From NCBI GenBank assembly GCA_012521395.1, contig JAAYML010000127.1, forward strand, positions 38,949 through 102,948: a DNA stretch of 64,000 nucleotides, written 5' to 3'. Position 1 is the stretch's first letter, and each line of letters opens with the position of its first letter. Shown here piece by piece: positions 1-64,000 of this stretch. The stretch is from Candidatus Epulonipiscium sp. Lineage in GTDB: Bacteria > Bacillota > Clostridia > Lachnospirales > Defluviitaleaceae. The notes beneath the pieces were generated by a model. The model worked only from the letters and a program-made list of their open reading frames with translations. It made no database searches and had not been told where the DNA came from. Both the position numbers and the translations under genes were made by a program.

Positions 1-472
1 GACTCGGCATGGTTTGATGAAATGCAGTATCAAAAACTGCCACCATAGGTGTATCTGGCATTAAATTTCTGCAAGCTTCAATTCCAATTAAATTGGGAGG
101 ATTGTGTAAGGGTGCCAAATCACTACATTCTTCAATGGCTTTAATCACTTCATCGTCAATAATAACAGAAGCACTGAATTTTTCTCCTCCATGAACTACC
201 CTGTGACCAACGGCTGCAATTTCATCCATACTGCGGATAACCCCATATTCTTCATGAGTTAATGCAGACAAAACTTCTCTTACAGCATCTTTATGATTTT
301 CCATAGCGACTTCTTTCATAACTGTATCTTTGCCAGCCGGAGTATGTTTAAGTACAGAACCTTTAATCCCGATTCTGTCACATATTCCTTTTGCATATAC
401 TTTTTCTTCGACCATATTAATCAACTGATATTTTAAAGAAGAACTGCCGCAATTAATAACTAGAATATTCAT
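1..472 (-). CDS. ackA: Acetate kinase, N-terminal part (truncated by window edge)
   Basis: Reverse translation from ATG at 472 gives [20 protein letters not shown]...[12 protein letters not shown]...[10 protein letters not shown], acetate kinase signatures; next to pta. Confidence 0.95.
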
Positions 473-581
473 TATTATCGTCTCCCCATATAATATTTAT
501 ATAAAATTTATTTTTTATTCCTTCAGTGCTTTAATAAAGTATTTAGAATGGAAATACAATAATTGGATTTATATTGTATTA

Positions 582-1580
582 TTAATTTTCATTAATTTGT
601 GCTTGTACACATGTAATGGCTACAACACCAACAATGTCATCATCGCTGCAACCTCTGGACAAATCATTGACTGGTTTTGCAATTCCCTGAGTTATTGGAC
701 CATAAGCTTCAGCTTTTGCCAGTCTCTGAGTCAACTTATAGCCAATATTACCCGCATCTAAATCAGGAAAGATTAATACATTGGCTTTACCAGCTATTTC
801 ACTGCCTGGTGCTTTACTTGCGCCTACACTTGGTACAATCGCTGCATCCAGTTGTAATTCTCCATCTATCTTTAAATCCGGAGCCAATTCTTTAGCTATT
901 TTGGTTGCTTCAATCACCTTGTCTACATCGGGGTGACAAGCACTGCCTTTTGTTGAAAAAGAAAGCATTCCAACTATAGGTTCAGTAGCTACTAAATGTT
1001 CAAAGGATTTTGCTGAACTAACAGCAATCGCAGCTAATTCCTCAGAATTCGGATTTGGAACTAAACCAGCATCTGAGAAAATAAAAGTTCCATTTGCTCC
1101 ATATTCACAATCTGGAACAACCATAACAAAAAATGCAGAAACCAATTTTGTATTGGGAGCCGTTTTTAAAATTTGGAGAGAAGGTCTGAGAACATCAGCA
1201 GTAGAATTTACAGCACCTGCTACCATGCCATCTGCTATGCCTTTTTTTACCATCATCACAGCAAAATATAAAGGATTTTTAAGAAGCTCTTCTGCTTTTT
1301 CTCTGGTCATACCTTTATTTTTTCTTAATTCAACTAATGTATCAATAAAATCATTCATTTGGGCATAGTTTTCCGGATCTATGATTTTAACTCCGGAGAT
1401 ATCCAGTCCTTCTGCTTTTTCTAAGATCTCATTTTCTTTCCCAATAAGAATAATATTGGCTATATCTTCTTTTAAAATTTTCTCTGTTGCCTTTAAAGTT
1501 CTTAACTCTAATGATTCGGGCAATACAATAGTTTTTTTGTCACTTTTTGCTCTTTGCTTGATTGTTTGTATAAAGTCCAC
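582..1580 (-). CDS. pta: Phosphate acetyltransferase
   Basis: 332 aa; MDFIQTIKQRAKSDKKTIVLPES...; Pta family; adjacent ackA. Confidence 0.96.
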   Translation of the reverse strand: MDFIQTIKQRAKSDKKTIVLPESLELRTLKATEKILKEDIANIILIGKENEILEKAEGLDISGVKIIDPENYAQMNDFIDTLVELRKNKGMTREKAEELLKNPLYFAVMMVKKGIADGMVAGAVNSTADVLRPSLQILKTAPNTKLVSAFFVMVVPDCEYGANGTFIFSDAGLVPNPNSEELAAIAVSSAKSFEHLVATEPIVGMLSFSTKGSACHPDVDKVIEATKIAKELAPDLKIDGELQLDAAIVPSVGASKAPGSEIAGKANVLIFPDLDAGNIGYKLTQRLAKAEAYGPITQGIAKPVNDLSRGCSDDDIVGVVAITCVQAQINEN

Positions 1581-1749
1581 AACAATACTCCTCTCAATAA
1601 TTTTCCACTAACTATTATAAACAAACTGCTTATTGTATACAATAGTCTTAAGGAAAGTTTATCTTTTTTTTAGTTTTTCGACAGCTATATTGACATAAAA
1701 ATATGGCATATAGAATAATATAATTATCATCTTGATAGGGAGAATGATT

Positions 1750-3009
1750 ATGAAAGTATTAGGCATTGTTGCTGAATACAATCCTTTTCACAATGGACAT
1801 TTGTATCATTTAGAAGAATCCAAAAGAATCAGCCATTCTGACTTTACCGTTGTCGTTATGAGTGGCAATTATGTTCAAAGAGGCGAACCAGCTATCGTTG
1901 ATAAGTGGACAAGAACACAGATGGCTTTAGAATCAGGAGCTGACCTGGTTCTTGAATTACCGCTTATATATGCCACATCCAGCGCTGAGTTTTTTGCCTT
2001 TGGAGCAATATCCATCCTGCATCATTCAAATATTGTTGACCACTTATCCTTTGGCAGCGAATCAGGCTCTATAGATTTATTATCACAAATAGCCAGTTTT
2101 TTATTCTTGGAATCAGAGCATTATAAAATGAAACTTAAAGAATATTTGTCGGAAGGCCTTCCTTTCCCCAGTGCAAGAAATAAGGCCTTAATCAGCGATA
2201 TGTCAGATAAAAATACAAGCATTCCTGTAGAAGAATTAAGCCAGGTACTTTCTTCCCCAAATAATATTTTAGCCATTGAATATTTAAAAGCTTTAAAACG
2301 CTTAAACAGTCCTATTAAACCTTTTACCATTAAAAGAAAAGGGGCTTCATACCATTCAACCCAGTTAGATACGCTCTTTGCTTCAGCTACAGGCATCCGG
2401 CATGCCCTTAAGAATAAAGACCATAGTATATTATACAAAACCATGCCAAAAAAAGCGGCTGATTTATTTTTGGAAGCCATCCATTTGGGCAAGGCTCCTG
2501 TTTATTACGATGATTTTTCTTTTGAATTACAATACCTCCTTAGAAGTATGCCTATGGAAGAAATTAAAAAAATTATGGAAGTGGATGAAGGTATTGAAAA
2601 CAGAATAAATAAAGCTGCCATGAATCATTTTTACATTAAAGAGATCATTGAATCGGTTAAAACAAAAAGATATACGATGACAAGAATTCAAAGGACCTTG
2701 CTCCATATTCTTTTGCAGATTTATTCTGAAGACTTTTGGGAACTTCATAGACACGGGGGACCTCAGTATATAAGAATTCTTGGCTTTAGAAAAAGTGCAG
2801 CACCTTTACTAAAAAAGCTAAAGATAAATTCAAAACTCCCTATTATTTCTAATGTAAGAAGAGCCTACAGGGATTTTAGTGGTCTTCCTAAAAAAATGCT
2901 TGAAAAAGAAATTCAGTCAACAGATATTTACAGCCTTCACTATCCAAATCTTTGTCAAAGAAAAAGCGGCATCGAATTTTCTATGCCTTTAATCATCATC
3001 AATAAATAA
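1750..3009 (+). CDS. tmcAL: tRNA(Met) cytidine acetate ligase (YlbM/TmcAL family)
   Basis: MKVLGIVAEYNPFHNGHLYHL nucleotidyltransferase motif; likely start is the internal Met at 1750 of the 1732 ORF. Confidence 0.9.
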   Translation: MKVLGIVAEYNPFHNGHLYHLEESKRISHSDFTVVVMSGNYVQRGEPAIVDKWTRTQMALESGADLVLELPLIYATSSAEFFAFGAISILHHSNIVDHLSFGSESGSIDLLSQIASFLFLESEHYKMKLKEYLSEGLPFPSARNKALISDMSDKNTSIPVEELSQVLSSPNNILAIEYLKALKRLNSPIKPFTIKRKGASYHSTQLDTLFASATGIRHALKNKDHSILYKTMPKKAADLFLEAIHLGKAPVYYDDFSFELQYLLRSMPMEEIKKIMEVDEGIENRINKAAMNHFYIKEIIESVKTKRYTMTRIQRTLLHILLQIYSEDFWELHRHGGPQYIRILGFRKSAAPLLKKLKINSKLPIISNVRRAYRDFSGLPKKMLEKEIQSTDIYSLHYPNLCQRKSGIEFSMPLIIINK

Positions 3010-3068
3010 AACACACGTATGATTATCCCTCCTGAAACATATTTTATATAAGAGTTATTTTTAAAAAA

Positions 3069-4274
3069 TTGAGGGATATGATGAGATATAAGGATACGCT
3101 TTCTTTATCCAGACTTATTACTGTCTGCATTATTATTTTATTAACAACTGGCATTATTATCTTTCCCCAGGAAGTACTGGAGGCTTCTAAAAGAGGAATA
3201 CAATTATGGTTTAATACCTTGTTCCCTTCTTTATTTCCTTTTATGGTTGCTACTTATCTGTTAATTGAATTAGGAGTCGTTCACTTTATCGGTATTTTGT
3301 TTGAACCTGTGATGGGACCTATTTTTAATGTCCCAGGAGAAGGCGCCTTTCCCTGGATGATGGGAATTATTTCCGGTTATCCCATTGGGGCAAAAATAAC
3401 TGCTGATTTACGGTGTAAAGGAAAGATCAGCCAGGTTGAAGCCCAAAGGCTTATAGCTTTTACAAATAATAGCGGCCCCTTATTTATTTTAGGGGCCGTC
3501 TCTGCAGGCATGCTTTCAAAAGCCGAAACAGGGTTTTTTTTATTAGCTATTCACTATCTTTCTTCCTTAACCGTTGGCTTGCTTTTTAGATTCTATAAAA
3601 AAGAAAAAAAAGTACATGGAAAAAAATACAAAAATATTATTAAGAAATCCTTCCAACAACTTTCCCTCATTCAAAAGAACAACTCAAAAAAAATAGGTTT
3701 AATTCTTAAAGAAAGCATTATGTCTTCCATGGATACTGTTGTTCAAATAGGTGGCTTTGTCATCCTTTTTTCAGTCACATCACAATTGCTTGAATTATCT
3801 TCCCTGTTAGATTTATTCACTAAATTGTTTAAACCATTTTTTAAGCTGATTGTTTTTAGTCCCAAACTAATAAGTGCATTTCTTCTGGGGATTATTGAAA
3901 TCACCAATGGTATCAGCAGGATTGGTCTTTGTTCAGCGAGTCTTAAAGAAGAACTTGCATTAGTCAGCTTTTTAATTGCCTTTGGAGGTCTGTCTGTATT
4001 CATGCAGACTGTCAGTGTCATTAGTTCTTCGGATATTAACATTCCCATCTATGCCTGTGCAAAACTACTGCAAGGCCTTTTTGCATTTATTTATTCTGTA
4101 ACCTTCTATCCCCAAATGACAAAAATATCTGCTTATACACAAACGGTTTTTAATCCTATTTCTTACAATATCACCAACAGCTTCTGGTTCAAAAGCGGAC
4201 CTTATCTTTGTGCCTTTATTTGTATCCTTTTTATTCTCTTTAATATCAAACTCTTTCGGACTAAAGAAAATTAA
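3069..4274 (+). CDS. ylbJ: Sporulation integral membrane protein YlbJ
   Basis: Polytopic protein with nucleoside-recognition-like segments (GIISGYPIGAKI, NNSGPLFILGAV); ylbM-ylbJ-coaD synteny. Confidence 0.88.
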   Translation: MRDMMRYKDTLSLSRLITVCIIILLTTGIIIFPQEVLEASKRGIQLWFNTLFPSLFPFMVATYLLIELGVVHFIGILFEPVMGPIFNVPGEGAFPWMMGIISGYPIGAKITADLRCKGKISQVEAQRLIAFTNNSGPLFILGAVSAGMLSKAETGFFLLAIHYLSSLTVGLLFRFYKKEKKVHGKKYKNIIKKSFQQLSLIQKNNSKKIGLILKESIMSSMDTVVQIGGFVILFSVTSQLLELSSLLDLFTKLFKPFFKLIVFSPKLISAFLLGIIEITNGISRIGLCSASLKEELALVSFLIAFGGLSVFMQTVSVISSSDINIPIYACAKLLQGLFAFIYSVTFYPQMTKISAYTQTVFNPISYNITNSFWFKSGPYLCAFICILFILFNIKLFRTKEN

Positions 4275-4281
4275 CAAAGGA

Positions 4282-4791
4282 TTACTTTTGAGCATTCCCT
4301 TTTAATTCCTGACGGTTGGTATAAATGGTATTAATGACTCTGCCCAAACTATCTTCTAATTCCATATTTTGATTATGTATAACTTCTAAAGCTTGCTTTA
4401 AGCTTTTTTCAACTTCTGCTAAAATTTCATCTGCATAATCTAAAGCACCTAAACGCATTTCCCTGGCATTTTGCTTGGCAGCTTCAATGATTTCTTCAGC
4501 TTGTTCATAGGCTCTTTTTGTAATTTCATGCTCGTCCACCAGTTTTGCCAGTTTTGCATCTGCTTCTTTTAAGGTATTTTCAGCTTCTTTTTGAGCATCA
4601 ATCAATATTTTATTTCTTTCTTCAATAACCCACTTGGATTGCTTAATCTCATTAGGAAGTTTTAAACGGATATCCGTAATAATCTCATATAATTCGTCTT
4701 TATCAATCATCACTTTACCTGTAAAAGGTACTGCACTGCTTGAATCCAGCATGTCTTCGATTGCCTCTAATAATTGTAAAATACTATCCAT
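4282..4791 (-). CDS. Coiled-coil protein, ATP synthase subunit B/H-like, unknown function
   Basis: Long Glu/Lys/Ala coiled coil; start MDSILQ at 4791 after GAGGTGG; next to coaD. Confidence 0.6.
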   Translation of the reverse strand: MDSILQLLEAIEDMLDSSSAVPFTGKVMIDKDELYEIITDIRLKLPNEIKQSKWVIEERNKILIDAQKEAENTLKEADAKLAKLVDEHEITKRAYEQAEEIIEAAKQNAREMRLGALDYADEILAEVEKSLKQALEVIHNQNMELEDSLGRVINTIYTNRQELKGNAQK

Positions 4792-4802
4792 ACCATCCCA
4801 CC

Positions 4803-5279
4803 TCACTTAAATTTTGATTTCAGGTATTCCTCAACTACAGGAGGTACCAATGCATGTATATCTCCGCCAAACATTGCAATTTCCTTTACAACACTGGAAC
4901 TTAAAAATGAATAATGGATGTTGGTGGCCAGAAATATCGTTTCTATATTTTTATTTAAACTACGGTTTGTCTGAGCCATCTGAAGCTCATATTCAAAATC
5001 CGACATTGCCCGTAAGCCTCTTACAATAATTGTAGCATTTTTCTTGGCAGCAAAATCAACAAGTAAACCAGAAAAAGCTTCTACCTCTACATTTTTTAAA
5101 TATTTTGTAGTGGCTTTTAAAAGATCAATACGTTCTTCTACAGTTAATAAAGGCTGTTTTTTTACATTAGACAAAACACCAATTATTAAGTGGTCTACCA
5201 TTTCTGAAGCCCTGAAAATAATATCAATATGTCCATTGGTAACGGGGTCAAAACTACCGGGATAAATCGCTATTTTCAT
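4803..5279 (-). CDS. coaD: Phosphopantetheine adenylyltransferase
   Basis: [21 protein letters not shown] signature. Confidence 0.97.
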
Positions 5280-5836
5280 AAAGATTCCTCCACTACTTTT
5301 AAAAAAGTCATCCTTGTCGTCTTAAAAATTTTTTCTTTCCATATCCATAAATCAGCAATAGCTTGTATTCGTTTTTCTGAAGAATGCTCAACAATAATAT
5401 AACCTGAAGGAGTAATAAGATTCAGCTTTGAAATCTTTTCCAAAATTTTCTCTATATCATTGTCCAAATAAGGAGGATCCATGAAAATGATGTCAAATAT
5501 TTCTCCTTTTTCTTTTAAGATATCTAATCCTTTATTGACATCATTCTGATAAATAACAGCCTTATCAATTAATTTTGTGTGGTTCAAATTATCTTCAATA
5601 ATTTTCCGGCAAATACGCGATCTATCTATAAAAACTGCTTTTTTAGCTCCTCTGCTTAATGCTTCTATCCCAATGGCTCCCGTACCACTATACAGATCTA
5701 AAAAATTGCAATCATAAAGATCTGGGGCAATTATATTAAAAAGGCTTTCTTTTATCTTATCTGTCGTTGGCCGGGTATCCATTCCTTTTGGCGCTTTCAG
5801 TTTGTGTCCTTTAGCAACTCCGGCAATCACTCTCAA
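5276..5836 (-). CDS. rsmD: 16S rRNA (guanine966-N2)-methyltransferase RsmD
   Basis: [18 protein letters not shown]...[16 protein letters not shown] and DPPY motif; likely TTG start at 5836 after GGAGGAATATG. Confidence 0.93.
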
Positions 5837-5989
5837 ACATATTCCTCCAATTTGAACATAAAAACTCATTTTCTATCAAAATAAGAAAAATTACTTCATA
5901 CCTATAATTTAATAATAAACTGAATAAAAGTCAATTATTATGTTCATAATAATAGCGAATCCTTAAATATTCTTTCTGTTTCCTCTCCC

Positions 5990-6020
5990 TAATTACATCG
6001 ATATTTTATCGATGTAATTA
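5990..6020. repeat. Perfect inverted repeat, 14-bp stem, 3-nt loop
   Basis: TAATTACATCGATA-TTT-TATCGATGTAATTA. Confidence 0.85.
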
Positions 6021-6029
6021 ATTTTATAT

Positions 6030-6062
6030 AAAAAGGAATGACATAAAATGCCATTCCTTTTT
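6030..6062 (-). terminator. Intrinsic terminator of SASP gene
   Basis: AAAAAGGAATG...CATTCCTTTTT hairpin followed by T-rich sequence on minus strand. Confidence 0.7.
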
Positions 6063-6076
6063 ATCTTTTATTTTTA

Positions 6077-6289
6077 TTATTGAAGAGTTGTATTTCCTGC
6101 CATTTGACGTTCTTGTTGTTCAATCATTCTTTTAACCATGTATCCGCCAACAGAACCGTTTTGGGCAGAAGTTAAATCTCCATTATATCCTTGTTTTAAA
6201 GGTACTCCAATTTCGTTTGCAATTTCAAATTTAAATCTGTCAAGGGCTGCTTTTGCTTCAGGAACTGCTTTACGGTTTCTACTTGCCAT
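6077..6289 (-). CDS. Small acid-soluble spore protein, alpha/beta type
   Basis: 70 aa; KFEIANEIGV germination-protease site; GGYMVKRMIEQQER C-terminal motif. Confidence 0.96.
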   Translation of the reverse strand: MASRNRKAVPEAKAALDRFKFEIANEIGVPLKQGYNGDLTSAQNGSVGGYMVKRMIEQQERQMAGNTTLQ

Positions 6290-6395
6290 AATATTACCTC
6301 CTTTTAATTTCAGCCATTTTTTGATATACCTTGTTTAAGGTACATTCATATTATGTGCAATTTTTTGTCGAATATAATAGTAAATTATGGCATTC

Positions 6396-8450
6396 TTATA
6401 AAGAAATATTTTTTGTTTTTTCTTCAAAAAATTTATTAATTTTTTCTTTTAATAAGTAGTGCTCTTCCGCTTTTAAATCTGGGTCAAGGCTTAATAATTC
6501 TTTTGATGCTTCCTGTACTTCTTTTAAAATATCCATATCCTTGTATAAGTTAGCAATTTTTAAATCCGGCAGGCCATGCTGACGGGTACCAAAAAATTCC
6601 CCTGGTCCTCTTAAAAGCAAATCGGTTTCTGAAATCTCAAAACCATTATTGCTTTTCGTCATAACCTTCATTCTTTCTTTTGTTATTTTATTGTCTGAAT
6701 CCGTCACCAAAATGCAATAGGATTTATGTTTTCCTCTGCCTACCCTTCCTCTTAGTTGATGGAGTTGAGACAAACCAAATCTTTCCGCATTTTCTATCAG
6801 CATAATGCTGGCATTGGGAACATTAACCCCTACTTCAATAACAGTAGTAGAAACCAAAAGATCAATCTCCCCTTTTTGAAAAGCTTCCATGATTTCCTGC
6901 TTTTCCTTTGCTTTCATTTTTCCATGTAAAAAACAGACTTTATATTCGTTAAACACTTTTTTAATCTGTTCTGTGTATTGAATAACTGATTGAAGACCTT
7001 CAATATCTGATTCTTCAACAGCCGGACAAATCACATATGCTTGTCTTCCGCTTGCTAATTCTTTCTTAATAAATCGGTAAATCCTCTCCCTGTAAGATGT
7101 ATTGACACAGTAAGTATCTACTTTTTGCCGGCCTGGGGGAAGCTCATCAATTATTGAAATATCCAAATCCCCATAAAGGATTAAAGCCAGAGTTCTTGGT
7201 ATAGGTGTGGCAGTCATGACCAGGACATCCGGATTTTTGCCTTTTTCGAATAAAAGCCTTCTTTGTTCCACACCAAAGCGATGCTGCTCATCGGTAATCA
7301 CTAAGCCTAAAGATTTAAAAGCTACCTTTTCCTGAATTAAGGCATGGGTTCCAATGACAATATCAATCCTGCCTTCTTCGATTTCTTTTAAGAGCAACTC
7401 TTTATTTTTCTTAGTTAAAGAACCTGTTAAAAGACCAATGTTAATATTTTCTTTTTCAAATAACGAAAGCAGGCTTTGATAATGCTGATTGGCCAGAACT
7501 TCTGTCGGTGCCATCATAACCCCCTGATAATTATTTTTTACGGCCATATAAAGAGCCAGAGCAGCAATAATGGTTTTACCTGAACCTACATCTCCCTGAA
7601 CCAGGCGGTTCATAGACCTGTCGGATAGCATATCCTTCTTTATCTCATTTATAACCCTTAACTGTGCCTGGGTTAATTCAAAAGGCAAATGGCGAATTAA
7701 ATCATTTACTTCTTCCACATCTTCAAATTTTATGGCTTTTTTATTATTTTTAATTTTATTTTTTATTCTCAGCAAGCCTGTTTGAAGAAGAAATAATTCT
7801 TCAAATACCAAACGTCTCCTGGCAATAAAAAAACTTTCTCTGGACTGGGGAAAGTGAATATTCAGCATGGAATAATTATAATCTGCTAATTGGTATTTTT
7901 TCCTTATCCACTTGGGTAAAAACTCCGTTAACTGGTTCTTCGTTTCTTTTATGGCCTGGTATATCATTTGACGTATAAGCTTTTGAGACAACTTATAGGT
8001 CGATGGATAAACTGGAATAATTCTGCCAAAAGAAAGAACTTCTTTGCCATTATTTAATTCGTATTCCGGAGATTCCATTTGAATTTCCCCATATTTATAT
8101 AAAACTTTTCCGGTAAAGATATAAGAATCATTTGGTTTAAAATGCTTTTTTAAATATGGTTGTCCATACCAAACCGCAAAAATACTTCCTGTTTCATCTT
8201 TTATTCTGACTTTGGTCAGAATAAGATTTCCTTTCTTAATATTCTGTGGCAAAGCAGATACTTGAGCGATAATTGTATTGATTTCATTAAAAGTAATTTC
8301 CTCTATTTTTTTAATTTCTGACCTGTCTTCATAGTCCCGCGGAAAATGATATAATAAATCTTCTATGGTATAAATATCCAATCTATTAAGCTTTTTTAAG
8401 GTTTGTTCTCCGACACCTTTCAGCTCTTTTACGGAATCGGAAAGATTCAT
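6396..8450 (-). CDS. recG: ATP-dependent DNA helicase RecG
   Basis: [23 protein letters not shown] helicase motifs; 684 aa. Confidence 0.97.
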
Positions 8451-8477
8451 AAAAAACCCCTTTCATAATTTTATAAA

Positions 8478-8494
8478 GGCACCCTGTGGGTGCC
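8478..8494 (-). terminator. Hairpin between fakA and recG
   Basis: GGCACCC-TGT-GGGTGCC; followed by TTTATAAAATT on minus strand. Confidence 0.5.
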
Positions 8495-8507
8495 CTGGAA
8501 ATAATCT

Positions 8508-10169
8508 TTATTCTACAGAGAAAATATAATAATACAATGGTTGACCACCATAATGAATTTCTACTTCACAATCCGGATAAACTTGTTCGATATATTTTCT
8601 TATTTTATCGGTTTGACTTTCATCAACATCTTCTCCGTAATATATACTGATGATTTCACTATCATCATCAACAATCTTATCAATGAGTTCTAAAGTTGCC
8701 TTATCTAAATCATCGGAAACAACAGCAATATCTCCTTCAATCAATCCTAAAATATTGCCTTCTTTTATTTCTCTGTCGCCAATCTCGGTATCTCTTATAG
8801 CAAAGGTAATCTGTCCCGTCTTAACATAAGACATGGACTCTTTCATGGATTCTATGGTATCATCAATCGTCCTGTGTGGCTCATAACCTATCATGGCTGC
8901 AATACCTTGAGGAATGGTTTTTGAAGGAATGACTTCAATTCTTTTTTCTTGTGATAATTTCTGAGCTTGTTCTGCAGCCAATATGATGTTTTTATTATTC
9001 GGTAAAACAACTATGGTATCTGCATTCACTTTTTCAACTGCATTTAAAATATCTTCTGTACTGGGATTCATGGTCTGGCCGCCCTGAATCACATAATCCA
9101 CGCCCAAACCTTTAAATATTTCTTTAAGGCCTTCTCCTGCGGATACAGCAATAAAACCTATTTCTTTCTTTTCAGAAGGAGACTCTTTTGCTTTTGATTC
9201 TTCTTTTTCAATACTGAGATGGCTACTGTGCTGTTCTCTCATATTATCTATTTTAATATTGGTTAGAGGACCAAAGGATAATCCCTTTTCAATGACTTTT
9301 CCGGGGTGATTTGTATGTACATGAATCTTAATCACCTCATCATCTTCAACCACAACGATAGAATCTCCTAAAGTATTAAAATATTGTCTTAATTCATCCG
9401 CTGCACTTTCATTATTTTCTGAACAGTTTATAATAAATTCAGTGCAATAACCAAAAGTAATCTCTTCTTGACTTACAGAAGCCAAAGCAGAATAAGTTCC
9501 TGCATCTTTTGCAGTTAAACTGTTATCTACTAAACTAATGTCTCCGGAAATATAAAGCGCAGAGATTGCCCCTTCTAAAATTTCTAAAAGACCCCTTCCA
9601 CCAGCATCTACAACCCCTGCTTGTTTTAATACTGGAAGCATATCCGGTGTCTTTTTTAATACCTGATGTCCATGAGCAAAAATATCTTGTAAAAAGCTCT
9701 CTATATTATTATTATCCGTTTCTTCTGCAAGTGCCTGGGCTTTTTCTGCCATACCTCTTGCCACGGTTAAAATGGTTCCTTCTTTGGGCTTCATAACAGC
9801 CTTATAAGCTGTTTTTACCCCTGAATCAAACGCATTGGCCAAAGCCTTTGTATCCGCAACCGAATAACCCTGAAGTCCTTTTGAAAAACCTCTGAACAAT
9901 TGAGATAAAATAACTCCAGAATTACCTCTTGCACCTCTTAATGAACCAGATGCTGCTGCTTTCGCAATTTCAAAAACATCTTTAGATTCTGTTTTTTCTA
10001 CTTCTCTTGCAGCAGACAAAATGGTCAGATACATATTGGTTCCAGTATCTCCGTCAGGAACCGGGAATACATTCAATTCATCGACCATGCGCTTATTTTT
10101 ACCTAAATTATTGGTAGCGGCAATGATCATACGTTTTAACATTTCTCCGTCTATCTTAGATATATTCAC
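8508..10169 (-). CDS. fakA: Fatty acid kinase FakA / YloV (DhaL-domain) family
   Basis: NVFPVPDGDTGTNM and GSLRGARGNSGVILSQ DhaL motifs; beside yloU. Confidence 0.92.
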   Translation of the reverse strand: MNISKIDGEMLKRMIIAATNNLGKNKRMVDELNVFPVPDGDTGTNMYLTILSAAREVEKTESKDVFEIAKAAASGSLRGARGNSGVILSQLFRGFSKGLQGYSVADTKALANAFDSGVKTAYKAVMKPKEGTILTVARGMAEKAQALAEETDNNNIESFLQDIFAHGHQVLKKTPDMLPVLKQAGVVDAGGRGLLEILEGAISALYISGDISLVDNSLTAKDAGTYSALASVSQEEITFGYCTEFIINCSENNESAADELRQYFNTLGDSIVVVEDDEVIKIHVHTNHPGKVIEKGLSFGPLTNIKIDNMREQHSSHLSIEKEESKAKESPSEKKEIGFIAVSAGEGLKEIFKGLGVDYVIQGGQTMNPSTEDILNAVEKVNADTIVVLPNNKNIILAAEQAQKLSQEKRIEVIPSKTIPQGIAAMIGYEPHRTIDDTIESMKESMSYVKTGQITFAIRDTEIGDREIKEGNILGLIEGDIAVVSDDLDKATLELIDKIVDDDSEIISIYYGEDVDESQTDKIRKYIEQVYPDCEVEIHYGGQPLYYYIFSVE

Positions 10170-10190
10170 TTTGCTGCCTCCTTCGTACCC

Positions 10191-10547
10191 TTAATTGTCG
10201 ACTCTGATACCTTCGACAAATATATTTATTTTCTTAACTTCTAAACCAGTAGATTCTTCAACTTTATACTTAACTGTGCTAATTAAGTTATCTGCCACTG
10301 CTGATATCTTCGTACCATATTCAACAATAACATGAAAATCTATGCTTACTGCATCTTCTTCAACGATAACTTTAACACCTTTTGTAAGACTTTCGCGTTT
10401 CAAGAGTTGAACCAAACCATCGGTAACATTTTTTATGGCCATACCTACGATTCCATAACATTCTATAGCAGCTAAACCAGCTATTCGAGCAATAACTTCA
10501 TTGTCTATAAAAATATTCCCGTACTCATTCACAATTTTACCTGACAT
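10191..10547 (-). CDS. yloU: Asp23/Gls24 family envelope stress protein (YloU-like)
   Basis: Asp23 domain; synteny with fakA and rpmB. Confidence 0.9.
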   Translation of the reverse strand: MSGKIVNEYGNIFIDNEVIARIAGLAAIECYGIVGMAIKNVTDGLVQLLKRESLTKGVKVIVEEDAVSIDFHVIVEYGTKISAVADNLISTVKYKVEESTGLEVKKINIFVEGIRVDN

Positions 10548-10594
10548 ACTAACCCTCCTGAGTATATTCTTTTCATATAAAAACTTTATTATAT

Positions 10595-10621
10595 ATTATA
10601 TCATCTTTTATTATTTTTCAA
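10595..10621 (-). promoter_or_regulatory. Putative sigma-A promoter of yloU-fakA
   Basis: Minus strand TTGAAA-15-TATAAT; short spacer. Confidence 0.4.
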
Positions 10622-10655
10622 AATAGAATTGAAAATAATATAGCTAGAATTTTTC

Positions 10656-10684
10656 TTGCATTCTTTTCGAGTATCTGATAAAAT
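10656..10684 (+). promoter_or_regulatory. Putative sigma-A promoter of rpmB
   Basis: TTGCAT-17 bp-TAAAAT upstream of rpmB. Confidence 0.65.
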
Positions 10685-10732
10685 ATCTTTGTTGTGTTTA
10701 TAGGGCTATGGTTATAAAGGAGGTGTAGTGCT

Positions 10733-10924
10733 ATGGCAAAATGTGATGTTTGTCAAAAAGGTGTGCACTTTGGTATACAACTGAGTCACTCTCATAGAAG
10801 AAGTAATAAACAATGGAAACCTAACGTTAAAAAAGTGAAGGTATTATTAGACAACGGGACCAAAAAAAGAATGAATGTTTGTACAAGATGCTTACGTTCT
10901 AATCTTGTTACCCGTGCCAACTAA
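10733..10924 (+). CDS. rpmB: 50S ribosomal protein L28
   Basis: MAKCDVCQKGVHFGIQLSHSHRRSNKQWKPN. Confidence 0.97.
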   Translation: MAKCDVCQKGVHFGIQLSHSHRRSNKQWKPNVKKVKVLLDNGTKKRMNVCTRCLRSNLVTRAN

Positions 10925-10930
10925 TTATTA

Positions 10931-10961
10931 AAACAAAGTTCAGAAGAACTTTGTTTTTTTT
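10931..10961. terminator. Intrinsic terminator of rpmB
   Basis: AAACAAAGTTC-AGAA-GAACTTTGTTT + T tract. Confidence 0.85.
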
Positions 10962-11037
10962 ATTCGTTTTTTATACCCCATATTTTTCTAATCAGCTTAG
11001 ATAATATTTTTGGCATTTTAACTACCATTATCCTCAT
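10960..11037 (-). CDS. spoVM: Stage V sporulation protein M (25 aa), absent from supplied ORF track
   Basis: Reverse translation MRIMVVKMPKILSKLIRKIWGIKNE*; GAGGTG RBS 6 nt upstream; amphipathic basic helix; rpmB-spoVM-thiN synteny as in Bacillus. Confidence 0.85.
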   Translation of the reverse strand: MRIMVVKMPKILSKLIRKIWGIKNE

Positions 11038-11050
11038 TTTTTTCACCTCA

Positions 11051-11194
11051 CTAATATTTTTTAAAAAAGATATATCCTAAAAATAAAAATAGTATGGCAG
11101 TAATAACAACAAAACTAGTCCCCGGAAGAAGAAACACCAAAAGCATACCCATTCCAACTGAAAAAAGAAATAAGCCAAGTATCCTGCTCTTCAT
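11051..11194 (-). CDS. 47-aa predicted membrane microprotein
   Basis: Reverse translation MKSRILGLFLFSVGMGMLLVFLLPGTSFVVITAILFLFLGYIFFKKY*; two hydrophobic segments; between thiN and spoVM. Confidence 0.6.
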   Translation of the reverse strand: MKSRILGLFLFSVGMGMLLVFLLPGTSFVVITAILFLFLGYIFFKKY

Positions 11195-11258
11195 ATCCTT
11201 TCTCTTCCCTTAATTTTTTCATTATATTTTATTCATACTTATAAAAATGTGTGCAAAA

Positions 11259-11285
11259 AAAGGTCTCAATCGATTTGAGACCTTT
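11259..11285 (-). terminator. Intrinsic terminator of thiN (overlaps its stop codon)
   Basis: AAAGGTCTCAA-TCGAT-TTGAGACCTTT; T7 tract on minus strand. Confidence 0.8.
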
Positions 11286-11931
11286 ACTCTTTTAATACTT
11301 GAATGACTAAAAGAAAACCCGCCTTTATGCAGATGCTTGCCGTAGATGCAGTCATCACATTACTGATCCCATATGAACTGCCACTGTATAAGACCGCTTC
11401 ATTCAAAGGATATTCTAAACCTTTTGTCGTAACACCATGGACTTCTAAAGAAAAAGGAATAAGTGAGACAAAATTACCCTTTTCTCCCTTAAGGGTAATT
11501 TCTTTATCAATTAAATAAATCTTCTGAGTTGAAGTTATAAGTGAAATAGCTATCTTCTTTTGTAAACCATAATATAATAAATGGATATTCGCTAAAGTAT
11601 GGTCCAGCCGGTTTCCAGTTCCACCAATAATATAAATTTCCCGGGGATTTTTTTCTATGGCAATATCCAGGGCAAGTTCCGTATCGGTTTTATCTTTTTT
11701 GGAAGGAAAACTTTTAAAAATGATATTTTTATCTTGATAATAATGCATATCTTCCTTTGAAGCAGAATCAAAATCGCCTACGATTAAATCCGGAACTAAG
11801 GACATTGCCCTTGCATGGCTTATACCCCTGTCTGCACAGATAATATAATCTGAATCATCCGCATAACTTCTGGCAAAAGAATAATCCTCAATATCTCCGC
11901 CGGCAATAATTAATATTTTCACTTTTTCCAT
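11284..11931 (-). CDS. thiN: Thiamine pyrophosphokinase
   Basis: ADRGISHA, LIVGDFDS, DKTDTELALD motifs. Confidence 0.95.
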   Translation of the reverse strand: MEKVKILIIAGGDIEDYSFARSYADDSDYIICADRGISHARAMSLVPDLIVGDFDSASKEDMHYYQDKNIIFKSFPSKKDKTDTELALDIAIEKNPREIYIIGGTGNRLDHTLANIHLLYYGLQKKIAISLITSTQKIYLIDKEITLKGEKGNFVSLIPFSLEVHGVTTKGLEYPLNEAVLYSGSSYGISNVMTASTASICIKAGFLLVIQVLKE

Positions 11932-12806
11932 CTCCTTTGCTCATTGGATTCGAGTTCATTATAGAGACTCTTGTAACGCTGATACCGTTCAAAATCAATG
12001 AGACCTTCCTCTACCATTTCCTTAATTTTACATTGAGGTTCATGTATATGACTACAAGGTATAAATTTGCAAGCATTATTATAAGGAACAAACTCCCTGT
12101 AATAATCTTGCAGTTTCATTGAATCCAAATGAGAAAGGGAAAGGGAACTGAAGCCTGGCGTATCAAGAACAAAACCACCATTATCCAGGGGTAACAGTTC
12201 TACATGTCTTGTCGTATGTTTTCCTCTTTTTATTTTTTCACTAATCATTCCTGTTGCTAATTTTAAAGAAGTATCAATGGCATTCAGCAAAGAAGATTTA
12301 CCAACACCTGAGGGGCCAGCAAAAACTGTTGTTTTATCCGCTAAAGCTTCTTTTAGTTCTAAAATACCTTCATTGGATACTGTACTGCTTAATATGGTTT
12401 TATAACCAGCCTTCTTATAAATGGCTGCCAGCTCTTTACAAACCTTTTCTTCTTCTAAATCAATTTTATTAAAGCAAATAACAATCTCCAGACCTTGTTC
12501 TTCAGCTAAAATTAAAAATCTGTCCAGAAGCTGCAGATTGACATTAGGATTTTTTACAGCAAATACAATCACTGCCTGATCAACATTGGCCACCGGTGGA
12601 CGAATTAAGTAATTCTTCCGTGGCAATATATTCACAATACTGCCACGGTTTTCTTCATTTAAAAGTGTTATTTCTGCTTTATCACCTACATAAGGAATTA
12701 AATTGATGTTTCTAAATTTCCCCTTAGCTTTACATTCATATACCTTGTCATCAACTCTGACATAATAAAAGCCAGCAATACCTTTTACAATCGTTCCTAC
12801 AATCAT
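11919..12806 (-). CDS. rsgA: Ribosome small subunit-dependent GTPase A
   Basis: Circularly permuted GTPase motifs (FNKID, GPSGVGKSSLLN, DTPGF) and C-terminal Cys/His zinc site. Confidence 0.96.
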   Translation of the reverse strand: MIVGTIVKGIAGFYYVRVDDKVYECKAKGKFRNINLIPYVGDKAEITLLNEENRGSIVNILPRKNYLIRPPVANVDQAVIVFAVKNPNVNLQLLDRFLILAEEQGLEIVICFNKIDLEEEKVCKELAAIYKKAGYKTILSSTVSNEGILELKEALADKTTVFAGPSGVGKSSLLNAIDTSLKLATGMISEKIKRGKHTTRHVELLPLDNGGFVLDTPGFSSLSLSHLDSMKLQDYYREFVPYNNACKFIPCSHIHEPQCKIKEMVEEGLIDFERYQRYKSLYNELESNEQRRWKK

Positions 12807-14851
12807 TCTGTCTCCTCCACAGTATTTACAGGATTAGTAAAAGATATATTTTCTCTATATTTTATAACATCATTAATATAGACTTCGATAAATCCTTCGC
12901 CTTCTCCAACAATTGGAACTTTTATAGGAAACTCAGAAATATCATGATTTTTATCATAAACAAATCTGTTTTCCCGGTTGAGTCTGATTTTTACATTGAC
13001 TATTGGCAAATCAATATCGGTTGGTGCCATAATCTCTATAACTTTTTCAACCGGTCCTCCCGTATTATTGTTGTCAGTAGGTTTATCTGGTTCTTCAGTT
13101 TTATTGGAACCTTCACTAATTACCAAATCTACTGCATAACCTTCTCTTACCAACTCACCTGGAGCAACACTCTGACTAATGACATAACCTTTTTCTACTT
13201 CATCACTAGGCACATAAGTCCTGCTGCCTACATTCAAACCTGAATTACGCAATTGGTTAACAGCAGCTTCTTCACTTAAATTGACTACCTTGGGCACAGG
13301 AATCGTTTGTATTTCTTTTCCTAAACTTATGGTAATTTTTACTGTATCGCCTTCTTTTAATAAAGTTCCCGCTTCAGGTTCCTGAGAAATTATATGATTT
13401 TCTTCTACTTCATCGCTATATTGGGAATCAACGGATACATCAAAGTATTCTTCTAACATACGAATAGCCGTATCATAATCTAAATCAACCACATCTGGTA
13501 CCTCAAAACTCTGGTAACCCTTGCTTACCTTTACTACAACTTCAGAATTAATGTTAATGACCGTTCCTTCTTGTGGATCCTGAAAAGCTATTTTCCCTTC
13601 TTCAATTTCATCATCAAATATTTCTTCCTCTTCAATAAGAATAAGTTTCCTTTCATCTAATAAAGCTTTTGCTTCTTCAACAGTCATATTTAATAATGAC
13701 GGAACTTCCACAACCTTAGGTGTTAAATAACTGCGAATCATTTTAATTCCTACAGCGCTTAAAATAACAATAATAATCAATGAAGTGAATACTGCTCCTG
13801 CAACCACCCACTTTTCTTTAGGATTTTTCTCTTCAAATGCCTCGTCCTCGGAATCCTCATTATCAAAATCCTCAAATTCTGCATCCATATCATCTTTTAG
13901 CCCGTTAAGTTCTTTTGAATAATTGTTTTGATATTCTCCTCTTAAAATTTTCATCTCATCCTGAGTCATTTCAATCGTAGGGGAATCTATTAAATCTCTT
14001 TGATTCATATAAACAAATTTTCCTGTTGGCTCATCTATAGCTCTTTCCATGTCCCTTATCATTTCATCAATACTTTTATATCTGTTTTCAGTTTTCTTTT
14101 GAGTGGCTTTTAAAATAATATCTTCGAGACTTGGAAAAATATCAGGATTAACCGTTGACGGAGCAGGAAGCTCTTCATTAATATGTTTAAGCGCTACTGT
14201 AACCGGACTATCTCCTTCAAAAGGCAAAGTTTTTGTAATCATCTCATACATAACAATTCCTAAAGAATATATATCACTTGTTTTGTCAACAAAGCCGCCC
14301 CTGGCCTGTTCAGGAGAAAAATAATGTACAGAGCCAATCGCATTGCCCGTTGTAACGACTGTTGAAGAATCAACTGCTCTTGCAATTCCAAAATCTGCAA
14401 CTTTCAAAACGCCTTCATCGGTTACCAATATATTTTGAGGTTTTATATCCCTATGGATAATATTATTCTTATGGGCATGCTGTAATGCCGATGCAATATC
14501 CAACCCAAACTTCAGGGTTTTGGTAGAAGAAAAGGGTGCTTCTTCGTCAATCATTTGTTTAAGGGTTTTTCCCTGAATATATTCCATGACAATGTAATAT
14601 AGGTTATCTTCATTGCCGACATCATAAATGTTTACAATATTAGGATGAGACAAGCTTGCTGCAGACTGCGCTTCAACCCTAAATCTTGTCACAAACTCCT
14701 CATCACTGACAAATTCTTCTCTTAATACTTTTATTGCTACATAACGTTGTAATTTATTACATTTCGCTTTATATACAATAGACATGCCGCCAGCACCAAT
14801 TTTTTCAATTATTTCATAGCGATTGCTTAGTATATATCCTTTTTGCAGCAT
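12803..14851 (-). CDS. prkC: Membrane Ser/Thr kinase with three PASTA repeats
   Basis: HRDIKPQNIL, DFGIAR kinase motifs; TM segment; three PASTA-like repeats. Confidence 0.95.
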   Translation of the reverse strand: MLQKGYILSNRYEIIEKIGAGGMSIVYKAKCNKLQRYVAIKVLREEFVSDEEFVTRFRVEAQSAASLSHPNIVNIYDVGNEDNLYYIVMEYIQGKTLKQMIDEEAPFSSTKTLKFGLDIASALQHAHKNNIIHRDIKPQNILVTDEGVLKVADFGIARAVDSSTVVTTGNAIGSVHYFSPEQARGGFVDKTSDIYSLGIVMYEMITKTLPFEGDSPVTVALKHINEELPAPSTVNPDIFPSLEDIILKATQKKTENRYKSIDEMIRDMERAIDEPTGKFVYMNQRDLIDSPTIEMTQDEMKILRGEYQNNYSKELNGLKDDMDAEFEDFDNEDSEDEAFEEKNPKEKWVVAGAVFTSLIIIVILSAVGIKMIRSYLTPKVVEVPSLLNMTVEEAKALLDERKLILIEEEEIFDDEIEEGKIAFQDPQEGTVININSEVVVKVSKGYQSFEVPDVVDLDYDTAIRMLEEYFDVSVDSQYSDEVEENHIISQEPEAGTLLKEGDTVKITISLGKEIQTIPVPKVVNLSEEAAVNQLRNSGLNVGSRTYVPSDEVEKGYVISQSVAPGELVREGYAVDLVISEGSNKTEEPDKPTDNNNTGGPVEKVIEIMAPTDIDLPIVNVKIRLNRENRFVYDKNHDISEFPIKVPIVGEGEGFIEVYINDVIKYRENISFTNPVNTVEETE

Positions 14852-14855
14852 TTTC

Positions 14856-15605
14856 TCACCTTCCTTCCCTTCCCCTTATAATGATGACGGAAATATTATC
14901 AAATCCTCCCTTTTCATTGGCTCTGTCAACTAAAGCTTGAGATAAGTCTTCTAAATCCGCGTTTCCCTTTACTATATGTAAAATTTCCTCTTCATCTAAC
15001 ATATTGGATAAACCATCTGAACACATTAAGGTCAGGGTTTCATCCGTAATATCTTCTGTATAAAAATCAACATCGACAGTAGAATTTGTTCCTACTGCCC
15101 TTGTAATGATATTACGATTAGGATGATGCAGGGCTTCTTTTTCAGTAATTTCTCCTTTTCTAACCATTTCTTCCACAAAAGAATGGTCCAGGGTCAACTG
15201 ACGGATACGGTCACCTTGAATAAGATATACTCGGCTGTCACCTACATGTGCTACATAGATTTTATCTTCCAGAAAAACAGCTACTAAAAAAGTTGTCCCC
15301 ATTCCATTATAATTGGGATCATTTTGAGCTTTAGAATAAACATGATTATTCGTATAAAGAATTGCATCATGTAAAAAAGCATTTAAATTATCCCGCGTAA
15401 TTTCATGATCTCTATGCTCTCTAACAAATTCGCAAAAGCACTGTATGGCTAAAGAACTGGCATATTCTCCTGCCTGATGACCACCCATGCCATCAGCAAC
15501 AATATAAAGATTTGGAAGACAACCATATGGCTGATCGTGTAAAAAAATGGCATCTTCATTTTTGTTTCTGTGTCTTCCAATATGGCATTGCCCTGCTGAA
15601 ATCAT
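14856..15605 (-). CDS. prpC: PP2C-type protein phosphatase
   Basis: NEDA, VADGMGGH, CSDGLSNM motifs. Confidence 0.95.
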   Translation of the reverse strand: MISAGQCHIGRHRNKNEDAIFLHDQPYGCLPNLYIVADGMGGHQAGEYASSLAIQCFCEFVREHRDHEITRDNLNAFLHDAILYTNNHVYSKAQNDPNYNGMGTTFLVAVFLEDKIYVAHVGDSRVYLIQGDRIRQLTLDHSFVEEMVRKGEITEKEALHHPNRNIITRAVGTNSTVDVDFYTEDITDETLTLMCSDGLSNMLDEEEILHIVKGNADLEDLSQALVDRANEKGGFDNISVIIIRGREGR

Positions 15606-16651
15606 TTTCCCACCCCATTTCCTTCTAAGTACCTTCGCCTCAATTGTCCGCAGGCTGCATCAATATCACTGCCCAATCTTCTTCTTATGGTCGTTTGAAT
15701 ACCTTTTGACTCTAAAATCTTTTTGAAATAGTTAATCCTTTCCTGGTGACTTTCACGATAATGACTTTCCTTAACAGGATTCATCGGAATTAAATTGACA
15801 TGACACAATAACGCTTTTAATTTATCTGCCAGCTCGTAAGCATGTTCTTCCCTGTCATTTACCTGATTAATTAAAGCATATTCAAAAGTAATTCTTCGAT
15901 GGGTCTTTTCAATATAATAAGAACAAGCTTTTAATAATTCATCCATATAATATCTTTTAGCTATAGGCATAATTTCCTGTCTTATCCTATCGTTAGGCGC
16001 ATGCAAAGAAATCGCTAAAGTAATTTGTAAATTTTTATCTGCCAAATCATATATTTTATCCACTAAACCACAGGTTGATAAGGTAATATGTCTTTGACCA
16101 ATATTTGCACCTTTTGGATGATTGATGATCGAGATAAACTTAAGAATATTATCATAATTATCTAAGGGTTCTCCAGCACCCATAATAACAATATTTGATA
16201 TTTTTCTATTGCTATCTTTTTCAATTTGATAAATTTGTCCTGCCATTTCACCAGCAGACAAATTACGTATCAACCCTTCTAAAGTTGATGCGCAAAAAGC
16301 ACATCCCATTCTGCAACCCACTTGAGATGAAATACAAGCACTATTTCCATAATTATAACTCATCAAAACACTTTCTATTATATTATTATCCTTTAGACGA
16401 AACAAGTATTTTATTGTTTTGTCAATTTTAGAGATATATTTTTGTTCCAGGCTAACAAGATTGCAATCAAAACTTGCTTTAAGCTTTTCCCTTAATTCTC
16501 CTGGAAGATTTGTCATTTCATCAAAAGCTACTGTCCTTTTCCCATGAATCCAATGAAATATTTGCTCTCCACGGAATTCTTTTTCTCCCATTTCCAGCAT
16601 AAGCTTCTTCAATTCTTCTACGGTTAATGAAGCAATTTCTCTATCTTGCAT
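15602..16651 (-). CDS. rlmN: Dual-specificity rRNA/tRNA methyltransferase RlmN (radical SAM)
   Basis: CRMGCAFCAST; GAGEPLDNYDN; C-terminal RRRLGSDIDAACGQL. Confidence 0.97.
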   Translation of the reverse strand: MQDREIASLTVEELKKLMLEMGEKEFRGEQIFHWIHGKRTVAFDEMTNLPGELREKLKASFDCNLVSLEQKYISKIDKTIKYLFRLKDNNIIESVLMSYNYGNSACISSQVGCRMGCAFCASTLEGLIRNLSAGEMAGQIYQIEKDSNRKISNIVIMGAGEPLDNYDNILKFISIINHPKGANIGQRHITLSTCGLVDKIYDLADKNLQITLAISLHAPNDRIRQEIMPIAKRYYMDELLKACSYYIEKTHRRITFEYALINQVNDREEHAYELADKLKALLCHVNLIPMNPVKESHYRESHQERINYFKKILESKGIQTTIRRRLGSDIDAACGQLRRRYLEGNGVGK

Positions 16652-16660
16652 TTTATCCTC

Positions 16661-18010
16661 CTATTTTTTTCTCAGTCTTGCAATAAAGAAACCATCGGTA
16701 TTATGAATATGAGGGTATAATTGTATATATCCTTTTTTTGTATCATGATTTTGAATACTTTCAGGAATATAAGGATTAAGGTCTTCGAGCTCAAAATCAA
16801 AATTTTTAATAAACCATTTTATATTTTCAAGATTTTCTTTTTCAGAGATAGTGCAAGTGCTGTATACCAGAACCCCATTCCTCTTCAGATATTGCGAAGA
16901 AATTTCTAATATCTTTCTTTGAATATTTATCAGGCTCTCTAAATCCCTGTTTTCTTTTTTCCATTTGATATCTGGCTTTTTACGGATGATTCCAAGACCA
17001 GAACAAGGGGCATCGACTAAAACCTTATCCATTGTATTTACCAGCTTTTCATCCAGTTCAGTTGCATCTTTTTCTTCGGTTTCAATGATACAAATCCCTA
17101 ATCTTTTAGCAGTGTCTGCCACTAAATTTAATTTTTTTTCATGAATATCCCTAGCCAATATATAACCTTCGTTATGCATCAATTCTCCTAAATGGGTTGC
17201 TTTCCCTCCTGGAGCACTGCAAACGTCAAGAATTCTTTCCCCTTTCTCTGGAGCCAAAATATGTCCTACCAGCATGGAACTTTCATCTTGAACTTGAAAT
17301 AAACCCTTATTAAAGGATTCTAAGTCTCCAAGTGATGAAGTCTTAGAAATATAAAGAGCTTCTTTTAAATACAAACCTTGGGAAACTTGAACTCCTTCTT
17401 TTAATAAAGATTTTGCTAAAGAGGAAATATCATTTTTTAATAAATTACAACGAATACTGATCGGGGGATTGATATTCGATGCCTGACATAATTCTTCTAC
17501 GAAATCTGCTTCGTAATATTGCAGCCAGTAGTCTAAAATCCATTGAGGAAAAGAGTATCTAACTGACAAATAATTCAGAAAATCCTTCTTTGGATCCGGA
17601 TAAGAAATCATATCCTTATGCCGTACGATATTTCTTAATACTCCATTTACAAAAGCCGATAAGCCGGATAAACCTTTCTTCTTTGTTATTTCAACGGCTT
17701 CATTACAAGCTGCTGAAGGAGGTACTTTATCCATAAACAATATCTGGTATACCGAAGCTCTTAAAATACTTCTAATAATTGCTTTCATCTTTTTTGTTTT
17801 TATTTTGGAAAAAGAATTAATGACATAGTCAATGGTTAAAAGATAGCGGACTGTTCCATTAACAATATTTGTAATAAAGGCTTTGTCTAAATCCGTTAAG
17901 TAACCGTAATAACTTAAATTATCCTTAAGAGATATATTGCTATATGCACCTTCTTCATTGATTTCAGAAATAATATTGACTGCTATTTCCCTTGGCTTTA
18001 ATTTTTCCAT
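16661..18010 (-). CDS. rsmB: 16S rRNA (cytosine967-C5)-methyltransferase RsmB/Sun
   Basis: NusB-like N-terminus; DVCSAPGGKATHL; DAPCSGLGI. Confidence 0.95.
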   Translation of the reverse strand: MEKLKPREIAVNIISEINEEGAYSNISLKDNLSYYGYLTDLDKAFITNIVNGTVRYLLTIDYVINSFSKIKTKKMKAIIRSILRASVYQILFMDKVPPSAACNEAVEITKKKGLSGLSAFVNGVLRNIVRHKDMISYPDPKKDFLNYLSVRYSFPQWILDYWLQYYEADFVEELCQASNINPPISIRCNLLKNDISSLAKSLLKEGVQVSQGLYLKEALYISKTSSLGDLESFNKGLFQVQDESSMLVGHILAPEKGERILDVCSAPGGKATHLGELMHNEGYILARDIHEKKLNLVADTAKRLGICIIETEEKDATELDEKLVNTMDKVLVDAPCSGLGIIRKKPDIKWKKENRDLESLINIQRKILEISSQYLKRNGVLVYSTCTISEKENLENIKWFIKNFDFELEDLNPYIPESIQNHDTKKGYIQLYPHIHNTDGFFIARLRKK

Positions 18011-18085
18011 ATGCGTACTCCTTAATCAATAAATTACATTTCAATAGAATCTAATATTCTCCTTAATTTTTATATATCATTCATG

Positions 18086-18116
18086 ATAAAAAGCGTTACA
18101 TAGTAACGCTTTTTAT
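18086..18116 (-). terminator. Intrinsic terminator after yugP-like gene
   Basis: ATAAAAAGCGTTAC-ATA-GTAACGCTTTTTAT. Confidence 0.75.
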
Positions 18117-18130
18117 AGATGACTTTTCTG

Positions 18131-18820
18131 CTACCTTCTTCTGCGACCACCATTAGCAAGTAATATTAAGCGGAGCAAATTTGCTACTGCAACTGCAGCC
18201 GCTGCGACATAAGTCAGGGCAGCAGCGCTCAAAACTTTCCTTGCAGGTCTTATTTCATTGTCCGACAATATCCCCTGTCCTTCTAAAGCAACTAAAGCTC
18301 TTTTGGACGCATTAAATTCTACTGGCAAAGTAATGATTTGAAAAAATACCACCGCACAAAATAAGATTATCCCTAATTCAACAAGGAAAGAAAACGACAA
18401 AACAAATCCAAGCATAATCAAAGGAATGGCCATTCTTGAACTAATACTGACAACTGGAAAAATAGAATGTCTTACTTTTAAGAAACTATAGCTTTCATTA
18501 TGCTGTATGGCATGACCCGCTTCATGGGCAGCAACCCCTACCGATGCGATACTTGTACCATCATATACCGGACCAGACAGTCGAAGGGTTTTCGTTCGGG
18601 GATCATAATGATCAGTTAAATTTCCAGGAATTCTTTCGATGGTTACATCGTATATCCCCTGGTTTTGCAGTATGATTCTTGCCGCCTCTGCCCCAGTCAT
18701 ACCTCTTAAATTTCTAACCTTTAAATACTTGTTAAAAGTTGAATGTACTCTTACCTGAGCATAAATGGTTAAAAGAATTGCTGGTAATACAAAAATGATA
18801 TAATAGGTATCAATATACAT
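18131..18820 (-). CDS. YugP-family zinc metallopeptidase (membrane)
   Basis: VAAHEAGHAIQH zinc motif; TM segments. Confidence 0.9.
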   Translation of the reverse strand: MYIDTYYIIFVLPAILLTIYAQVRVHSTFNKYLKVRNLRGMTGAEAARIILQNQGIYDVTIERIPGNLTDHYDPRTKTLRLSGPVYDGTSIASVGVAAHEAGHAIQHNESYSFLKVRHSIFPVVSISSRMAIPLIMLGFVLSFSFLVELGIILFCAVVFFQIITLPVEFNASKRALVALEGQGILSDNEIRPARKVLSAAALTYVAAAAVAVANLLRLILLANGGRRRR

Positions 18821-18834
18821 TCTATCACCCCTGC

Positions 18835-19797
18835 TTATTTTATTTCATTTCTATTATTGCCTAAAACAATATTTTTTTCTATCTTATGTCCTCTTAAATA
18901 ATCAACAACAGACATTCTTTTCTTATTTTCAGCCTGAATTTCTGTTATCATAAGGCTTCCATCTCCTGTTTTTACAACAATACCTTTATCTTTTATGATT
19001 TCAGTTATTTCTCCCATGACATGAGCATCATATTTCTCATGATATTCTTCAGCTTTCCAAACTTTTATCATTTGATCTTTATAGTAAGTATAGGCACTTG
19101 GCCAGGGAGATAAACCCCTAATTAAATTAATAATTTCTTTTGAGGATTTTGACCAATCGATGCAGCCCATTTCTTTTTGCAACATCGGTGCATAAGTTGC
19201 CTCCTGGTCATTTTGTTTTTGCCTAATTAATTGCCCTGTTTGCAGTTGTTTTAATGTTTCTATTAAAAGGCTGGCCCCCTCAACAGAGAGTCTGTCGTGA
19301 AGTTCCTGGGCCGTATCTTCAGGATATATTTTAACTTCTTTCTTTAATAAAATATCTCCTGTATCCATTCCTTCATCCATAAACATGGTGGTTACACCTG
19401 TGATTTCTTCTCCATTAATGATGGACCATTGGATAGGAGCAGCTCCCCGGTATTTAGGTAAAAGAGAAGCATGAACATTAATACAGCCATATTGGGGCAT
19501 CTCCAATATAGCCTTAGGAAGTATCTGACCAAAGGCCACCACCACAATCAAATCCGGATGAATTTTCTGAAGGCTGTCTATAAATTCAGGTGTTTTAACT
19601 TTCTCTGGCTGATAAACAGGAATATGATATTGAAGAGCCAATTCTTTTACAGGAGGAGCCAGGGTTTTTTTCCCCCTGCCCCTGGGACGGTCTGGCTGAG
19701 TAACCACAGCAGCAATTTCATACTTTTCATCAATTAATTTTTGTAAAGTCGGAACAGCAAAATCTGGTGTCCCCATAAAAACGACTTTCATTCTCAT
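18835..19797 (-). CDS. fmt: Methionyl-tRNA formyltransferase
   Basis: MKVVFMGTPDFAVPTL; HASLLPKYRGAAPIQW. Confidence 0.96.
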   Translation of the reverse strand: MRMKVVFMGTPDFAVPTLQKLIDEKYEIAAVVTQPDRPRGRGKKTLAPPVKELALQYHIPVYQPEKVKTPEFIDSLQKIHPDLIVVVAFGQILPKAILEMPQYGCINVHASLLPKYRGAAPIQWSIINGEEITGVTTMFMDEGMDTGDILLKKEVKIYPEDTAQELHDRLSVEGASLLIETLKQLQTGQLIRQKQNDQEATYAPMLQKEMGCIDWSKSSKEIINLIRGLSPWPSAYTYYKDQMIKVWKAEEYHEKYDAHVMGEITEIIKDKGIVVKTGDGSLMITEIQAENKKRMSVVDYLRGHKIEKNIVLGNNRNEIK

Positions 19798-19807
19798 ACC
19801 CCTTTTC

Positions 19808-20269
19808 TTATTCTTCTTCCTCATCTAAATAGCGGATTACCTTATCGGTAAAAATGATGCCATCCAAGTGATCGATTTCATGACACAAGGCCCTGGCAAG
19901 AAGGCCTTCTCCTTCTATAATAAATTCTTCACCTTTTCTGTTTAAGGCTTTTACTTTAACTTTCAAAGGTCTTTCCACTTCTCCTGTAACACCTGGCACA
20001 CTTAAGCAACCTTCTGGTCCGATTTGCTCTCCTTCTGTTTCAATGAGTTCAGGGTTAATGAGTTCAATAACCCCCTCGCCTATATCAATCACAACAACTC
20101 TTCTTAAAACGCCTACCTGAGGTGCTGCCAGACCCACCCCGTCAGCATTATACATCGTTTCTACCATATCTTCCAGTAACGTAATAATAGAAGGCGTAAT
20201 TTGTTCAACTTTTTTTGCCTTTTTTCTCAATATTTCATCTCCGTCGGTTCTGATTTGTCTTAAAGCCAT
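19808..20269 (-). CDS. def: Peptide deformylase
   Basis: [27 protein letters not shown]. Confidence 0.97.
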
Positions 20270-20287
20270 ATTTTTTCCTCCTTTAGC

Positions 20288-22771
20288 TTAATAAATCATC
20301 AGCGGGTCAATATCCGTTTGAATTAATAGCTGGTTATTATCAAACTTTTTCTTATACTGGTCAATGCAATAAAAAGCATATTGCATTAATAGATTCCTGT
20401 CATTACATTTAATAATGATCCGCCACCTGTATTTATTTTTTATTTTAGAAATCATGGCAGGTACAGGTCCATATAATTTAAAATTCCCTTTCCTGTTATA
20501 ATATTTCATTATCTCCATCAGTTTGTAAGCAGATTGGATGACCTCTTTTTCATTGGAAGCAACCAATAAAACCGTAAAGATATGAGTAAAAGGTGGATAA
20601 TCCAGTTCTTTTCTAATGCTGATTTCCTGATTATAAAAAGTCAGAAAGTCGTGATTTTTAGCCGCTACGATACTATAATGCTCCGGATCATAGGTCTGGA
20701 CAATGACTTTTCCTGGTAAATCACCTCTGCCTGCTCTTCCACTTACCTGAGTCAGAAGCTGAAAAGTCCTTTCAGACGAACGAAAATCCTGAATATGAAG
20801 TGTTAAATCAGCTGCTAAAATACCTACCAAAGTCACATTGGGAAAATCATGACCTTTCGCTACCATTTGAGTACCAATTAAAATATCTGCCTTTTGAGTT
20901 CTAAATTGCTCAATGATTTTTTCATATCCATATTTTCCTTTAGTTGTATCCAAATCCATTCTCAAAACTGAAGCTTCAGGAAATAATTTTTTGACTTCAT
21001 TTTCTACCCTTTCTGTTCCCACTCCAAAATACCTAATGTGCTTTGAGCCACATTGGGGACAAACAGAAGGGCTTAATATCCTGTCACCGCAATAATGACA
21101 AACCAAAGAATGGTTATAGGCATGATAGGTATAAGAAATACTGCAACTTTTGCATTTTAATACATATCCACATTTTCTGCAAGAAACAAAATTAGAAAAG
21201 CCTCTCCTGTTTAAAAATAAAATAATTTGTTCTTTATTCTTAAGTTTTTTTCCCATCTCTTCTTTAAGATAATTGCTAAAAATTGAGCGGTTGCCTTCTT
21301 CTAACTCATTTCTCATGTCGACAATTTCTACTTGAGGAAGGCTACTATTATTCGCTCTATAAGTCAATTCCAATAAGTCTCTTATCCCTGTTTTTGCTCC
21401 ATAATAAGCTTCCAGGGAAGGCGTTGCTGAAGCAATTAAGCATACCGCTCCAGTCAATTCACATCTTTTTTCTGCTACTTCTCTGGCATGATATTTGGGA
21501 GCAAATTCTGATTTATAGGTGTTTTCATGCTCTTCATCAATAATAATTAATTTTAAAGAAGAAAAAGGCGTAAAAACTGCCGATCTGGGACCAATCATAA
21601 CAGAAACTTCCCCATCTCTTGCCCTTTTCCACTGATCATATCTTTCTGCCAGAGAAAGTTTACTGTGGGTCACAGCCACTTTTTCACCAAAGCGGCTTTT
21701 AAATCTCTGAACTGTTTGTGGGGTTAAAGATATTTCAGGAATCAGGACAATCGCCTGACCCTCTCTTTTTATGACTTCTTCAATCAGTTGGAGATAGACT
21801 TCTGTCTTTCCACTTCCTGTAATACCATGGAGAAGAATTTTTCCTCCTTTTAGGCTGTCTATTTTATTTAATACATATCTTATCACATTTGCCTGCTCAA
21901 AAGTAGGTGTAAAAGCTTCTGTTTTCTCATTATATAAGTGTCTGTATGAATCCCTGCTGACCTCTATTTCTTCAATTTCAATGATATCTTTTTTTAACAG
22001 GGCATTAATTGAAGGACTGGATACTTCTAATATTTTTTTCATTTCATTAAGAGGGATGGTCTCATTCATCATTAAAAATTCGATTATTCTACATTGCGCC
22101 CTGTAATTTTTTTTGGACTGATATTCCATCAGGATATTTTCCAATTGCTCCATGGTCATTTCTTTATGAAGAGATACGTATTTTATAACACACTTATAAT
22201 CTTTTATAAGTTCTTTCTCTCGAACTTCAAGCAGTTTTTCATCTCTTAACTTTTTTAGTTCTTTTTTAATTTGTCCTCCAAATAAATCCAATAAATCTTC
22301 CATAAGAACATAGCTGTCTTTATTCAATAAATATAAAAGGATTTCTTTTTCTTTTTCTGTTCGTTTTTCCAACTCTAAAACTTCCGGGTTCTTAAAATCC
22401 GGATTAAGTCTGACAAAAGTCTGTGCCTTTATTTTTAGCCCAGAAGGGAGAATACAGCGCAGGCAATCTACCATATTAGCACCATAATATTCCCGCATCC
22501 ATTTGGCCAAAGCAAGCATATGATCATTAAACAAAGGACTCTTATCTACAATGGAATAAAGTTCTTTTAATTTATCTGTTTCTATAGAACTGTTTTCACA
22601 AAAACCAATAATGTAGCCTTCTATTTTTTTGTTGCTCTTTCCAAAAGGTACAAGAACCCTCACCCCTATTTGAGCTTTTGATTCTAATTCTTTCGGTACA
22701 ATATAATGAAAAATCTTATCCAGTTTTTCATGAGATATGCCTACAATTACTTCTGCAATCATTTTTTCCAC
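20288..22771 (-). CDS. priA: Primosomal protein N' (PriA helicase)
   Basis: GITGSGKTEVYLQ, DEEHENTYK, CRKCGY/CKSC zinc motifs. Confidence 0.97.
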   Translation of the reverse strand: MEKMIAEVIVGISHEKLDKIFHYIVPKELESKAQIGVRVLVPFGKSNKKIEGYIIGFCENSSIETDKLKELYSIVDKSPLFNDHMLALAKWMREYYGANMVDCLRCILPSGLKIKAQTFVRLNPDFKNPEVLELEKRTEKEKEILLYLLNKDSYVLMEDLLDLFGGQIKKELKKLRDEKLLEVREKELIKDYKCVIKYVSLHKEMTMEQLENILMEYQSKKNYRAQCRIIEFLMMNETIPLNEMKKILEVSSPSINALLKKDIIEIEEIEVSRDSYRHLYNEKTEAFTPTFEQANVIRYVLNKIDSLKGGKILLHGITGSGKTEVYLQLIEEVIKREGQAIVLIPEISLTPQTVQRFKSRFGEKVAVTHSKLSLAERYDQWKRARDGEVSVMIGPRSAVFTPFSSLKLIIIDEEHENTYKSEFAPKYHAREVAEKRCELTGAVCLIASATPSLEAYYGAKTGIRDLLELTYRANNSSLPQVEIVDMRNELEEGNRSIFSNYLKEEMGKKLKNKEQIILFLNRRGFSNFVSCRKCGYVLKCKSCSISYTYHAYNHSLVCHYCGDRILSPSVCPQCGSKHIRYFGVGTERVENEVKKLFPEASVLRMDLDTTKGKYGYEKIIEQFRTQKADILIGTQMVAKGHDFPNVTLVGILAADLTLHIQDFRSSERTFQLLTQVSGRAGRGDLPGKVIVQTYDPEHYSIVAAKNHDFLTFYNQEISIRKELDYPPFTHIFTVLLVASNEKEVIQSAYKLMEIMKYYNRKGNFKLYGPVPAMISKIKNKYRWRIIIKCNDRNLLMQYAFYCIDQYKKKFDNNQLLIQTDIDPLMIY

Positions 22772-22774
22772 CCT

Positions 22775-23983
22775 TTAAATATGGTCCTGCTCCATCAACA
22801 AGTCTTTTATTTCATCTAAAATCATATTGGCTAACTCTTTTTTGCTCATTAAAGGCAGACTTTTTTCTTCTCCTGTTTTCTTAACAAGAGTTATTTTATT
22901 GGTATCATAGCCAAAGCCGACATTTTCCTGTGCAACATTATTAATACAAATCATGTCTAAATTTTTTTCTTCTAATTTCTTTTTTCCATATTCCAGTTCA
23001 TTATCAGTTTCAGCTGCAAAACCAACAAGAATTTGCTTCTTTTTTAATCTGCCTAATTCTTTTAGTATATCTTTATTTAATTTTAACTTTATGGTGAGTC
23101 CTTCTTTGTTCTTTTTTATTTTATGGTCTGATACAAATTCAGGAGTGTAATCACTGGGCGCCGCAGCCTTAATCAGAACATCGGCATTCTCATAATGCTT
23201 TATGACTTCCTGATACATTTCTTCTGTCGTTGTTACAAAAATGGTTTGACAACCACAAGGAGGCTTAATATGAGTAGGACCTGAAATCAAAATAACTTCC
23301 GCCCCTCTTTTTACAGCAGCTTCTGCAAGACTATAGCCCATTTTCCCAGAACTATGATTACTAATGTATCGGACAGGATCCAAAGCTTCTCTGGTAGGTC
23401 CTGCCGTAACAACGACTTTTTTACCTTTATAATCTTGGGGTTGCTGGTCTAAAAGCTCCAGGACTTTTTCAACAATAATATCTACATCAGCCAGTTTTCC
23501 TATACCTGTATCCCCGCAAGCCAAACGGCCTTCTGCCGGGCTTATAAAATGATATCCTAAATCCGATAGAGTTTGTATATTTCTTTGTACAATAACATTA
23601 TTATACATGGCAGTATTCATTGCTGGAGCAATGACTACCGGAGCTTTTGTTGCCATTACCGTTGTTGAAAGCATATCATCCGCAATCCCTGCCGCAATTT
23701 TTCCGATAATATTTGCCGTTGCAGGTGCAATTAAAAACAAGTCAGCTTTTTTAGCAAGAGAAATATGCTCAATATCCCAGGTAACAGGTTCCTTAAACAT
23801 ATCTGTTGCTACAGGCCTGTTCGTAAGGGACTGAAAAACTAAAGGTCTTACAAATTCTTGTGCAGACCTGGTCATAATCACATTCACTTCTATTCCTGAC
23901 TTAACCAGGCGGCTGGCAATTTCACAGGCTTTATAAGCAGCTATACCTCCTGTTACTCCCAGAACAACGGTTTTATTCATCAT
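22775..23983 (-). CDS. coaBC: CoaBC bifunctional phosphopantothenoylcysteine decarboxylase/synthase
   Basis: GVTGGIAAYKA; APAMNTAMYNN; VVTAGPTREALDPVRYISNHSSGKMG. Confidence 0.97.
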   Translation of the reverse strand: MMNKTVVLGVTGGIAAYKACEIASRLVKSGIEVNVIMTRSAQEFVRPLVFQSLTNRPVATDMFKEPVTWDIEHISLAKKADLFLIAPATANIIGKIAAGIADDMLSTTVMATKAPVVIAPAMNTAMYNNVIVQRNIQTLSDLGYHFISPAEGRLACGDTGIGKLADVDIIVEKVLELLDQQPQDYKGKKVVVTAGPTREALDPVRYISNHSSGKMGYSLAEAAVKRGAEVILISGPTHIKPPCGCQTIFVTTTEEMYQEVIKHYENADVLIKAAAPSDYTPEFVSDHKIKKNKEGLTIKLKLNKDILKELGRLKKKQILVGFAAETDNELEYGKKKLEEKNLDMICINNVAQENVGFGYDTNKITLVKKTGEEKSLPLMSKKELANMILDEIKDLLMEQDHI

Positions 23984-24045
23984 TTAATTTCTTCCCTTCT
24001 TTAGCAAATAGTATTTATATATGGTTCTTTGCTCTAGTATAATAA

Positions 24046-24064
24046 AATCGCCCAAAGGGCGATT
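24046..24064 (-). terminator. Hairpin downstream of rpoZ
   Basis: AATCGCCC-AAA-GGGCGATT; T-rich on minus strand. Confidence 0.6.
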
Positions 24065-24082
24065 GCAAAAAATTATCTCTGA

Positions 24083-24400
24083 TTAATTATCTTCATTGTC
24101 ACTAGCCTTCACATCTTCCTCAAATACTTCTTCTATTTCTTCAACATTATGGCCTGTTTTACTTTCATTATATTTAATAATGGTCTTTCCCTGGTAAAGC
24201 TCTTCTACAGCAACCGATACGGGTTTATTAGATTTAGATTCTACCCTTGGATCCCCTTTATCTACAATTTCGCGGGCTCTTTTGGCAGTCGCTATAACAA
24301 TGGAATAGCGGCTCGTAATAATCGGTTTTTCCTCATCAGAACTTTTCTCATTTAATTTTTCTATTAAATCTGAATATGAAGGTTTAAGCACAATCATCAC
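24083..24400 (-). CDS. rpoZ: RNA polymerase omega subunit
   Basis: SRYSIVIATAKRAREI; PVSVAVEELYQGK; next to gmk. Confidence 0.93.
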   Translation of the reverse strand: MMIVLKPSYSDLIEKLNEKSSDEEKPIITSRYSIVIATAKRAREIVDKGDPRVESKSNKPVSVAVEELYQGKTIIKYNESKTGHNVEEIEEVFEEDVKASDNEDN

Positions 24401-25005
24401 TCCTCTTTAAATTTTTCAATTAAAGACATCCTTTTATTCACCTTTAAATGTTCAGCCTTAATAATCGTATTGATATCCATGACAGCCTGTTCAATGCAGT
24501 CATTGATGACCAGATAATCGTAGTCATTTATAAATTCTAATTCTTCCAGGGCACGTCTAAGCCTTTTTTCAATGATTTCACTGCTTTCCGTTCCCCGATT
24601 AATCAGTCTGTTCTTTAGTTCTTTTAAACTCGGAGGAACAATAAAAATCAAAACAGCTTCGGGATAAAGTTTTTTAACCTGCAATGCCCCCTGGACTTCT
24701 ATTTCTAATATAACATCTTTACCTTCGTTCATCTTACTTTCTACATAAAATTTGGGTGTACCATAATAATTATCACAAAACTCAGCCCATTCAACTAATT
24801 CTCTCTTTTCAATCATATCCATAAATTCTTCTTTGCTTTTAAAGAAATAGTGAATCCCTTCTTCTTCTCCTAATCTGGGTTTTCGTGTCGTGGCTGAAAT
24901 AGAAAGGGCATACTGCTCATTTTTTATTAATTCACTGACGATGGTGCCTTTCCCTGAACCAGAAGGGCCCGAGACAACTACGATGATTCCTTTAGTATTA
25001 TTCAT
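24397..25005 (-). CDS. gmk: Guanylate kinase
   Basis: VVSGPSGSGKGTIV; SATTRKPR. Confidence 0.97.
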   Translation of the reverse strand: MNNTKGIIVVVSGPSGSGKGTIVSELIKNEQYALSISATTRKPRLGEEEGIHYFFKSKEEFMDMIEKRELVEWAEFCDNYYGTPKFYVESKMNEGKDVILEIEVQGALQVKKLYPEAVLIFIVPPSLKELKNRLINRGTESSEIIEKRLRRALEELEFINDYDYLVINDCIEQAVMDINTIIKAEHLKVNKRMSLIEKFKEE

Positions 25006-25020
25006 GATTTATCACCTATA

Positions 25021-25296
25021 TTATTCATCTATTTCAGTATTAAGACTATCCTGATTTTTAGAAGTCAGCCGGTTGGCAACAGTCTCTGGCTGTACGGCAG
25101 ATAAAATCACATGATCACTATCCATAATAATCACGGCCCTTGTTCTTCTGCCGTAAGTCGCATCGATTAACATTCCACGGTCTCTTGCTTCCTGAATGAT
25201 TCTCTTAATGGGGGCAGATTCCGGGCTTACTATGGAGATGATTCGATTAGCAGAAACAATGTTCCCAAATCCGATGTTAATTAATTTTATACCCAT
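25021..25296 (-). CDS. remA: RemA family extracellular matrix regulator (DUF370)
   Basis: [32 protein letters not shown]; gmk-remA-yicC synteny. Confidence 0.95.
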
Positions 25297-25316
25297 ATTA
25301 ACCTCCTAAACAATCT

Positions 25317-26204
25317 TTACTCGAGATTTTGAATTTGTTCCCTAATTTTTTCTATTTCACTTTTTAATTCTATCACACTCTGACTAATTTGAAGGTCATT
25401 GGCTTTAGAGCCTATGGTATTGACTTCCCGGTTCATTTCCTGTACTAAAAAATCTAATTTGCGTCCAACGATTTCTTCATGATTTAAGATATTTCTAAAT
25501 TGATTAATATGACTTTCTAGACGGACAATTTCTTCGTCGATACTACAGTGGTCAGCAAAAATTGCTATCTCCATAGCAAGCCGGTTCTCATCGATGGAAT
25601 GATCCGGTAAAAGCTCCTGCAATCTTTTTTCTAATTTATTTTTATATTCCTCTGCCAGATTTGGGCTTCTTTCCTTAATTTTAGCCAAATAATTTTCACA
25701 AACTTTTAATTTAGCCAATAAATCCTCTTTTAAATTTTCTCCTTCTTTTTCTCTCATGGCAAGAAAATCATTAAAAGCTTCTTTTAAAGCTTCCTCTAAC
25801 AACTGCCATAAAATATCTTTATCGTCTTCTTTTTTATTAACGATAATGACCTCAGGAAATCTTGCTAATAAAGATACCGATATATCATCAATCACAGTGC
25901 TTTTATTTTTAATTATATTAAGTTGTTCTAAATAGGCATCCAATAAGTTTTCATTTAAGTAAACCTCAAAATCATCTTTTGAAGTCGTTTCAAAAGAAAC
26001 AAAGACATCTATTTTACCCCTTGAAACCCTTTCTTTTATAAAGGTTCTTATTTTGTCTTCAAGATAATTTAAAGTCCTTGGAAGCCGTACATTAATATCA
26101 TTATATCTATGATTAACAGAACGAATTTCAACCGTAAACTTTCTGTCATCCGAAATAAGCTTCCCCTGACCGTATCCAGTCATGCTACGAATCATTTTAT
26201 TCAC
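25317..26204 (-). CDS. YicC family endoribonuclease-like protein
   Basis: MIRSMTGYGQGKL; EEIVRLESHINQF; EMNREVNTIGSKA. Confidence 0.94.
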   Translation of the reverse strand: MNKMIRSMTGYGQGKLISDDRKFTVEIRSVNHRYNDINVRLPRTLNYLEDKIRTFIKERVSRGKIDVFVSFETTSKDDFEVYLNENLLDAYLEQLNIIKNKSTVIDDISVSLLARFPEVIIVNKKEDDKDILWQLLEEALKEAFNDFLAMREKEGENLKEDLLAKLKVCENYLAKIKERSPNLAEEYKNKLEKRLQELLPDHSIDENRLAMEIAIFADHCSIDEEIVRLESHINQFRNILNHEEIVGRKLDFLVQEMNREVNTIGSKANDLQISQSVIELKSEIEKIREQIQNLE

Positions 26205-26377
26205 TCTTTCCTTTTTTTCCTTTGAATTTCTCTTATTTTTGTATTATATCGCAGCTTTTTGGCTAAGTCAATAAAAGAGACAGGGACAGTATACTTCCTT
26301 TTAAATCGTAAAGATAAATACTTTTAAAGCAAAAGACTTAATGGTATACTAATCTAAGACTAAAAGGAGGAATTTTT

Positions 26378-28144
26378 ATGGCATTAGACGGCCTTGTAAT
26401 TTCTAATATTGTTTACGAAATCAAAAAACTTATGCTGGCTGGCAAAATCGATAAAATTTATCAACCGGAATCGGATGAAATTATTCTTCAAATAAGAGGA
26501 AACGGGGCCAATTACCGCTTATTGCTGAATTCTAACAGCAATTACCCCAGAAGCCACATTACAAATATTCAAAGAAAAAATCCCTTAAGTCCTCCGATGT
26601 TTTGTATGCTTCTTCGAAAGCATTTAAGCGGAGGCAAATTAATCGATGTTGTTCAGCCAGATTTTGAAAGAATCATAGAATTTCATATTGAAAACATTAA
26701 TGAATTAGGTGACTTAACGGTTAAAAAGCTCATTATAGAAATCATGGGACGCCATAGCAATATTATCTTAACGGACGAAAAAAACTGTATCTTAGACAGT
26801 GTGATCCGGGTTTCAAAGGATAAAAGTTCTGTCAGAGAAGTATTACCAGGAAAAATCTATCAAAGGCCACCATCTCAGGATAAAATAAATCCTTTAAGCC
26901 TTGAAGAAGCTGACTTTGTAACACAGCTTAAAGGCAATAAAGGTACAAAACTGCAACAAACCATTTACAAAACTTTTACTGGCATCAGTCCTCTTGTTGC
27001 TTCAGAAATATGTCACAGGGCTAATATCGATGCTTCTGCTTACTTAGAAGAATTAAGAGACGAAGATTTAAAACGGCTATCTAAAGTCATGAATGGGATT
27101 TTTAAACAAGTAAAAGCTAATCTTTTTCAGCCTCAAATTATTTATGATCCCCATACTGGTGAGCCTGTTGAGTTTTCTTCTATTGATTTAAGCCAATTTA
27201 CAGGCTATGCAAAAAAATATTATGACTCTGTTTCAGAAGCCATTGAAGATTATTATAAGGTAAAAGACAGGCTTTCCAGAATCAAAGAAAAGTCAAGGAA
27301 CATTCATAAAATCATTCAAAACAACCTGGAAAGATGCTATAAGAAAAAAGAGATTCAGATCCGCCAGTTACAGGAAGTATCAGACTGTGATTATTTAAGG
27401 GTTTTTGGAGAACTGATTACTTCTAATATATACTCTATTTCAAAAGGAATGACCTCATTCACTACCGTAAATTTTTATGATGAAAATATGACAGAACTAA
27501 CCATTCCCTTAGACCCTGTTTTAACACCAGCTCAAAATGCCCAGTATTATTTTAATAAATACAATAAGGCAAAAAGGACGAAAAATGCCGTCCAAGAGCA
27601 GCTTAAACGGGTAAATGAAGAAATCAGCTATCTGGAATCCTTGCTTTCTTCCTTAGAAGCTTCTACAGATATTGAAGATATTGAGGATATCAAAAAAGAA
27701 TTACAAGAAGAAGGCTATATTAAAAATAAAAAAGGAAAAAGTTCTAATGAAAAAGTAAAATCAAAACCCCTGCATTTTAAATCTGCCAAAGGCTTTGATA
27801 TTTACGTTGGAAAAAACAACCGTCAAAATGATGAATTAACTCTGCATTCTGCTCCTACGGATTTATGGCTCCACACAAAAGACATTCCTGGTTCCCACGT
27901 GATTATAAAAACAGAAAATAAAGAAGTACCAGAGGAAACCCTCCTTCTGGCTGCCCATCTTGCCGCATATTATAGTAAAGCAAGAAACTCCAGTAATGTT
28001 CCTGTAGACTATACCTTAAGAAAAAACGTTAAAAAACCCAGAGGTGCTAAGCCTGGAATGGTCATCTATGAAAATCAAAAAACCCTTTATATCACCCCCG
28101 ATGAAATAAAAATTAAACAATTGATTTCAAAGTCAATACAATAA
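26378..28144 (+). CDS. rqcH: RqcH / NFACT family ribosome quality control protein
   Basis: MALDGLVISNIVYEIK; DLWLHTKDIPGSHVII NFACT-R motif. Confidence 0.94.
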   Translation: MALDGLVISNIVYEIKKLMLAGKIDKIYQPESDEIILQIRGNGANYRLLLNSNSNYPRSHITNIQRKNPLSPPMFCMLLRKHLSGGKLIDVVQPDFERIIEFHIENINELGDLTVKKLIIEIMGRHSNIILTDEKNCILDSVIRVSKDKSSVREVLPGKIYQRPPSQDKINPLSLEEADFVTQLKGNKGTKLQQTIYKTFTGISPLVASEICHRANIDASAYLEELRDEDLKRLSKVMNGIFKQVKANLFQPQIIYDPHTGEPVEFSSIDLSQFTGYAKKYYDSVSEAIEDYYKVKDRLSRIKEKSRNIHKIIQNNLERCYKKKEIQIRQLQEVSDCDYLRVFGELITSNIYSISKGMTSFTTVNFYDENMTELTIPLDPVLTPAQNAQYYFNKYNKAKRTKNAVQEQLKRVNEEISYLESLLSSLEASTDIEDIEDIKKELQEEGYIKNKKGKSSNEKVKSKPLHFKSAKGFDIYVGKNNRQNDELTLHSAPTDLWLHTKDIPGSHVIIKTENKEVPEETLLLAAHLAAYYSKARNSSNVPVDYTLRKNVKKPRGAKPGMVIYENQKTLYITPDEIKIKQLISKSIQ

Positions 28145-28165
28145 AGGCTGGTAAAAACCAGCCTT
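28144..28165. terminator. Hairpin between convergent rqcH and MraY-like gene
   Basis: AAGGCTGGT...ACCAGCCTT. Confidence 0.55.
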
Positions 28166-28982
28166 ATTGTATTTTATCCCTTCCAAGATTATCTAAATAG
28201 TGTAGAAAAGGAACTTTAAGAATGATTTCAGAAAGGGATTTTTTTTCTGCAATTAAATGAAGAAAAAGAAATAATCCAATACTAAGCATTTTATAATAAG
28301 GCGTTAAGGAAATCACGGCAGTAAAACCCAGACTATAGCCCAATATATTAGCGCCTATATCCCCCAACATGTACTGTTCTTTCAAATCCCCCTTCCATAT
28401 AGGAAAACTACTGCCTATCAGTAAAAAAGTCAAATACTTGTCAGAAAAATCCCCAATCAGCCAAATTATAGCACTCATTAAGAAAAATACCTTTAAAGCC
28501 CTTCCTGGTCTTAAATCAAATAAATTGATGATATTTATAGAAAAAAGAATCAACAATAAGTTAAGAATTAAATCGCTTAAAGTCCCTGATAATAAAAAGG
28601 CTATATAAAAAGCTGCAAAAATTCCCGCTAATGCCTTTATTGCACCAGCTGATAACTCTCCTTTAAATAATTTCCTTAAGTGTCCTTTTAATCCTTTTAC
28701 CTCTTTTTCATCAATACTGTCATCCAGAATACCAGCAAATGCAATGAGCGAAAGACCAAATAAAAAAAGATAATAGATAAAAGCCTGCTCAGTAAAAAAA
28801 ATAATAAAATAAGCAGCAATCAGGGTTGAAAAAAATAATAAGATACCCATTCCTACAGGAACTTTTTTATTTCTGTAATTAACTTTTTTAAAATTATATT
28901 TTATTAAAAAATCTAATATAATATCTCTCCAAAAAAAAGAGCTCAAAAAACCTATAAGTCCTCCAATCAAATAAAAAATCAT
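28164..28982 (-). CDS. MraY/WecA-like polyprenyl-phosphate glycosyl-1-P transferase family membrane protein
   Basis: Polytopic; ILDDSID, NLFDLRPGRALK, MLGDIGANILGYSLG motifs. Confidence 0.8.
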   Translation of the reverse strand: MIFYLIGGLIGFLSSFFWRDIILDFLIKYNFKKVNYRNKKVPVGMGILLFFSTLIAAYFIIFFTEQAFIYYLFLFGLSLIAFAGILDDSIDEKEVKGLKGHLRKLFKGELSAGAIKALAGIFAAFYIAFLLSGTLSDLILNLLLILFSINIINLFDLRPGRALKVFFLMSAIIWLIGDFSDKYLTFLLIGSSFPIWKGDLKEQYMLGDIGANILGYSLGFTAVISLTPYYKMLSIGLFLFLHLIAEKKSLSEIILKVPFLHYLDNLGRDKIQ

Positions 28983-28986
28983 AGCT

Positions 28987-29694
28987 TCACCATCGATTCC
29001 AGGGATTCTTATACTGAAAATATTTTTTTATTAATATCTGCAAAATTTGAATAAATTCTTTCCCTCTATGAATAAAACCTTTTAAATCTCTCTTACTTTC
29101 TCTGTGCCTCATAAAAACAGGAATTTCCCGCACTCGGAAACCATGATTTAAAAGATCAATAAGCATGCCCACTTCCACTGCAAAACCATCAGGAATTGCA
29201 ATATCTGCAAGAATCTCTTTTCTAAAAATCCGTTGTCCGCATATAGGATTTTTTATCTTTTGACCTGTCAAAAAATAAACGCCTTTTTGCGAAAGTTTCT
29301 TTACAAAACCAAAACCTCCCTTATGCAAAGGGGGAGGAAAATCAGCAATCACGAAATCTACACTCTTATCATCAATCGCTTTTAAAAGTTTTTTAATTTC
29401 CTTAGATGAATAGCCTAAATCCCCATCTAAAAAAACAATCACCGGGTATCTGGAAAGTTCCAGACCTTTTCTTAAGGCAGCCCCTTTCCCCCTGTTACGG
29501 GCTAAAGAATAATAATAAATAAAAGCGCTTTTGATTTCACAGACTTTCTTTTTCGTTTCGTCTACGGAACCATCGTCCACAACAATAATTTCCCCTAAGT
29601 TTTTTATATCCGCTTCTAAAAGTCCTTTTAATGTATCCTTTATAAAGTCTTCTTCATTGTAAACCGGAATAATTATGGATATCTTTTCATTCAA
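28987..29694 (-). CDS. Family 2 glycosyltransferase
   Basis: ISIIIPVYNEEDFIKDTL; VVDDGSVDET; FLDGDLGY. Confidence 0.92.
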   Translation of the reverse strand: MNEKISIIIPVYNEEDFIKDTLKGLLEADIKNLGEIIVVDDGSVDETKKKVCEIKSAFIYYYSLARNRGKGAALRKGLELSRYPVIVFLDGDLGYSSKEIKKLLKAIDDKSVDFVIADFPPPLHKGGFGFVKKLSQKGVYFLTGQKIKNPICGQRIFRKEILADIAIPDGFAVEVGMLIDLLNHGFRVREIPVFMRHRESKRDLKGFIHRGKEFIQILQILIKKYFQYKNPWNRW

Positions 29695-29709
29695 AAATAA
29701 TCACCATCT

Positions 29710-30744
29710 TTAAAAAAGCTTAAAAAATCCTTTTGCATCAATGAGTTTCGAACCTACTAAGATTCTGGTTAAAACAGTACTCGCCATACCTTTTCGGTTT
29801 TTTTCCAAAAAGTCGATTAAGTTATTATGACTTCCTACAATGACAATATAAGAAGCGTTCATATAATAACACATTAAAATTGCCCCATCTTCACTGGTAC
29901 CAAAGCAAGAGTATTTAGAATAAGGCAGACCAAGTTTTTTTATACGCGCCTCTCCAGGACAGATACCATTGTCGTAACTATGTAATACAATATTTTTGGC
30001 TTTTTTTAAACTTTCATCCGATACACTGTCCATATCACCAAAAATAATATCAGGAATATAATTTAGAAATGCCAGTCCGTCTGCTCCACCATCAACACCC
30101 AGCAAAACTGGCTGCTGTTTTTTAATAAAATTTTCTAGTCTCATTAAGTCTTCAATATAATATTCTCCCCTGGTTACAAGCAATACTGGCCGGTGGGCAA
30201 CAGGAATATTGATAGCAGGGAGTCTGGGAGGATGGAATAATTTACCTTTTTCTTTTTTCATATAATATAAGGTGTTATCAATAAAAGCAAACATTTCATT
30301 TTTAAGATTGTTCAAGGATTTTTTTTGAAATTGGTCACAATCCCGTTTACTAATAGATTTTAAAGGAACGGCAATTTCATTTTTATATAATAAATTATCT
30401 TTTATTTCAATTTTGTCATTTTCTTTAATATACTTAAAAATCGAATGGTCTATATTTTCATATAAGGGAATTTGATGCTCTAAAAGGATATAAGGCCCCC
30501 GATTAGGATATTTTCCTGAACTAAAAGAGGATTTATTGATGACTGCTTTAACTTTTTTAGAAGCTAATGCATAGGCACATACATAATCTAAATCTTCATG
30601 ATCGATAATCGCAATATCTTTAGGAGTCAGCCGGTGGATGAGTTTTTTAGTACTGCTGTCAATTTTGGCAACGCCTACTATACTCAATTTTTCACTCCTT
30701 TCAGCACAAACAAGCCTTTTCCTTTTATGATCAATCCTGCTCAT
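29710..30744 (-). CDS. SteA-like protein (thiamine-pyrophosphokinase-like fold)
   Basis: IAIIDHEDLDYVCAYAL; RPVLLVTRGEYYIEDL; GVDGGADGL...DIIFGDMDSVSD; no C-terminal TM segment; start uncertain. Confidence 0.75.
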   Translation of the reverse strand: MSRIDHKRKRLVCAERSEKLSIVGVAKIDSSTKKLIHRLTPKDIAIIDHEDLDYVCAYALASKKVKAVINKSSFSSGKYPNRGPYILLEHQIPLYENIDHSIFKYIKENDKIEIKDNLLYKNEIAVPLKSISKRDCDQFQKKSLNNLKNEMFAFIDNTLYYMKKEKGKLFHPPRLPAINIPVAHRPVLLVTRGEYYIEDLMRLENFIKKQQPVLLGVDGGADGLAFLNYIPDIIFGDMDSVSDESLKKAKNIVLHSYDNGICPGEARIKKLGLPYSKYSCFGTSEDGAILMCYYMNASYIVIVGSHNNLIDFLEKNRKGMASTVLTRILVGSKLIDAKGFFKLF

Positions 30745-30821
30745 TATCTCCCTACACTGAACATCTCAAACTACCTTATCTATAATTAGTATGGATGATT
30801 TTTCAATAAATATAACAAATA

Positions 30822-30860
30822 AAAAAGCTTCCTTACTTCGAATAAGTAAGAAAGCTTTTT
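30822..30860 (-). terminator. Intrinsic terminator of spo0A
   Basis: AAAAAGCTTCCTTACTT-cgaat-AAGTAAGAAAGCTTTTT (one mismatch). Confidence 0.75.
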
Positions 30861-30868
30861 ATAAAATA

Positions 30869-31669
30869 TTAGCCCACTTGTAACTCTAATCTTAAACGGT
30901 CTGCAATAAGAGCTATAAATTCACTGTTCGTAGGCTTCCCTTTGCCATTATTAATTGTATAACCAAAAAGCTTATTAATGGTATCCATTTTTCCTCTGCT
31001 CCAGGCTACTTCAATGGCATGGCGAATGGCTCTTTCTACCCTGCTGGGCGTCGTATTATATTGTTTAGCAATGGATGGATACAATTGTTTTGTAATAGAA
31101 TTTAATATCTCCATATCATTAATAGACATGATAATTGCATCCCTGAGATACTGATATCCTTTAATATGAGCAGGTATACCTATTTCATGAATAATATTGG
31201 TCACTTCCGTTTCTAAATTATGAGCAGTGGGTACATAAGAACCTTTGCTAAGGGACATCGTTGAACCTCTGCTTTTTATAATTTCATGATGTCCTTTTAA
31301 CTGACGAATACGATTAATAAGGGTTTCCATATCAAAAGGTTTTATAATATAATATTCCGCCCCTAAATTTAATGCTTTTTCAGTAATTTTATCTTGTCCT
31401 ACAGCAGAAAGCATCACAAATACTGGTCTTTTTTCCATTTGAACTTTTTTAAGCTTTTCAATTACACCTATTCCGTCTAAATGGGGCATAATGACATCCA
31501 ATATTACAACATCCGGAGTCTTTTCTAAAATCATCTCATATGCTTCTGTCCCATTATTAGCTGTACCAATAACTTCCATATCACTTTGTCTATTGAGGTA
31601 TTCAGCTAAAATTTCGCAAAAATCTTTGTTATCATCTGCTAAAACGATTTTAATTTTATCCGTATTCAA
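30869..31669 (-). CDS. spo0A: Stage 0 sporulation response regulator Spo0A
   Basis: Receiver domain plus [20 protein letters not shown] effector recognition helix. Confidence 0.98.
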
Positions 31670-31758
31670 AAAAATGACCCCCTTGTAATTTGATAACGGC
31701 TTATCTTAGCGTAAGCCTTGAAAAACTCACTTTCCATAGAAATATCCAATCTATTCCT

Positions 31759-31787
31759 ATTATAATGAATGCATAAAATAAAATCAA
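31759..31787 (-). promoter_or_regulatory. Putative sigma-A promoter of spo0A
   Basis: Minus strand TTGATT-17 bp-TATAAT. Confidence 0.6.
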
Positions 31788-31842
31788 GATTGATTATTCA
31801 CAAAAAAGAACTTCTTAATAAAATAGAGTATATATTTCAATT

Positions 31843-33147
31843 TTATTCCAAATCACTTTCATTTTTTAGCATATTTTCTATAAATATTCCGTAACCTTTC
31901 GTTGGATCATGAACAAAAACATGGGTTACTGCACCTACCAGTTTTTCATCTTGTATGATAGGACTGCCACTCATTCCCTGGATAATACCATTCGTCTTAT
32001 CCAATAGTCTTGGATCAGTGATTTTAATAATCATTCCTTTCGAAATATCCTGTTGAAATCTGGATACTTTTTGTATTACAATTTCAAATTCTTCTATTTT
32101 GTCACCCGAAATATTCGATAGAATGATTGCCTTTCCCTCATGTATTTCATTTTGAAAAGCAATAGGAAAACTTTTTTTAGGAAAAGCTTTCATTTTTTTA
32201 GGGTCTAATTTTCCAAAAATACCTTGACTGGTATTTAATTCAATGGTCCCTAACTGAGCTTCTTCTGTGTCATAGATAGCTCCGGTCAGTTCTCCAGGTA
32301 TTCCTCTTCGACCTTTTTTTATGGAAGTAATTTCTGCTTTCATGATTTTTCCGTTCTTTATAGGAATAATCTTCCTGGTATCTATATCCGTTATACCATG
32401 ACCTAAAGCACCAAAGGTATAGCTTTTAGGATTATAATAAGTAATCGTTCCAATGCCCTGGGTTTCATCCCGTACCCAGGCTCCTATTTTATAGCTTTTA
32501 TCGATTTCACTTTTTATCGGGGTAACATAAATTTCAAGCAGCTCATTATCTCTTTTTATGGTCATTTTTAAGACTTTTCCATTGGAATTCTCAATAGCAG
32601 AAATCAGTTCTTCTTTATTTTCTATACTTTTTTCATTGACTTTTAAAATTAAATCTCCCGTTTTAAGTATGCCCCTGGAGGGCGTATACTCTTTACCATC
32701 TTCTGAAATGACTGTTCCTGTCCCTAAGACCATTATGCCATCAGTAGATACGTTTACGCCTACGGTCATTCCGCAAGGAACCAATTCTTTTTGAGATATG
32801 ATATCGACTTTTACGGTTTTTAGTGGAACTATTCCTAAAAATTTTAATTTTACATCAAGCGTTGCTTGTTCTGTTGGCTGAACAGAAAAAGGAGAACGTA
32901 AATCAATTTGAAAATTATTGCTTTCTATTGGTTTATTATTAAATTTTAAAACACCTATTTTTTCTGATGAAATTTTCGCCTGAAGCGGGAGATTAAATTC
33001 AAAATCATGATTTCTCCCTGCCATCATTTCTATTTCTTTTGGTATATAATAATAAGAAGCTGCATAAGGACTGATCAAAAGTACAAAAATAACAAATAAA
33101 ACAGCAAATCTTAAAAACTTTTTATTATTCATCATTTTCACCCTCAA
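31843..33147 (-). CDS. spoIVB: SpoIVB serine peptidase
   Basis: PDZ domain; GALGHGITD; GMSGSPIIQ. Confidence 0.96.
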   Translation of the reverse strand: MRVKMMNNKKFLRFAVLFVIFVLLISPYAASYYYIPKEIEMMAGRNHDFEFNLPLQAKISSEKIGVLKFNNKPIESNNFQIDLRSPFSVQPTEQATLDVKLKFLGIVPLKTVKVDIISQKELVPCGMTVGVNVSTDGIMVLGTGTVISEDGKEYTPSRGILKTGDLILKVNEKSIENKEELISAIENSNGKVLKMTIKRDNELLEIYVTPIKSEIDKSYKIGAWVRDETQGIGTITYYNPKSYTFGALGHGITDIDTRKIIPIKNGKIMKAEITSIKKGRRGIPGELTGAIYDTEEAQLGTIELNTSQGIFGKLDPKKMKAFPKKSFPIAFQNEIHEGKAIILSNISGDKIEEFEIVIQKVSRFQQDISKGMIIKITDPRLLDKTNGIIQGMSGSPIIQDEKLVGAVTHVFVHDPTKGYGIFIENMLKNESDLE

Positions 33148-33156
33148 TACAAATTA

Positions 33157-33214
33157 AAAAAGGTTAATTTATGTTTCTGGAGCATGTAGCTTATAAACAT
33201 AAATTAACCTTTTT
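33157..33214 (-). terminator. Extended 20-bp hairpin downstream of recN
   Basis: AAAAAGGTTAATTTATGTTT / 18-nt loop / AAACATAAATTAACCTTTTT. Confidence 0.8.
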
Positions 33215-33251
33215 AAATTGTTCTTATACTAGTCAAAAGCTTACAAGAAAA

Positions 33252-34952
33252 TTAATTCAGCTTTGCCTTAAAATGCTTTGCCAGCAATCTCATTTCTTCT
33301 GCATTTTTTAAACTAATGTCCGTTATCTGTGCACCACTGATTAGTCGTGCCAATTCATAAATTACTTCATCTTCTTTTAACGCTTTAATGGAAGAAATTG
33401 CCTTGTTTTCGTCAATTCTTTTTTCAATTTTGTAATTACAATCGCCCATGGCAGCAATTTGTGGCAAATGGGTAATACAGATGACCTGTCTTTTTCTGGA
33501 TATGTAACCTAATTTCTCAGCAACTTTTTGTGCCGTTGCCCCACTAATTCCTGTATCAATTTCATCAAAAATCAATGTTCCTATTTCATCAATATCAGCA
33601 AGTACACATTTTAATGCCAGCATAATTCTTGACATTTCTCCACCAGATGCAATTTTAGCCAGAGGCTTTAATTCTTCACCAGGGTTTGTAGAAATCAAAA
33701 ATTCAACATTATCCCAACCATTTTCATTAAAGCTGTCTTTTTGGCTAAACATGACAGAAAACTTAGCTTCTTTCATTGCTAATTCAGCCAGGATACTTTC
33801 AATTCTTTCTTCAATAATTTTGGCTTTTTCTTTACGGATGTCAGAAATTTTTCCTGAAAGTCTTTTAATTTCATCCTCTAAAAGGGCATATTGATTTTTT
33901 AAATTTTTTAAGGTTTCTTCACTATTAACAATCCGTTCTAATTCTTCTTCAATTTTATCTTTATAAAGAAGAATTTCCTCTATAGAATTTCCATATTTTC
34001 TTTTTAAATCAAACAATAAATCCAGACGTTCTTCTACAGCTTTTAATTCATATGGATCATGGTGGATCTGATCTTTGTACTGTCTGATATCTCTAACCAT
34101 GTCATCCAGTAAAAGCTGTATATTCTCAAGATTTTCATATAAAGGCATCAGTTCATCATCGACATCTGCTAAATCCCTTAAAAGCCTCAGCGCTTCAGAT
34201 AAGAATAAGGAGGTAGAATGATTTTCATAATCATTCCCATATAATAAGCCATAAAGTTCTTCCATGCCTCTTACTAATTTTTCGGAATTAGACAGCTTTT
34301 TTAATTGATTTTGGAGTTGTTCTTCTTCACCAATTTCAAATTTTGCATTTGTAATTTCATCTAACTGATACTGCAGAAGATCAATTTTCCGTTCAATCTC
34401 TTTTTCATCACCTATCAGGGAACTTATTTGTTTTTCAATATTTTTATATTCTTTATATTTGCTTTCCAGTTCTTTTTTTAAAGCCGCTAACTCATCTTTA
34501 CAAAAAGAATCCAATAGTTCTATATGTTTTCCCACATCCAATAAGGACTGATGCTCATGCTGACCATGGACATCTATCAATTTAGAAGATACTTGTCTTA
34601 ACATGCCGGTTGTTACCGTTTGACCATTAATCCGACATACAGTTCTGCCCGATTGATTAATCGCCCTTGTAATAAGGACATAACGGTCTTCTTCTACTTC
34701 TATTCCCTGATTTTTTATAAGCTCCAGGATTTCATCATTTTCAACAAAAAAAAGAAGTTCCACAAGGGCATTTTCTTCACCGGTACGGATAATATCTCTT
34801 GAACCACGCTCTCCTAAAGCAAAATTAATAGAACCAATTAAAATAGACTTTCCAGCGCCCGTTTCCCCTGTTAAAATGTTTAAAAATTCTTTAAAATCAA
34901 TGGTTATTTCATTAATTAAGGCTATGTTTTTTATATAGATATGTACAAGCAT
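33252..34952 (-). CDS. recN: DNA repair protein RecN
   Basis: ILTGETGAGKSIL; HGQHEHQSLLD; SGGEMSRIMLALK. Confidence 0.97.
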   Translation of the reverse strand: MLVHIYIKNIALINEITIDFKEFLNILTGETGAGKSILIGSINFALGERGSRDIIRTGEENALVELLFFVENDEILELIKNQGIEVEEDRYVLITRAINQSGRTVCRINGQTVTTGMLRQVSSKLIDVHGQHEHQSLLDVGKHIELLDSFCKDELAALKKELESKYKEYKNIEKQISSLIGDEKEIERKIDLLQYQLDEITNAKFEIGEEEQLQNQLKKLSNSEKLVRGMEELYGLLYGNDYENHSTSLFLSEALRLLRDLADVDDELMPLYENLENIQLLLDDMVRDIRQYKDQIHHDPYELKAVEERLDLLFDLKRKYGNSIEEILLYKDKIEEELERIVNSEETLKNLKNQYALLEDEIKRLSGKISDIRKEKAKIIEERIESILAELAMKEAKFSVMFSQKDSFNENGWDNVEFLISTNPGEELKPLAKIASGGEMSRIMLALKCVLADIDEIGTLIFDEIDTGISGATAQKVAEKLGYISRKRQVICITHLPQIAAMGDCNYKIEKRIDENKAISSIKALKEDEVIYELARLISGAQITDISLKNAEEMRLLAKHFKAKLN

Positions 34953-34967
34953 GAAAATCAACTCCTA

Positions 34968-35420
34968 TCAGGAATTCAGGATGCGGTTTAGTTTTTCCAT
35001 TAACTTCAAAGCTTCCTGGTCGGATCTTACAGCACAAAAAATCGTATCATCTCCTGCAATGGTCCCAACAATTTCAGGATAATTAAATGCATCCATCGCT
35101 GCTGCGACTGCCATAGCCATTCCCGTTATTGTCTTCACCACCAAAATGCTTTGCGCAATGTCCATACTGACAAAGCCTTCTTTAAATACCCGGATATATT
35201 TAGAGGAAATATTCTTTTCACTTTGGCCAATTACAGAATACTTTTGAATGCCTTTCTCGTTAGCAACTTTCGTAAGTTTTAATTCTCTGATATCTCGTGA
35301 AACTGTAGCCTGAGTGACTTCAAATCCTGCTTCCCTTAATCTGTCCGCCAATTCCTCCTGGGTTTCTATATCATAATTGTTAATGAGTTCAAGAATTTTG
35401 GCTTGACGTTTAAGCTTCAT
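34968..35420 (-). CDS. argR: Arginine repressor ArgR/AhrC
   Basis: EELADRLREAGFEVTQATVSRDIRELKL; AGDDTIF. Confidence 0.96.
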   Translation of the reverse strand: MKLKRQAKILELINNYDIETQEELADRLREAGFEVTQATVSRDIRELKLTKVANEKGIQKYSVIGQSEKNISSKYIRVFKEGFVSMDIAQSILVVKTITGMAMAVAAAMDAFNYPEIVGTIAGDDTIFCAVRSDQEALKLMEKLNRILNS

Positions 35421-35424
35421 CTAC

Positions 35425-36288
35425 TCACTTCCTTATCCCAACGATTTTCTTCCTTAATATATCATAAAAATTATAGTCCGAAGTCTTAATGATTTTTGTC
35501 ATATAAGTTGATTTCGTTACCTGTATGATATCATGATTATCTAATTGATAGCCTAATTGTCCGTCTATCGTAAGGATAATATCACAGTTGTGGTTTTCGC
35601 AAATCTCAATTTCTATATAATCTTCATCTGAAACGACAATAGACCTTGCACTTAAACTATGGGGACAAATAGGCGTTATTACCATCATCTTAGAATTAGG
35701 ATCAAGAATGGGACCTCCCGCTGATAAATTATAAGCCGTAGAACCAGTAGGAGTTGATACAATGATACCATCAGCTGAATAATAATCCACAAACTGATTG
35801 TTAATGTATACTTTTAAATTAATAATTCTGGATAAGGAACTCCGGGTCACCCCAATATCGTTTAAACAAATTAGTTTCTGCTGGTTATTTTTTTTACAAT
35901 CCTTTACCTTTACTTCCAGCATCATTCTCTTCTCAATAGAATAATTCCCGGCCAGGACTTTTTCTAAAGCCTGAAGGGAGGATGCTTTTTCTACTTCGGC
36001 CAAAAAACCTAAAGTACCTAAATTAATCCCTAAAATAGGTGTATCATAAATTGCCGCTTTTCTGGCAGCACTTAAAAAAGTACCATCGCCTCCTAAAACC
36101 ACAATAAAATCTGAATCCTGATAAATTTCTTCTTCTTTTTTTGACAGATGAGGCTTTTCTAAAATTTTTGCCAGATTTTCAGGGATATAAACCAAGCAAT
36201 TTCTTTGCATCAGCCAATCCATAATTTTTATACTACTATCCAGATTAATATCCTTTTTTATATTAACGATAAGGCCTGCTTTTTTCAA
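35425..36288 (-). CDS. nadK: NAD kinase
   Basis: VVLGGDGTFL; GINLGTLGFLAEV; TPTGSTAYNLSAGGP. Confidence 0.97.
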   Translation of the reverse strand: MKKAGLIVNIKKDINLDSSIKIMDWLMQRNCLVYIPENLAKILEKPHLSKKEEEIYQDSDFIVVLGGDGTFLSAARKAAIYDTPILGINLGTLGFLAEVEKASSLQALEKVLAGNYSIEKRMMLEVKVKDCKKNNQQKLICLNDIGVTRSSLSRIINLKVYINNQFVDYYSADGIIVSTPTGSTAYNLSAGGPILDPNSKMMVITPICPHSLSARSIVVSDEDYIEIEICENHNCDIILTIDGQLGYQLDNHDIIQVTKSTYMTKIIKTSDYNFYDILRKKIVGIRK

Positions 36289-36322
36289 GAAAAATCCCTC
36301 CCTTTATAAGAAAAGCCCATCC

Positions 36323-37135
36323 TTATCCATTTAACGTTTCATGAGCTTTTCTTACAACTTCTCTAATAAGTTGATGATCCGCATGATATATATGATTATT
36401 GCTATTTTTAACAAAATAAACTAAATATTCAATATTTCCTTCTGGTCCCTTGATAGGGGAATGGGTTAAACCTTTCAAATATAAATTTTCACTTAAGCCA
36501 TATTCAATAACATTCATAATCACTTCTTCATGGACCTTAGGATCCCTGACAACACCTTTTTTCCCCACCTTTTCCCGTCCAGCTTCAAACTGTGGTTTTA
36601 TTAAGGCTACAATTTCCCCTTCTTCTTTCAATAAATTCATAACAGGTCTTAATACTTTGCAAAGAGAAATAAAAGACACATCAATAGAAGCAAAATCTCC
36701 CTTATCATCTAAATCTTCTTCCCTGACATAACGGATATTAGTCTTTTCCATGCAAACAACCCGTTCATCGTTTCTAAGCTCCCAGGCAAATTGTCCATAG
36801 CCAACATCAATGGCATAGACTTTTTTTGCTCCCTTTTGAAGCATACAGTCTGTAAAACCTCCAGTAGACGCCCCTATATCCAAAGCAATTTTATCTTCTA
36901 AATGAATTGCAAAACAATCCAGGGCTTTTTCTAATTTATAACCTCCACGACTGACATATTTCATTGTCCCTTTGACTTCTAACCGGGCCTCTGTACTCAC
37001 TTTTGCCCCAGCCTTATCTTCTCTGATACCATCTACAAATACTAAACCTGCCATAATGCTTCTTTTGGCTTTTTCCCTTGAATCAAAAAAACCTTTTTTA
37101 ACAAGAAGTAAATCTAATCTTTCTTTGCTGCTCAT
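36323..37135 (-). CDS. TlyA family RNA methyltransferase / hemolysin-like
   Basis: S4 domain; DIGASTGGFTDCMLQ; KPQFEAGR. Confidence 0.95.
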   Translation of the reverse strand: MSSKERLDLLLVKKGFFDSREKAKRSIMAGLVFVDGIREDKAGAKVSTEARLEVKGTMKYVSRGGYKLEKALDCFAIHLEDKIALDIGASTGGFTDCMLQKGAKKVYAIDVGYGQFAWELRNDERVVCMEKTNIRYVREEDLDDKGDFASIDVSFISLCKVLRPVMNLLKEEGEIVALIKPQFEAGREKVGKKGVVRDPKVHEEVIMNVIEYGLSENLYLKGLTHSPIKGPEGNIEYLVYFVKNSNNHIYHADHQLIREVVRKAHETLNG

Positions 37136-37142
37136 TACATAA

Positions 37143-39014
37143 TCATCCTTTAGCCGTTAATTGACGAATAATTTCTTCTTCCATTGTTTCAGCATCCAGT
37201 CCATATTCCCTGTATAATTCTTCAACGCTTCCCTGGGCAATAAATTCATCGGGAAAAGCAAAAATCCTGACCTCAACATCTTTTATATGGTGTTTTGCAA
37301 GCAATTCCAGCACTTTACTGCCAAAACCACCGGATAAAACATTATCTTCCATAGTAAAAATTTTATTATGCTGCTTCGCAAGCTCGACAATACTTTCTTC
37401 ATCCACTGGTTTAATAAATCTTGGATTGATCAAAGTTAAATGATAGCCTTTTTCTTTTAAATTTTCAACAATTATTTTAGCCTTTTCCATCATTTTACCA
37501 ACCGCAATAATTGCAGCATCTTTTCCTTCATACAAAATCTCTGCTCTTTGATATTCAATAGGTTGATGCACTGAAGGGAACAAATCTGGCGCTTCCCCTT
37601 TAGGGTAACGGATGGCCACTGGTCCATTTATACTAAAAGAATACTTCAGCATTTCAACAAATTCACTTTTATCTTTTGGTGCCATAATGGTCATATTAGG
37701 CATATGGGATAAAAAAGACAAATCAAATATCCCCTGATGGGTTTCTCCGTCAGGTCCTACAATACCTGCCCTGTCAATAGCAAAAACAACGGGTAAATTT
37801 TGAATGCAGACATCATGGATAATTTGGTCATAAGCTCTTTGTAAAAAAGACGAATATACCGCAAATACAGGATGAAAGCCCCCTTTTGCCAGACCTGCTG
37901 CAAAAGTCACGGCGTGCTGCTCTGCAATACCTACATCAAAAAATCTTTGGGGAAATTTTTTACTAAACTCCTTTAGACCGGTCCCATCAGGCATTGCTGC
38001 TGTAATGGCAACCAGCTTCTTATTTTCTTTAGCCAGTTCAACTAAGGTTTTTCCAAAAACATCTGAATAACTTTCTTTATTGTCTTTTCTTAAAGATTCT
38101 CCTGTTTCTATATCAAAGGTATCTACACCGTGATAACGGCTGGGATACTTTTCGGCAAAACTATAGCCTTTTCCTTTTACCGTATTGACATGAAGTAAAA
38201 TAGGTCCTTTCATCTTTTTAACCCGTTGAATTACCGTAACCAATTCTTTAATATTGTGACCATCAACAGGACCAACATAAGTAAAGCCCAGTTCTTCAAA
38301 CAGGCTTCCTGGAACCAGTAAATAGCGAATACCTTCTTTCGTCTTTTTCACAGTTTTTTCAAGGCTTTCCCCTATCCCGGGGATTTTCTTAAGAGCCTGG
38401 GATATATCTTCTTTCACTTCAAGATAAACTGGTTCTGTACGTAACTTATTTAAGTATTTTGAAAGTCCTCCCACATTTGGCGCAATCGACATTTGGTTGT
38501 CGTTTAAAATAACAATTAAATCACTATTGGATCTGCCTGCATTATTTAAAGCCTCAAAAGCCATTCCTCCCGTTAAAGAACCATCTCCAATGACTGCAAT
38601 CACAGAAAATTTTTCATTATTTAAATCCCGGGCAGCAGCAAGCCCCAGGGCTACAGAAATTGATGTAGAACTATGACCAGTATCAAAAATATCGTGGATG
38701 CTTTCTTTATGTTTTGGAAAACCACTTATCCCTTTATATTTTCTTAAACGGTCAAATTGATCTTTTCTGCCTGTAAGAATTTTATGGACATAACTTTGAT
38801 GACCAACATCCCAAATAATTTTATCCTTGGGGGAATCAAAACAATAATGCAATGCCAAAGTTAACTCCACAACACCCAGGTTGGAAGCTAAATGACCTCC
38901 GGAATGACTAATTTTCTCAATTAAAAAGGCTCTTATTTCTTTGGCAAGGATGTTTAATTTATCTGCATTTAACTTTTTTAAATCTTTAGGTGAATGAATG
39001 CCATCCATAATCAT
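37143..39014 (-). CDS. dxs: 1-deoxy-D-xylulose-5-phosphate synthase
   Basis: GHQSYVHKILTGR; GDGSLTGGMAFEALN; DRAGIVGPDGETHQG. Confidence 0.98.
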   Translation of the reverse strand: MIMDGIHSPKDLKKLNADKLNILAKEIRAFLIEKISHSGGHLASNLGVVELTLALHYCFDSPKDKIIWDVGHQSYVHKILTGRKDQFDRLRKYKGISGFPKHKESIHDIFDTGHSSTSISVALGLAAARDLNNEKFSVIAVIGDGSLTGGMAFEALNNAGRSNSDLIVILNDNQMSIAPNVGGLSKYLNKLRTEPVYLEVKEDISQALKKIPGIGESLEKTVKKTKEGIRYLLVPGSLFEELGFTYVGPVDGHNIKELVTVIQRVKKMKGPILLHVNTVKGKGYSFAEKYPSRYHGVDTFDIETGESLRKDNKESYSDVFGKTLVELAKENKKLVAITAAMPDGTGLKEFSKKFPQRFFDVGIAEQHAVTFAAGLAKGGFHPVFAVYSSFLQRAYDQIIHDVCIQNLPVVFAIDRAGIVGPDGETHQGIFDLSFLSHMPNMTIMAPKDKSEFVEMLKYSFSINGPVAIRYPKGEAPDLFPSVHQPIEYQRAEILYEGKDAAIIAVGKMMEKAKIIVENLKEKGYHLTLINPRFIKPVDEESIVELAKQHNKIFTMEDNVLSGGFGSKVLELLAKHHIKDVEVRIFAFPDEFIAQGSVEELYREYGLDAETMEEEIIRQLTAKG

Positions 39015-39038
39015 TGCAGATTAATCCCTTCTTTCCTG

Positions 39039-39482
39039 TCAGAAAAATATTAACCCGATTACAATCCCTAAAAGGGCCCCCGCAATCACTTCAACAGGTG
39101 TATGACCAAGAAGCTCTTTTAACCTTTCTTCAAAATGAAAATCCATATTTTCTATTTCTTCAATAATTTTATTTAAAACAGCGGCCTGTTTTCCAGCAGC
39201 CCTTCTTACACCTGCTGCATCATACATCACAATAAATCCTATGACAACTGCAACACCAAACAAAGGCGAATCATAACCGACAGTTTCCCCTACTTTTACA
39301 CACATAGCCATTACAAAAGCCGAATGGGAACTGGGCATACCTCCAGAACCAACCAATCTGGAAAAATCAAGCTTACGGCTCTGTATTAATACAACAATTA
39401 CTTTCAATAACTGTGCTATAAACCAAGCGACTACGGCAGCTTTTAAAACATTATTATTCCATATAGCTTGAATAAGTTGCAA
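39039..39482 (-). CDS. Divergent PAP2 family protein (YuiD-like)
   Basis: GSGGMPSSHSAFVMAMC; MYDAAGVRRAAGKQA; GHTPVEVIAGALLG. Confidence 0.9.
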   Translation of the reverse strand: MQLIQAIWNNNVLKAAVVAWFIAQLLKVIVVLIQSRKLDFSRLVGSGGMPSSHSAFVMAMCVKVGETVGYDSPLFGVAVVIGFIVMYDAAGVRRAAGKQAAVLNKIIEEIENMDFHFEERLKELLGHTPVEVIAGALLGIVIGLIFF

Positions 39483-39494
39483 AATAAATCCTCC

Positions 39495-40382
39495 TTAATA
39501 CGTACGTGTCATCAAATAATACGACAGCCAGGCTAAAAAAGCAGCTTTTTCTCCGAAAACTTCCAAAGCACTGATTCCCTGTTTGGTAAGCTTTTCTACA
39601 TATTTCCTTGACGCTTCAAGACCTACGATGGAAACAAGAGTTGCTTTTTCATTTTTTATATCGCTGTTTATAGCTTTACCTAATTTTTCTTGTGAACCTG
39701 TAATGTCTAAAATATCGTCCTGAATTTGAAAAGCCATTCCAATACAATAACCCAGCTGTCCCAGAGCCTCTATCTCCTCCTTAGTTCCTTTGCCTAAGAT
39801 TCCACCAGCTTTTAATGAAGCTTCTATCATGGCTGCAGTTTTATTTTTATGAATAAAAAGCAGGGTTTCCATATCCACCTGACGGCCTTCTGAAAGCAAA
39901 TCAATAACTTGTCCGCCAATCATGCCCTCTGTTCCTGCACAAGTTGCAATAATATCCATTGCTTCAAGCGCTTCTCTTCCTGAACAAGTCAAGGAAGCCT
40001 TAATCATCAGTTCATATGCTTTATTTAAAAGCGCATCACCAGCTAGAATAGCCATTCCTTCTCCATAAACTTTATGGTTGGTTGGTTTGCCTCTTCGTAA
40101 ATCATCATTGTCCATGGCAGGTAAATCATCATGGATTAAAGAATAGGTATGTATCATTTCAATGGCACAGGCAAAAGGATAAATGATTTCACCTTCTCCA
40201 CCAACCGCTTCAAAAGCTGATAGCATTAAAACTGGTCTAAGTCTTTTACCACCTGCAAAAATACTATATGCCATGGCATCATAAATGATTTTAGCCTGTG
40301 AATCTGGAATACTATTAAATAGTTTGTCCAAATAATGATTGATTAATTTTATTTTTTGCTCTAATGCTTCTTTATAGTTCAT
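39495..40382 (-). CDS. ispA: Farnesyl diphosphate synthase / short-chain prenyltransferase
   Basis: GGKRLRPVL; DDLPAMDNDDLRRGKPTNHK; FQIQDDILD; start MNYKEALEQ. Confidence 0.96.
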   Translation of the reverse strand: MNYKEALEQKIKLINHYLDKLFNSIPDSQAKIIYDAMAYSIFAGGKRLRPVLMLSAFEAVGGEGEIIYPFACAIEMIHTYSLIHDDLPAMDNDDLRRGKPTNHKVYGEGMAILAGDALLNKAYELMIKASLTCSGREALEAMDIIATCAGTEGMIGGQVIDLLSEGRQVDMETLLFIHKNKTAAMIEASLKAGGILGKGTKEEIEALGQLGYCIGMAFQIQDDILDITGSQEKLGKAINSDIKNEKATLVSIVGLEASRKYVEKLTKQGISALEVFGEKAAFLAWLSYYLMTRTY

Positions 40383-40623
40383 TGTCTTTCTCCCATGCAT
40401 CAAATACTTTTTCAACAAATTTACCTTCAAAATCTTTTTGCAACTCAACCACCTGCTTCTCTGCTTCCTCTAACTGTTTAGAGCAAAGCAGACTTAATTC
40501 CATTCCTTCTTTATAATATTTTAAAGCGTCTTCTAAACGAATATCCCCTTCCTGCAATAATTCAACCAATTCTTCCAAACGCTTAATTCCTTCCTCAAAA
40601 GATAAGGGCTTTTTCTTAGCCAT
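40372..40623 (-). CDS. xseB: Exodeoxyribonuclease VII small subunit
   Basis: LSFEEGIKRLEELVELLQEGDIRLEDALKYYKEGMEL; start MAKKK. Confidence 0.95.
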   Translation of the reverse strand: MAKKKPLSFEEGIKRLEELVELLQEGDIRLEDALKYYKEGMELSLLCSKQLEEAEKQVVELQKDFEGKFVEKVFDAWEKDNEL

Positions 40624-41851
40624 CAAACCCCTCCTCATCTTCCTGAATTCCTTTAACAACTGCATCAATGATACCATCTTTTAACTTTATATAAATAGCA
40701 TCTTCCACTTTGACATCCCCTATTGAAGAAATATTCCGGCCTTCTTTGCTTAAAGTAATGGAATAACCCCTTAATAAAGTGTTCAAAGGGGATAAAGCTT
40801 CTAAAGCTTTTATTTCTTTACCAAACTGGCTCCTTTTTTTTTCTAAAATGTGCTTCATACTGTTATTCAGGATTTTTTCCAGGCTATCTAAGTCCTGCTG
40901 CTTTTTATAAATCCTGTCTAAAGGCTTTCTAAAAGGAACCGATTGATTAATCTTCTTTAATTTTTCTAATTCTGAATAGATTTTGTCTTCCATTAAATGA
41001 TTAAGCGTTTTATAAGCAATGTGCACCCTTAATCTTAAGTCCTTTAATAAAGGTACAGCCAATTCTGCAGCTGCTGAAGGGGTTGGAGCTCTCAAATCTG
41101 CAACAAAATCTGCTATCGTATAGTCAGTTTCATGGCCTACTGCAGAAATAACAGGTATCTTTGATTCAAAGATAGCTCTTGCGACAATTTCCTCATTGAA
41201 TGCCCATAAATCTTCCAGAGAGCCTCCGCCTCTTCCTACAATAAGAACATCGGCTTGTCCCCACTGATTCATCTCATAAATGGCATGGGCAATTTCCCCC
41301 GGAGCCTGCTCGCCCTGCACCAAAACCGGATAGACCACCAATTTGATATTAGGGTTTCTTCTTTTGGATATTTGGATAATATCTCTGATCGCTGCCCCCG
41401 TAGGAGAAGTAATAATCCCTACAACCTCTGGAAAAGCGGGTATAGCTTTTTTATGCGCCTGCAAAAAAAGGCCTTCCTTTTCCAGTTTTTCTTTCAGCCT
41501 TTCATAAGCCTCATATAAAGCTCCAATACCTTTTTGCTCCATCTGACTGACATAAATTTGATACTGCCCTGTTTTTTCATACACAGAGACAGAACCTTTT
41601 ACAATAACATTCATACCATTTTGGGGATCAAAACGAAGGAATGCTGCACTACTTCTGAACATAATGCATGAAATGGCTCCATCTTTATCTTTCAAAGTAA
41701 AATAGATATGACCAGAACTATGTCTTTTAAAATTTGAAATTTCTCCTTCAACCCAGATATTGCTCAAAACATAATCACTATCAATTAAGGCTTTAATATA
41801 ATGGTTTACATCAGATACCGTTAAAACTTTTTTATTCATCATAAGGCTCAC
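40616..41851 (-). CDS. xseA: Exodeoxyribonuclease VII large subunit
   Basis: WVEGEISNFKRHSSGHIYFTLKD; GRGGGSLEDLWAFNEE. Confidence 0.97.
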   Translation of the reverse strand: MSLMMNKKVLTVSDVNHYIKALIDSDYVLSNIWVEGEISNFKRHSSGHIYFTLKDKDGAISCIMFRSSAAFLRFDPQNGMNVIVKGSVSVYEKTGQYQIYVSQMEQKGIGALYEAYERLKEKLEKEGLFLQAHKKAIPAFPEVVGIITSPTGAAIRDIIQISKRRNPNIKLVVYPVLVQGEQAPGEIAHAIYEMNQWGQADVLIVGRGGGSLEDLWAFNEEIVARAIFESKIPVISAVGHETDYTIADFVADLRAPTPSAAAELAVPLLKDLRLRVHIAYKTLNHLMEDKIYSELEKLKKINQSVPFRKPLDRIYKKQQDLDSLEKILNNSMKHILEKKRSQFGKEIKALEALSPLNTLLRGYSITLSKEGRNISSIGDVKVEDAIYIKLKDGIIDAVVKGIQEDEEGFDG

Positions 41852-42254
41852 CTAAAGATGAAGCAATACTTCCTAATACTCCGTTTACAAAAGACGGAGA
41901 CTGATCTCCACTGTACTTTTTAGCTAATTCGACAGCTTCATTAATGGCAACGCTGTTGGGGATGTCTTCTCTGTATTGCATTTCAAATACAGCAAGTCTG
42001 AGAATAGACAAGTCAACACGGGACATTCTTTCTATTTTCCATTTCTTTGAATGCTGTGAAATCAATTCATCAATAGTTTCTAATTTAGAAAGAACTGCTT
42101 TAAGCTCTTCTGTAATATATTTTTTATCTTCTTCTTTAATATGACTGTGTTGTTCAAAATATAATTCTATTCTTTCATCTGTTTCCTCTTGATTAATAAA
42201 AGTCATTTGAAATAAGAGGATGAAAACATGTTCTCTGGCTCTACGGCGGCTCAT
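41832..42254 (-). CDS. nusB: Transcription antitermination factor NusB
   Basis: SRRRAREHVFILLFQ; AINEAVELAKKYSGDQSPSFVNGVLGSI. Confidence 0.96.
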   Translation of the reverse strand: MSRRRAREHVFILLFQMTFINQEETDERIELYFEQHSHIKEEDKKYITEELKAVLSKLETIDELISQHSKKWKIERMSRVDLSILRLAVFEMQYREDIPNSVAINEAVELAKKYSGDQSPSFVNGVLGSIASSLGEPYDE

Positions 42255-42291
42255 TTTTTTCCTCCTAGTAAATGCATTTGTAAATTTGCTT

Positions 42292-42332
42292 AAATTAACC
42301 CTTAAATATATAACATATTTAAGGGTTAATTT
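42292..42332 (-). terminator. 18-bp perfect hairpin between yqhY and nusB
   Basis: AAATTAACCCTTAAATAT-ATAAC-ATATTTAAGGGTTAATTT. Confidence 0.6.
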
Positions 42333-42349
42333 CTCCTTTTCTTATTTTC

Positions 42350-42763
42350 TTATTCAAAAAATTCCGCTTCCTGATTTGTATTATCTGCTTTATTTTTATC
42401 AAAATGAACACCCGTTATATGAAGATTAATTTCTATTACTGAAAGACCTGTCATGGTTTCAACTGCATTTTTAACTTTTTTCTGAACAGCCAGGGCAACC
42501 TCTGGTATCTTTACGCCAAATTTTACAACAAGGAATAAATCAATAGAAACTTCACTCTCTCCTACTTCTACTTTTACCCCTTTGGATAAATTCTTCTTGC
42601 CTAAAATTTCTGCAATACCTCCAGTAAAAGAACCTGCCATTCCGGCAATACCTTCTACCTCTGTTGCTGCTAAACCGGCAATAATTGCAATCACTTCATC
42701 GGCAATCTGAATTTGACCTATTTGGTTGCTTTCTGCCATTGAAGAAACGTTTCTTTCGTCCAT
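42350..42763 (-). CDS. yqhY: Asp23/Gls24 family protein (YqhY-like)
   Basis: Asp23 domain; next to nusB. Confidence 0.9.
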   Translation of the reverse strand: MDERNVSSMAESNQIGQIQIADEVIAIIAGLAATEVEGIAGMAGSFTGGIAEILGKKNLSKGVKVEVGESEVSIDLFLVVKFGVKIPEVALAVQKKVKNAVETMTGLSVIEINLHITGVHFDKNKADNTNQEAEFFE

Positions 42764-42826
42764 TTAAATTCCTCCTACCTAAGCATAACTTAAACTTTCA
42801 CACGATAAAGTATATACTTTTACACT

Positions 42827-42854
42827 ATTATAACAGATTTATTTCTATTTGCAA
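42827..42854 (-). promoter_or_regulatory. Putative sigma-A promoter of yqhY-nusB
   Basis: Minus strand TTGCAA-16 bp-TATAAT. Confidence 0.6.
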
Positions 42855-42861
42855 ATTGCTT

Positions 42862-43590
42862 TTAGTGAGATTTGAGGGGAATTATTTGAATTTTGTCAAC
42901 ATCGTATCCCGTTGTTGAGCGGACGATACTTTCAATTTGTGCCAGTTCTTGTTCAGTTAACTTTTCTTTATTAACAACTACATCAACCCTGTCATCGCTA
43001 ATTCTTACATAAACTTCTTTAAAGCCTTTGGCTTCAATCATAGCTTCCATGGCTGATTCTTTTTCAATCCGCCTTTGCAGCTTTAACATTTCATCTGCTG
43101 CCTGGGATTTCTTTTCTTTGTCCAGGGATTTATTATTTAAGATTTCAGATAAAATTTCTCTTTCTTTCGCCCTTGCTTGCTCCCTGCTGAGCTTTGCCTG
43201 GGCAAAATAAGGTGTATCCGTACTACTGTTGACAAAAACAGCAGCCCCATCATCTTCACCTTCATCTGCGACGGCTGACTCTTCTCCCGCAGCTGTCTCA
43301 ACAATGCTATCGAAATCTTCTCCTAAATCAGCAGAATTAATTTGAGCTAAGATTTCTGGATCCGTTGATATAGCTTCTCCAATAATTCCTTCTTCCATTT
43401 CGTCCGTCAGATCCATTTCTCCCATAATCATTGCATCATCGGGAATGGTATCCGTTATATCCAGGTTTTCATTATACACAATGTCTGCATCTTTAACCTG
43501 CTGACTGTCTGTATAATTTAAATAGCCGGCAATAGCAATCATAGCAACTAAAGCCGTAACAATGATTTGATTTCTTTTTAAAACGAACAT
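42862..43590 (-). CDS. spoIIIAH: Stage III sporulation protein AH
   Basis: N-terminal TM, SpoIIIAH/YscJ-like C-terminus; position in operon. Confidence 0.93.
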   Translation of the reverse strand: MFVLKRNQIIVTALVAMIAIAGYLNYTDSQQVKDADIVYNENLDITDTIPDDAMIMGEMDLTDEMEEGIIGEAISTDPEILAQINSADLGEDFDSIVETAAGEESAVADEGEDDGAAVFVNSSTDTPYFAQAKLSREQARAKEREILSEILNNKSLDKEKKSQAADEMLKLQRRIEKESAMEAMIEAKGFKEVYVRISDDRVDVVVNKEKLTEQELAQIESIVRSTTGYDVDKIQIIPLKSH

Positions 43591-43602
43591 ACAGAATTCC
43601 CC

Positions 43603-44202
43603 CTATTCTTTATTCATTTTAAATACCTGAACCTTATGTGCAGGAACTCCTAATAAAGTTTCAGCAGCTGCTGTCAGCTGTTGTTTAACTCTAGGATCTT
43701 CTCCCCCCTCTGCTAAAATTAATACCCCCTTTATCTCCGGATACTTTTCTTTCAAGATGACTGGCTGTGTACTACCCGAGCCCGTATTTTGCATAACAGT
43801 TTTACTTTGTATATCTTCACTCGTTATTTCTCTTTTTCCTCCCTGGCTATCCTCTTCAATGGTTCTTGAATAATTTGAATTGACATCTTCTGCAAGAAAT
43901 ATTTCTTTACCATAAGATATTGTAACCATTACTTCAACTTTTCCTACACCTTCCATCTTAGAAAATATCTCTTTCAATCTTTCTTCTATGACATCTTCGT
44001 ATGTCTTATTCATTTCTTTTAAGTTTCCCTCATTGCTTACTAAATTATCCCTCTTTTCTTCTAATTTTCGAGGAAGATTATTAAACGCCGTATCGCCAAG
44101 AATGATTAATAAGACACCAATCCCAATAAAAAAGGTAATATTGTATAAGAGATTTTTATTTTTTTTATCCTGTAATTTTAACCATTCCATGATTTTTCCC
44201 AT
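43603..44202 (-). CDS. spoIIIAG: Stage III sporulation protein AG
   Basis: GVLILAEGGEDPRVKQQLTAAAETLLGVPAHKVQVFKM; start MGKIMEW. Confidence 0.94.
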   Translation of the reverse strand: MGKIMEWLKLQDKKNKNLLYNITFFIGIGVLLIILGDTAFNNLPRKLEEKRDNLVSNEGNLKEMNKTYEDVIEERLKEIFSKMEGVGKVEVMVTISYGKEIFLAEDVNSNYSRTIEEDSQGGKREITSEDIQSKTVMQNTGSGSTQPVILKEKYPEIKGVLILAEGGEDPRVKQQLTAAAETLLGVPAHKVQVFKMNKE

Positions 44203-44212
44203 GTTCCCACCC

Positions 44213-44842
44213 CTAATATTTCTTTTGTACAGTAATATGTATATTATCACTGGACAAATTATAGAAGTTAATTAATAAATTTTTTATATTTTTTTCTATT
44301 TCCGGATTAATATTAGAATTTTCTGTCTTGTTTTCGTTTTTTATACTTGTATTGATATGAATCGGTTTTACAACACCAATAGTATTGTCCCGGGCATTAT
44401 GATCTTCTTTTTCTGTAAGCAATATTTTTATTGCTTCAATCGCCCCGAAATTTTGAGAACTTCTGTCTTCGTTTATTTGGATTTCTATAACCTGGGGACT
44501 ATAGTGACTATTACTCTCAATCAATTTTATGATTTGCATTTCAAGCTTTTCTTTATAAGTTTCAATAATTAAGTCATCTTGTTTTTCCTGGAAAACGATT
44601 GTTTCTTTCAGGATGGACTGTCTTTCAAATTCCAGTTCATTAATGATGGTCCGGTCGGCGACAGAAGAAGCTTCTAATAAAAAAGAGCCCACAGGCCTGG
44701 TAAGGATTAAAATTAAAATAAGCGATAAAAGCATTCGGATATATTTTCGAAAGCTGCCATCAGGCATGAGCATCTCTAAAAAAACAGTAAAAATTATAAA
44801 AAAGGCGATATTTCTAAGCCAATTTCCTAAATAATCAATCAT
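44213..44842 (-). CDS. spoIIIAF: Stage III sporulation protein AF
   Basis: Two N-terminal TMs with MLLSLILILILTRPV; operon position. Confidence 0.9.
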   Translation of the reverse strand: MIDYLGNWLRNIAFFIIFTVFLEMLMPDGSFRKYIRMLLSLILILILTRPVGSFLLEASSVADRTIINELEFERQSILKETIVFQEKQDDLIIETYKEKLEMQIIKLIESNSHYSPQVIEIQINEDRSSQNFGAIEAIKILLTEKEDHNARDNTIGVVKPIHINTSIKNENKTENSNINPEIEKNIKNLLINFYNLSSDNIHITVQKKY

Positions 44843-44863
44843 TTTACCCCCCCAGTCAAAAAT

Positions 44864-46021
44864 TTAGTTTAAAGTCATACTGCCTATGCCTATTAAAATC
44901 GTTATTGCCACAATAAAAATCAAAGAACTTGTAAAGACAAGGCTAAATAACTTAATACATGCCTCACCAGTATCGGAAATACAATTAACAATTCTTTTAT
45001 CCGATATGGGTTCTATAAGCGCTGCAGTCAATTTATACACCATGAAAAAAAGCAAAATTTTAATTAAGGGCAATATACAATAAACGGCCAGAAGTATAAT
45101 AACGCCCACACCCACTGCATTTTTTATTAACAAAGAACAATTCATTACAATATCAATCGCCCCTGTTAAAGTTTCCCCTACAACTGGAACCACTCCTACT
45201 GCTGTTTTGGCAGCCCTGTTAATAATCCCGTCTAATACCGGTGCTGTAAAACTGCTTAAGCTCATTAGAGCAATAAATAAGATGGCAATTCCTTTAATCA
45301 ACCAATCGATAGCTTGATTAAATAATTCCAGCATTTTTTTTAATAAATTCTTATCTGAAAGCGAATTAATTACTGACAAAATTGCTGTAAAAAAAATGAA
45401 GGGAAGTAAAATTTTTTTAATAAGAACACCCATGATTTGAATAGCAAATAGTAAAACCGGCTCATATACTGCCCCACTTGTCAGTTCCCCAGATGCCATC
45501 ATTAAAGTCAAAAGGGCAGGCAAAGAAGCCTGAATGATCAGGACCATGTTTTCAAGAGTCGACTGTGAAAGCTGTATAGCAATCTGAAACGATTGCAGTA
45601 GCAGTATAATTAATACCATGTAACAAACATAAAAAGCGACATTTGAAGTAGATTTGCTTTGAAAAGATTCTGCCAAGCTATTTAAAAAAGCACTGAGCAT
45701 CGAAATAACCATTAATTTCCCTATAAGACTAAAATATGCCGGCATTTCTTTAAAGAATAAAAATATTATACTTTTTATAATATTGCCTAAAGAAAAATCC
45801 AGTTCACCTTTAATGCTTTTAATGACAATATCCTTGAAATCAAATCCCTGCAAGAAAGGATTTTCTTTTTGGCTTTTAATGTTTGTTACCATTTGATCGA
45901 TTCTGGAAAAGTCTAAACTTTCAATTTGTCTTGTCCAAATTTCATCCACAGACTGAGAATAAGCTTTTACAGGCATAAACAGCCATAATAAACCAATTAA
46001 CAATATCTTTACTTTTTTCAT
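44864..46021 (-). CDS. spoIIIAE: Stage III sporulation protein AE
   Basis: Signal/TM protein; VPVVGETLTGAIDIVMNCSLLIKNAVGVG. Confidence 0.94.
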   Translation of the reverse strand: MKKVKILLIGLLWLFMPVKAYSQSVDEIWTRQIESLDFSRIDQMVTNIKSQKENPFLQGFDFKDIVIKSIKGELDFSLGNIIKSIIFLFFKEMPAYFSLIGKLMVISMLSAFLNSLAESFQSKSTSNVAFYVCYMVLIILLLQSFQIAIQLSQSTLENMVLIIQASLPALLTLMMASGELTSGAVYEPVLLFAIQIMGVLIKKILLPFIFFTAILSVINSLSDKNLLKKMLELFNQAIDWLIKGIAILFIALMSLSSFTAPVLDGIINRAAKTAVGVVPVVGETLTGAIDIVMNCSLLIKNAVGVGVIILLAVYCILPLIKILLFFMVYKLTAALIEPISDKRIVNCISDTGEACIKLFSLVFTSSLIFIVAITILIGIGSMTLN

Positions 46022-46034
46022 TTCACAACTCCTA

Positions 46035-46421
46035 TTATGGTATAATGTCAGATATAATATCAATTAACGCCAGCATCACTGGTGATGAAACGGTAATAAT
46101 CAATACTTTTCCTGCAAATTCAATCTTGGAAGCAATGGAAGATTCCCCGGCATCTTTACAAAGTTGGGCTCCAAATTCTGATATGTATGAAATACCTAAT
46201 ACTTTAAAGACTATTCCTATATAAACAAAATCCATATCTATTTTTTCACTCATTTTTTTTGCAATTTCCAAAAGAATTCCCAGCTTTTGAATGATAATAA
46301 AAAATATCAATATTCCTGCGACAATTCTTATATACATACTCCACTCCGGATTGTGTTTTTCCAGCATCAAAGCTAAAGCAACTGAAATCAGTCCAATAAT
46401 AACAATTTGGCCTATTTCCAT
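46035..46421 (-). CDS. spoIIIAD: Stage III sporulation protein AD
   Basis: AQLCKDAGESSIASKIEFAGKVLII. Confidence 0.94.
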   Translation of the reverse strand: MEIGQIVIIGLISVALALMLEKHNPEWSMYIRIVAGILIFFIIIQKLGILLEIAKKMSEKIDMDFVYIGIVFKVLGISYISEFGAQLCKDAGESSIASKIEFAGKVLIITVSSPVMLALIDIISDIIP

Positions 46422-46432
46422 AGCAATTACCC

Positions 46433-46627
46433 CTATAATTGAAACAAGGTTTGAACAGTTTTAAATAAATCGCTTATATATTGAATAATCCAAAAAAGCA
46501 CAACAATAAGACCAGCTAAAGTAGTCAGCATGGCTTGTTCTTCTCTTCCTGAGCGGACCAAAACCTGATTTAAAACAGAGACCAGAATACCCACCGCAGC
46601 AATTTTAAATACAATCGTAATGTCCAT
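46433..46627 (-). CDS. spoIIIAC: Stage III sporulation protein AC
   Basis: 64 aa; two TM; operon position. Confidence 0.93.
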   Translation of the reverse strand: MDITIVFKIAAVGILVSVLNQVLVRSGREEQAMLTTLAGLIVVLFWIIQYISDLFKTVQTLFQL

Positions 46628-46653
46628 AAAAGCCCTCCCCTTTTGTAAACAAT

Positions 46654-47172
46654 TTAATAAAGTAGTATCACAATCAAAATTCCTCCTAAAAAACCTAAAG
46701 TCTTATATAATCTGCCATTTTTATGACGGTGAAGTTTTAGTCTGTTGATTTCATCTTCTAAATAAACCAGTAGTAAGTCGATATTGTTTTTTTGCATTTC
46801 TTTATCCAGATAGCCAAGGGCAGTACCCAGGGCCAATAAATTATTAATATCCTCTTTGGATAAATAAGTACTGTCTTTATAAAGTTCTACCGACTCCTTC
46901 CATAACTTCTCTGCACTATAACCCCTTTTATTTTTCATACTTTCTCCGACATGGCTGAAAATTTTACCTATATTCGTTCCCACCCGTGAACCAACTTCCT
47001 CCATGGCAACTGGCAAAGAAGCAATCATATAATCTATTTCTCCTTTTAAAAATAACAGGGCTCTCTTTATGTTTTCTAAATCTTTCATTCTATATAATTC
47101 AAAACGGTCAAAAAGGTAACCAATAAAAGCCGTTCCCGTTATAATCATCAAGGCCCCTGTCATTTTAATCAA
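46654..47172 (-). CDS. spoIIIAB: Stage III sporulation protein AB
   Basis: GYLFDRFELYRMKDLENIKRALLFLKGEIDY; LGTALGYLDKEMQ. Confidence 0.94.
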   Translation of the reverse strand: MIKMTGALMIITGTAFIGYLFDRFELYRMKDLENIKRALLFLKGEIDYMIASLPVAMEEVGSRVGTNIGKIFSHVGESMKNKRGYSAEKLWKESVELYKDSTYLSKEDINNLLALGTALGYLDKEMQKNNIDLLLVYLEDEINRLKLHRHKNGRLYKTLGFLGGILIVILLY

Positions 47173-48137
47173 AGTTCTCTTCCTTTCATCAGTGAATTCA
47201 GATTAATACCGTCTATAATATCTTCTACCGTTCCTGGTCCTTTTCGGTTACTTAAAACAACAAATCTTTCAAAGATTTTTTTGTTAATTAATTCGCTCAG
47301 CACTGGTTTTCTTTGTATGTCTGCAAGTGAACTGCCGTGAACAGTGCAAATTAATTTAACCCCTGCATTCATTACATCTTCAATAGCAAAAATATCTTCC
47401 ATTTTCCCTATTTCATCGACAGCAATAACCCGTGGAGACATGGAGCGCAACAGCATCCTCATTCCTTCTGCTTTGGGACATCCGTCTAACACATCGGTCT
47501 TAATCCCAACATTATTTTGAGGAATACCTTGATAACACCCCCCAATCTCCGACCGCTCGTCGACAACGCCTACCGTTATACCCGAAAAAAGATTTTCAAC
47601 CCCATCACTGACTAAGCGGATTAGATCCCTAAGCATCGTGGTTTTACCGCAGCCAGGCGGAGAAATAATCAAAGTATGATTAATATTTTCACCATTAATG
47701 ATATGGGGAAAAAGTTCTCTGGCACAATCTATGATTTGATGAGATATCCTGATATTCATAGCCCCGAAATATTTAATGGTTTTTATTACCCCTTTTTCGA
47801 TAACAACTTTACCTGTGATTCCTACGCGGTGTCCTCCCTGAAGCGTAATATAACCATTTTTTAATTCCTGCTCTAAAGCATACATCGAATAATCACTCAT
47901 AAGTTGTGCGGTATCAATAATATCCTTTTGAATGACAATAAAAGCTTGTTCAAGCTTTTTTGTTAAATAGCCGTCGCTCCTTACAAAATAATATTGACCT
48001 TCTTTTAAAAGAATCAGGGGCTTATTTACTCTCAGTCTTATTTCGTATATCTTTTCAAATTCTTCTTCTGGTATATGATAGAACAAACTTTTTATCCTGG
48101 AACTAAGAAAGCTTAGAATAACTTCTTTTGTTTTCAA
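47169..48137 (-). CDS. spoIIIAA: Stage III sporulation protein AA (ATPase)
   Basis: ISPPGCGKTTMLRDL; VDERSEIGG; AVDEIGK; TTG start at 48137 after AGGAGGGG. Confidence 0.95.
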   Translation of the reverse strand: MKTKEVILSFLSSRIKSLFYHIPEEEFEKIYEIRLRVNKPLILLKEGQYYFVRSDGYLTKKLEQAFIVIQKDIIDTAQLMSDYSMYALEQELKNGYITLQGGHRVGITGKVVIEKGVIKTIKYFGAMNIRISHQIIDCARELFPHIINGENINHTLIISPPGCGKTTMLRDLIRLVSDGVENLFSGITVGVVDERSEIGGCYQGIPQNNVGIKTDVLDGCPKAEGMRMLLRSMSPRVIAVDEIGKMEDIFAIEDVMNAGVKLICTVHGSSLADIQRKPVLSELINKKIFERFVVLSNRKGPGTVEDIIDGINLNSLMKGREL

Positions 48138-48200
48138 ACTTTCCCCTCCTTTAACCTGTCTATATATATTTCTATGAGGGGATGTCCCTGTTTAGAACAA

Positions 48201-48238
48201 AAAAAGCTGTGCACTAATAAATAAGTGCACAGCTTTTT
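48201..48238 (-). terminator. Intrinsic terminator of efp
   Basis: AAAAAGCTGTGCACT-8 nt-AGTGCACAGCTTTTT. Confidence 0.8.
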
Positions 48239-48256
48239 AAGAGATTTGTAAAGCAA

Positions 48257-48829
48257 TTAAACCCTGCTTAAATATTCTCCAGTTCGGGTATCAATTTTAA
48301 CCTTATCCCCAATTTCAACAAATAAAGGAACCTGTATTGTAGCACCAGTTTCTACTACCGCAGGTTTCGTTGCCCCAGTCGCTGTATCTCCTTTAAAACC
48401 AGGTTCGGTATGAGTGATTTCTAATTCCACAAATAATGGAGGCTCTACACCAAATACCAGACCGTTGTGAGATAAGATTTTTACCATATCATTTTCCTTT
48501 ACAAACTTTAAGGAATCACCCAGTTGGTCTTTGTTTAAGGCAATTTGATCATAGGTTTCAGAATCCATAAAATAATACAAATCACCGTCATTATATAAAT
48601 ACTGCATATCTTTTCTTTCTATATGGGCTTTAGGTAACTTTTCAGTTGGTCTGAAAGTTTTTTCAATAATTCCACCTGTTTTTAAATTTTTCAATTTTGT
48701 TCGTACAAATGCAGCTCCTTTTCCAGGTTTAACATGTTGAAATTCAACAACTGTATATATTTCTCCTTCTAATTCAATAGTTAATCCATTTCTAAAATCT
48801 CCTGCAGAAACCATATATTTCCTCCTCAA
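48257..48829 (-). CDS. efp: Elongation factor P
   Basis: [41 protein letters not shown]. Confidence 0.97.
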
Positions 48830-48896
48830 TCATAAATTCGATATATTACACCTTGTTTAGTTTAAAACAAAATGAAAACTTTTTCAATTATTAATT

Positions 48897-49964
48897 TTAA
48901 ATTTCTATAAGTTCTTTAGGGGATTTCGTTAAAATTTCAATACCATCATCCGTAATAAGAACCAGGTCTTCAATCCGAACGCCACCAAAATCAGGAATAT
49001 AGATACCTGGCTCTACTGTAACCACCATACCAGGCAAAAATTCTTCTTCCTCATTCTTAGATAATCTTGGATTTTCGTGGATTTCCATACCCACACAATG
49101 ACCTAAACCATGACCAAAACAAGACCCATAGCCTTTCATTTCAATATAATCTCTGGCTATCTTATCAATTTCTTTTCCTCTTTTAAAAGGACCAAGACCT
49201 TCAAGAGCAGCCATTTGTGCCTGAAATACAATATCATAGATTTCTTTTTGACGGCTGCTTGCCTTGCCAATCACAACCGTTCTGGTCATATCTGAACAAT
49301 ATCCCTTATAAATACAGCCAAAATCCATGACAACAAAATCCCCCACCTCAAGCTTTCTTTCTCCAGGTTCCCAATGAGGTAAAGCAGAAAAAGCCCCGGA
49401 AGCAACTATAGTACTAAAAGACAAATCCGAAGCTCCATGTTTTTTCATATAATATTCTAATTCTAAAGCAATATCTCTTTCAGATATACCTGCTTTCAGG
49501 AAAGATAAAATATGCCTGAAAGCCTCGTCTCCAATTGCTGCTGCCTGCTTTATTCTCTTTATTTCATCTTTATCTTTTATTTTTCTGATATTTTCTACAA
49601 GCTTTTCTGTCGGAACAAGCTGGGCATCCAGCTTTTCATTATATTCTCTGTATTCTTTATAAGAAAGCTTTTCTGCTTCAATAGCTAGACGGTTTATATT
49701 TTCCTTTTTGATAAATTTATTTATTTCATTATATAAACCTTCCGCCATGTAATCTATTATGATAAAATCAGTTGCCTGCTTTTTGGCCTGTTCTATGTAA
49801 CGGAAATCTGTCAGCAAAACCGCCAAACTCTGAGAAATTAACAATATTCCTGCAGAGCCCGTAAAACCACTAAGGTATTTCCGGTTAACCGGACTGTGAA
49901 TCATTATCCCATCAAGCTGATTATCTATTAATAGTTTTCTAATCTTTGTCAGTCTTTCCTTCAT
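48897..49964 (-). CDS. Xaa-Pro aminopeptidase family (M24B)
   Basis: SGFTGSAG; VVMDFGC...SDMTRTV; GHGLGHCVGMEIHE. Confidence 0.95.
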   Translation of the reverse strand: MKERLTKIRKLLIDNQLDGIMIHSPVNRKYLSGFTGSAGILLISQSLAVLLTDFRYIEQAKKQATDFIIIDYMAEGLYNEINKFIKKENINRLAIEAEKLSYKEYREYNEKLDAQLVPTEKLVENIRKIKDKDEIKRIKQAAAIGDEAFRHILSFLKAGISERDIALELEYYMKKHGASDLSFSTIVASGAFSALPHWEPGERKLEVGDFVVMDFGCIYKGYCSDMTRTVVIGKASSRQKEIYDIVFQAQMAALEGLGPFKRGKEIDKIARDYIEMKGYGSCFGHGLGHCVGMEIHENPRLSKNEEEEFLPGMVVTVEPGIYIPDFGGVRIEDLVLITDDGIEILTKSPKELIEI

Positions 49965-50427
49965 CAGAATTCTCCTTTGATGTCTCGTGATAATTTAATA
50001 TTTCATATAAGGCATGAAGTCCTAATATATAACTGTTAATCCCAAATCCTGAAATTTGACCAATGCAGGAAGGGGCAGTTACAGACTGATGCCGGAATGT
50101 TTCTCTTTTATAAATATTAGAAATATGTACTTCAACCGTTGGAATATCTATCGAGGCTATAGCATCCCTAAGCGCATAACTATAATGGGTCAAGGCGCCT
50201 GGATTAATAATTATTCCATCCACTTTATCATAATAAGCTTTTTGCAGGCAATCAATAATAGCACCTTCTGAGTTGGACTGGAACACTTCCACTTTAAAAC
50301 CCATACTCATACCCTTTTTTAAAAGTAAATTGTTTAAAGCCTCAAAAGAAGTTTCTCCATAAATTGTTTTTTCTCTGATACCTAAAAAATTTAAATTAGG
50401 TCCATGAATAACTAATATTTTTTTCAT
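49939..50427 (-). CDS. aroQ: 3-dehydroquinate dehydratase type II
   Basis: IHGPNLNFLGIRE; INPGALTHYSYALRDAI; EVHISNIYKRE. Confidence 0.97.
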   Translation of the reverse strand: MKKILVIHGPNLNFLGIREKTIYGETSFEALNNLLLKKGMSMGFKVEVFQSNSEGAIIDCLQKAYYDKVDGIIINPGALTHYSYALRDAIASIDIPTVEVHISNIYKRETFRHQSVTAPSCIGQISGFGINSYILGLHALYEILNYHETSKENSDEGKTDKD

Positions 50428-50951
50428 AAACGATAACCTTCCTCTAAATAATCAATAATCGATTTTGTAATTTCATCAACAGCTTTGCCGTCAACCTCGA
50501 CGATATAATCAGAGTATTTTTCATAAAGACTTTTTCTTTCTTCTAATAAGGATTGAATCCTGGTATATTTATCTTCTACATTTAATAAAGGCCTTGAAAA
50601 ATCATTCTTCAGATTATTATAGATATGTTCAGCCGAAGCCTTTAAGTAAATAATCAGACCATTTTGTTTTAAATGATAAATATTTCCGGGATTTTTAACT
50701 ATACCGCCTCCTGTGGCAATAATCTTTCTTGTGCCAGAAGCCAGCTTTTGGATTATTTTTTCTTCTATAAGCCTAAAATTATTTTCTCCATATTTCTTAA
50801 AATAATCCGATATCGTCATACCAATTTCTTTTTCAATTTCCAAGTCAGAATCTACAAAAGGATATGACAGCTTTTTTGAAAGATTCTTTCCTACCGTTGT
50901 CTTCCCGCAGCCCATAAATCCAATTAATACAATGTTTAAATGATTATTCAT
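50424..50951 (-). CDS. aroK: Shikimate kinase
   Basis: IGFMGCGKTTVGKNL; DSDLEIE; ATGGGIV. Confidence 0.97.
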   Translation of the reverse strand: MNNHLNIVLIGFMGCGKTTVGKNLSKKLSYPFVDSDLEIEKEIGMTISDYFKKYGENNFRLIEEKIIQKLASGTRKIIATGGGIVKNPGNIYHLKQNGLIIYLKASAEHIYNNLKNDFSRPLLNVEDKYTRIQSLLEERKSLYEKYSDYIVEVDGKAVDEITKSIIDYLEEGYRL

Positions 50952-51216
50952 CGCTATGTTGGGGATTCCTTTTTACGATAATTGCTGCCTTAATCAATGC
51001 CGTTAATACATCAATACCAAATTGCTGCTGAAGCGTATTAATCTTTGTATACAATCTTCCTTTTTCTGTAACAACATAATGGGGCTGCAAAGAATTTAGT
51101 GCAATGGCAGCAATATCCATTCTGCATTTTTCACAATTACAGCACTGGATATCTTTAATAACAGCATCCATTTCTTCGAAAACTAAATCTTCCATATAGT
51201 TTTTAATTTCTAACAT
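50944..51216 (-). CDS. comFB: ComFB family protein
   Basis: NYMEDLVFEEMDAVIKDI...CCNCEKCRMDIAAIALNSLQPHYVVTEKG. Confidence 0.85.
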   Translation of the reverse strand: MLEIKNYMEDLVFEEMDAVIKDIQCCNCEKCRMDIAAIALNSLQPHYVVTEKGRLYTKINTLQQQFGIDVLTALIKAAIIVKRNPQHSDE

Positions 51217-51252
51217 TAAATCCCCTCCTCAAAATTTGACTTCTTGCCTCTA

Positions 51253-51714
51253 TCAATGATTAGTTTTTATTTTTTCTATAGAGTAAATTTTAACCCTGCC
51301 TGTTGCCGGTACTACTGTAATTTTAACTCTAAAATGCTTTGAACGCAAACATATTCTTCCCCCTGAACCAGTCGTACCTTTAATCGTAAATTTTATGGTA
51401 TTATCCGTTGAAAAAACAGCTTCTTCTATTTCGATGCCTTCATTTAAGTATACAACTTTATGATGAGGACCAAAAGCATCAGAAGTAATAAAATATAAAT
51501 TACTATCTTTATATATTTTCATCCAATAGCGTTTACTGTCTTTTACAGCTTTTGTCTTTGTGTAGAGAATATCAGATTTTAATTCCATGGCTGCTGCTTT
51601 TAATGCGTACCGCTCTGTAATATGCAAAGAAGGTACTACAATTGCAGCAATAATTAAAATAATACTAAGGACAATAATAAGCTCAATTAAAGTAAAGCCG
51701 TCTTTTCTTTTCAA
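51253..51714 (-). CDS. Type IV prepilin-like protein (GspH type)
   Basis: MKRKDG|FTLIELIIVLSIILIIAAIVVPSL prepilin motif. Confidence 0.9.
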   Translation of the reverse strand: MKRKDGFTLIELIIVLSIILIIAAIVVPSLHITERYALKAAAMELKSDILYTKTKAVKDSKRYWMKIYKDSNLYFITSDAFGPHHKVVYLNEGIEIEEAVFSTDNTIKFTIKGTTGSGGRICLRSKHFRVKITVVPATGRVKIYSIEKIKTNH

Positions 51715-52610
51715 GAAAATCCTTCTTTCCAGTCCTTATTTTCCTTCAGTTTTTTCTTAAGGCTTTGGTACAAACTCGCTATTTTATCTTTTGAGATCTC
51801 TTGTCCAATCCAAATTTCATAAGCTTTTACAGCCTGATAAAAAAGCATACCAAATCCATTGACTGTTTTACAGCCAGCTTTTTTAGCCTGTTTTAAAAAT
51901 AAGCTTTCCCAAGGGTTATAAATAATGTCTACGGCAACTGTAATTTTATTAAAAAAGCTATCGTCATTTACAGGGGATTGTCCTTCCTGGGGATGCATAC
52001 CTAAAGAAGTCGTCTGCAGGCATATATCCACGTCATTGAGTAAATGGATATCGGACAGGGGCAAAACTTCAATTGGCAGAGAATAATATTGCTGAACAGC
52101 CTTAGCCAAATCTTCTGCTCTTTTTTCTGTACGGTTCGCAATATAAATTTTTTTTGCCTTTTGTGAACTCAAAGCCATGGCCGCAGCTTTTGCTGCCCCA
52201 CCTGCACCAATAATAAGAATGTTATGATTTTCTATCTGGATTTGTTCTTCTTTAAGGGACATTAACAGCCCACAGGCATCCGTATTATAACCTACATAGC
52301 CTCCCTCAGATTTTTTCAGGGTATTCACTGCCCCAATTTGTTTTCCATATGCATCCATTTCAATCAGATGGGGTATGACAGCTTCTTTATAGGGATAAGT
52401 AACATTTAAGCCCTGAATATTTAGTTCATAGGCTCCTTCTAAAGCAGCTTTTAATCCCTGGGAAAAAACTTCAAAAGGTACATAAACAGCATTATTTCCT
52501 AAAATTTTATTTAGACTGTTATGAATTAAGGGGGATAAAGTATGGGCAATTGGATTCCCAATTAAACCATATACTCTTGTATCTCCCTGAACGAAATTTA
52601 CTACTGTCAT
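51711..52610 (-). CDS. aroE: Shikimate dehydrogenase
   Basis: YGLIGNPIAHTLSPLIHN; NVTYPYKEAV; IGAGGAAKAAA. Confidence 0.97.
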   Translation of the reverse strand: MTVVNFVQGDTRVYGLIGNPIAHTLSPLIHNSLNKILGNNAVYVPFEVFSQGLKAALEGAYELNIQGLNVTYPYKEAVIPHLIEMDAYGKQIGAVNTLKKSEGGYVGYNTDACGLLMSLKEEQIQIENHNILIIGAGGAAKAAAMALSSQKAKKIYIANRTEKRAEDLAKAVQQYYSLPIEVLPLSDIHLLNDVDICLQTTSLGMHPQEGQSPVNDDSFFNKITVAVDIIYNPWESLFLKQAKKAGCKTVNGFGMLFYQAVKAYEIWIGQEISKDKIASLYQSLKKKLKENKDWKEGFS

Positions 52611-53116
52611 TATTTCTTACTCCTTTGACGCTGATATAGACGGATAATAATTCTTTCCAGGCCTCTTTTTATTTTGGTAATCCACTCATCACGGGCACTG
52701 ACAGGAACAACTAAAATGGTTTTAAGACCTAAACGATTACCTCCCCATACATCCGTAAATACCTGATCTCCTATAACCACCGTGTTGTCTTTATGTGTCC
52801 CCATAAGATTCATTGCCTTAAGAAAACTCTTTCTTCTGGGTTTTGAAGCCTTATGAATGGCATAGAGTTTTAAGTCTTCGTTAAACTTTATAACCCTTTC
52901 CTCAGTATTATTGGAAACTAAACAAATTTTAAACCCTTTTTCCTTTAATTTCTCAAAAAAAGAGATTAATTTTTGATTTGGATACGCTACGTCATAAGGA
53001 ACGAGCGTATTATCAATATCAAAAATTAATCCTTTAATCTTAAGTCTCATTAATTCTTCTATATTCAGCTCAAAAACCGAATCAATATAATCAAAAGGAA
53101 ATAATTGTCTTAGCAT
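52610..53116 (-). CDS. YqeG family HAD-IIIA phosphatase
   Basis: KGLIFDIDNTLVPYD; GDQVFTDVWGGNRLG. Confidence 0.94.
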   Translation of the reverse strand: MLRQLFPFDYIDSVFELNIEELMRLKIKGLIFDIDNTLVPYDVAYPNQKLISFFEKLKEKGFKICLVSNNTEERVIKFNEDLKLYAIHKASKPRRKSFLKAMNLMGTHKDNTVVIGDQVFTDVWGGNRLGLKTILVVPVSARDEWITKIKRGLERIIIRLYQRQRSKK

Positions 53117-53157
53117 GCCACACCTCGCTGTAAATCATAGATTAGAAAGCAGTCATT

Positions 53158-54558
53158 TTAAAAATTTGATGGTACATTTTCTGAACCTTTAGTTCCCTCA
53201 GAATTATTAGTTGTTGCTCCCTCATTTTCATTTGCATTTTGATCTGTTTGTGTATTATCCGCCGAAATATCGGATCCACTTATTTCAAGGTCAAATGCAG
53301 GGAAAGGTCTCTTGATATACTCATACTGAATTCTTGTAATTCTGGTAACCGTTTCTTCGTCAATTTCCACCTCTTCTACCTGGAAATAATATCTGTATTC
53401 TACCTTTTCTTTTGAGTAATCTGACAACTCTGCTACAGCTGGAATGTTAACAATATAGACTCTTCCACCTCTGGAAGTTCTTGAATGAACATCCACTTTA
53501 ATATCCTGTATGTTTACATTTAAATTAATGATATCATCTTTTGTAGGAATAATCATCTTCGGATATTGATTTCTATAATTGTTTTCATCCGGAACAAGGT
53601 ATTCTGCAATTGCTAAATCAGTCAGAGCCTGAGCAAAAATATCAAAATTTGCATCAAAAGCATATTCATAATATAAATGGTCATCTTTATTCATGTTGAA
53701 AAATTTATTAACAAACTCTCTGATTAAAAGGGAATCTGCACTAAGTGGCTTATCAATATAATTTATAGGTTTTGCAAAGCTGTTGTTTACAATAGTTCTT
53801 CTGTCTTCTTCTGAAACAGCTTTTTCTCCTTCTTCCTTTAAATAGTAAAATTTAATTTTATTATTTTTATCCTGTATTTTGGCAACATAAGTACATTCAA
53901 GCAAGATTTCATCTTTTTCACTGTCTTCAATAATGATATTGGGATTAATTAAATCATAATAATTTGTCTCAGGATTAAAGCTGAATAATTCATAAAATCT
54001 TTCCTGTGGTATTGTATTGGCCTTTACTTTTACATGAATTAAATAAGTATACGCTTTATCTTTACCATCATTAATATCTTCCTGACTTATTAAATTATAT
54101 TCCAGGTCTTCTACCTTGTTGTAATTAACAACTACATTACCGTTGATTAATAAAAATCGTGGGAAATGGATATCCGTGGTGAAATAATTCTTTTTTAAAT
54201 TTTTTTCCAGTTCTGCAGTCATATAATTTTCTAAACGTTCAAGACTAGCCTGCTTAAAGCTTTCATATACTTCCCTGTAATTGTCATTAGGAATTATAGG
54301 ATAACGGTTTAAGTCTATTAAAACATTCGTTGGAGCATTGTAATACTGATTAAAAAACTTTACAAGTTCATTTTTGATTTTGTCCTGGTCTGGCTTTACG
54401 TCTACTTCTTCTTTCTCCTCAATATTCTCCACCTCTTCAGAAATTAAGTCTGTAACATCCCTGGAAGTAGAATTAAGGAAACTGCACCCAACTAATAATA
54501 GAGACATCAAAACAAACGCAAGCCAGGATTTCCAATGTATATACTTCAAAGTCACCAC
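53158..54558 (-). CDS. Uncharacterised lipoprotein next to pilus cluster
   Basis: Lipobox LLLVGC; low-complexity N/T/E/Q/S-rich C-terminus. Confidence 0.7.
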   Translation of the reverse strand: MVTLKYIHWKSWLAFVLMSLLLVGCSFLNSTSRDVTDLISEEVENIEEKEEVDVKPDQDKIKNELVKFFNQYYNAPTNVLIDLNRYPIIPNDNYREVYESFKQASLERLENYMTAELEKNLKKNYFTTDIHFPRFLLINGNVVVNYNKVEDLEYNLISQEDINDGKDKAYTYLIHVKVKANTIPQERFYELFSFNPETNYYDLINPNIIIEDSEKDEILLECTYVAKIQDKNNKIKFYYLKEEGEKAVSEEDRRTIVNNSFAKPINYIDKPLSADSLLIREFVNKFFNMNKDDHLYYEYAFDANFDIFAQALTDLAIAEYLVPDENNYRNQYPKMIIPTKDDIINLNVNIQDIKVDVHSRTSRGGRVYIVNIPAVAELSDYSKEKVEYRYYFQVEEVEIDEETVTRITRIQYEYIKRPFPAFDLEISGSDISADNTQTDQNANENEGATTNNSEGTKGSENVPSNF

Positions 54559-54566
54559 TCCATTCG

Positions 54567-57224
54567 TTATTTCATTCTCAAGGTTTCTAATTCATAGCGA
54601 ACCCCTTTGAAAGCTTCTATATCACTTGTGTAAAATACTGATTCAGGACTAAGTTGAATTTTTTGACTTTCTTCAGTCTTAATAGTTGCATTCATAAAGA
54701 TTTTTTCTGAATCATCTGGTTTCGCATTATAATTAGTTAATCCCAGATAATCCATCACCACTCTCTTTGCTCCAAAATTTTTACATTTTACCTTAAAGAG
54801 AATATCAGGATCATATGTTATTTCTAAATTGTTTCTAACAAGAATTCCTGCATGACTGCCACTCACTAATTGTCTTGTTGTAAGTGAATAACCTTCATGT
54901 TTACCTTTAGTAATAATAATGCCTTCGAATTCTGACACTCCATCAAAAACAACCCGTCCGTTAGAAACAATTAAAGCTTTTAACTTCTGTAAACTACCGT
55001 CTGCTCTTAAAACAATCGTTCCATTGCCCCGGTCTACAATAATGGTTTCTAAGGGCTCATCCTCTTTATCTTCTACATGAAAATCACTAATATTAATTAT
55101 TTTTTCTTCATTTTCTGCGGTTCTCACAAAGAATACAGGATTATCTGTAGACCATGTAACTTCTTCAGTAGTAAAGTCATTAAACGCATTATAAACTTCT
55201 GTTGTGGCACCAGATGGAGTTTCCGCATATACAATATCTTTATCAAAATCCATCAGATTTACGCTAACAGCCGATGTATTAATATTTTTTATGAAAATGT
55301 CCCTTCTTACAAGCATATAACCTTCGATGCCTCTGAAAGCACCCATGCTATAAAATCCAGATCCGCCATCTGAAAAATATTTTCTTTTGAGCAAGTTCAT
55401 GCTTTCATCTCCAGATAAGTAAGCGAATGCTTTTCCGCCACTGCTAATAATATCAACAGCGGTTAAATCTTCTGCCCCCTGAATACCTGCTGACCAATTA
55501 GGATTAATTTGCATTAAATTACTTTCACTGATACCACCGGCATTAAATAAACGTAAAACTTCTTCTTGCTCATCAAAAGCACCATGTGTATTAATTTGGG
55601 TCTCGCCTATACTTGTGTCAACATCAGCAGGATTACTTTTAGTAACGTAAAAATAACCATTGGCACTTATTCTTGCTGGTGCATAAAAATATGCACTAGT
55701 ATTTAACGCAATTTTATCCTTTCTGATATAATCTTTTCTTTGAGCCAGATAAATTGAATTTCCTATTGGATTTCCATTAAGATATTCTGGAAGATAGTCA
55801 ACTTCTTCATATGGTTCTCCAATGCTCTCATACAAACGGCTAAATCTTGCACCATTATCAAAACTAATCCATGCCTGGCCGTGTACAAAGGCATTCTTTC
55901 CAATGGTAATTAAAGAATTATTTCCTATACAGTAAACACCGCTCGCCTGATTAGGATCATTATTGACACCTGGCCTGTTATTAATACCAAATAAATTACC
56001 GATTATAGTTATTGTAGATTCCTCTGCATAACGATCAATCGCAACATCATTGTCAACATAAACATCTCCGCGAATCAGAATATGATGATCTTTAATAAAA
56101 TCTGACCATGTACGACTTGTCGGGTCACAATATCCTGGATAGTCATCTTCAACAGCTACTGAATGGGCAATGACATTTCCAGTTACGTCAATGACTGTTG
56201 TAGCTGTACTATTGGTAGGTGCTATCGTATGAAGATTGGCTAAAGTTACCACATCACCTTCTACTTTTAGTCTCGAACCATTAGAAACATAAACACCTCC
56301 ATATTCTTCTAATTCAGGATAGGGATGGTCAATGGTAGAAGATGGAATATAGCCTCTTGCCCTTAAATCACCTTTAACCACAACTTCTGCACCATTAGCT
56401 ACTACAAAATCTCCAAAAGTTAATACCGGACTTCTAAAAGCATTGGGAATAATACTTTCCCTGCTACCTGAAGGATCTGTTTTCTTTTTCCATTCGTACT
56501 GTTCTAACAAAATTTCTTCATGTTCGTTAAGACCAGCTAAAATTACATCTCCTTCTAGATCAAGTTCTGATAAAATATCCGTTCCGTTTTGTAAGCTCGC
56601 ATGAACTTTTAATAATAATTTATCCTTTTTATAATATTCAGGATCATCGACACCTACACCTGCTGCTGCCGCATCAGGGTCTGGCACCCTTTCCAACTCA
56701 CCTGTAACAACAATTTTATTTCTTCCATCTTTAACTTCATATTCGATTTTTAATAATTCCGGTTCATTTATAAATTTATCATTTATGAGTGCAAAAGTTT
56801 TTTTGGTTAATGCCTCTTCATATAAATTCATCTTGTCAGTAACTGAATTATATAAATAATAATTATATTTATAAGCATTTGTTTCGCTTCCATCAGGTGA
56901 ATCATCGTATTTTAATCCACCAAAATCAGATGCTTCTACTTTTTTTAAAACAGTTGATTTGGCTTCATCTGAAGCCTCCTTCATAATTCTGGGCATTTCA
57001 GCGATAATAACCTTATTGACATTATCCAGTAACTTTTCGCTAGCTGCTTCTGCGACATGATACAAATTAGAAGTCTTTTTATAAGCATTACTTACTTCAA
57101 CATTTGAAAAAGATATTGCCATAATGGCCCCACCAATAAGGAGCATCACGAGGGTCAAGAATACAACCATAACCAGGGCACTACCTTTTTCAGATTTAAG
57201 GAGTGCTTTTAAATAACTAATCAT
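54567..57224 (-). CDS. Large PilX/GspK-like pilin-related protein with repetitive beta-rich passenger
   Basis: SEKG|SALVMVVFLTLVMLLIGGAIMAISFS N-terminus; many NGxxxxVKGDxxx, ITIGKNAFV style strands. Confidence 0.75.
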   Translation of the reverse strand: MISYLKALLKSEKGSALVMVVFLTLVMLLIGGAIMAISFSNVEVSNAYKKTSNLYHVAEAASEKLLDNVNKVIIAEMPRIMKEASDEAKSTVLKKVEASDFGGLKYDDSPDGSETNAYKYNYYLYNSVTDKMNLYEEALTKKTFALINDKFINEPELLKIEYEVKDGRNKIVVTGELERVPDPDAAAAGVGVDDPEYYKKDKLLLKVHASLQNGTDILSELDLEGDVILAGLNEHEEILLEQYEWKKKTDPSGSRESIIPNAFRSPVLTFGDFVVANGAEVVVKGDLRARGYIPSSTIDHPYPELEEYGGVYVSNGSRLKVEGDVVTLANLHTIAPTNSTATTVIDVTGNVIAHSVAVEDDYPGYCDPTSRTWSDFIKDHHILIRGDVYVDNDVAIDRYAEESTITIIGNLFGINNRPGVNNDPNQASGVYCIGNNSLITIGKNAFVHGQAWISFDNGARFSRLYESIGEPYEEVDYLPEYLNGNPIGNSIYLAQRKDYIRKDKIALNTSAYFYAPARISANGYFYVTKSNPADVDTSIGETQINTHGAFDEQEEVLRLFNAGGISESNLMQINPNWSAGIQGAEDLTAVDIISSGGKAFAYLSGDESMNLLKRKYFSDGGSGFYSMGAFRGIEGYMLVRRDIFIKNINTSAVSVNLMDFDKDIVYAETPSGATTEVYNAFNDFTTEEVTWSTDNPVFFVRTAENEEKIINISDFHVEDKEDEPLETIIVDRGNGTIVLRADGSLQKLKALIVSNGRVVFDGVSEFEGIIITKGKHEGYSLTTRQLVSGSHAGILVRNNLEITYDPDILFKVKCKNFGAKRVVMDYLGLTNYNAKPDDSEKIFMNATIKTEESQKIQLSPESVFYTSDIEAFKGVRYELETLRMK

Positions 57225-57246
57225 TCCCTATATCCCTCCTTTATCG

Positions 57247-58398
57247 TTAATATGTTAAAATACGATAATCGTGCGCATATATATCGATCATTTCCTTTAG
57301 TATTTTTCCATTTTGACTTTGACGGGCATCTCTTACAATAATTTTGATTAAATAATTCTTCCTTGGAATAAATTTAGTATTCATTTCTACATAAATATTT
57401 CCGCTGTTACTCATAATTTCTTCGAAGCTTTGATCACCATCGTTTACAACTTTTTGAATGGGTAAAATTGTTATTTTATCATCATATTGATCCGTTGAAC
57501 GGAAAGTGGATATAATTACTTTAGCTTTAGACTCATTTTCAACTCTTATCAGCATTTCCTCTTCATTTTTTAAATCATCGTTGGCTCTTGTCATATCAAT
57601 ATTAAGTCTAATAACATCCGTAGTGTTTAAAGTAGGATTTTTACCTACTTTAATATCATACTTCCTTTTTGTACCATCATACTTGATTGTTATATCCGTT
57701 CCATTTTTGGGAATAGCAGTGTTCCACGTACCGTTTATATAGCCAAAAGTTAAGTCTTCAACAATTTTACTGGGATCACCAGTAGGATTATAATTATAAG
57801 TTGAATCATAAGTATATTCTGACTTAAAATAAGTCACATAATTTTCAGATAACAAGGTGAAATCTACTGTATTTAAAGGAGTAGCAGGAAAAGAATCTCC
57901 TTCAACTACAGGAACGGTCATGGGACCTTTTTTCAAAATATATAAATCTGTGGGATCCCCCATAGAATAACTGTCAGTAGTCGCGTCTATTTCTTTAATA
58001 TAAACTTCGTAATAATAATCGTTTGCTTTAAAAATATTATTAAAAGCTGATTCTGTCATCTCTAAAAAACTGTCAATTTCAACTGGAACGCCCTTTTGAC
58101 CAATCGGATCATTTATGGTAGTGTCATGAAGTGGGTCATACTTGGCTAATTTTTCAGTAATTTTCTTTTTGATTTCTTCTGAAAGATTTTCAGACATTAC
58201 GGTTGCGTCATAGTATCTTTTGCTGTTAGCCGTATTATTTCCTGAGGTCAGAACCATTGAGAAAATCGGAATGATAAAAATAGAAAATATAGCAATTGCC
58301 ACAATAATTTCAATCAGAGTAACACCAGATTCATTTTTGATTATATAATTTTTTAACCAATCCTTTACCCTAACCATAGCGATTCTCCTTAACCTCAT
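57247..58398 (-). CDS. PilV-like minor prepilin
   Basis: NESG|VTLIEIIVAIAIFSIFIIPIFSMV. Confidence 0.88.
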   Translation of the reverse strand: MRLRRIAMVRVKDWLKNYIIKNESGVTLIEIIVAIAIFSIFIIPIFSMVLTSGNNTANSKRYYDATVMSENLSEEIKKKITEKLAKYDPLHDTTINDPIGQKGVPVEIDSFLEMTESAFNNIFKANDYYYEVYIKEIDATTDSYSMGDPTDLYILKKGPMTVPVVEGDSFPATPLNTVDFTLLSENYVTYFKSEYTYDSTYNYNPTGDPSKIVEDLTFGYINGTWNTAIPKNGTDITIKYDGTKRKYDIKVGKNPTLNTTDVIRLNIDMTRANDDLKNEEEMLIRVENESKAKVIISTFRSTDQYDDKITILPIQKVVNDGDQSFEEIMSNSGNIYVEMNTKFIPRKNYLIKIIVRDARQSQNGKILKEMIDIYAHDYRILTY

Positions 58399-59714
58399 TA
58401 TTTATAAACAACCATTATATTATCCACAACTTCACCTGGATTTATCTGAGTTGAACTCTTAGTTGAGAAAATACTTATTCTGTCTTTATAACTACCATTC
58501 ACTTCAACACGCAAAACTTTACCTGTATTATTGGTTATGTTAATTGTAGTGTGTAATAACTGACTTTCCCTTAGTTCTAACACTGTGGAATTAATGACTA
58601 ACCTACATTCTCCCAGTTCCATTTGCTTGCTGAAAGATTTTGTTCCTTCATCAACGGTCGTTAAACTATATTGATAACCATTAGGATTAAGAACAAGATC
58701 AAAAGTAGCTGGCTGAATCGTTGTTGCTTGCACAGTTGTATATTCTCCAGAATCACCAGGACCTACAATATAATAATTATCTCCTGATTCATAAGCATCC
58801 TTGATGGCAATTTTAAAGGTTTTAACACCAGGCTCCTCAGTCCCGGGATTCACTGGTGTAATGGGTGGCTTTACTAAATTGCTGACTTCTTTGATAAAAT
58901 CCCTTAATTCATCTGTTCTAGAACCCGCTGTATTACCACCAATTTCTTTATATATCTTTTCCTGGAGCTTTTCAATTTCTCTAATTGGATTATTATATTC
59001 AAAATCATATTCCATATAATTGCGGTTAATGATTTCATCATCTGCCTGTTGCCCATTATATAAGGAAAAGGTTCGCAAATAAATAGTAGCCAGAACATAA
59101 CCTTCCATATTGCTATTAAGATCAATATTATAGTAACCACGCATATACTCTTTGAAAGTCTCATCAATATCCGTAGTGAGTTTTACATAATAAATAGTAA
59201 AAGGTTTAATATTAGCCTTTAATTGTTCTAAATAAGTATTAACAGATTCATAATAACCGCCTACTTCCATCTCTACAAGCAATTCACGGTATTCTAAATC
59301 ACCCTGGAATTCCCCATTTGGAAGCTTATCAATATCTTCAATGTATTCACCTGAAAGTGAAACCGATTTTCTTTTCCCATTTCTAACTGTATATCTCTTA
59401 ATTATCAAATCGTTTAATTGAGCAGAGCTCTCAAAAAAATACATCTTATGAGCAAATTCTTTATAGGGAAGTATTTTTCTATTGGCAGTTGCAATTTCAT
59501 TTTCACATTCAGCAATTTCAGCTCTGACCGAATCTAATTGCAGTAATTCTGTTTCTTTTTGTTGAATTTGCCGCTTTACATCTTCTATATCATTATTTAA
59601 TTGTTTGATTTGCTGAAGTTGAGGATGTAAAATATACGTCCAGTAAAGGACTATTGATCCGATAATAAAAAGTCCAATCAGTATCACAAGCCCCCAATTA
59701 GTTTTACTCTTCAT
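58398..59714 (-). CDS. PilO-like pilus assembly protein with C-terminal extension
   Basis: Single N-terminal TM, coiled coil, position after PilN; long C-terminal region after Pro-rich VKPPITPVNPGTEEPG linker. Confidence 0.7.
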   Translation of the reverse strand: MKSKTNWGLVILIGLFIIGSIVLYWTYILHPQLQQIKQLNNDIEDVKRQIQQKETELLQLDSVRAEIAECENEIATANRKILPYKEFAHKMYFFESSAQLNDLIIKRYTVRNGKRKSVSLSGEYIEDIDKLPNGEFQGDLEYRELLVEMEVGGYYESVNTYLEQLKANIKPFTIYYVKLTTDIDETFKEYMRGYYNIDLNSNMEGYVLATIYLRTFSLYNGQQADDEIINRNYMEYDFEYNNPIREIEKLQEKIYKEIGGNTAGSRTDELRDFIKEVSNLVKPPITPVNPGTEEPGVKTFKIAIKDAYESGDNYYIVGPGDSGEYTTVQATTIQPATFDLVLNPNGYQYSLTTVDEGTKSFSKQMELGECRLVINSTVLELRESQLLHTTINITNNTGKVLRVEVNGSYKDRISIFSTKSSTQINPGEVVDNIMVVYK

Positions 59715-60306
59715 CTTGACTCACCGATCCCTTCGTTTTGTCAACATAGAGTGTGATATCATATTCTATCTGCTTGACATAATAACCTTTATCAGCAATC
59801 GTTTCTGTTTGCGTATTGATTACAGTATCCCTGATAAATGGCAAATTCATTAACTGTCCCGCATAGTCAGATACAGTCCTGAAGTCATTTGCTGCTCCAA
59901 AGATACGTATATAAGGATAGTCCCCCTGAATTTTTTCATTACTAACCTGTATTTCTGAAATATGCATTCCTGGAGGCAAATGGCCTGTCAAAATATCTAA
60001 AGTAGTCCGACTTGCAATAGTATTATAGTCTACCTGTTCTAAAAGATTATTTAATAAGACTTTTTCATCTTGTTTTTGACTGAGTTCTTTCTTTAATTCA
60101 TCAATAGTATTATATTTAGGATCTTTCAGTTCAGCATTGAGTTGCGCTAAGGTCTGCTTTTTTTCATTGATAATTCGCATAGGCGTTGTAATTAAAACAG
60201 CTAAAACTGCGATTGCAAAAATGCCAACTATAATCATAAAAAAACCAAATTTCTTTCGTTTTTCTATAAGTATATACTCCTGAGGTATTAGATTAATATC
60301 TTTCAA
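59704..60306 (-). CDS. pilN: PilN-like pilus assembly protein
   Basis: KDINLIPQEY N-terminal motif followed by TM and coiled coil; adjacent pilM. Confidence 0.9.
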   Translation of the reverse strand: MKDINLIPQEYILIEKRKKFGFFMIIVGIFAIAVLAVLITTPMRIINEKKQTLAQLNAELKDPKYNTIDELKKELSQKQDEKVLLNNLLEQVDYNTIASRTTLDILTGHLPPGMHISEIQVSNEKIQGDYPYIRIFGAANDFRTVSDYAGQLMNLPFIRDTVINTQTETIADKGYYVKQIEYDITLYVDKTKGSVSQDEE

Positions 60307-60318
60307 GTTGATTCCCCC

Positions 60319-61386
60319 CTATTGTACTCTCGTAATTAAACCAAGAACATTTGACAAATAAAGAAAATCATTTTTGAAATTAACCGCATCTCTTGCTTTA
60401 ATGTTGTCTAATATGTCTCCTCTGACAGTATTTATACCAAAAGCCTTGCCAATATATCTGTCAAAATTTTTAAGAAAAGCGCCTCCACCAATTAAATAAA
60501 TAGTTTTTACTTTTCTTGCATTATTTCTAGTATAGTAGAAGTCTAATACCCGGCTAATTTCCTGCACTAAATTTGTATCAATTATTGGCTTTATGATATG
60601 ACTGATATGGCTTCCATATAGATCATCATCAGGCGCTTTATCATCATCATAAATAGCCCCATATCTCCTTTTAAAAATTTCTACTTGTTCATAACTTTCT
60701 TCGCTAAATTCTTTAGCAATAATATTGTTTAACTCATCAAAACCATATAAGATGGTACGTGTAAATAATATTTTTCCATCAGACACAATAGTGGCTGTTG
60801 TGGTTTGTCCACCAATATCTAAAAGCATAATGGAATAAGGTTCTTCTCCCTGGAAGGACATCGATTTATGGGCATAAAGGTTAGCAACTGAATTAGCGGC
60901 TATGTCGATAAACTTAACCTTTAAATTTAACCGCCTTAGTAAATCCATAGCTCCATTAATCATATTATTGGGAGCAGCAACTAATAAAACGTTTAACTTT
61001 TTGCCTTCGTCTGTATTCAAGACCTCCAAAATCTTAAAATCCGTCTGATAGTCTGACACATCTATAGGAAAATACTCCTCTTTTTGGTATTCAAGGACAT
61101 TTCTTAGTTCTTTTTCTTCCATATATGGTACAACAACATCCCTGGTAATAATGGATGTACTCTGTATGGTAATAGCAGCATTCTGCTCCGTAATATGTTT
61201 CTTTTTTAACAAATGAAAAGCAGCATTATAAACAGCTTCCATATCTACTATGAAGCCGTCACGGACAGCATTATTAGGTGTTGGATCTATTCCATAGTTT
61301 TGGACATGAATAATCCTCCCTTTTTTTGTGCCCAGTACAAACTTAATATTACTGTTCCCAATTTCAATGCCAAGCAATTGTCCCAT
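60319..61386 (-). CDS. pilM: PilM-like actin-fold pilus assembly protein
   Basis: LGIEIGNSNIKFVLG; MLLDIGGQTTTATIV; IYLIGGGAFLKNF. Confidence 0.93.
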   Translation of the reverse strand: MGQLLGIEIGNSNIKFVLGTKKGRIIHVQNYGIDPTPNNAVRDGFIVDMEAVYNAAFHLLKKKHITEQNAAITIQSTSIITRDVVVPYMEEKELRNVLEYQKEEYFPIDVSDYQTDFKILEVLNTDEGKKLNVLLVAAPNNMINGAMDLLRRLNLKVKFIDIAANSVANLYAHKSMSFQGEEPYSIMLLDIGGQTTTATIVSDGKILFTRTILYGFDELNNIIAKEFSEESYEQVEIFKRRYGAIYDDDKAPDDDLYGSHISHIIKPIIDTNLVQEISRVLDFYYTRNNARKVKTIYLIGGGAFLKNFDRYIGKAFGINTVRGDILDNIKARDAVNFKNDFLYLSNVLGLITRVQ

Positions 61387-61410
61387 ATTCACACCCCTCA
61401 TTTGATTAAT

Positions 61411-62013
61411 TTAATTAGCCAAAATTTTTTTATATTTAATAGAAACTTCCCCCGTAATGTCATAATCAACATCTTTTTTAACGTGATTATCCTGGGGAAT
61501 CAGTGCCCTTATTCTAATTTTAAAGTTGTCATCGATTAAGCCATCCTTATTTTTATCTAAGTCAGGGTCAAGATTACCATCTGCGTCTACCAGATTAGCA
61601 GGTTCAAACTCAATCAATTCTATATTATCTGATAAAATAACTCCATTATAATAAACTTGTTTGGCTAAAGAGTCAAATTCAAAAACAACATCAGGAACAC
61701 TGGCAGATGTGTCAATCCCCGGTGTATCATTCATTTCAAGTGCCAGAATTTGATTACCAGTCAAATTATCGATTTGTATTCCTTTCGCCCTTCTTATCTC
61801 TTCAATCATAAAATCAAGCACTATTCTGGCATTTTCCAGGGTTTCAATTTGCCGTTGCGTCCTTCCTGTCGTAGAACTAAAGTTAATCATAATTCCCATT
61901 ATACTCACACTAAGAATAGCAAAAATCGTCAGAGCAATGATAACCTCTATTAAAGTAAAAGCTTTTTCATCATTAATTCTTTGGATAATATTTCTCATCA
62001 TATCACCTACCAA
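61411..62013 (-). CDS. PilW/PulJ-like minor prepilin
   Basis: NDEKA|FTLIEVIIALTIFAILSVSIMGI (Ala instead of Gly at -1). Confidence 0.85.
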   Translation of the reverse strand: MVGDMMRNIIQRINDEKAFTLIEVIIALTIFAILSVSIMGIMINFSSTTGRTQRQIETLENARIVLDFMIEEIRRAKGIQIDNLTGNQILALEMNDTPGIDTSASVPDVVFEFDSLAKQVYYNGVILSDNIELIEFEPANLVDADGNLDPDLDKNKDGLIDDNFKIRIRALIPQDNHVKKDVDYDITGEVSIKYKKILAN

Positions 62014-62574
62014 CTACTCTGTAATAGTTGTTTTAGCAGTTAATTGATTAACTAGAACTTCCTTTTTGACATCAAAATCTTCTATTTCAACACTAATCCT
62101 GATTAGTGAATTAATCGCATTCCAATCGTAACAACTACCTGCTGCATCCTTTATTCTTACTCTACCCTTTTCGTCAAACTGAATTTCTTTAATCAGTATT
62201 TCTGTAGAATGCCCCATCACAGGTCTTATTAAGACTCCAGCAGGAATTTCTGGCTGAGTTCCTTCATATACTTCCGGACCACAAAGTTCATATTTCGTGA
62301 AATAGTCTTTTGTATTAACCGTTACAGGATCACTAAAAACAATTTTGTATTCATAATCCCCACCCACTATTGGATTATAATGTGTTCGGGCATAAGTATG
62401 AACTCGGTTAATATCCATGGCAATTTGAGAAGAAACGCTTTTAATACGGTTCCTCTGAACAACACCAAAAGAAGGAACAACAATAGCAGCCAAAATAGAC
62501 ATTATGGCCATAATAATAATCAGTTCTATAATCGTAAAGCCAAAATGGTTAAATAATTTTTTCATTACCACCAT
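62014..62574 (-). CDS. GspH/FimT-like prepilin
   Basis: NHFG|FTIIELIIIMAIMSILAAIVVPSFGV. Confidence 0.88.
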   Translation of the reverse strand: MVVMKKLFNHFGFTIIELIIIMAIMSILAAIVVPSFGVVQRNRIKSVSSQIAMDINRVHTYARTHYNPIVGGDYEYKIVFSDPVTVNTKDYFTKYELCGPEVYEGTQPEIPAGVLIRPVMGHSTEILIKEIQFDEKGRVRIKDAAGSCYDWNAINSLIRISVEIEDFDVKKEVLVNQLTAKTTITE

Positions 62575-62599
62575 TCCTCACTTGACTCTATATTTATAA

Positions 62600-63397
62600 T
62601 TAGAAAAATACAAAACTGGATAAATACCATTCTATAATAAGATCTCCGTAAAACAACGCAATAAGAGCTGCAGTAGATATAAATGGTCCAAAAGGTATAG
62701 CTGACTTTCTTTCTTTGGATTTAAACATTAATAAAAAAGCTGCAAATATGCCTCCAATAATCACGGCAAAGAAAAATACAAGGATAATTTTTTTATAACC
62801 TAAAAATAAGCCAATGACTGCCATTAGTTTATAATCACCGGCCCCCATCCCGCCCCGGGAAATAAGAATAATCAAAATGATAATAAATGCTCCTAACAAG
62901 GAACCTGTTAGTCCGTCTCTGATAATATCCCATGATTGTGTTCCTATTGTTGTAAAAACAATATATATTAAACCTAAAATAAGTCCAAAAATAATAAGAG
63001 GATTGGGTATAATTCCTTCATTAAAATCAATCACAGATATCACTAAGAGTAATGAAGAAAATAATGCGAAAAAAAATGACTGATAAGAAAAACCAAAATG
63101 AATAAAGATACATAAAAAAAGCAAAGCATTTACTAATTCAATGACAGGATATTGAATACTAATTCTAGTTCCACAGTATCTGCATTTGCCCTTTAAAAAA
63201 ATAAAACTAAATACCGGGATTAAGTCTAAGACAGCTAATTGATGCTTACAATTTACACAATGAGAAGCCGGAAAAACAATGGATTCTTTTAAAGGGATTC
63301 TATAAATACAAACATTAAGAAAACTGCCAATGACTAAACCTGTGATAAAGACTAAAATATAAAATAAATACATCTGCACGGTCTTCTGTTCCTCCAT
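62600..63397 (-). CDS. pilD: Prepilin peptidase (type IV leader peptidase)
   Basis: GSFLNVCIYRIP; CVNCKH...CRYCGT; VIDFNEGIIPN; GMGAGDYKLMAVIG. Confidence 0.96.
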   Translation of the reverse strand: MEEQKTVQMYLFYILVFITGLVIGSFLNVCIYRIPLKESIVFPASHCVNCKHQLAVLDLIPVFSFIFLKGKCRYCGTRISIQYPVIELVNALLFLCIFIHFGFSYQSFFFALFSSLLLVISVIDFNEGIIPNPLIIFGLILGLIYIVFTTIGTQSWDIIRDGLTGSLLGAFIIILIILISRGGMGAGDYKLMAVIGLFLGYKKIILVFFFAVIIGGIFAAFLLMFKSKERKSAIPFGPFISTAALIALFYGDLIIEWYLSSFVFF

Positions 63398-63407
63398 TTA
63401 GTATAAA

Positions 63408-63440
63408 TTCTTATCAGGCACATAATGTGCCTGATAAGAA
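63408..63440. repeat. 15-bp perfect hairpin between pilA and pilD
   Basis: TTCTTATCAGGCACA-TAA-TGTGCCTGATAAGAA; no clear T tract on minus strand. Confidence 0.85.
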
Positions 63441-63456
63441 AGAATTATATTTATTA

Positions 63457-63846
63457 TTATTGAGCAAAGTTTTGTTCATCAGGGGATAAAGTACTAATAA
63501 GAGCTTGAACATCTGAGTTTCCACTTACGTCAACCTTGAAACGGTTGTTTGTACCATCCCAAATAAATTGTGCACCACTAGTTTGTGGATTAGGAGCTGA
63601 ATCAATATATTTGTCATTTACCAAGTCATTAACAGAACTTGGATACCTTCCTTTGTCAGCATTATATAAAGCTGCTTCTCTGGTAAGTTCTCTTGCAGAG
63701 CTAATATCAGCTTTAAGTCTGCTTCTTGCAGTCATTCTTGCAAAACTTGGAGCAAGGATAGCACTGATGATAGCAATGATTGCAATAACGATAATTAATT
63801 CAATAAGTGTAAAACCTTTTTCATTTTTTAAGCTTTTCTTAAACAT
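63457..63846 (-). CDS. pilA: Major type IV pilin candidate
   Basis: KNEKG|FTLIELIIVIAIIAIISAILAPSFARM; first gene of the cluster in this window. Confidence 0.93.
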   Translation of the reverse strand: MFKKSLKNEKGFTLIELIIVIAIIAIISAILAPSFARMTARSRLKADISSARELTREAALYNADKGRYPSSVNDLVNDKYIDSAPNPQTSGAQFIWDGTNNRFKVDVSGNSDVQALISTLSPDEQNFAQ

Positions 63847-63926
63847 TTACACATCTCCCCTTCATAAATTTTAAATAAATTTTGGATGATGACTAGAAAT
63901 TATTGTTTTATATATCTCTATATTTT

Positions 63927-63958
63927 ACCCCCTTACTTTTTTGTCCCTCACCCCCTTA
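63927..63958 (-). promoter_or_regulatory. Duplicated TAAGGGGGT motif upstream of pilA
   Basis: ACCCCCTTA at 63927-63935 and 63950-63958 (plus strand). Confidence 0.4.
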
Positions 63959-64000
63959 AGTGAATTTAAATATATATTGTAAAATATATATTTAGCTAAA

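Follow-up and report, generated by a model that had tools for sequence, protein, structure and literature searches.

A 25-codon open reading frame on the minus strand of this DNA is, with a probability of about 0.96, a functional orthologue of spoVM. It lies at positions 10960-11037 of the window, by which we mean the whole stretch of 64,000 nucleotides that was analysed. A first-pass annotation had already named the frame as spoVM, and that identification is borne out by a curated family match above its cut-off, a profile match to a solved SpoVM structure, retention of Pro9, synteny, purifying selection and the presence of SpoIVA in the same genome. The gene is a slightly diverged copy of a known family, with no sign of a new mechanism, and is unsurprising in a genome that carries sporulation genes.

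The spoVM reading frame and its identity

Read directly from the sequence, the frame opens with an ATG at 11037 and closes with a TAA at 10962-10960; the coordinates and the translation that the first-pass annotation gave for it were both exact. The well-spaced GAGGTG ribosome-binding site that it had described was likewise found, at 11049-11044. The features of the locus are as follows.

10733..10924, plus strand: rpmB (ribosomal protein L28), the convergent neighbour; PF00830, E 2.3e-19 (Pfam and NCBIfam)
10930..10957, no strand assigned: strong terminator hairpin in the gap that separates spoVM from convergent rpmB; stem of 12 bp, -13.4 kcal/mol, z -4.4; terminator-like scan match
10960..11037, minus strand: spoVM, 25 aa, MRIMVVKMPKILSKLIRKIWGIKNE; NF033436 match, orthologues, pN/pS
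11044..11049, minus strand: ribosome-binding site GAGGTG, 6 nt 5' of the spoVM ATG, from the sequence
11051..11194, minus strand: gene for a 47-aa hydrophobic microprotein; conserved in relatives, pN/pS 0.49
11221..11253, minus strand: promoter-like block CACA-N15-GAATAAAATATAAT, 26 nt 5' of the 47-aa frame; conserved
11284..11931, minus strand: thiN (thiamine pyrophosphokinase), the upstream neighbour; TIGR01378, E 8.4e-60 (Pfam and NCBIfam)

GAGGTG is invariant across six aligned relatives of spoVM. A longer product starting at the in-frame GTG (11046) was considered and rejected; that codon falls inside the ribosome-binding site, and the ATG is thus the likely start. Short frames are plentiful here, with 72 of at least 20 aa overlapping the surrounding 6 kb AT-rich stretch. 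A length of 20-30 codons therefore means little, and the spoVM call rests on homology, conservation and coding constraint.

The comparison with the SpoVM family model that the first-pass annotation had proposed gave 32.1 bits against a cut-off of 31 (NCBIfam NF033436, SpoVM_broad, an equivalog model), with positions 1-25 of 26 covered. In a six-frame scan of the genome the same model scored the gene at 29.7 bits, just under the cut-off. It matched 16 of the 17 SpoVM sequences that we aligned. A Pfam search with the 25-aa frame returned no match, nor did a single-sequence search of the PDB; after the latter, a profile built from 17 sequences (the frame and its relatives) retrieved the solved SpoVM structure 2MVH at E 4.9e-7, followed by 2MVJ, the chain of which has Ala at position 9.

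None of the 17 aligned sequences departs from Pro9 or Val5, and V5, P9, K10 and G21 are invariant in a 10-sequence alignment. Pro9 alone is conserved throughout a published alignment that spans Bacilli and Clostridia, and it is needed to recognise positive curvature (PMC5607322). The same study notes that Ile6 of B. subtilis SpoVM is genetically linked to SpoIVA residue Gly486 (PMC5607322). Here position 6 is Val, a conservative change at a position where relatives have Ile, Val or Phe. The hydrophobic moment of the peptide exceeds that of 97.5% of shuffles (p 0.024) and its net charge is +6; the peptide would form an amphipathic helix. It shares with B. subtilis SpoVM (2MVH; NF033436) its length, Pro9, Lys7, Lys10, a basic residue at position 2, the amphipathic pattern and a SpoIVA partner. 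It differs in its low identity to the PDB chain, in Val6 for Ile6 and Ser13 for Gly13, and in the 47-aa frame directly upstream; the sequence is indeed diverged from the Bacillus form, as had been remarked.

Conservation, coding constraint and the SpoIVA partner

A search of seven further genomes of the family found an orthologue of spoVM in every one, and in each the gene has thiN upstream and, downstream, rpmB on the opposite strand and then asp23. The first-pass annotation had placed spoVM between rpmB and thiN. The gap and the adjacency to rpmB stand; direct adjacency to thiN does not, because the conserved small frame at 11051-11194 intervenes. In Bacillus, too, spoVM lies between thiN and rpmB.

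The first-pass annotation had made its claim hinge on coding constraint as well as on conservation in relatives. In an alignment of seven sequences, pS is 0.64 and pN 0.18 (pN/pS 0.28), and differences are most frequent at third codon positions (0.47, about 2.5-3 times the 0.19 and 0.15 at first and second positions). The other two forward frames contain 31 and 11 stops. The pair formed by this gene and its counterpart in one relative (G001) gives p 0.19 when taken alone, with too few substitutions in so short a gene for significance. The gene is under purifying selection.

A full-length SpoIVA is encoded in the same genome (TIGR02836, E 8e-245, 812 bits against a cut-off of 460). Its gene is intact and its product has 492 residues, of which residue 486 is Gly if the protein is collinear with B. 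subtilis SpoIVA. Co-occurrence of the two proteins was assessed with our own alignments, because NF033436 alone is too noisy in whole genomes, where its matches appear even in non-spore-forming controls. Across the class sample, SpoIVA is present in 77 of the 81 genomes with a SpoVM match (E 1e-3 or better), compared with 219 of all 293 genomes (Fisher p 6e-8, phylogeny ignored). The association is weak in the order sample (17 of 18 SpoVM-match genomes, p 0.04, phylogeny again ignored), because the first profile has a low yield of genomes there.

Two other readings of the frame were weighed. Since short frames are common in this stretch, and since the SpoVM profile weakly matches unrelated cationic peptides (E 0.08-0.3), the frame could be a chance one or could encode some other cationic amphipathic peptide with no more than a likeness to SpoVM. 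Against this, every relative has the frame at the orthologous position and with Pro9, the peptide matches a curated family and its coding sequence is constrained, and we regard such a coincidence as scarcely credible. Slightly less remote, and still very improbable, is a spoVM that has decayed or lost its function as the lineage gives up sporulation. Ser13 and Val6 do depart from positions conserved in relatives, and the assembly is just 85% complete, but the frame and its ribosome-binding site are intact, pN/pS is low and SpoIVA is full length. A functional spoVM thus remains by far the preferred reading.

In other genomes of the order, spoIVA itself is interrupted. In three of these (G026, G063 and G098), and probably in two more (G039 and G106), DNA that carries a large serine recombinase breaks into the gene near residue 405-412. 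In G063 (L151, 264-1625 and 8089-9963), the ATPase and middle domains of SpoIVA stop near residue 411 and are followed by some 6.5 kb of other genes; the C-terminal domain forms an in-frame fusion with the end of the recombinase. The same fusion is found in G098 (L153:611-1873 and L154:2032-3489), where a long distance on a single contig separates the pieces. The split in G026 (L150, 352-1614, 5798-7381 and 8384-8740) is similar, with the recombinase separate. Skin-type elements are known in sigK, spsM and gerE, and the split spoIVA looks like such an intervening element, which would need excision to rebuild the gene. A literature search found no case of a skin-type interruption of spoIVA.

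A hydrophobic microprotein encoded upstream of spoVM

The 47-aa frame, a more unusual feature than spoVM and one that the first-pass annotation had passed over, lies between thiN and spoVM, on the same strand as spoVM, and stops 13 bases 5' of the spoVM ATG. The predicted protein is hydrophobic along almost its entire length, and searches of Pfam and NCBIfam with it and its relatives assigned no family. Matches of relatives to NfeD, ExoD, YhaL and others were weak and inconsistent among members, and we set them aside as the generic likeness of transmembrane segments. The gene is under moderate constraint (pN/pS 0.49), with the second codon position the slowest. Among 19 relatives of the protein, G7, G14, G16, M17 and G40 never vary, and P24 hardly does.

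With a threshold of E 1e-3, relatives were detected in 60 of the 146 genomes sampled from the order and in 38 of the 293 from the class; 58 and 36 of these genomes, respectively, also encode SpoIVA. A few of the weakest matches in the class sample fall inside long frames and may be false. The relatives are spread over many clostridial families, often immediately 5' of spoVM. In the order sample the gene is present in 16 of the 18 genomes with a SpoVM match at E 1e-3, and the coordinates place the two genes side by side on the same strand. At 11 loci of the class sample, from several families, a Pro9-bearing SpoVM-like frame opens 15-39 bases downstream of the first base of the 47-aa stop codon. 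At other loci (L074, L076 and L077), the 47-aa gene occupies the thiN-rpmB gap and no SpoVM bearing Pro9 is recognisable there, a possible case of spoVM loss or extreme divergence. That the gene stays at these loci hints at a role of its own.

The 47-aa gene and spoVM are probably on one transcript. In the promoter-like block upstream, CACA and GAATA are invariant and their 15-base spacing is fixed in seven genomes. The block resembles the minus-10 element ATAnnnTA of the mother-cell sigma factors (E/K) and is possibly of sigma-E or sigma-K type. A sigma-70 promoter upstream of the 47-aa frame was unsupported; the scan did no better than chance. At the other end, the hairpin at 10930-10957 probably terminates both spoVM and rpmB.

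The arrangement recalls that in C. difficile, where spoVM is co-transcribed under sigma-E behind CD25622, a gene for a 50-aa protein of unknown function (PMC5607322). The likeness is one of position and size only: a protein of about 50 aa encoded directly upstream of spoVM, near rpmB. Co-transcription and sigma-E control belong to the C. difficile system; here the first is probable and the second possible. Further, CD25622 has been described as mainly confined to the Peptostreptococcaceae (PMC5607322), whereas the 47-aa gene has relatives in many families. The authors of that study judged CD25622 to be of little impact because its mutants resembled spoVM mutants; the insertions in it were probably polar on spoVM (PMC5607322).

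We tentatively propose, at somewhat less than even odds, that the 47-aa membrane protein is an old, widespread and uncharacterised clostridial sporulation protein that is co-expressed with SpoVM and acts with it, or in parallel to it, at the forespore membrane. Such a protein would persist in some lineages with no recognisable spoVM in the thiN-rpmB gap, and it could account in part for the lower dependence of C. difficile on SpoVM compared with Bacillus.

SpoVM and the spore coat in this lineage

The outer forespore membrane of B. subtilis is convex, and SpoVM both marks it and tethers SpoIVA to it. From the features shared with that protein, we infer that this copy would have the same role. 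On the B. subtilis model, the 25-aa amphipathic peptide would be produced in the mother cell during sporulation and would insert at the convex outer surface of the forespore, lying parallel to its membrane, with Pro9 serving the recognition of positive curvature. SpoVM would there bind and anchor SpoIVA, which would polymerise as the basement layer of the coat. The importance of SpoVM in this organism may be modest, because spoVM mutants of C. difficile lose only about 3-4 fold in heat resistance (PMC5607322).

These results give a secure annotation to a gene that is missed when frames are filtered by size, and they support the SpoVM-SpoIVA pair of the coat basement for this lineage. The 47-aa gene emerges as a candidate for an unstudied clostridial spore-envelope factor. 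If its product and CD25622 were homologous, the pairing of such a protein with spoVM would be much wider than has been reported.
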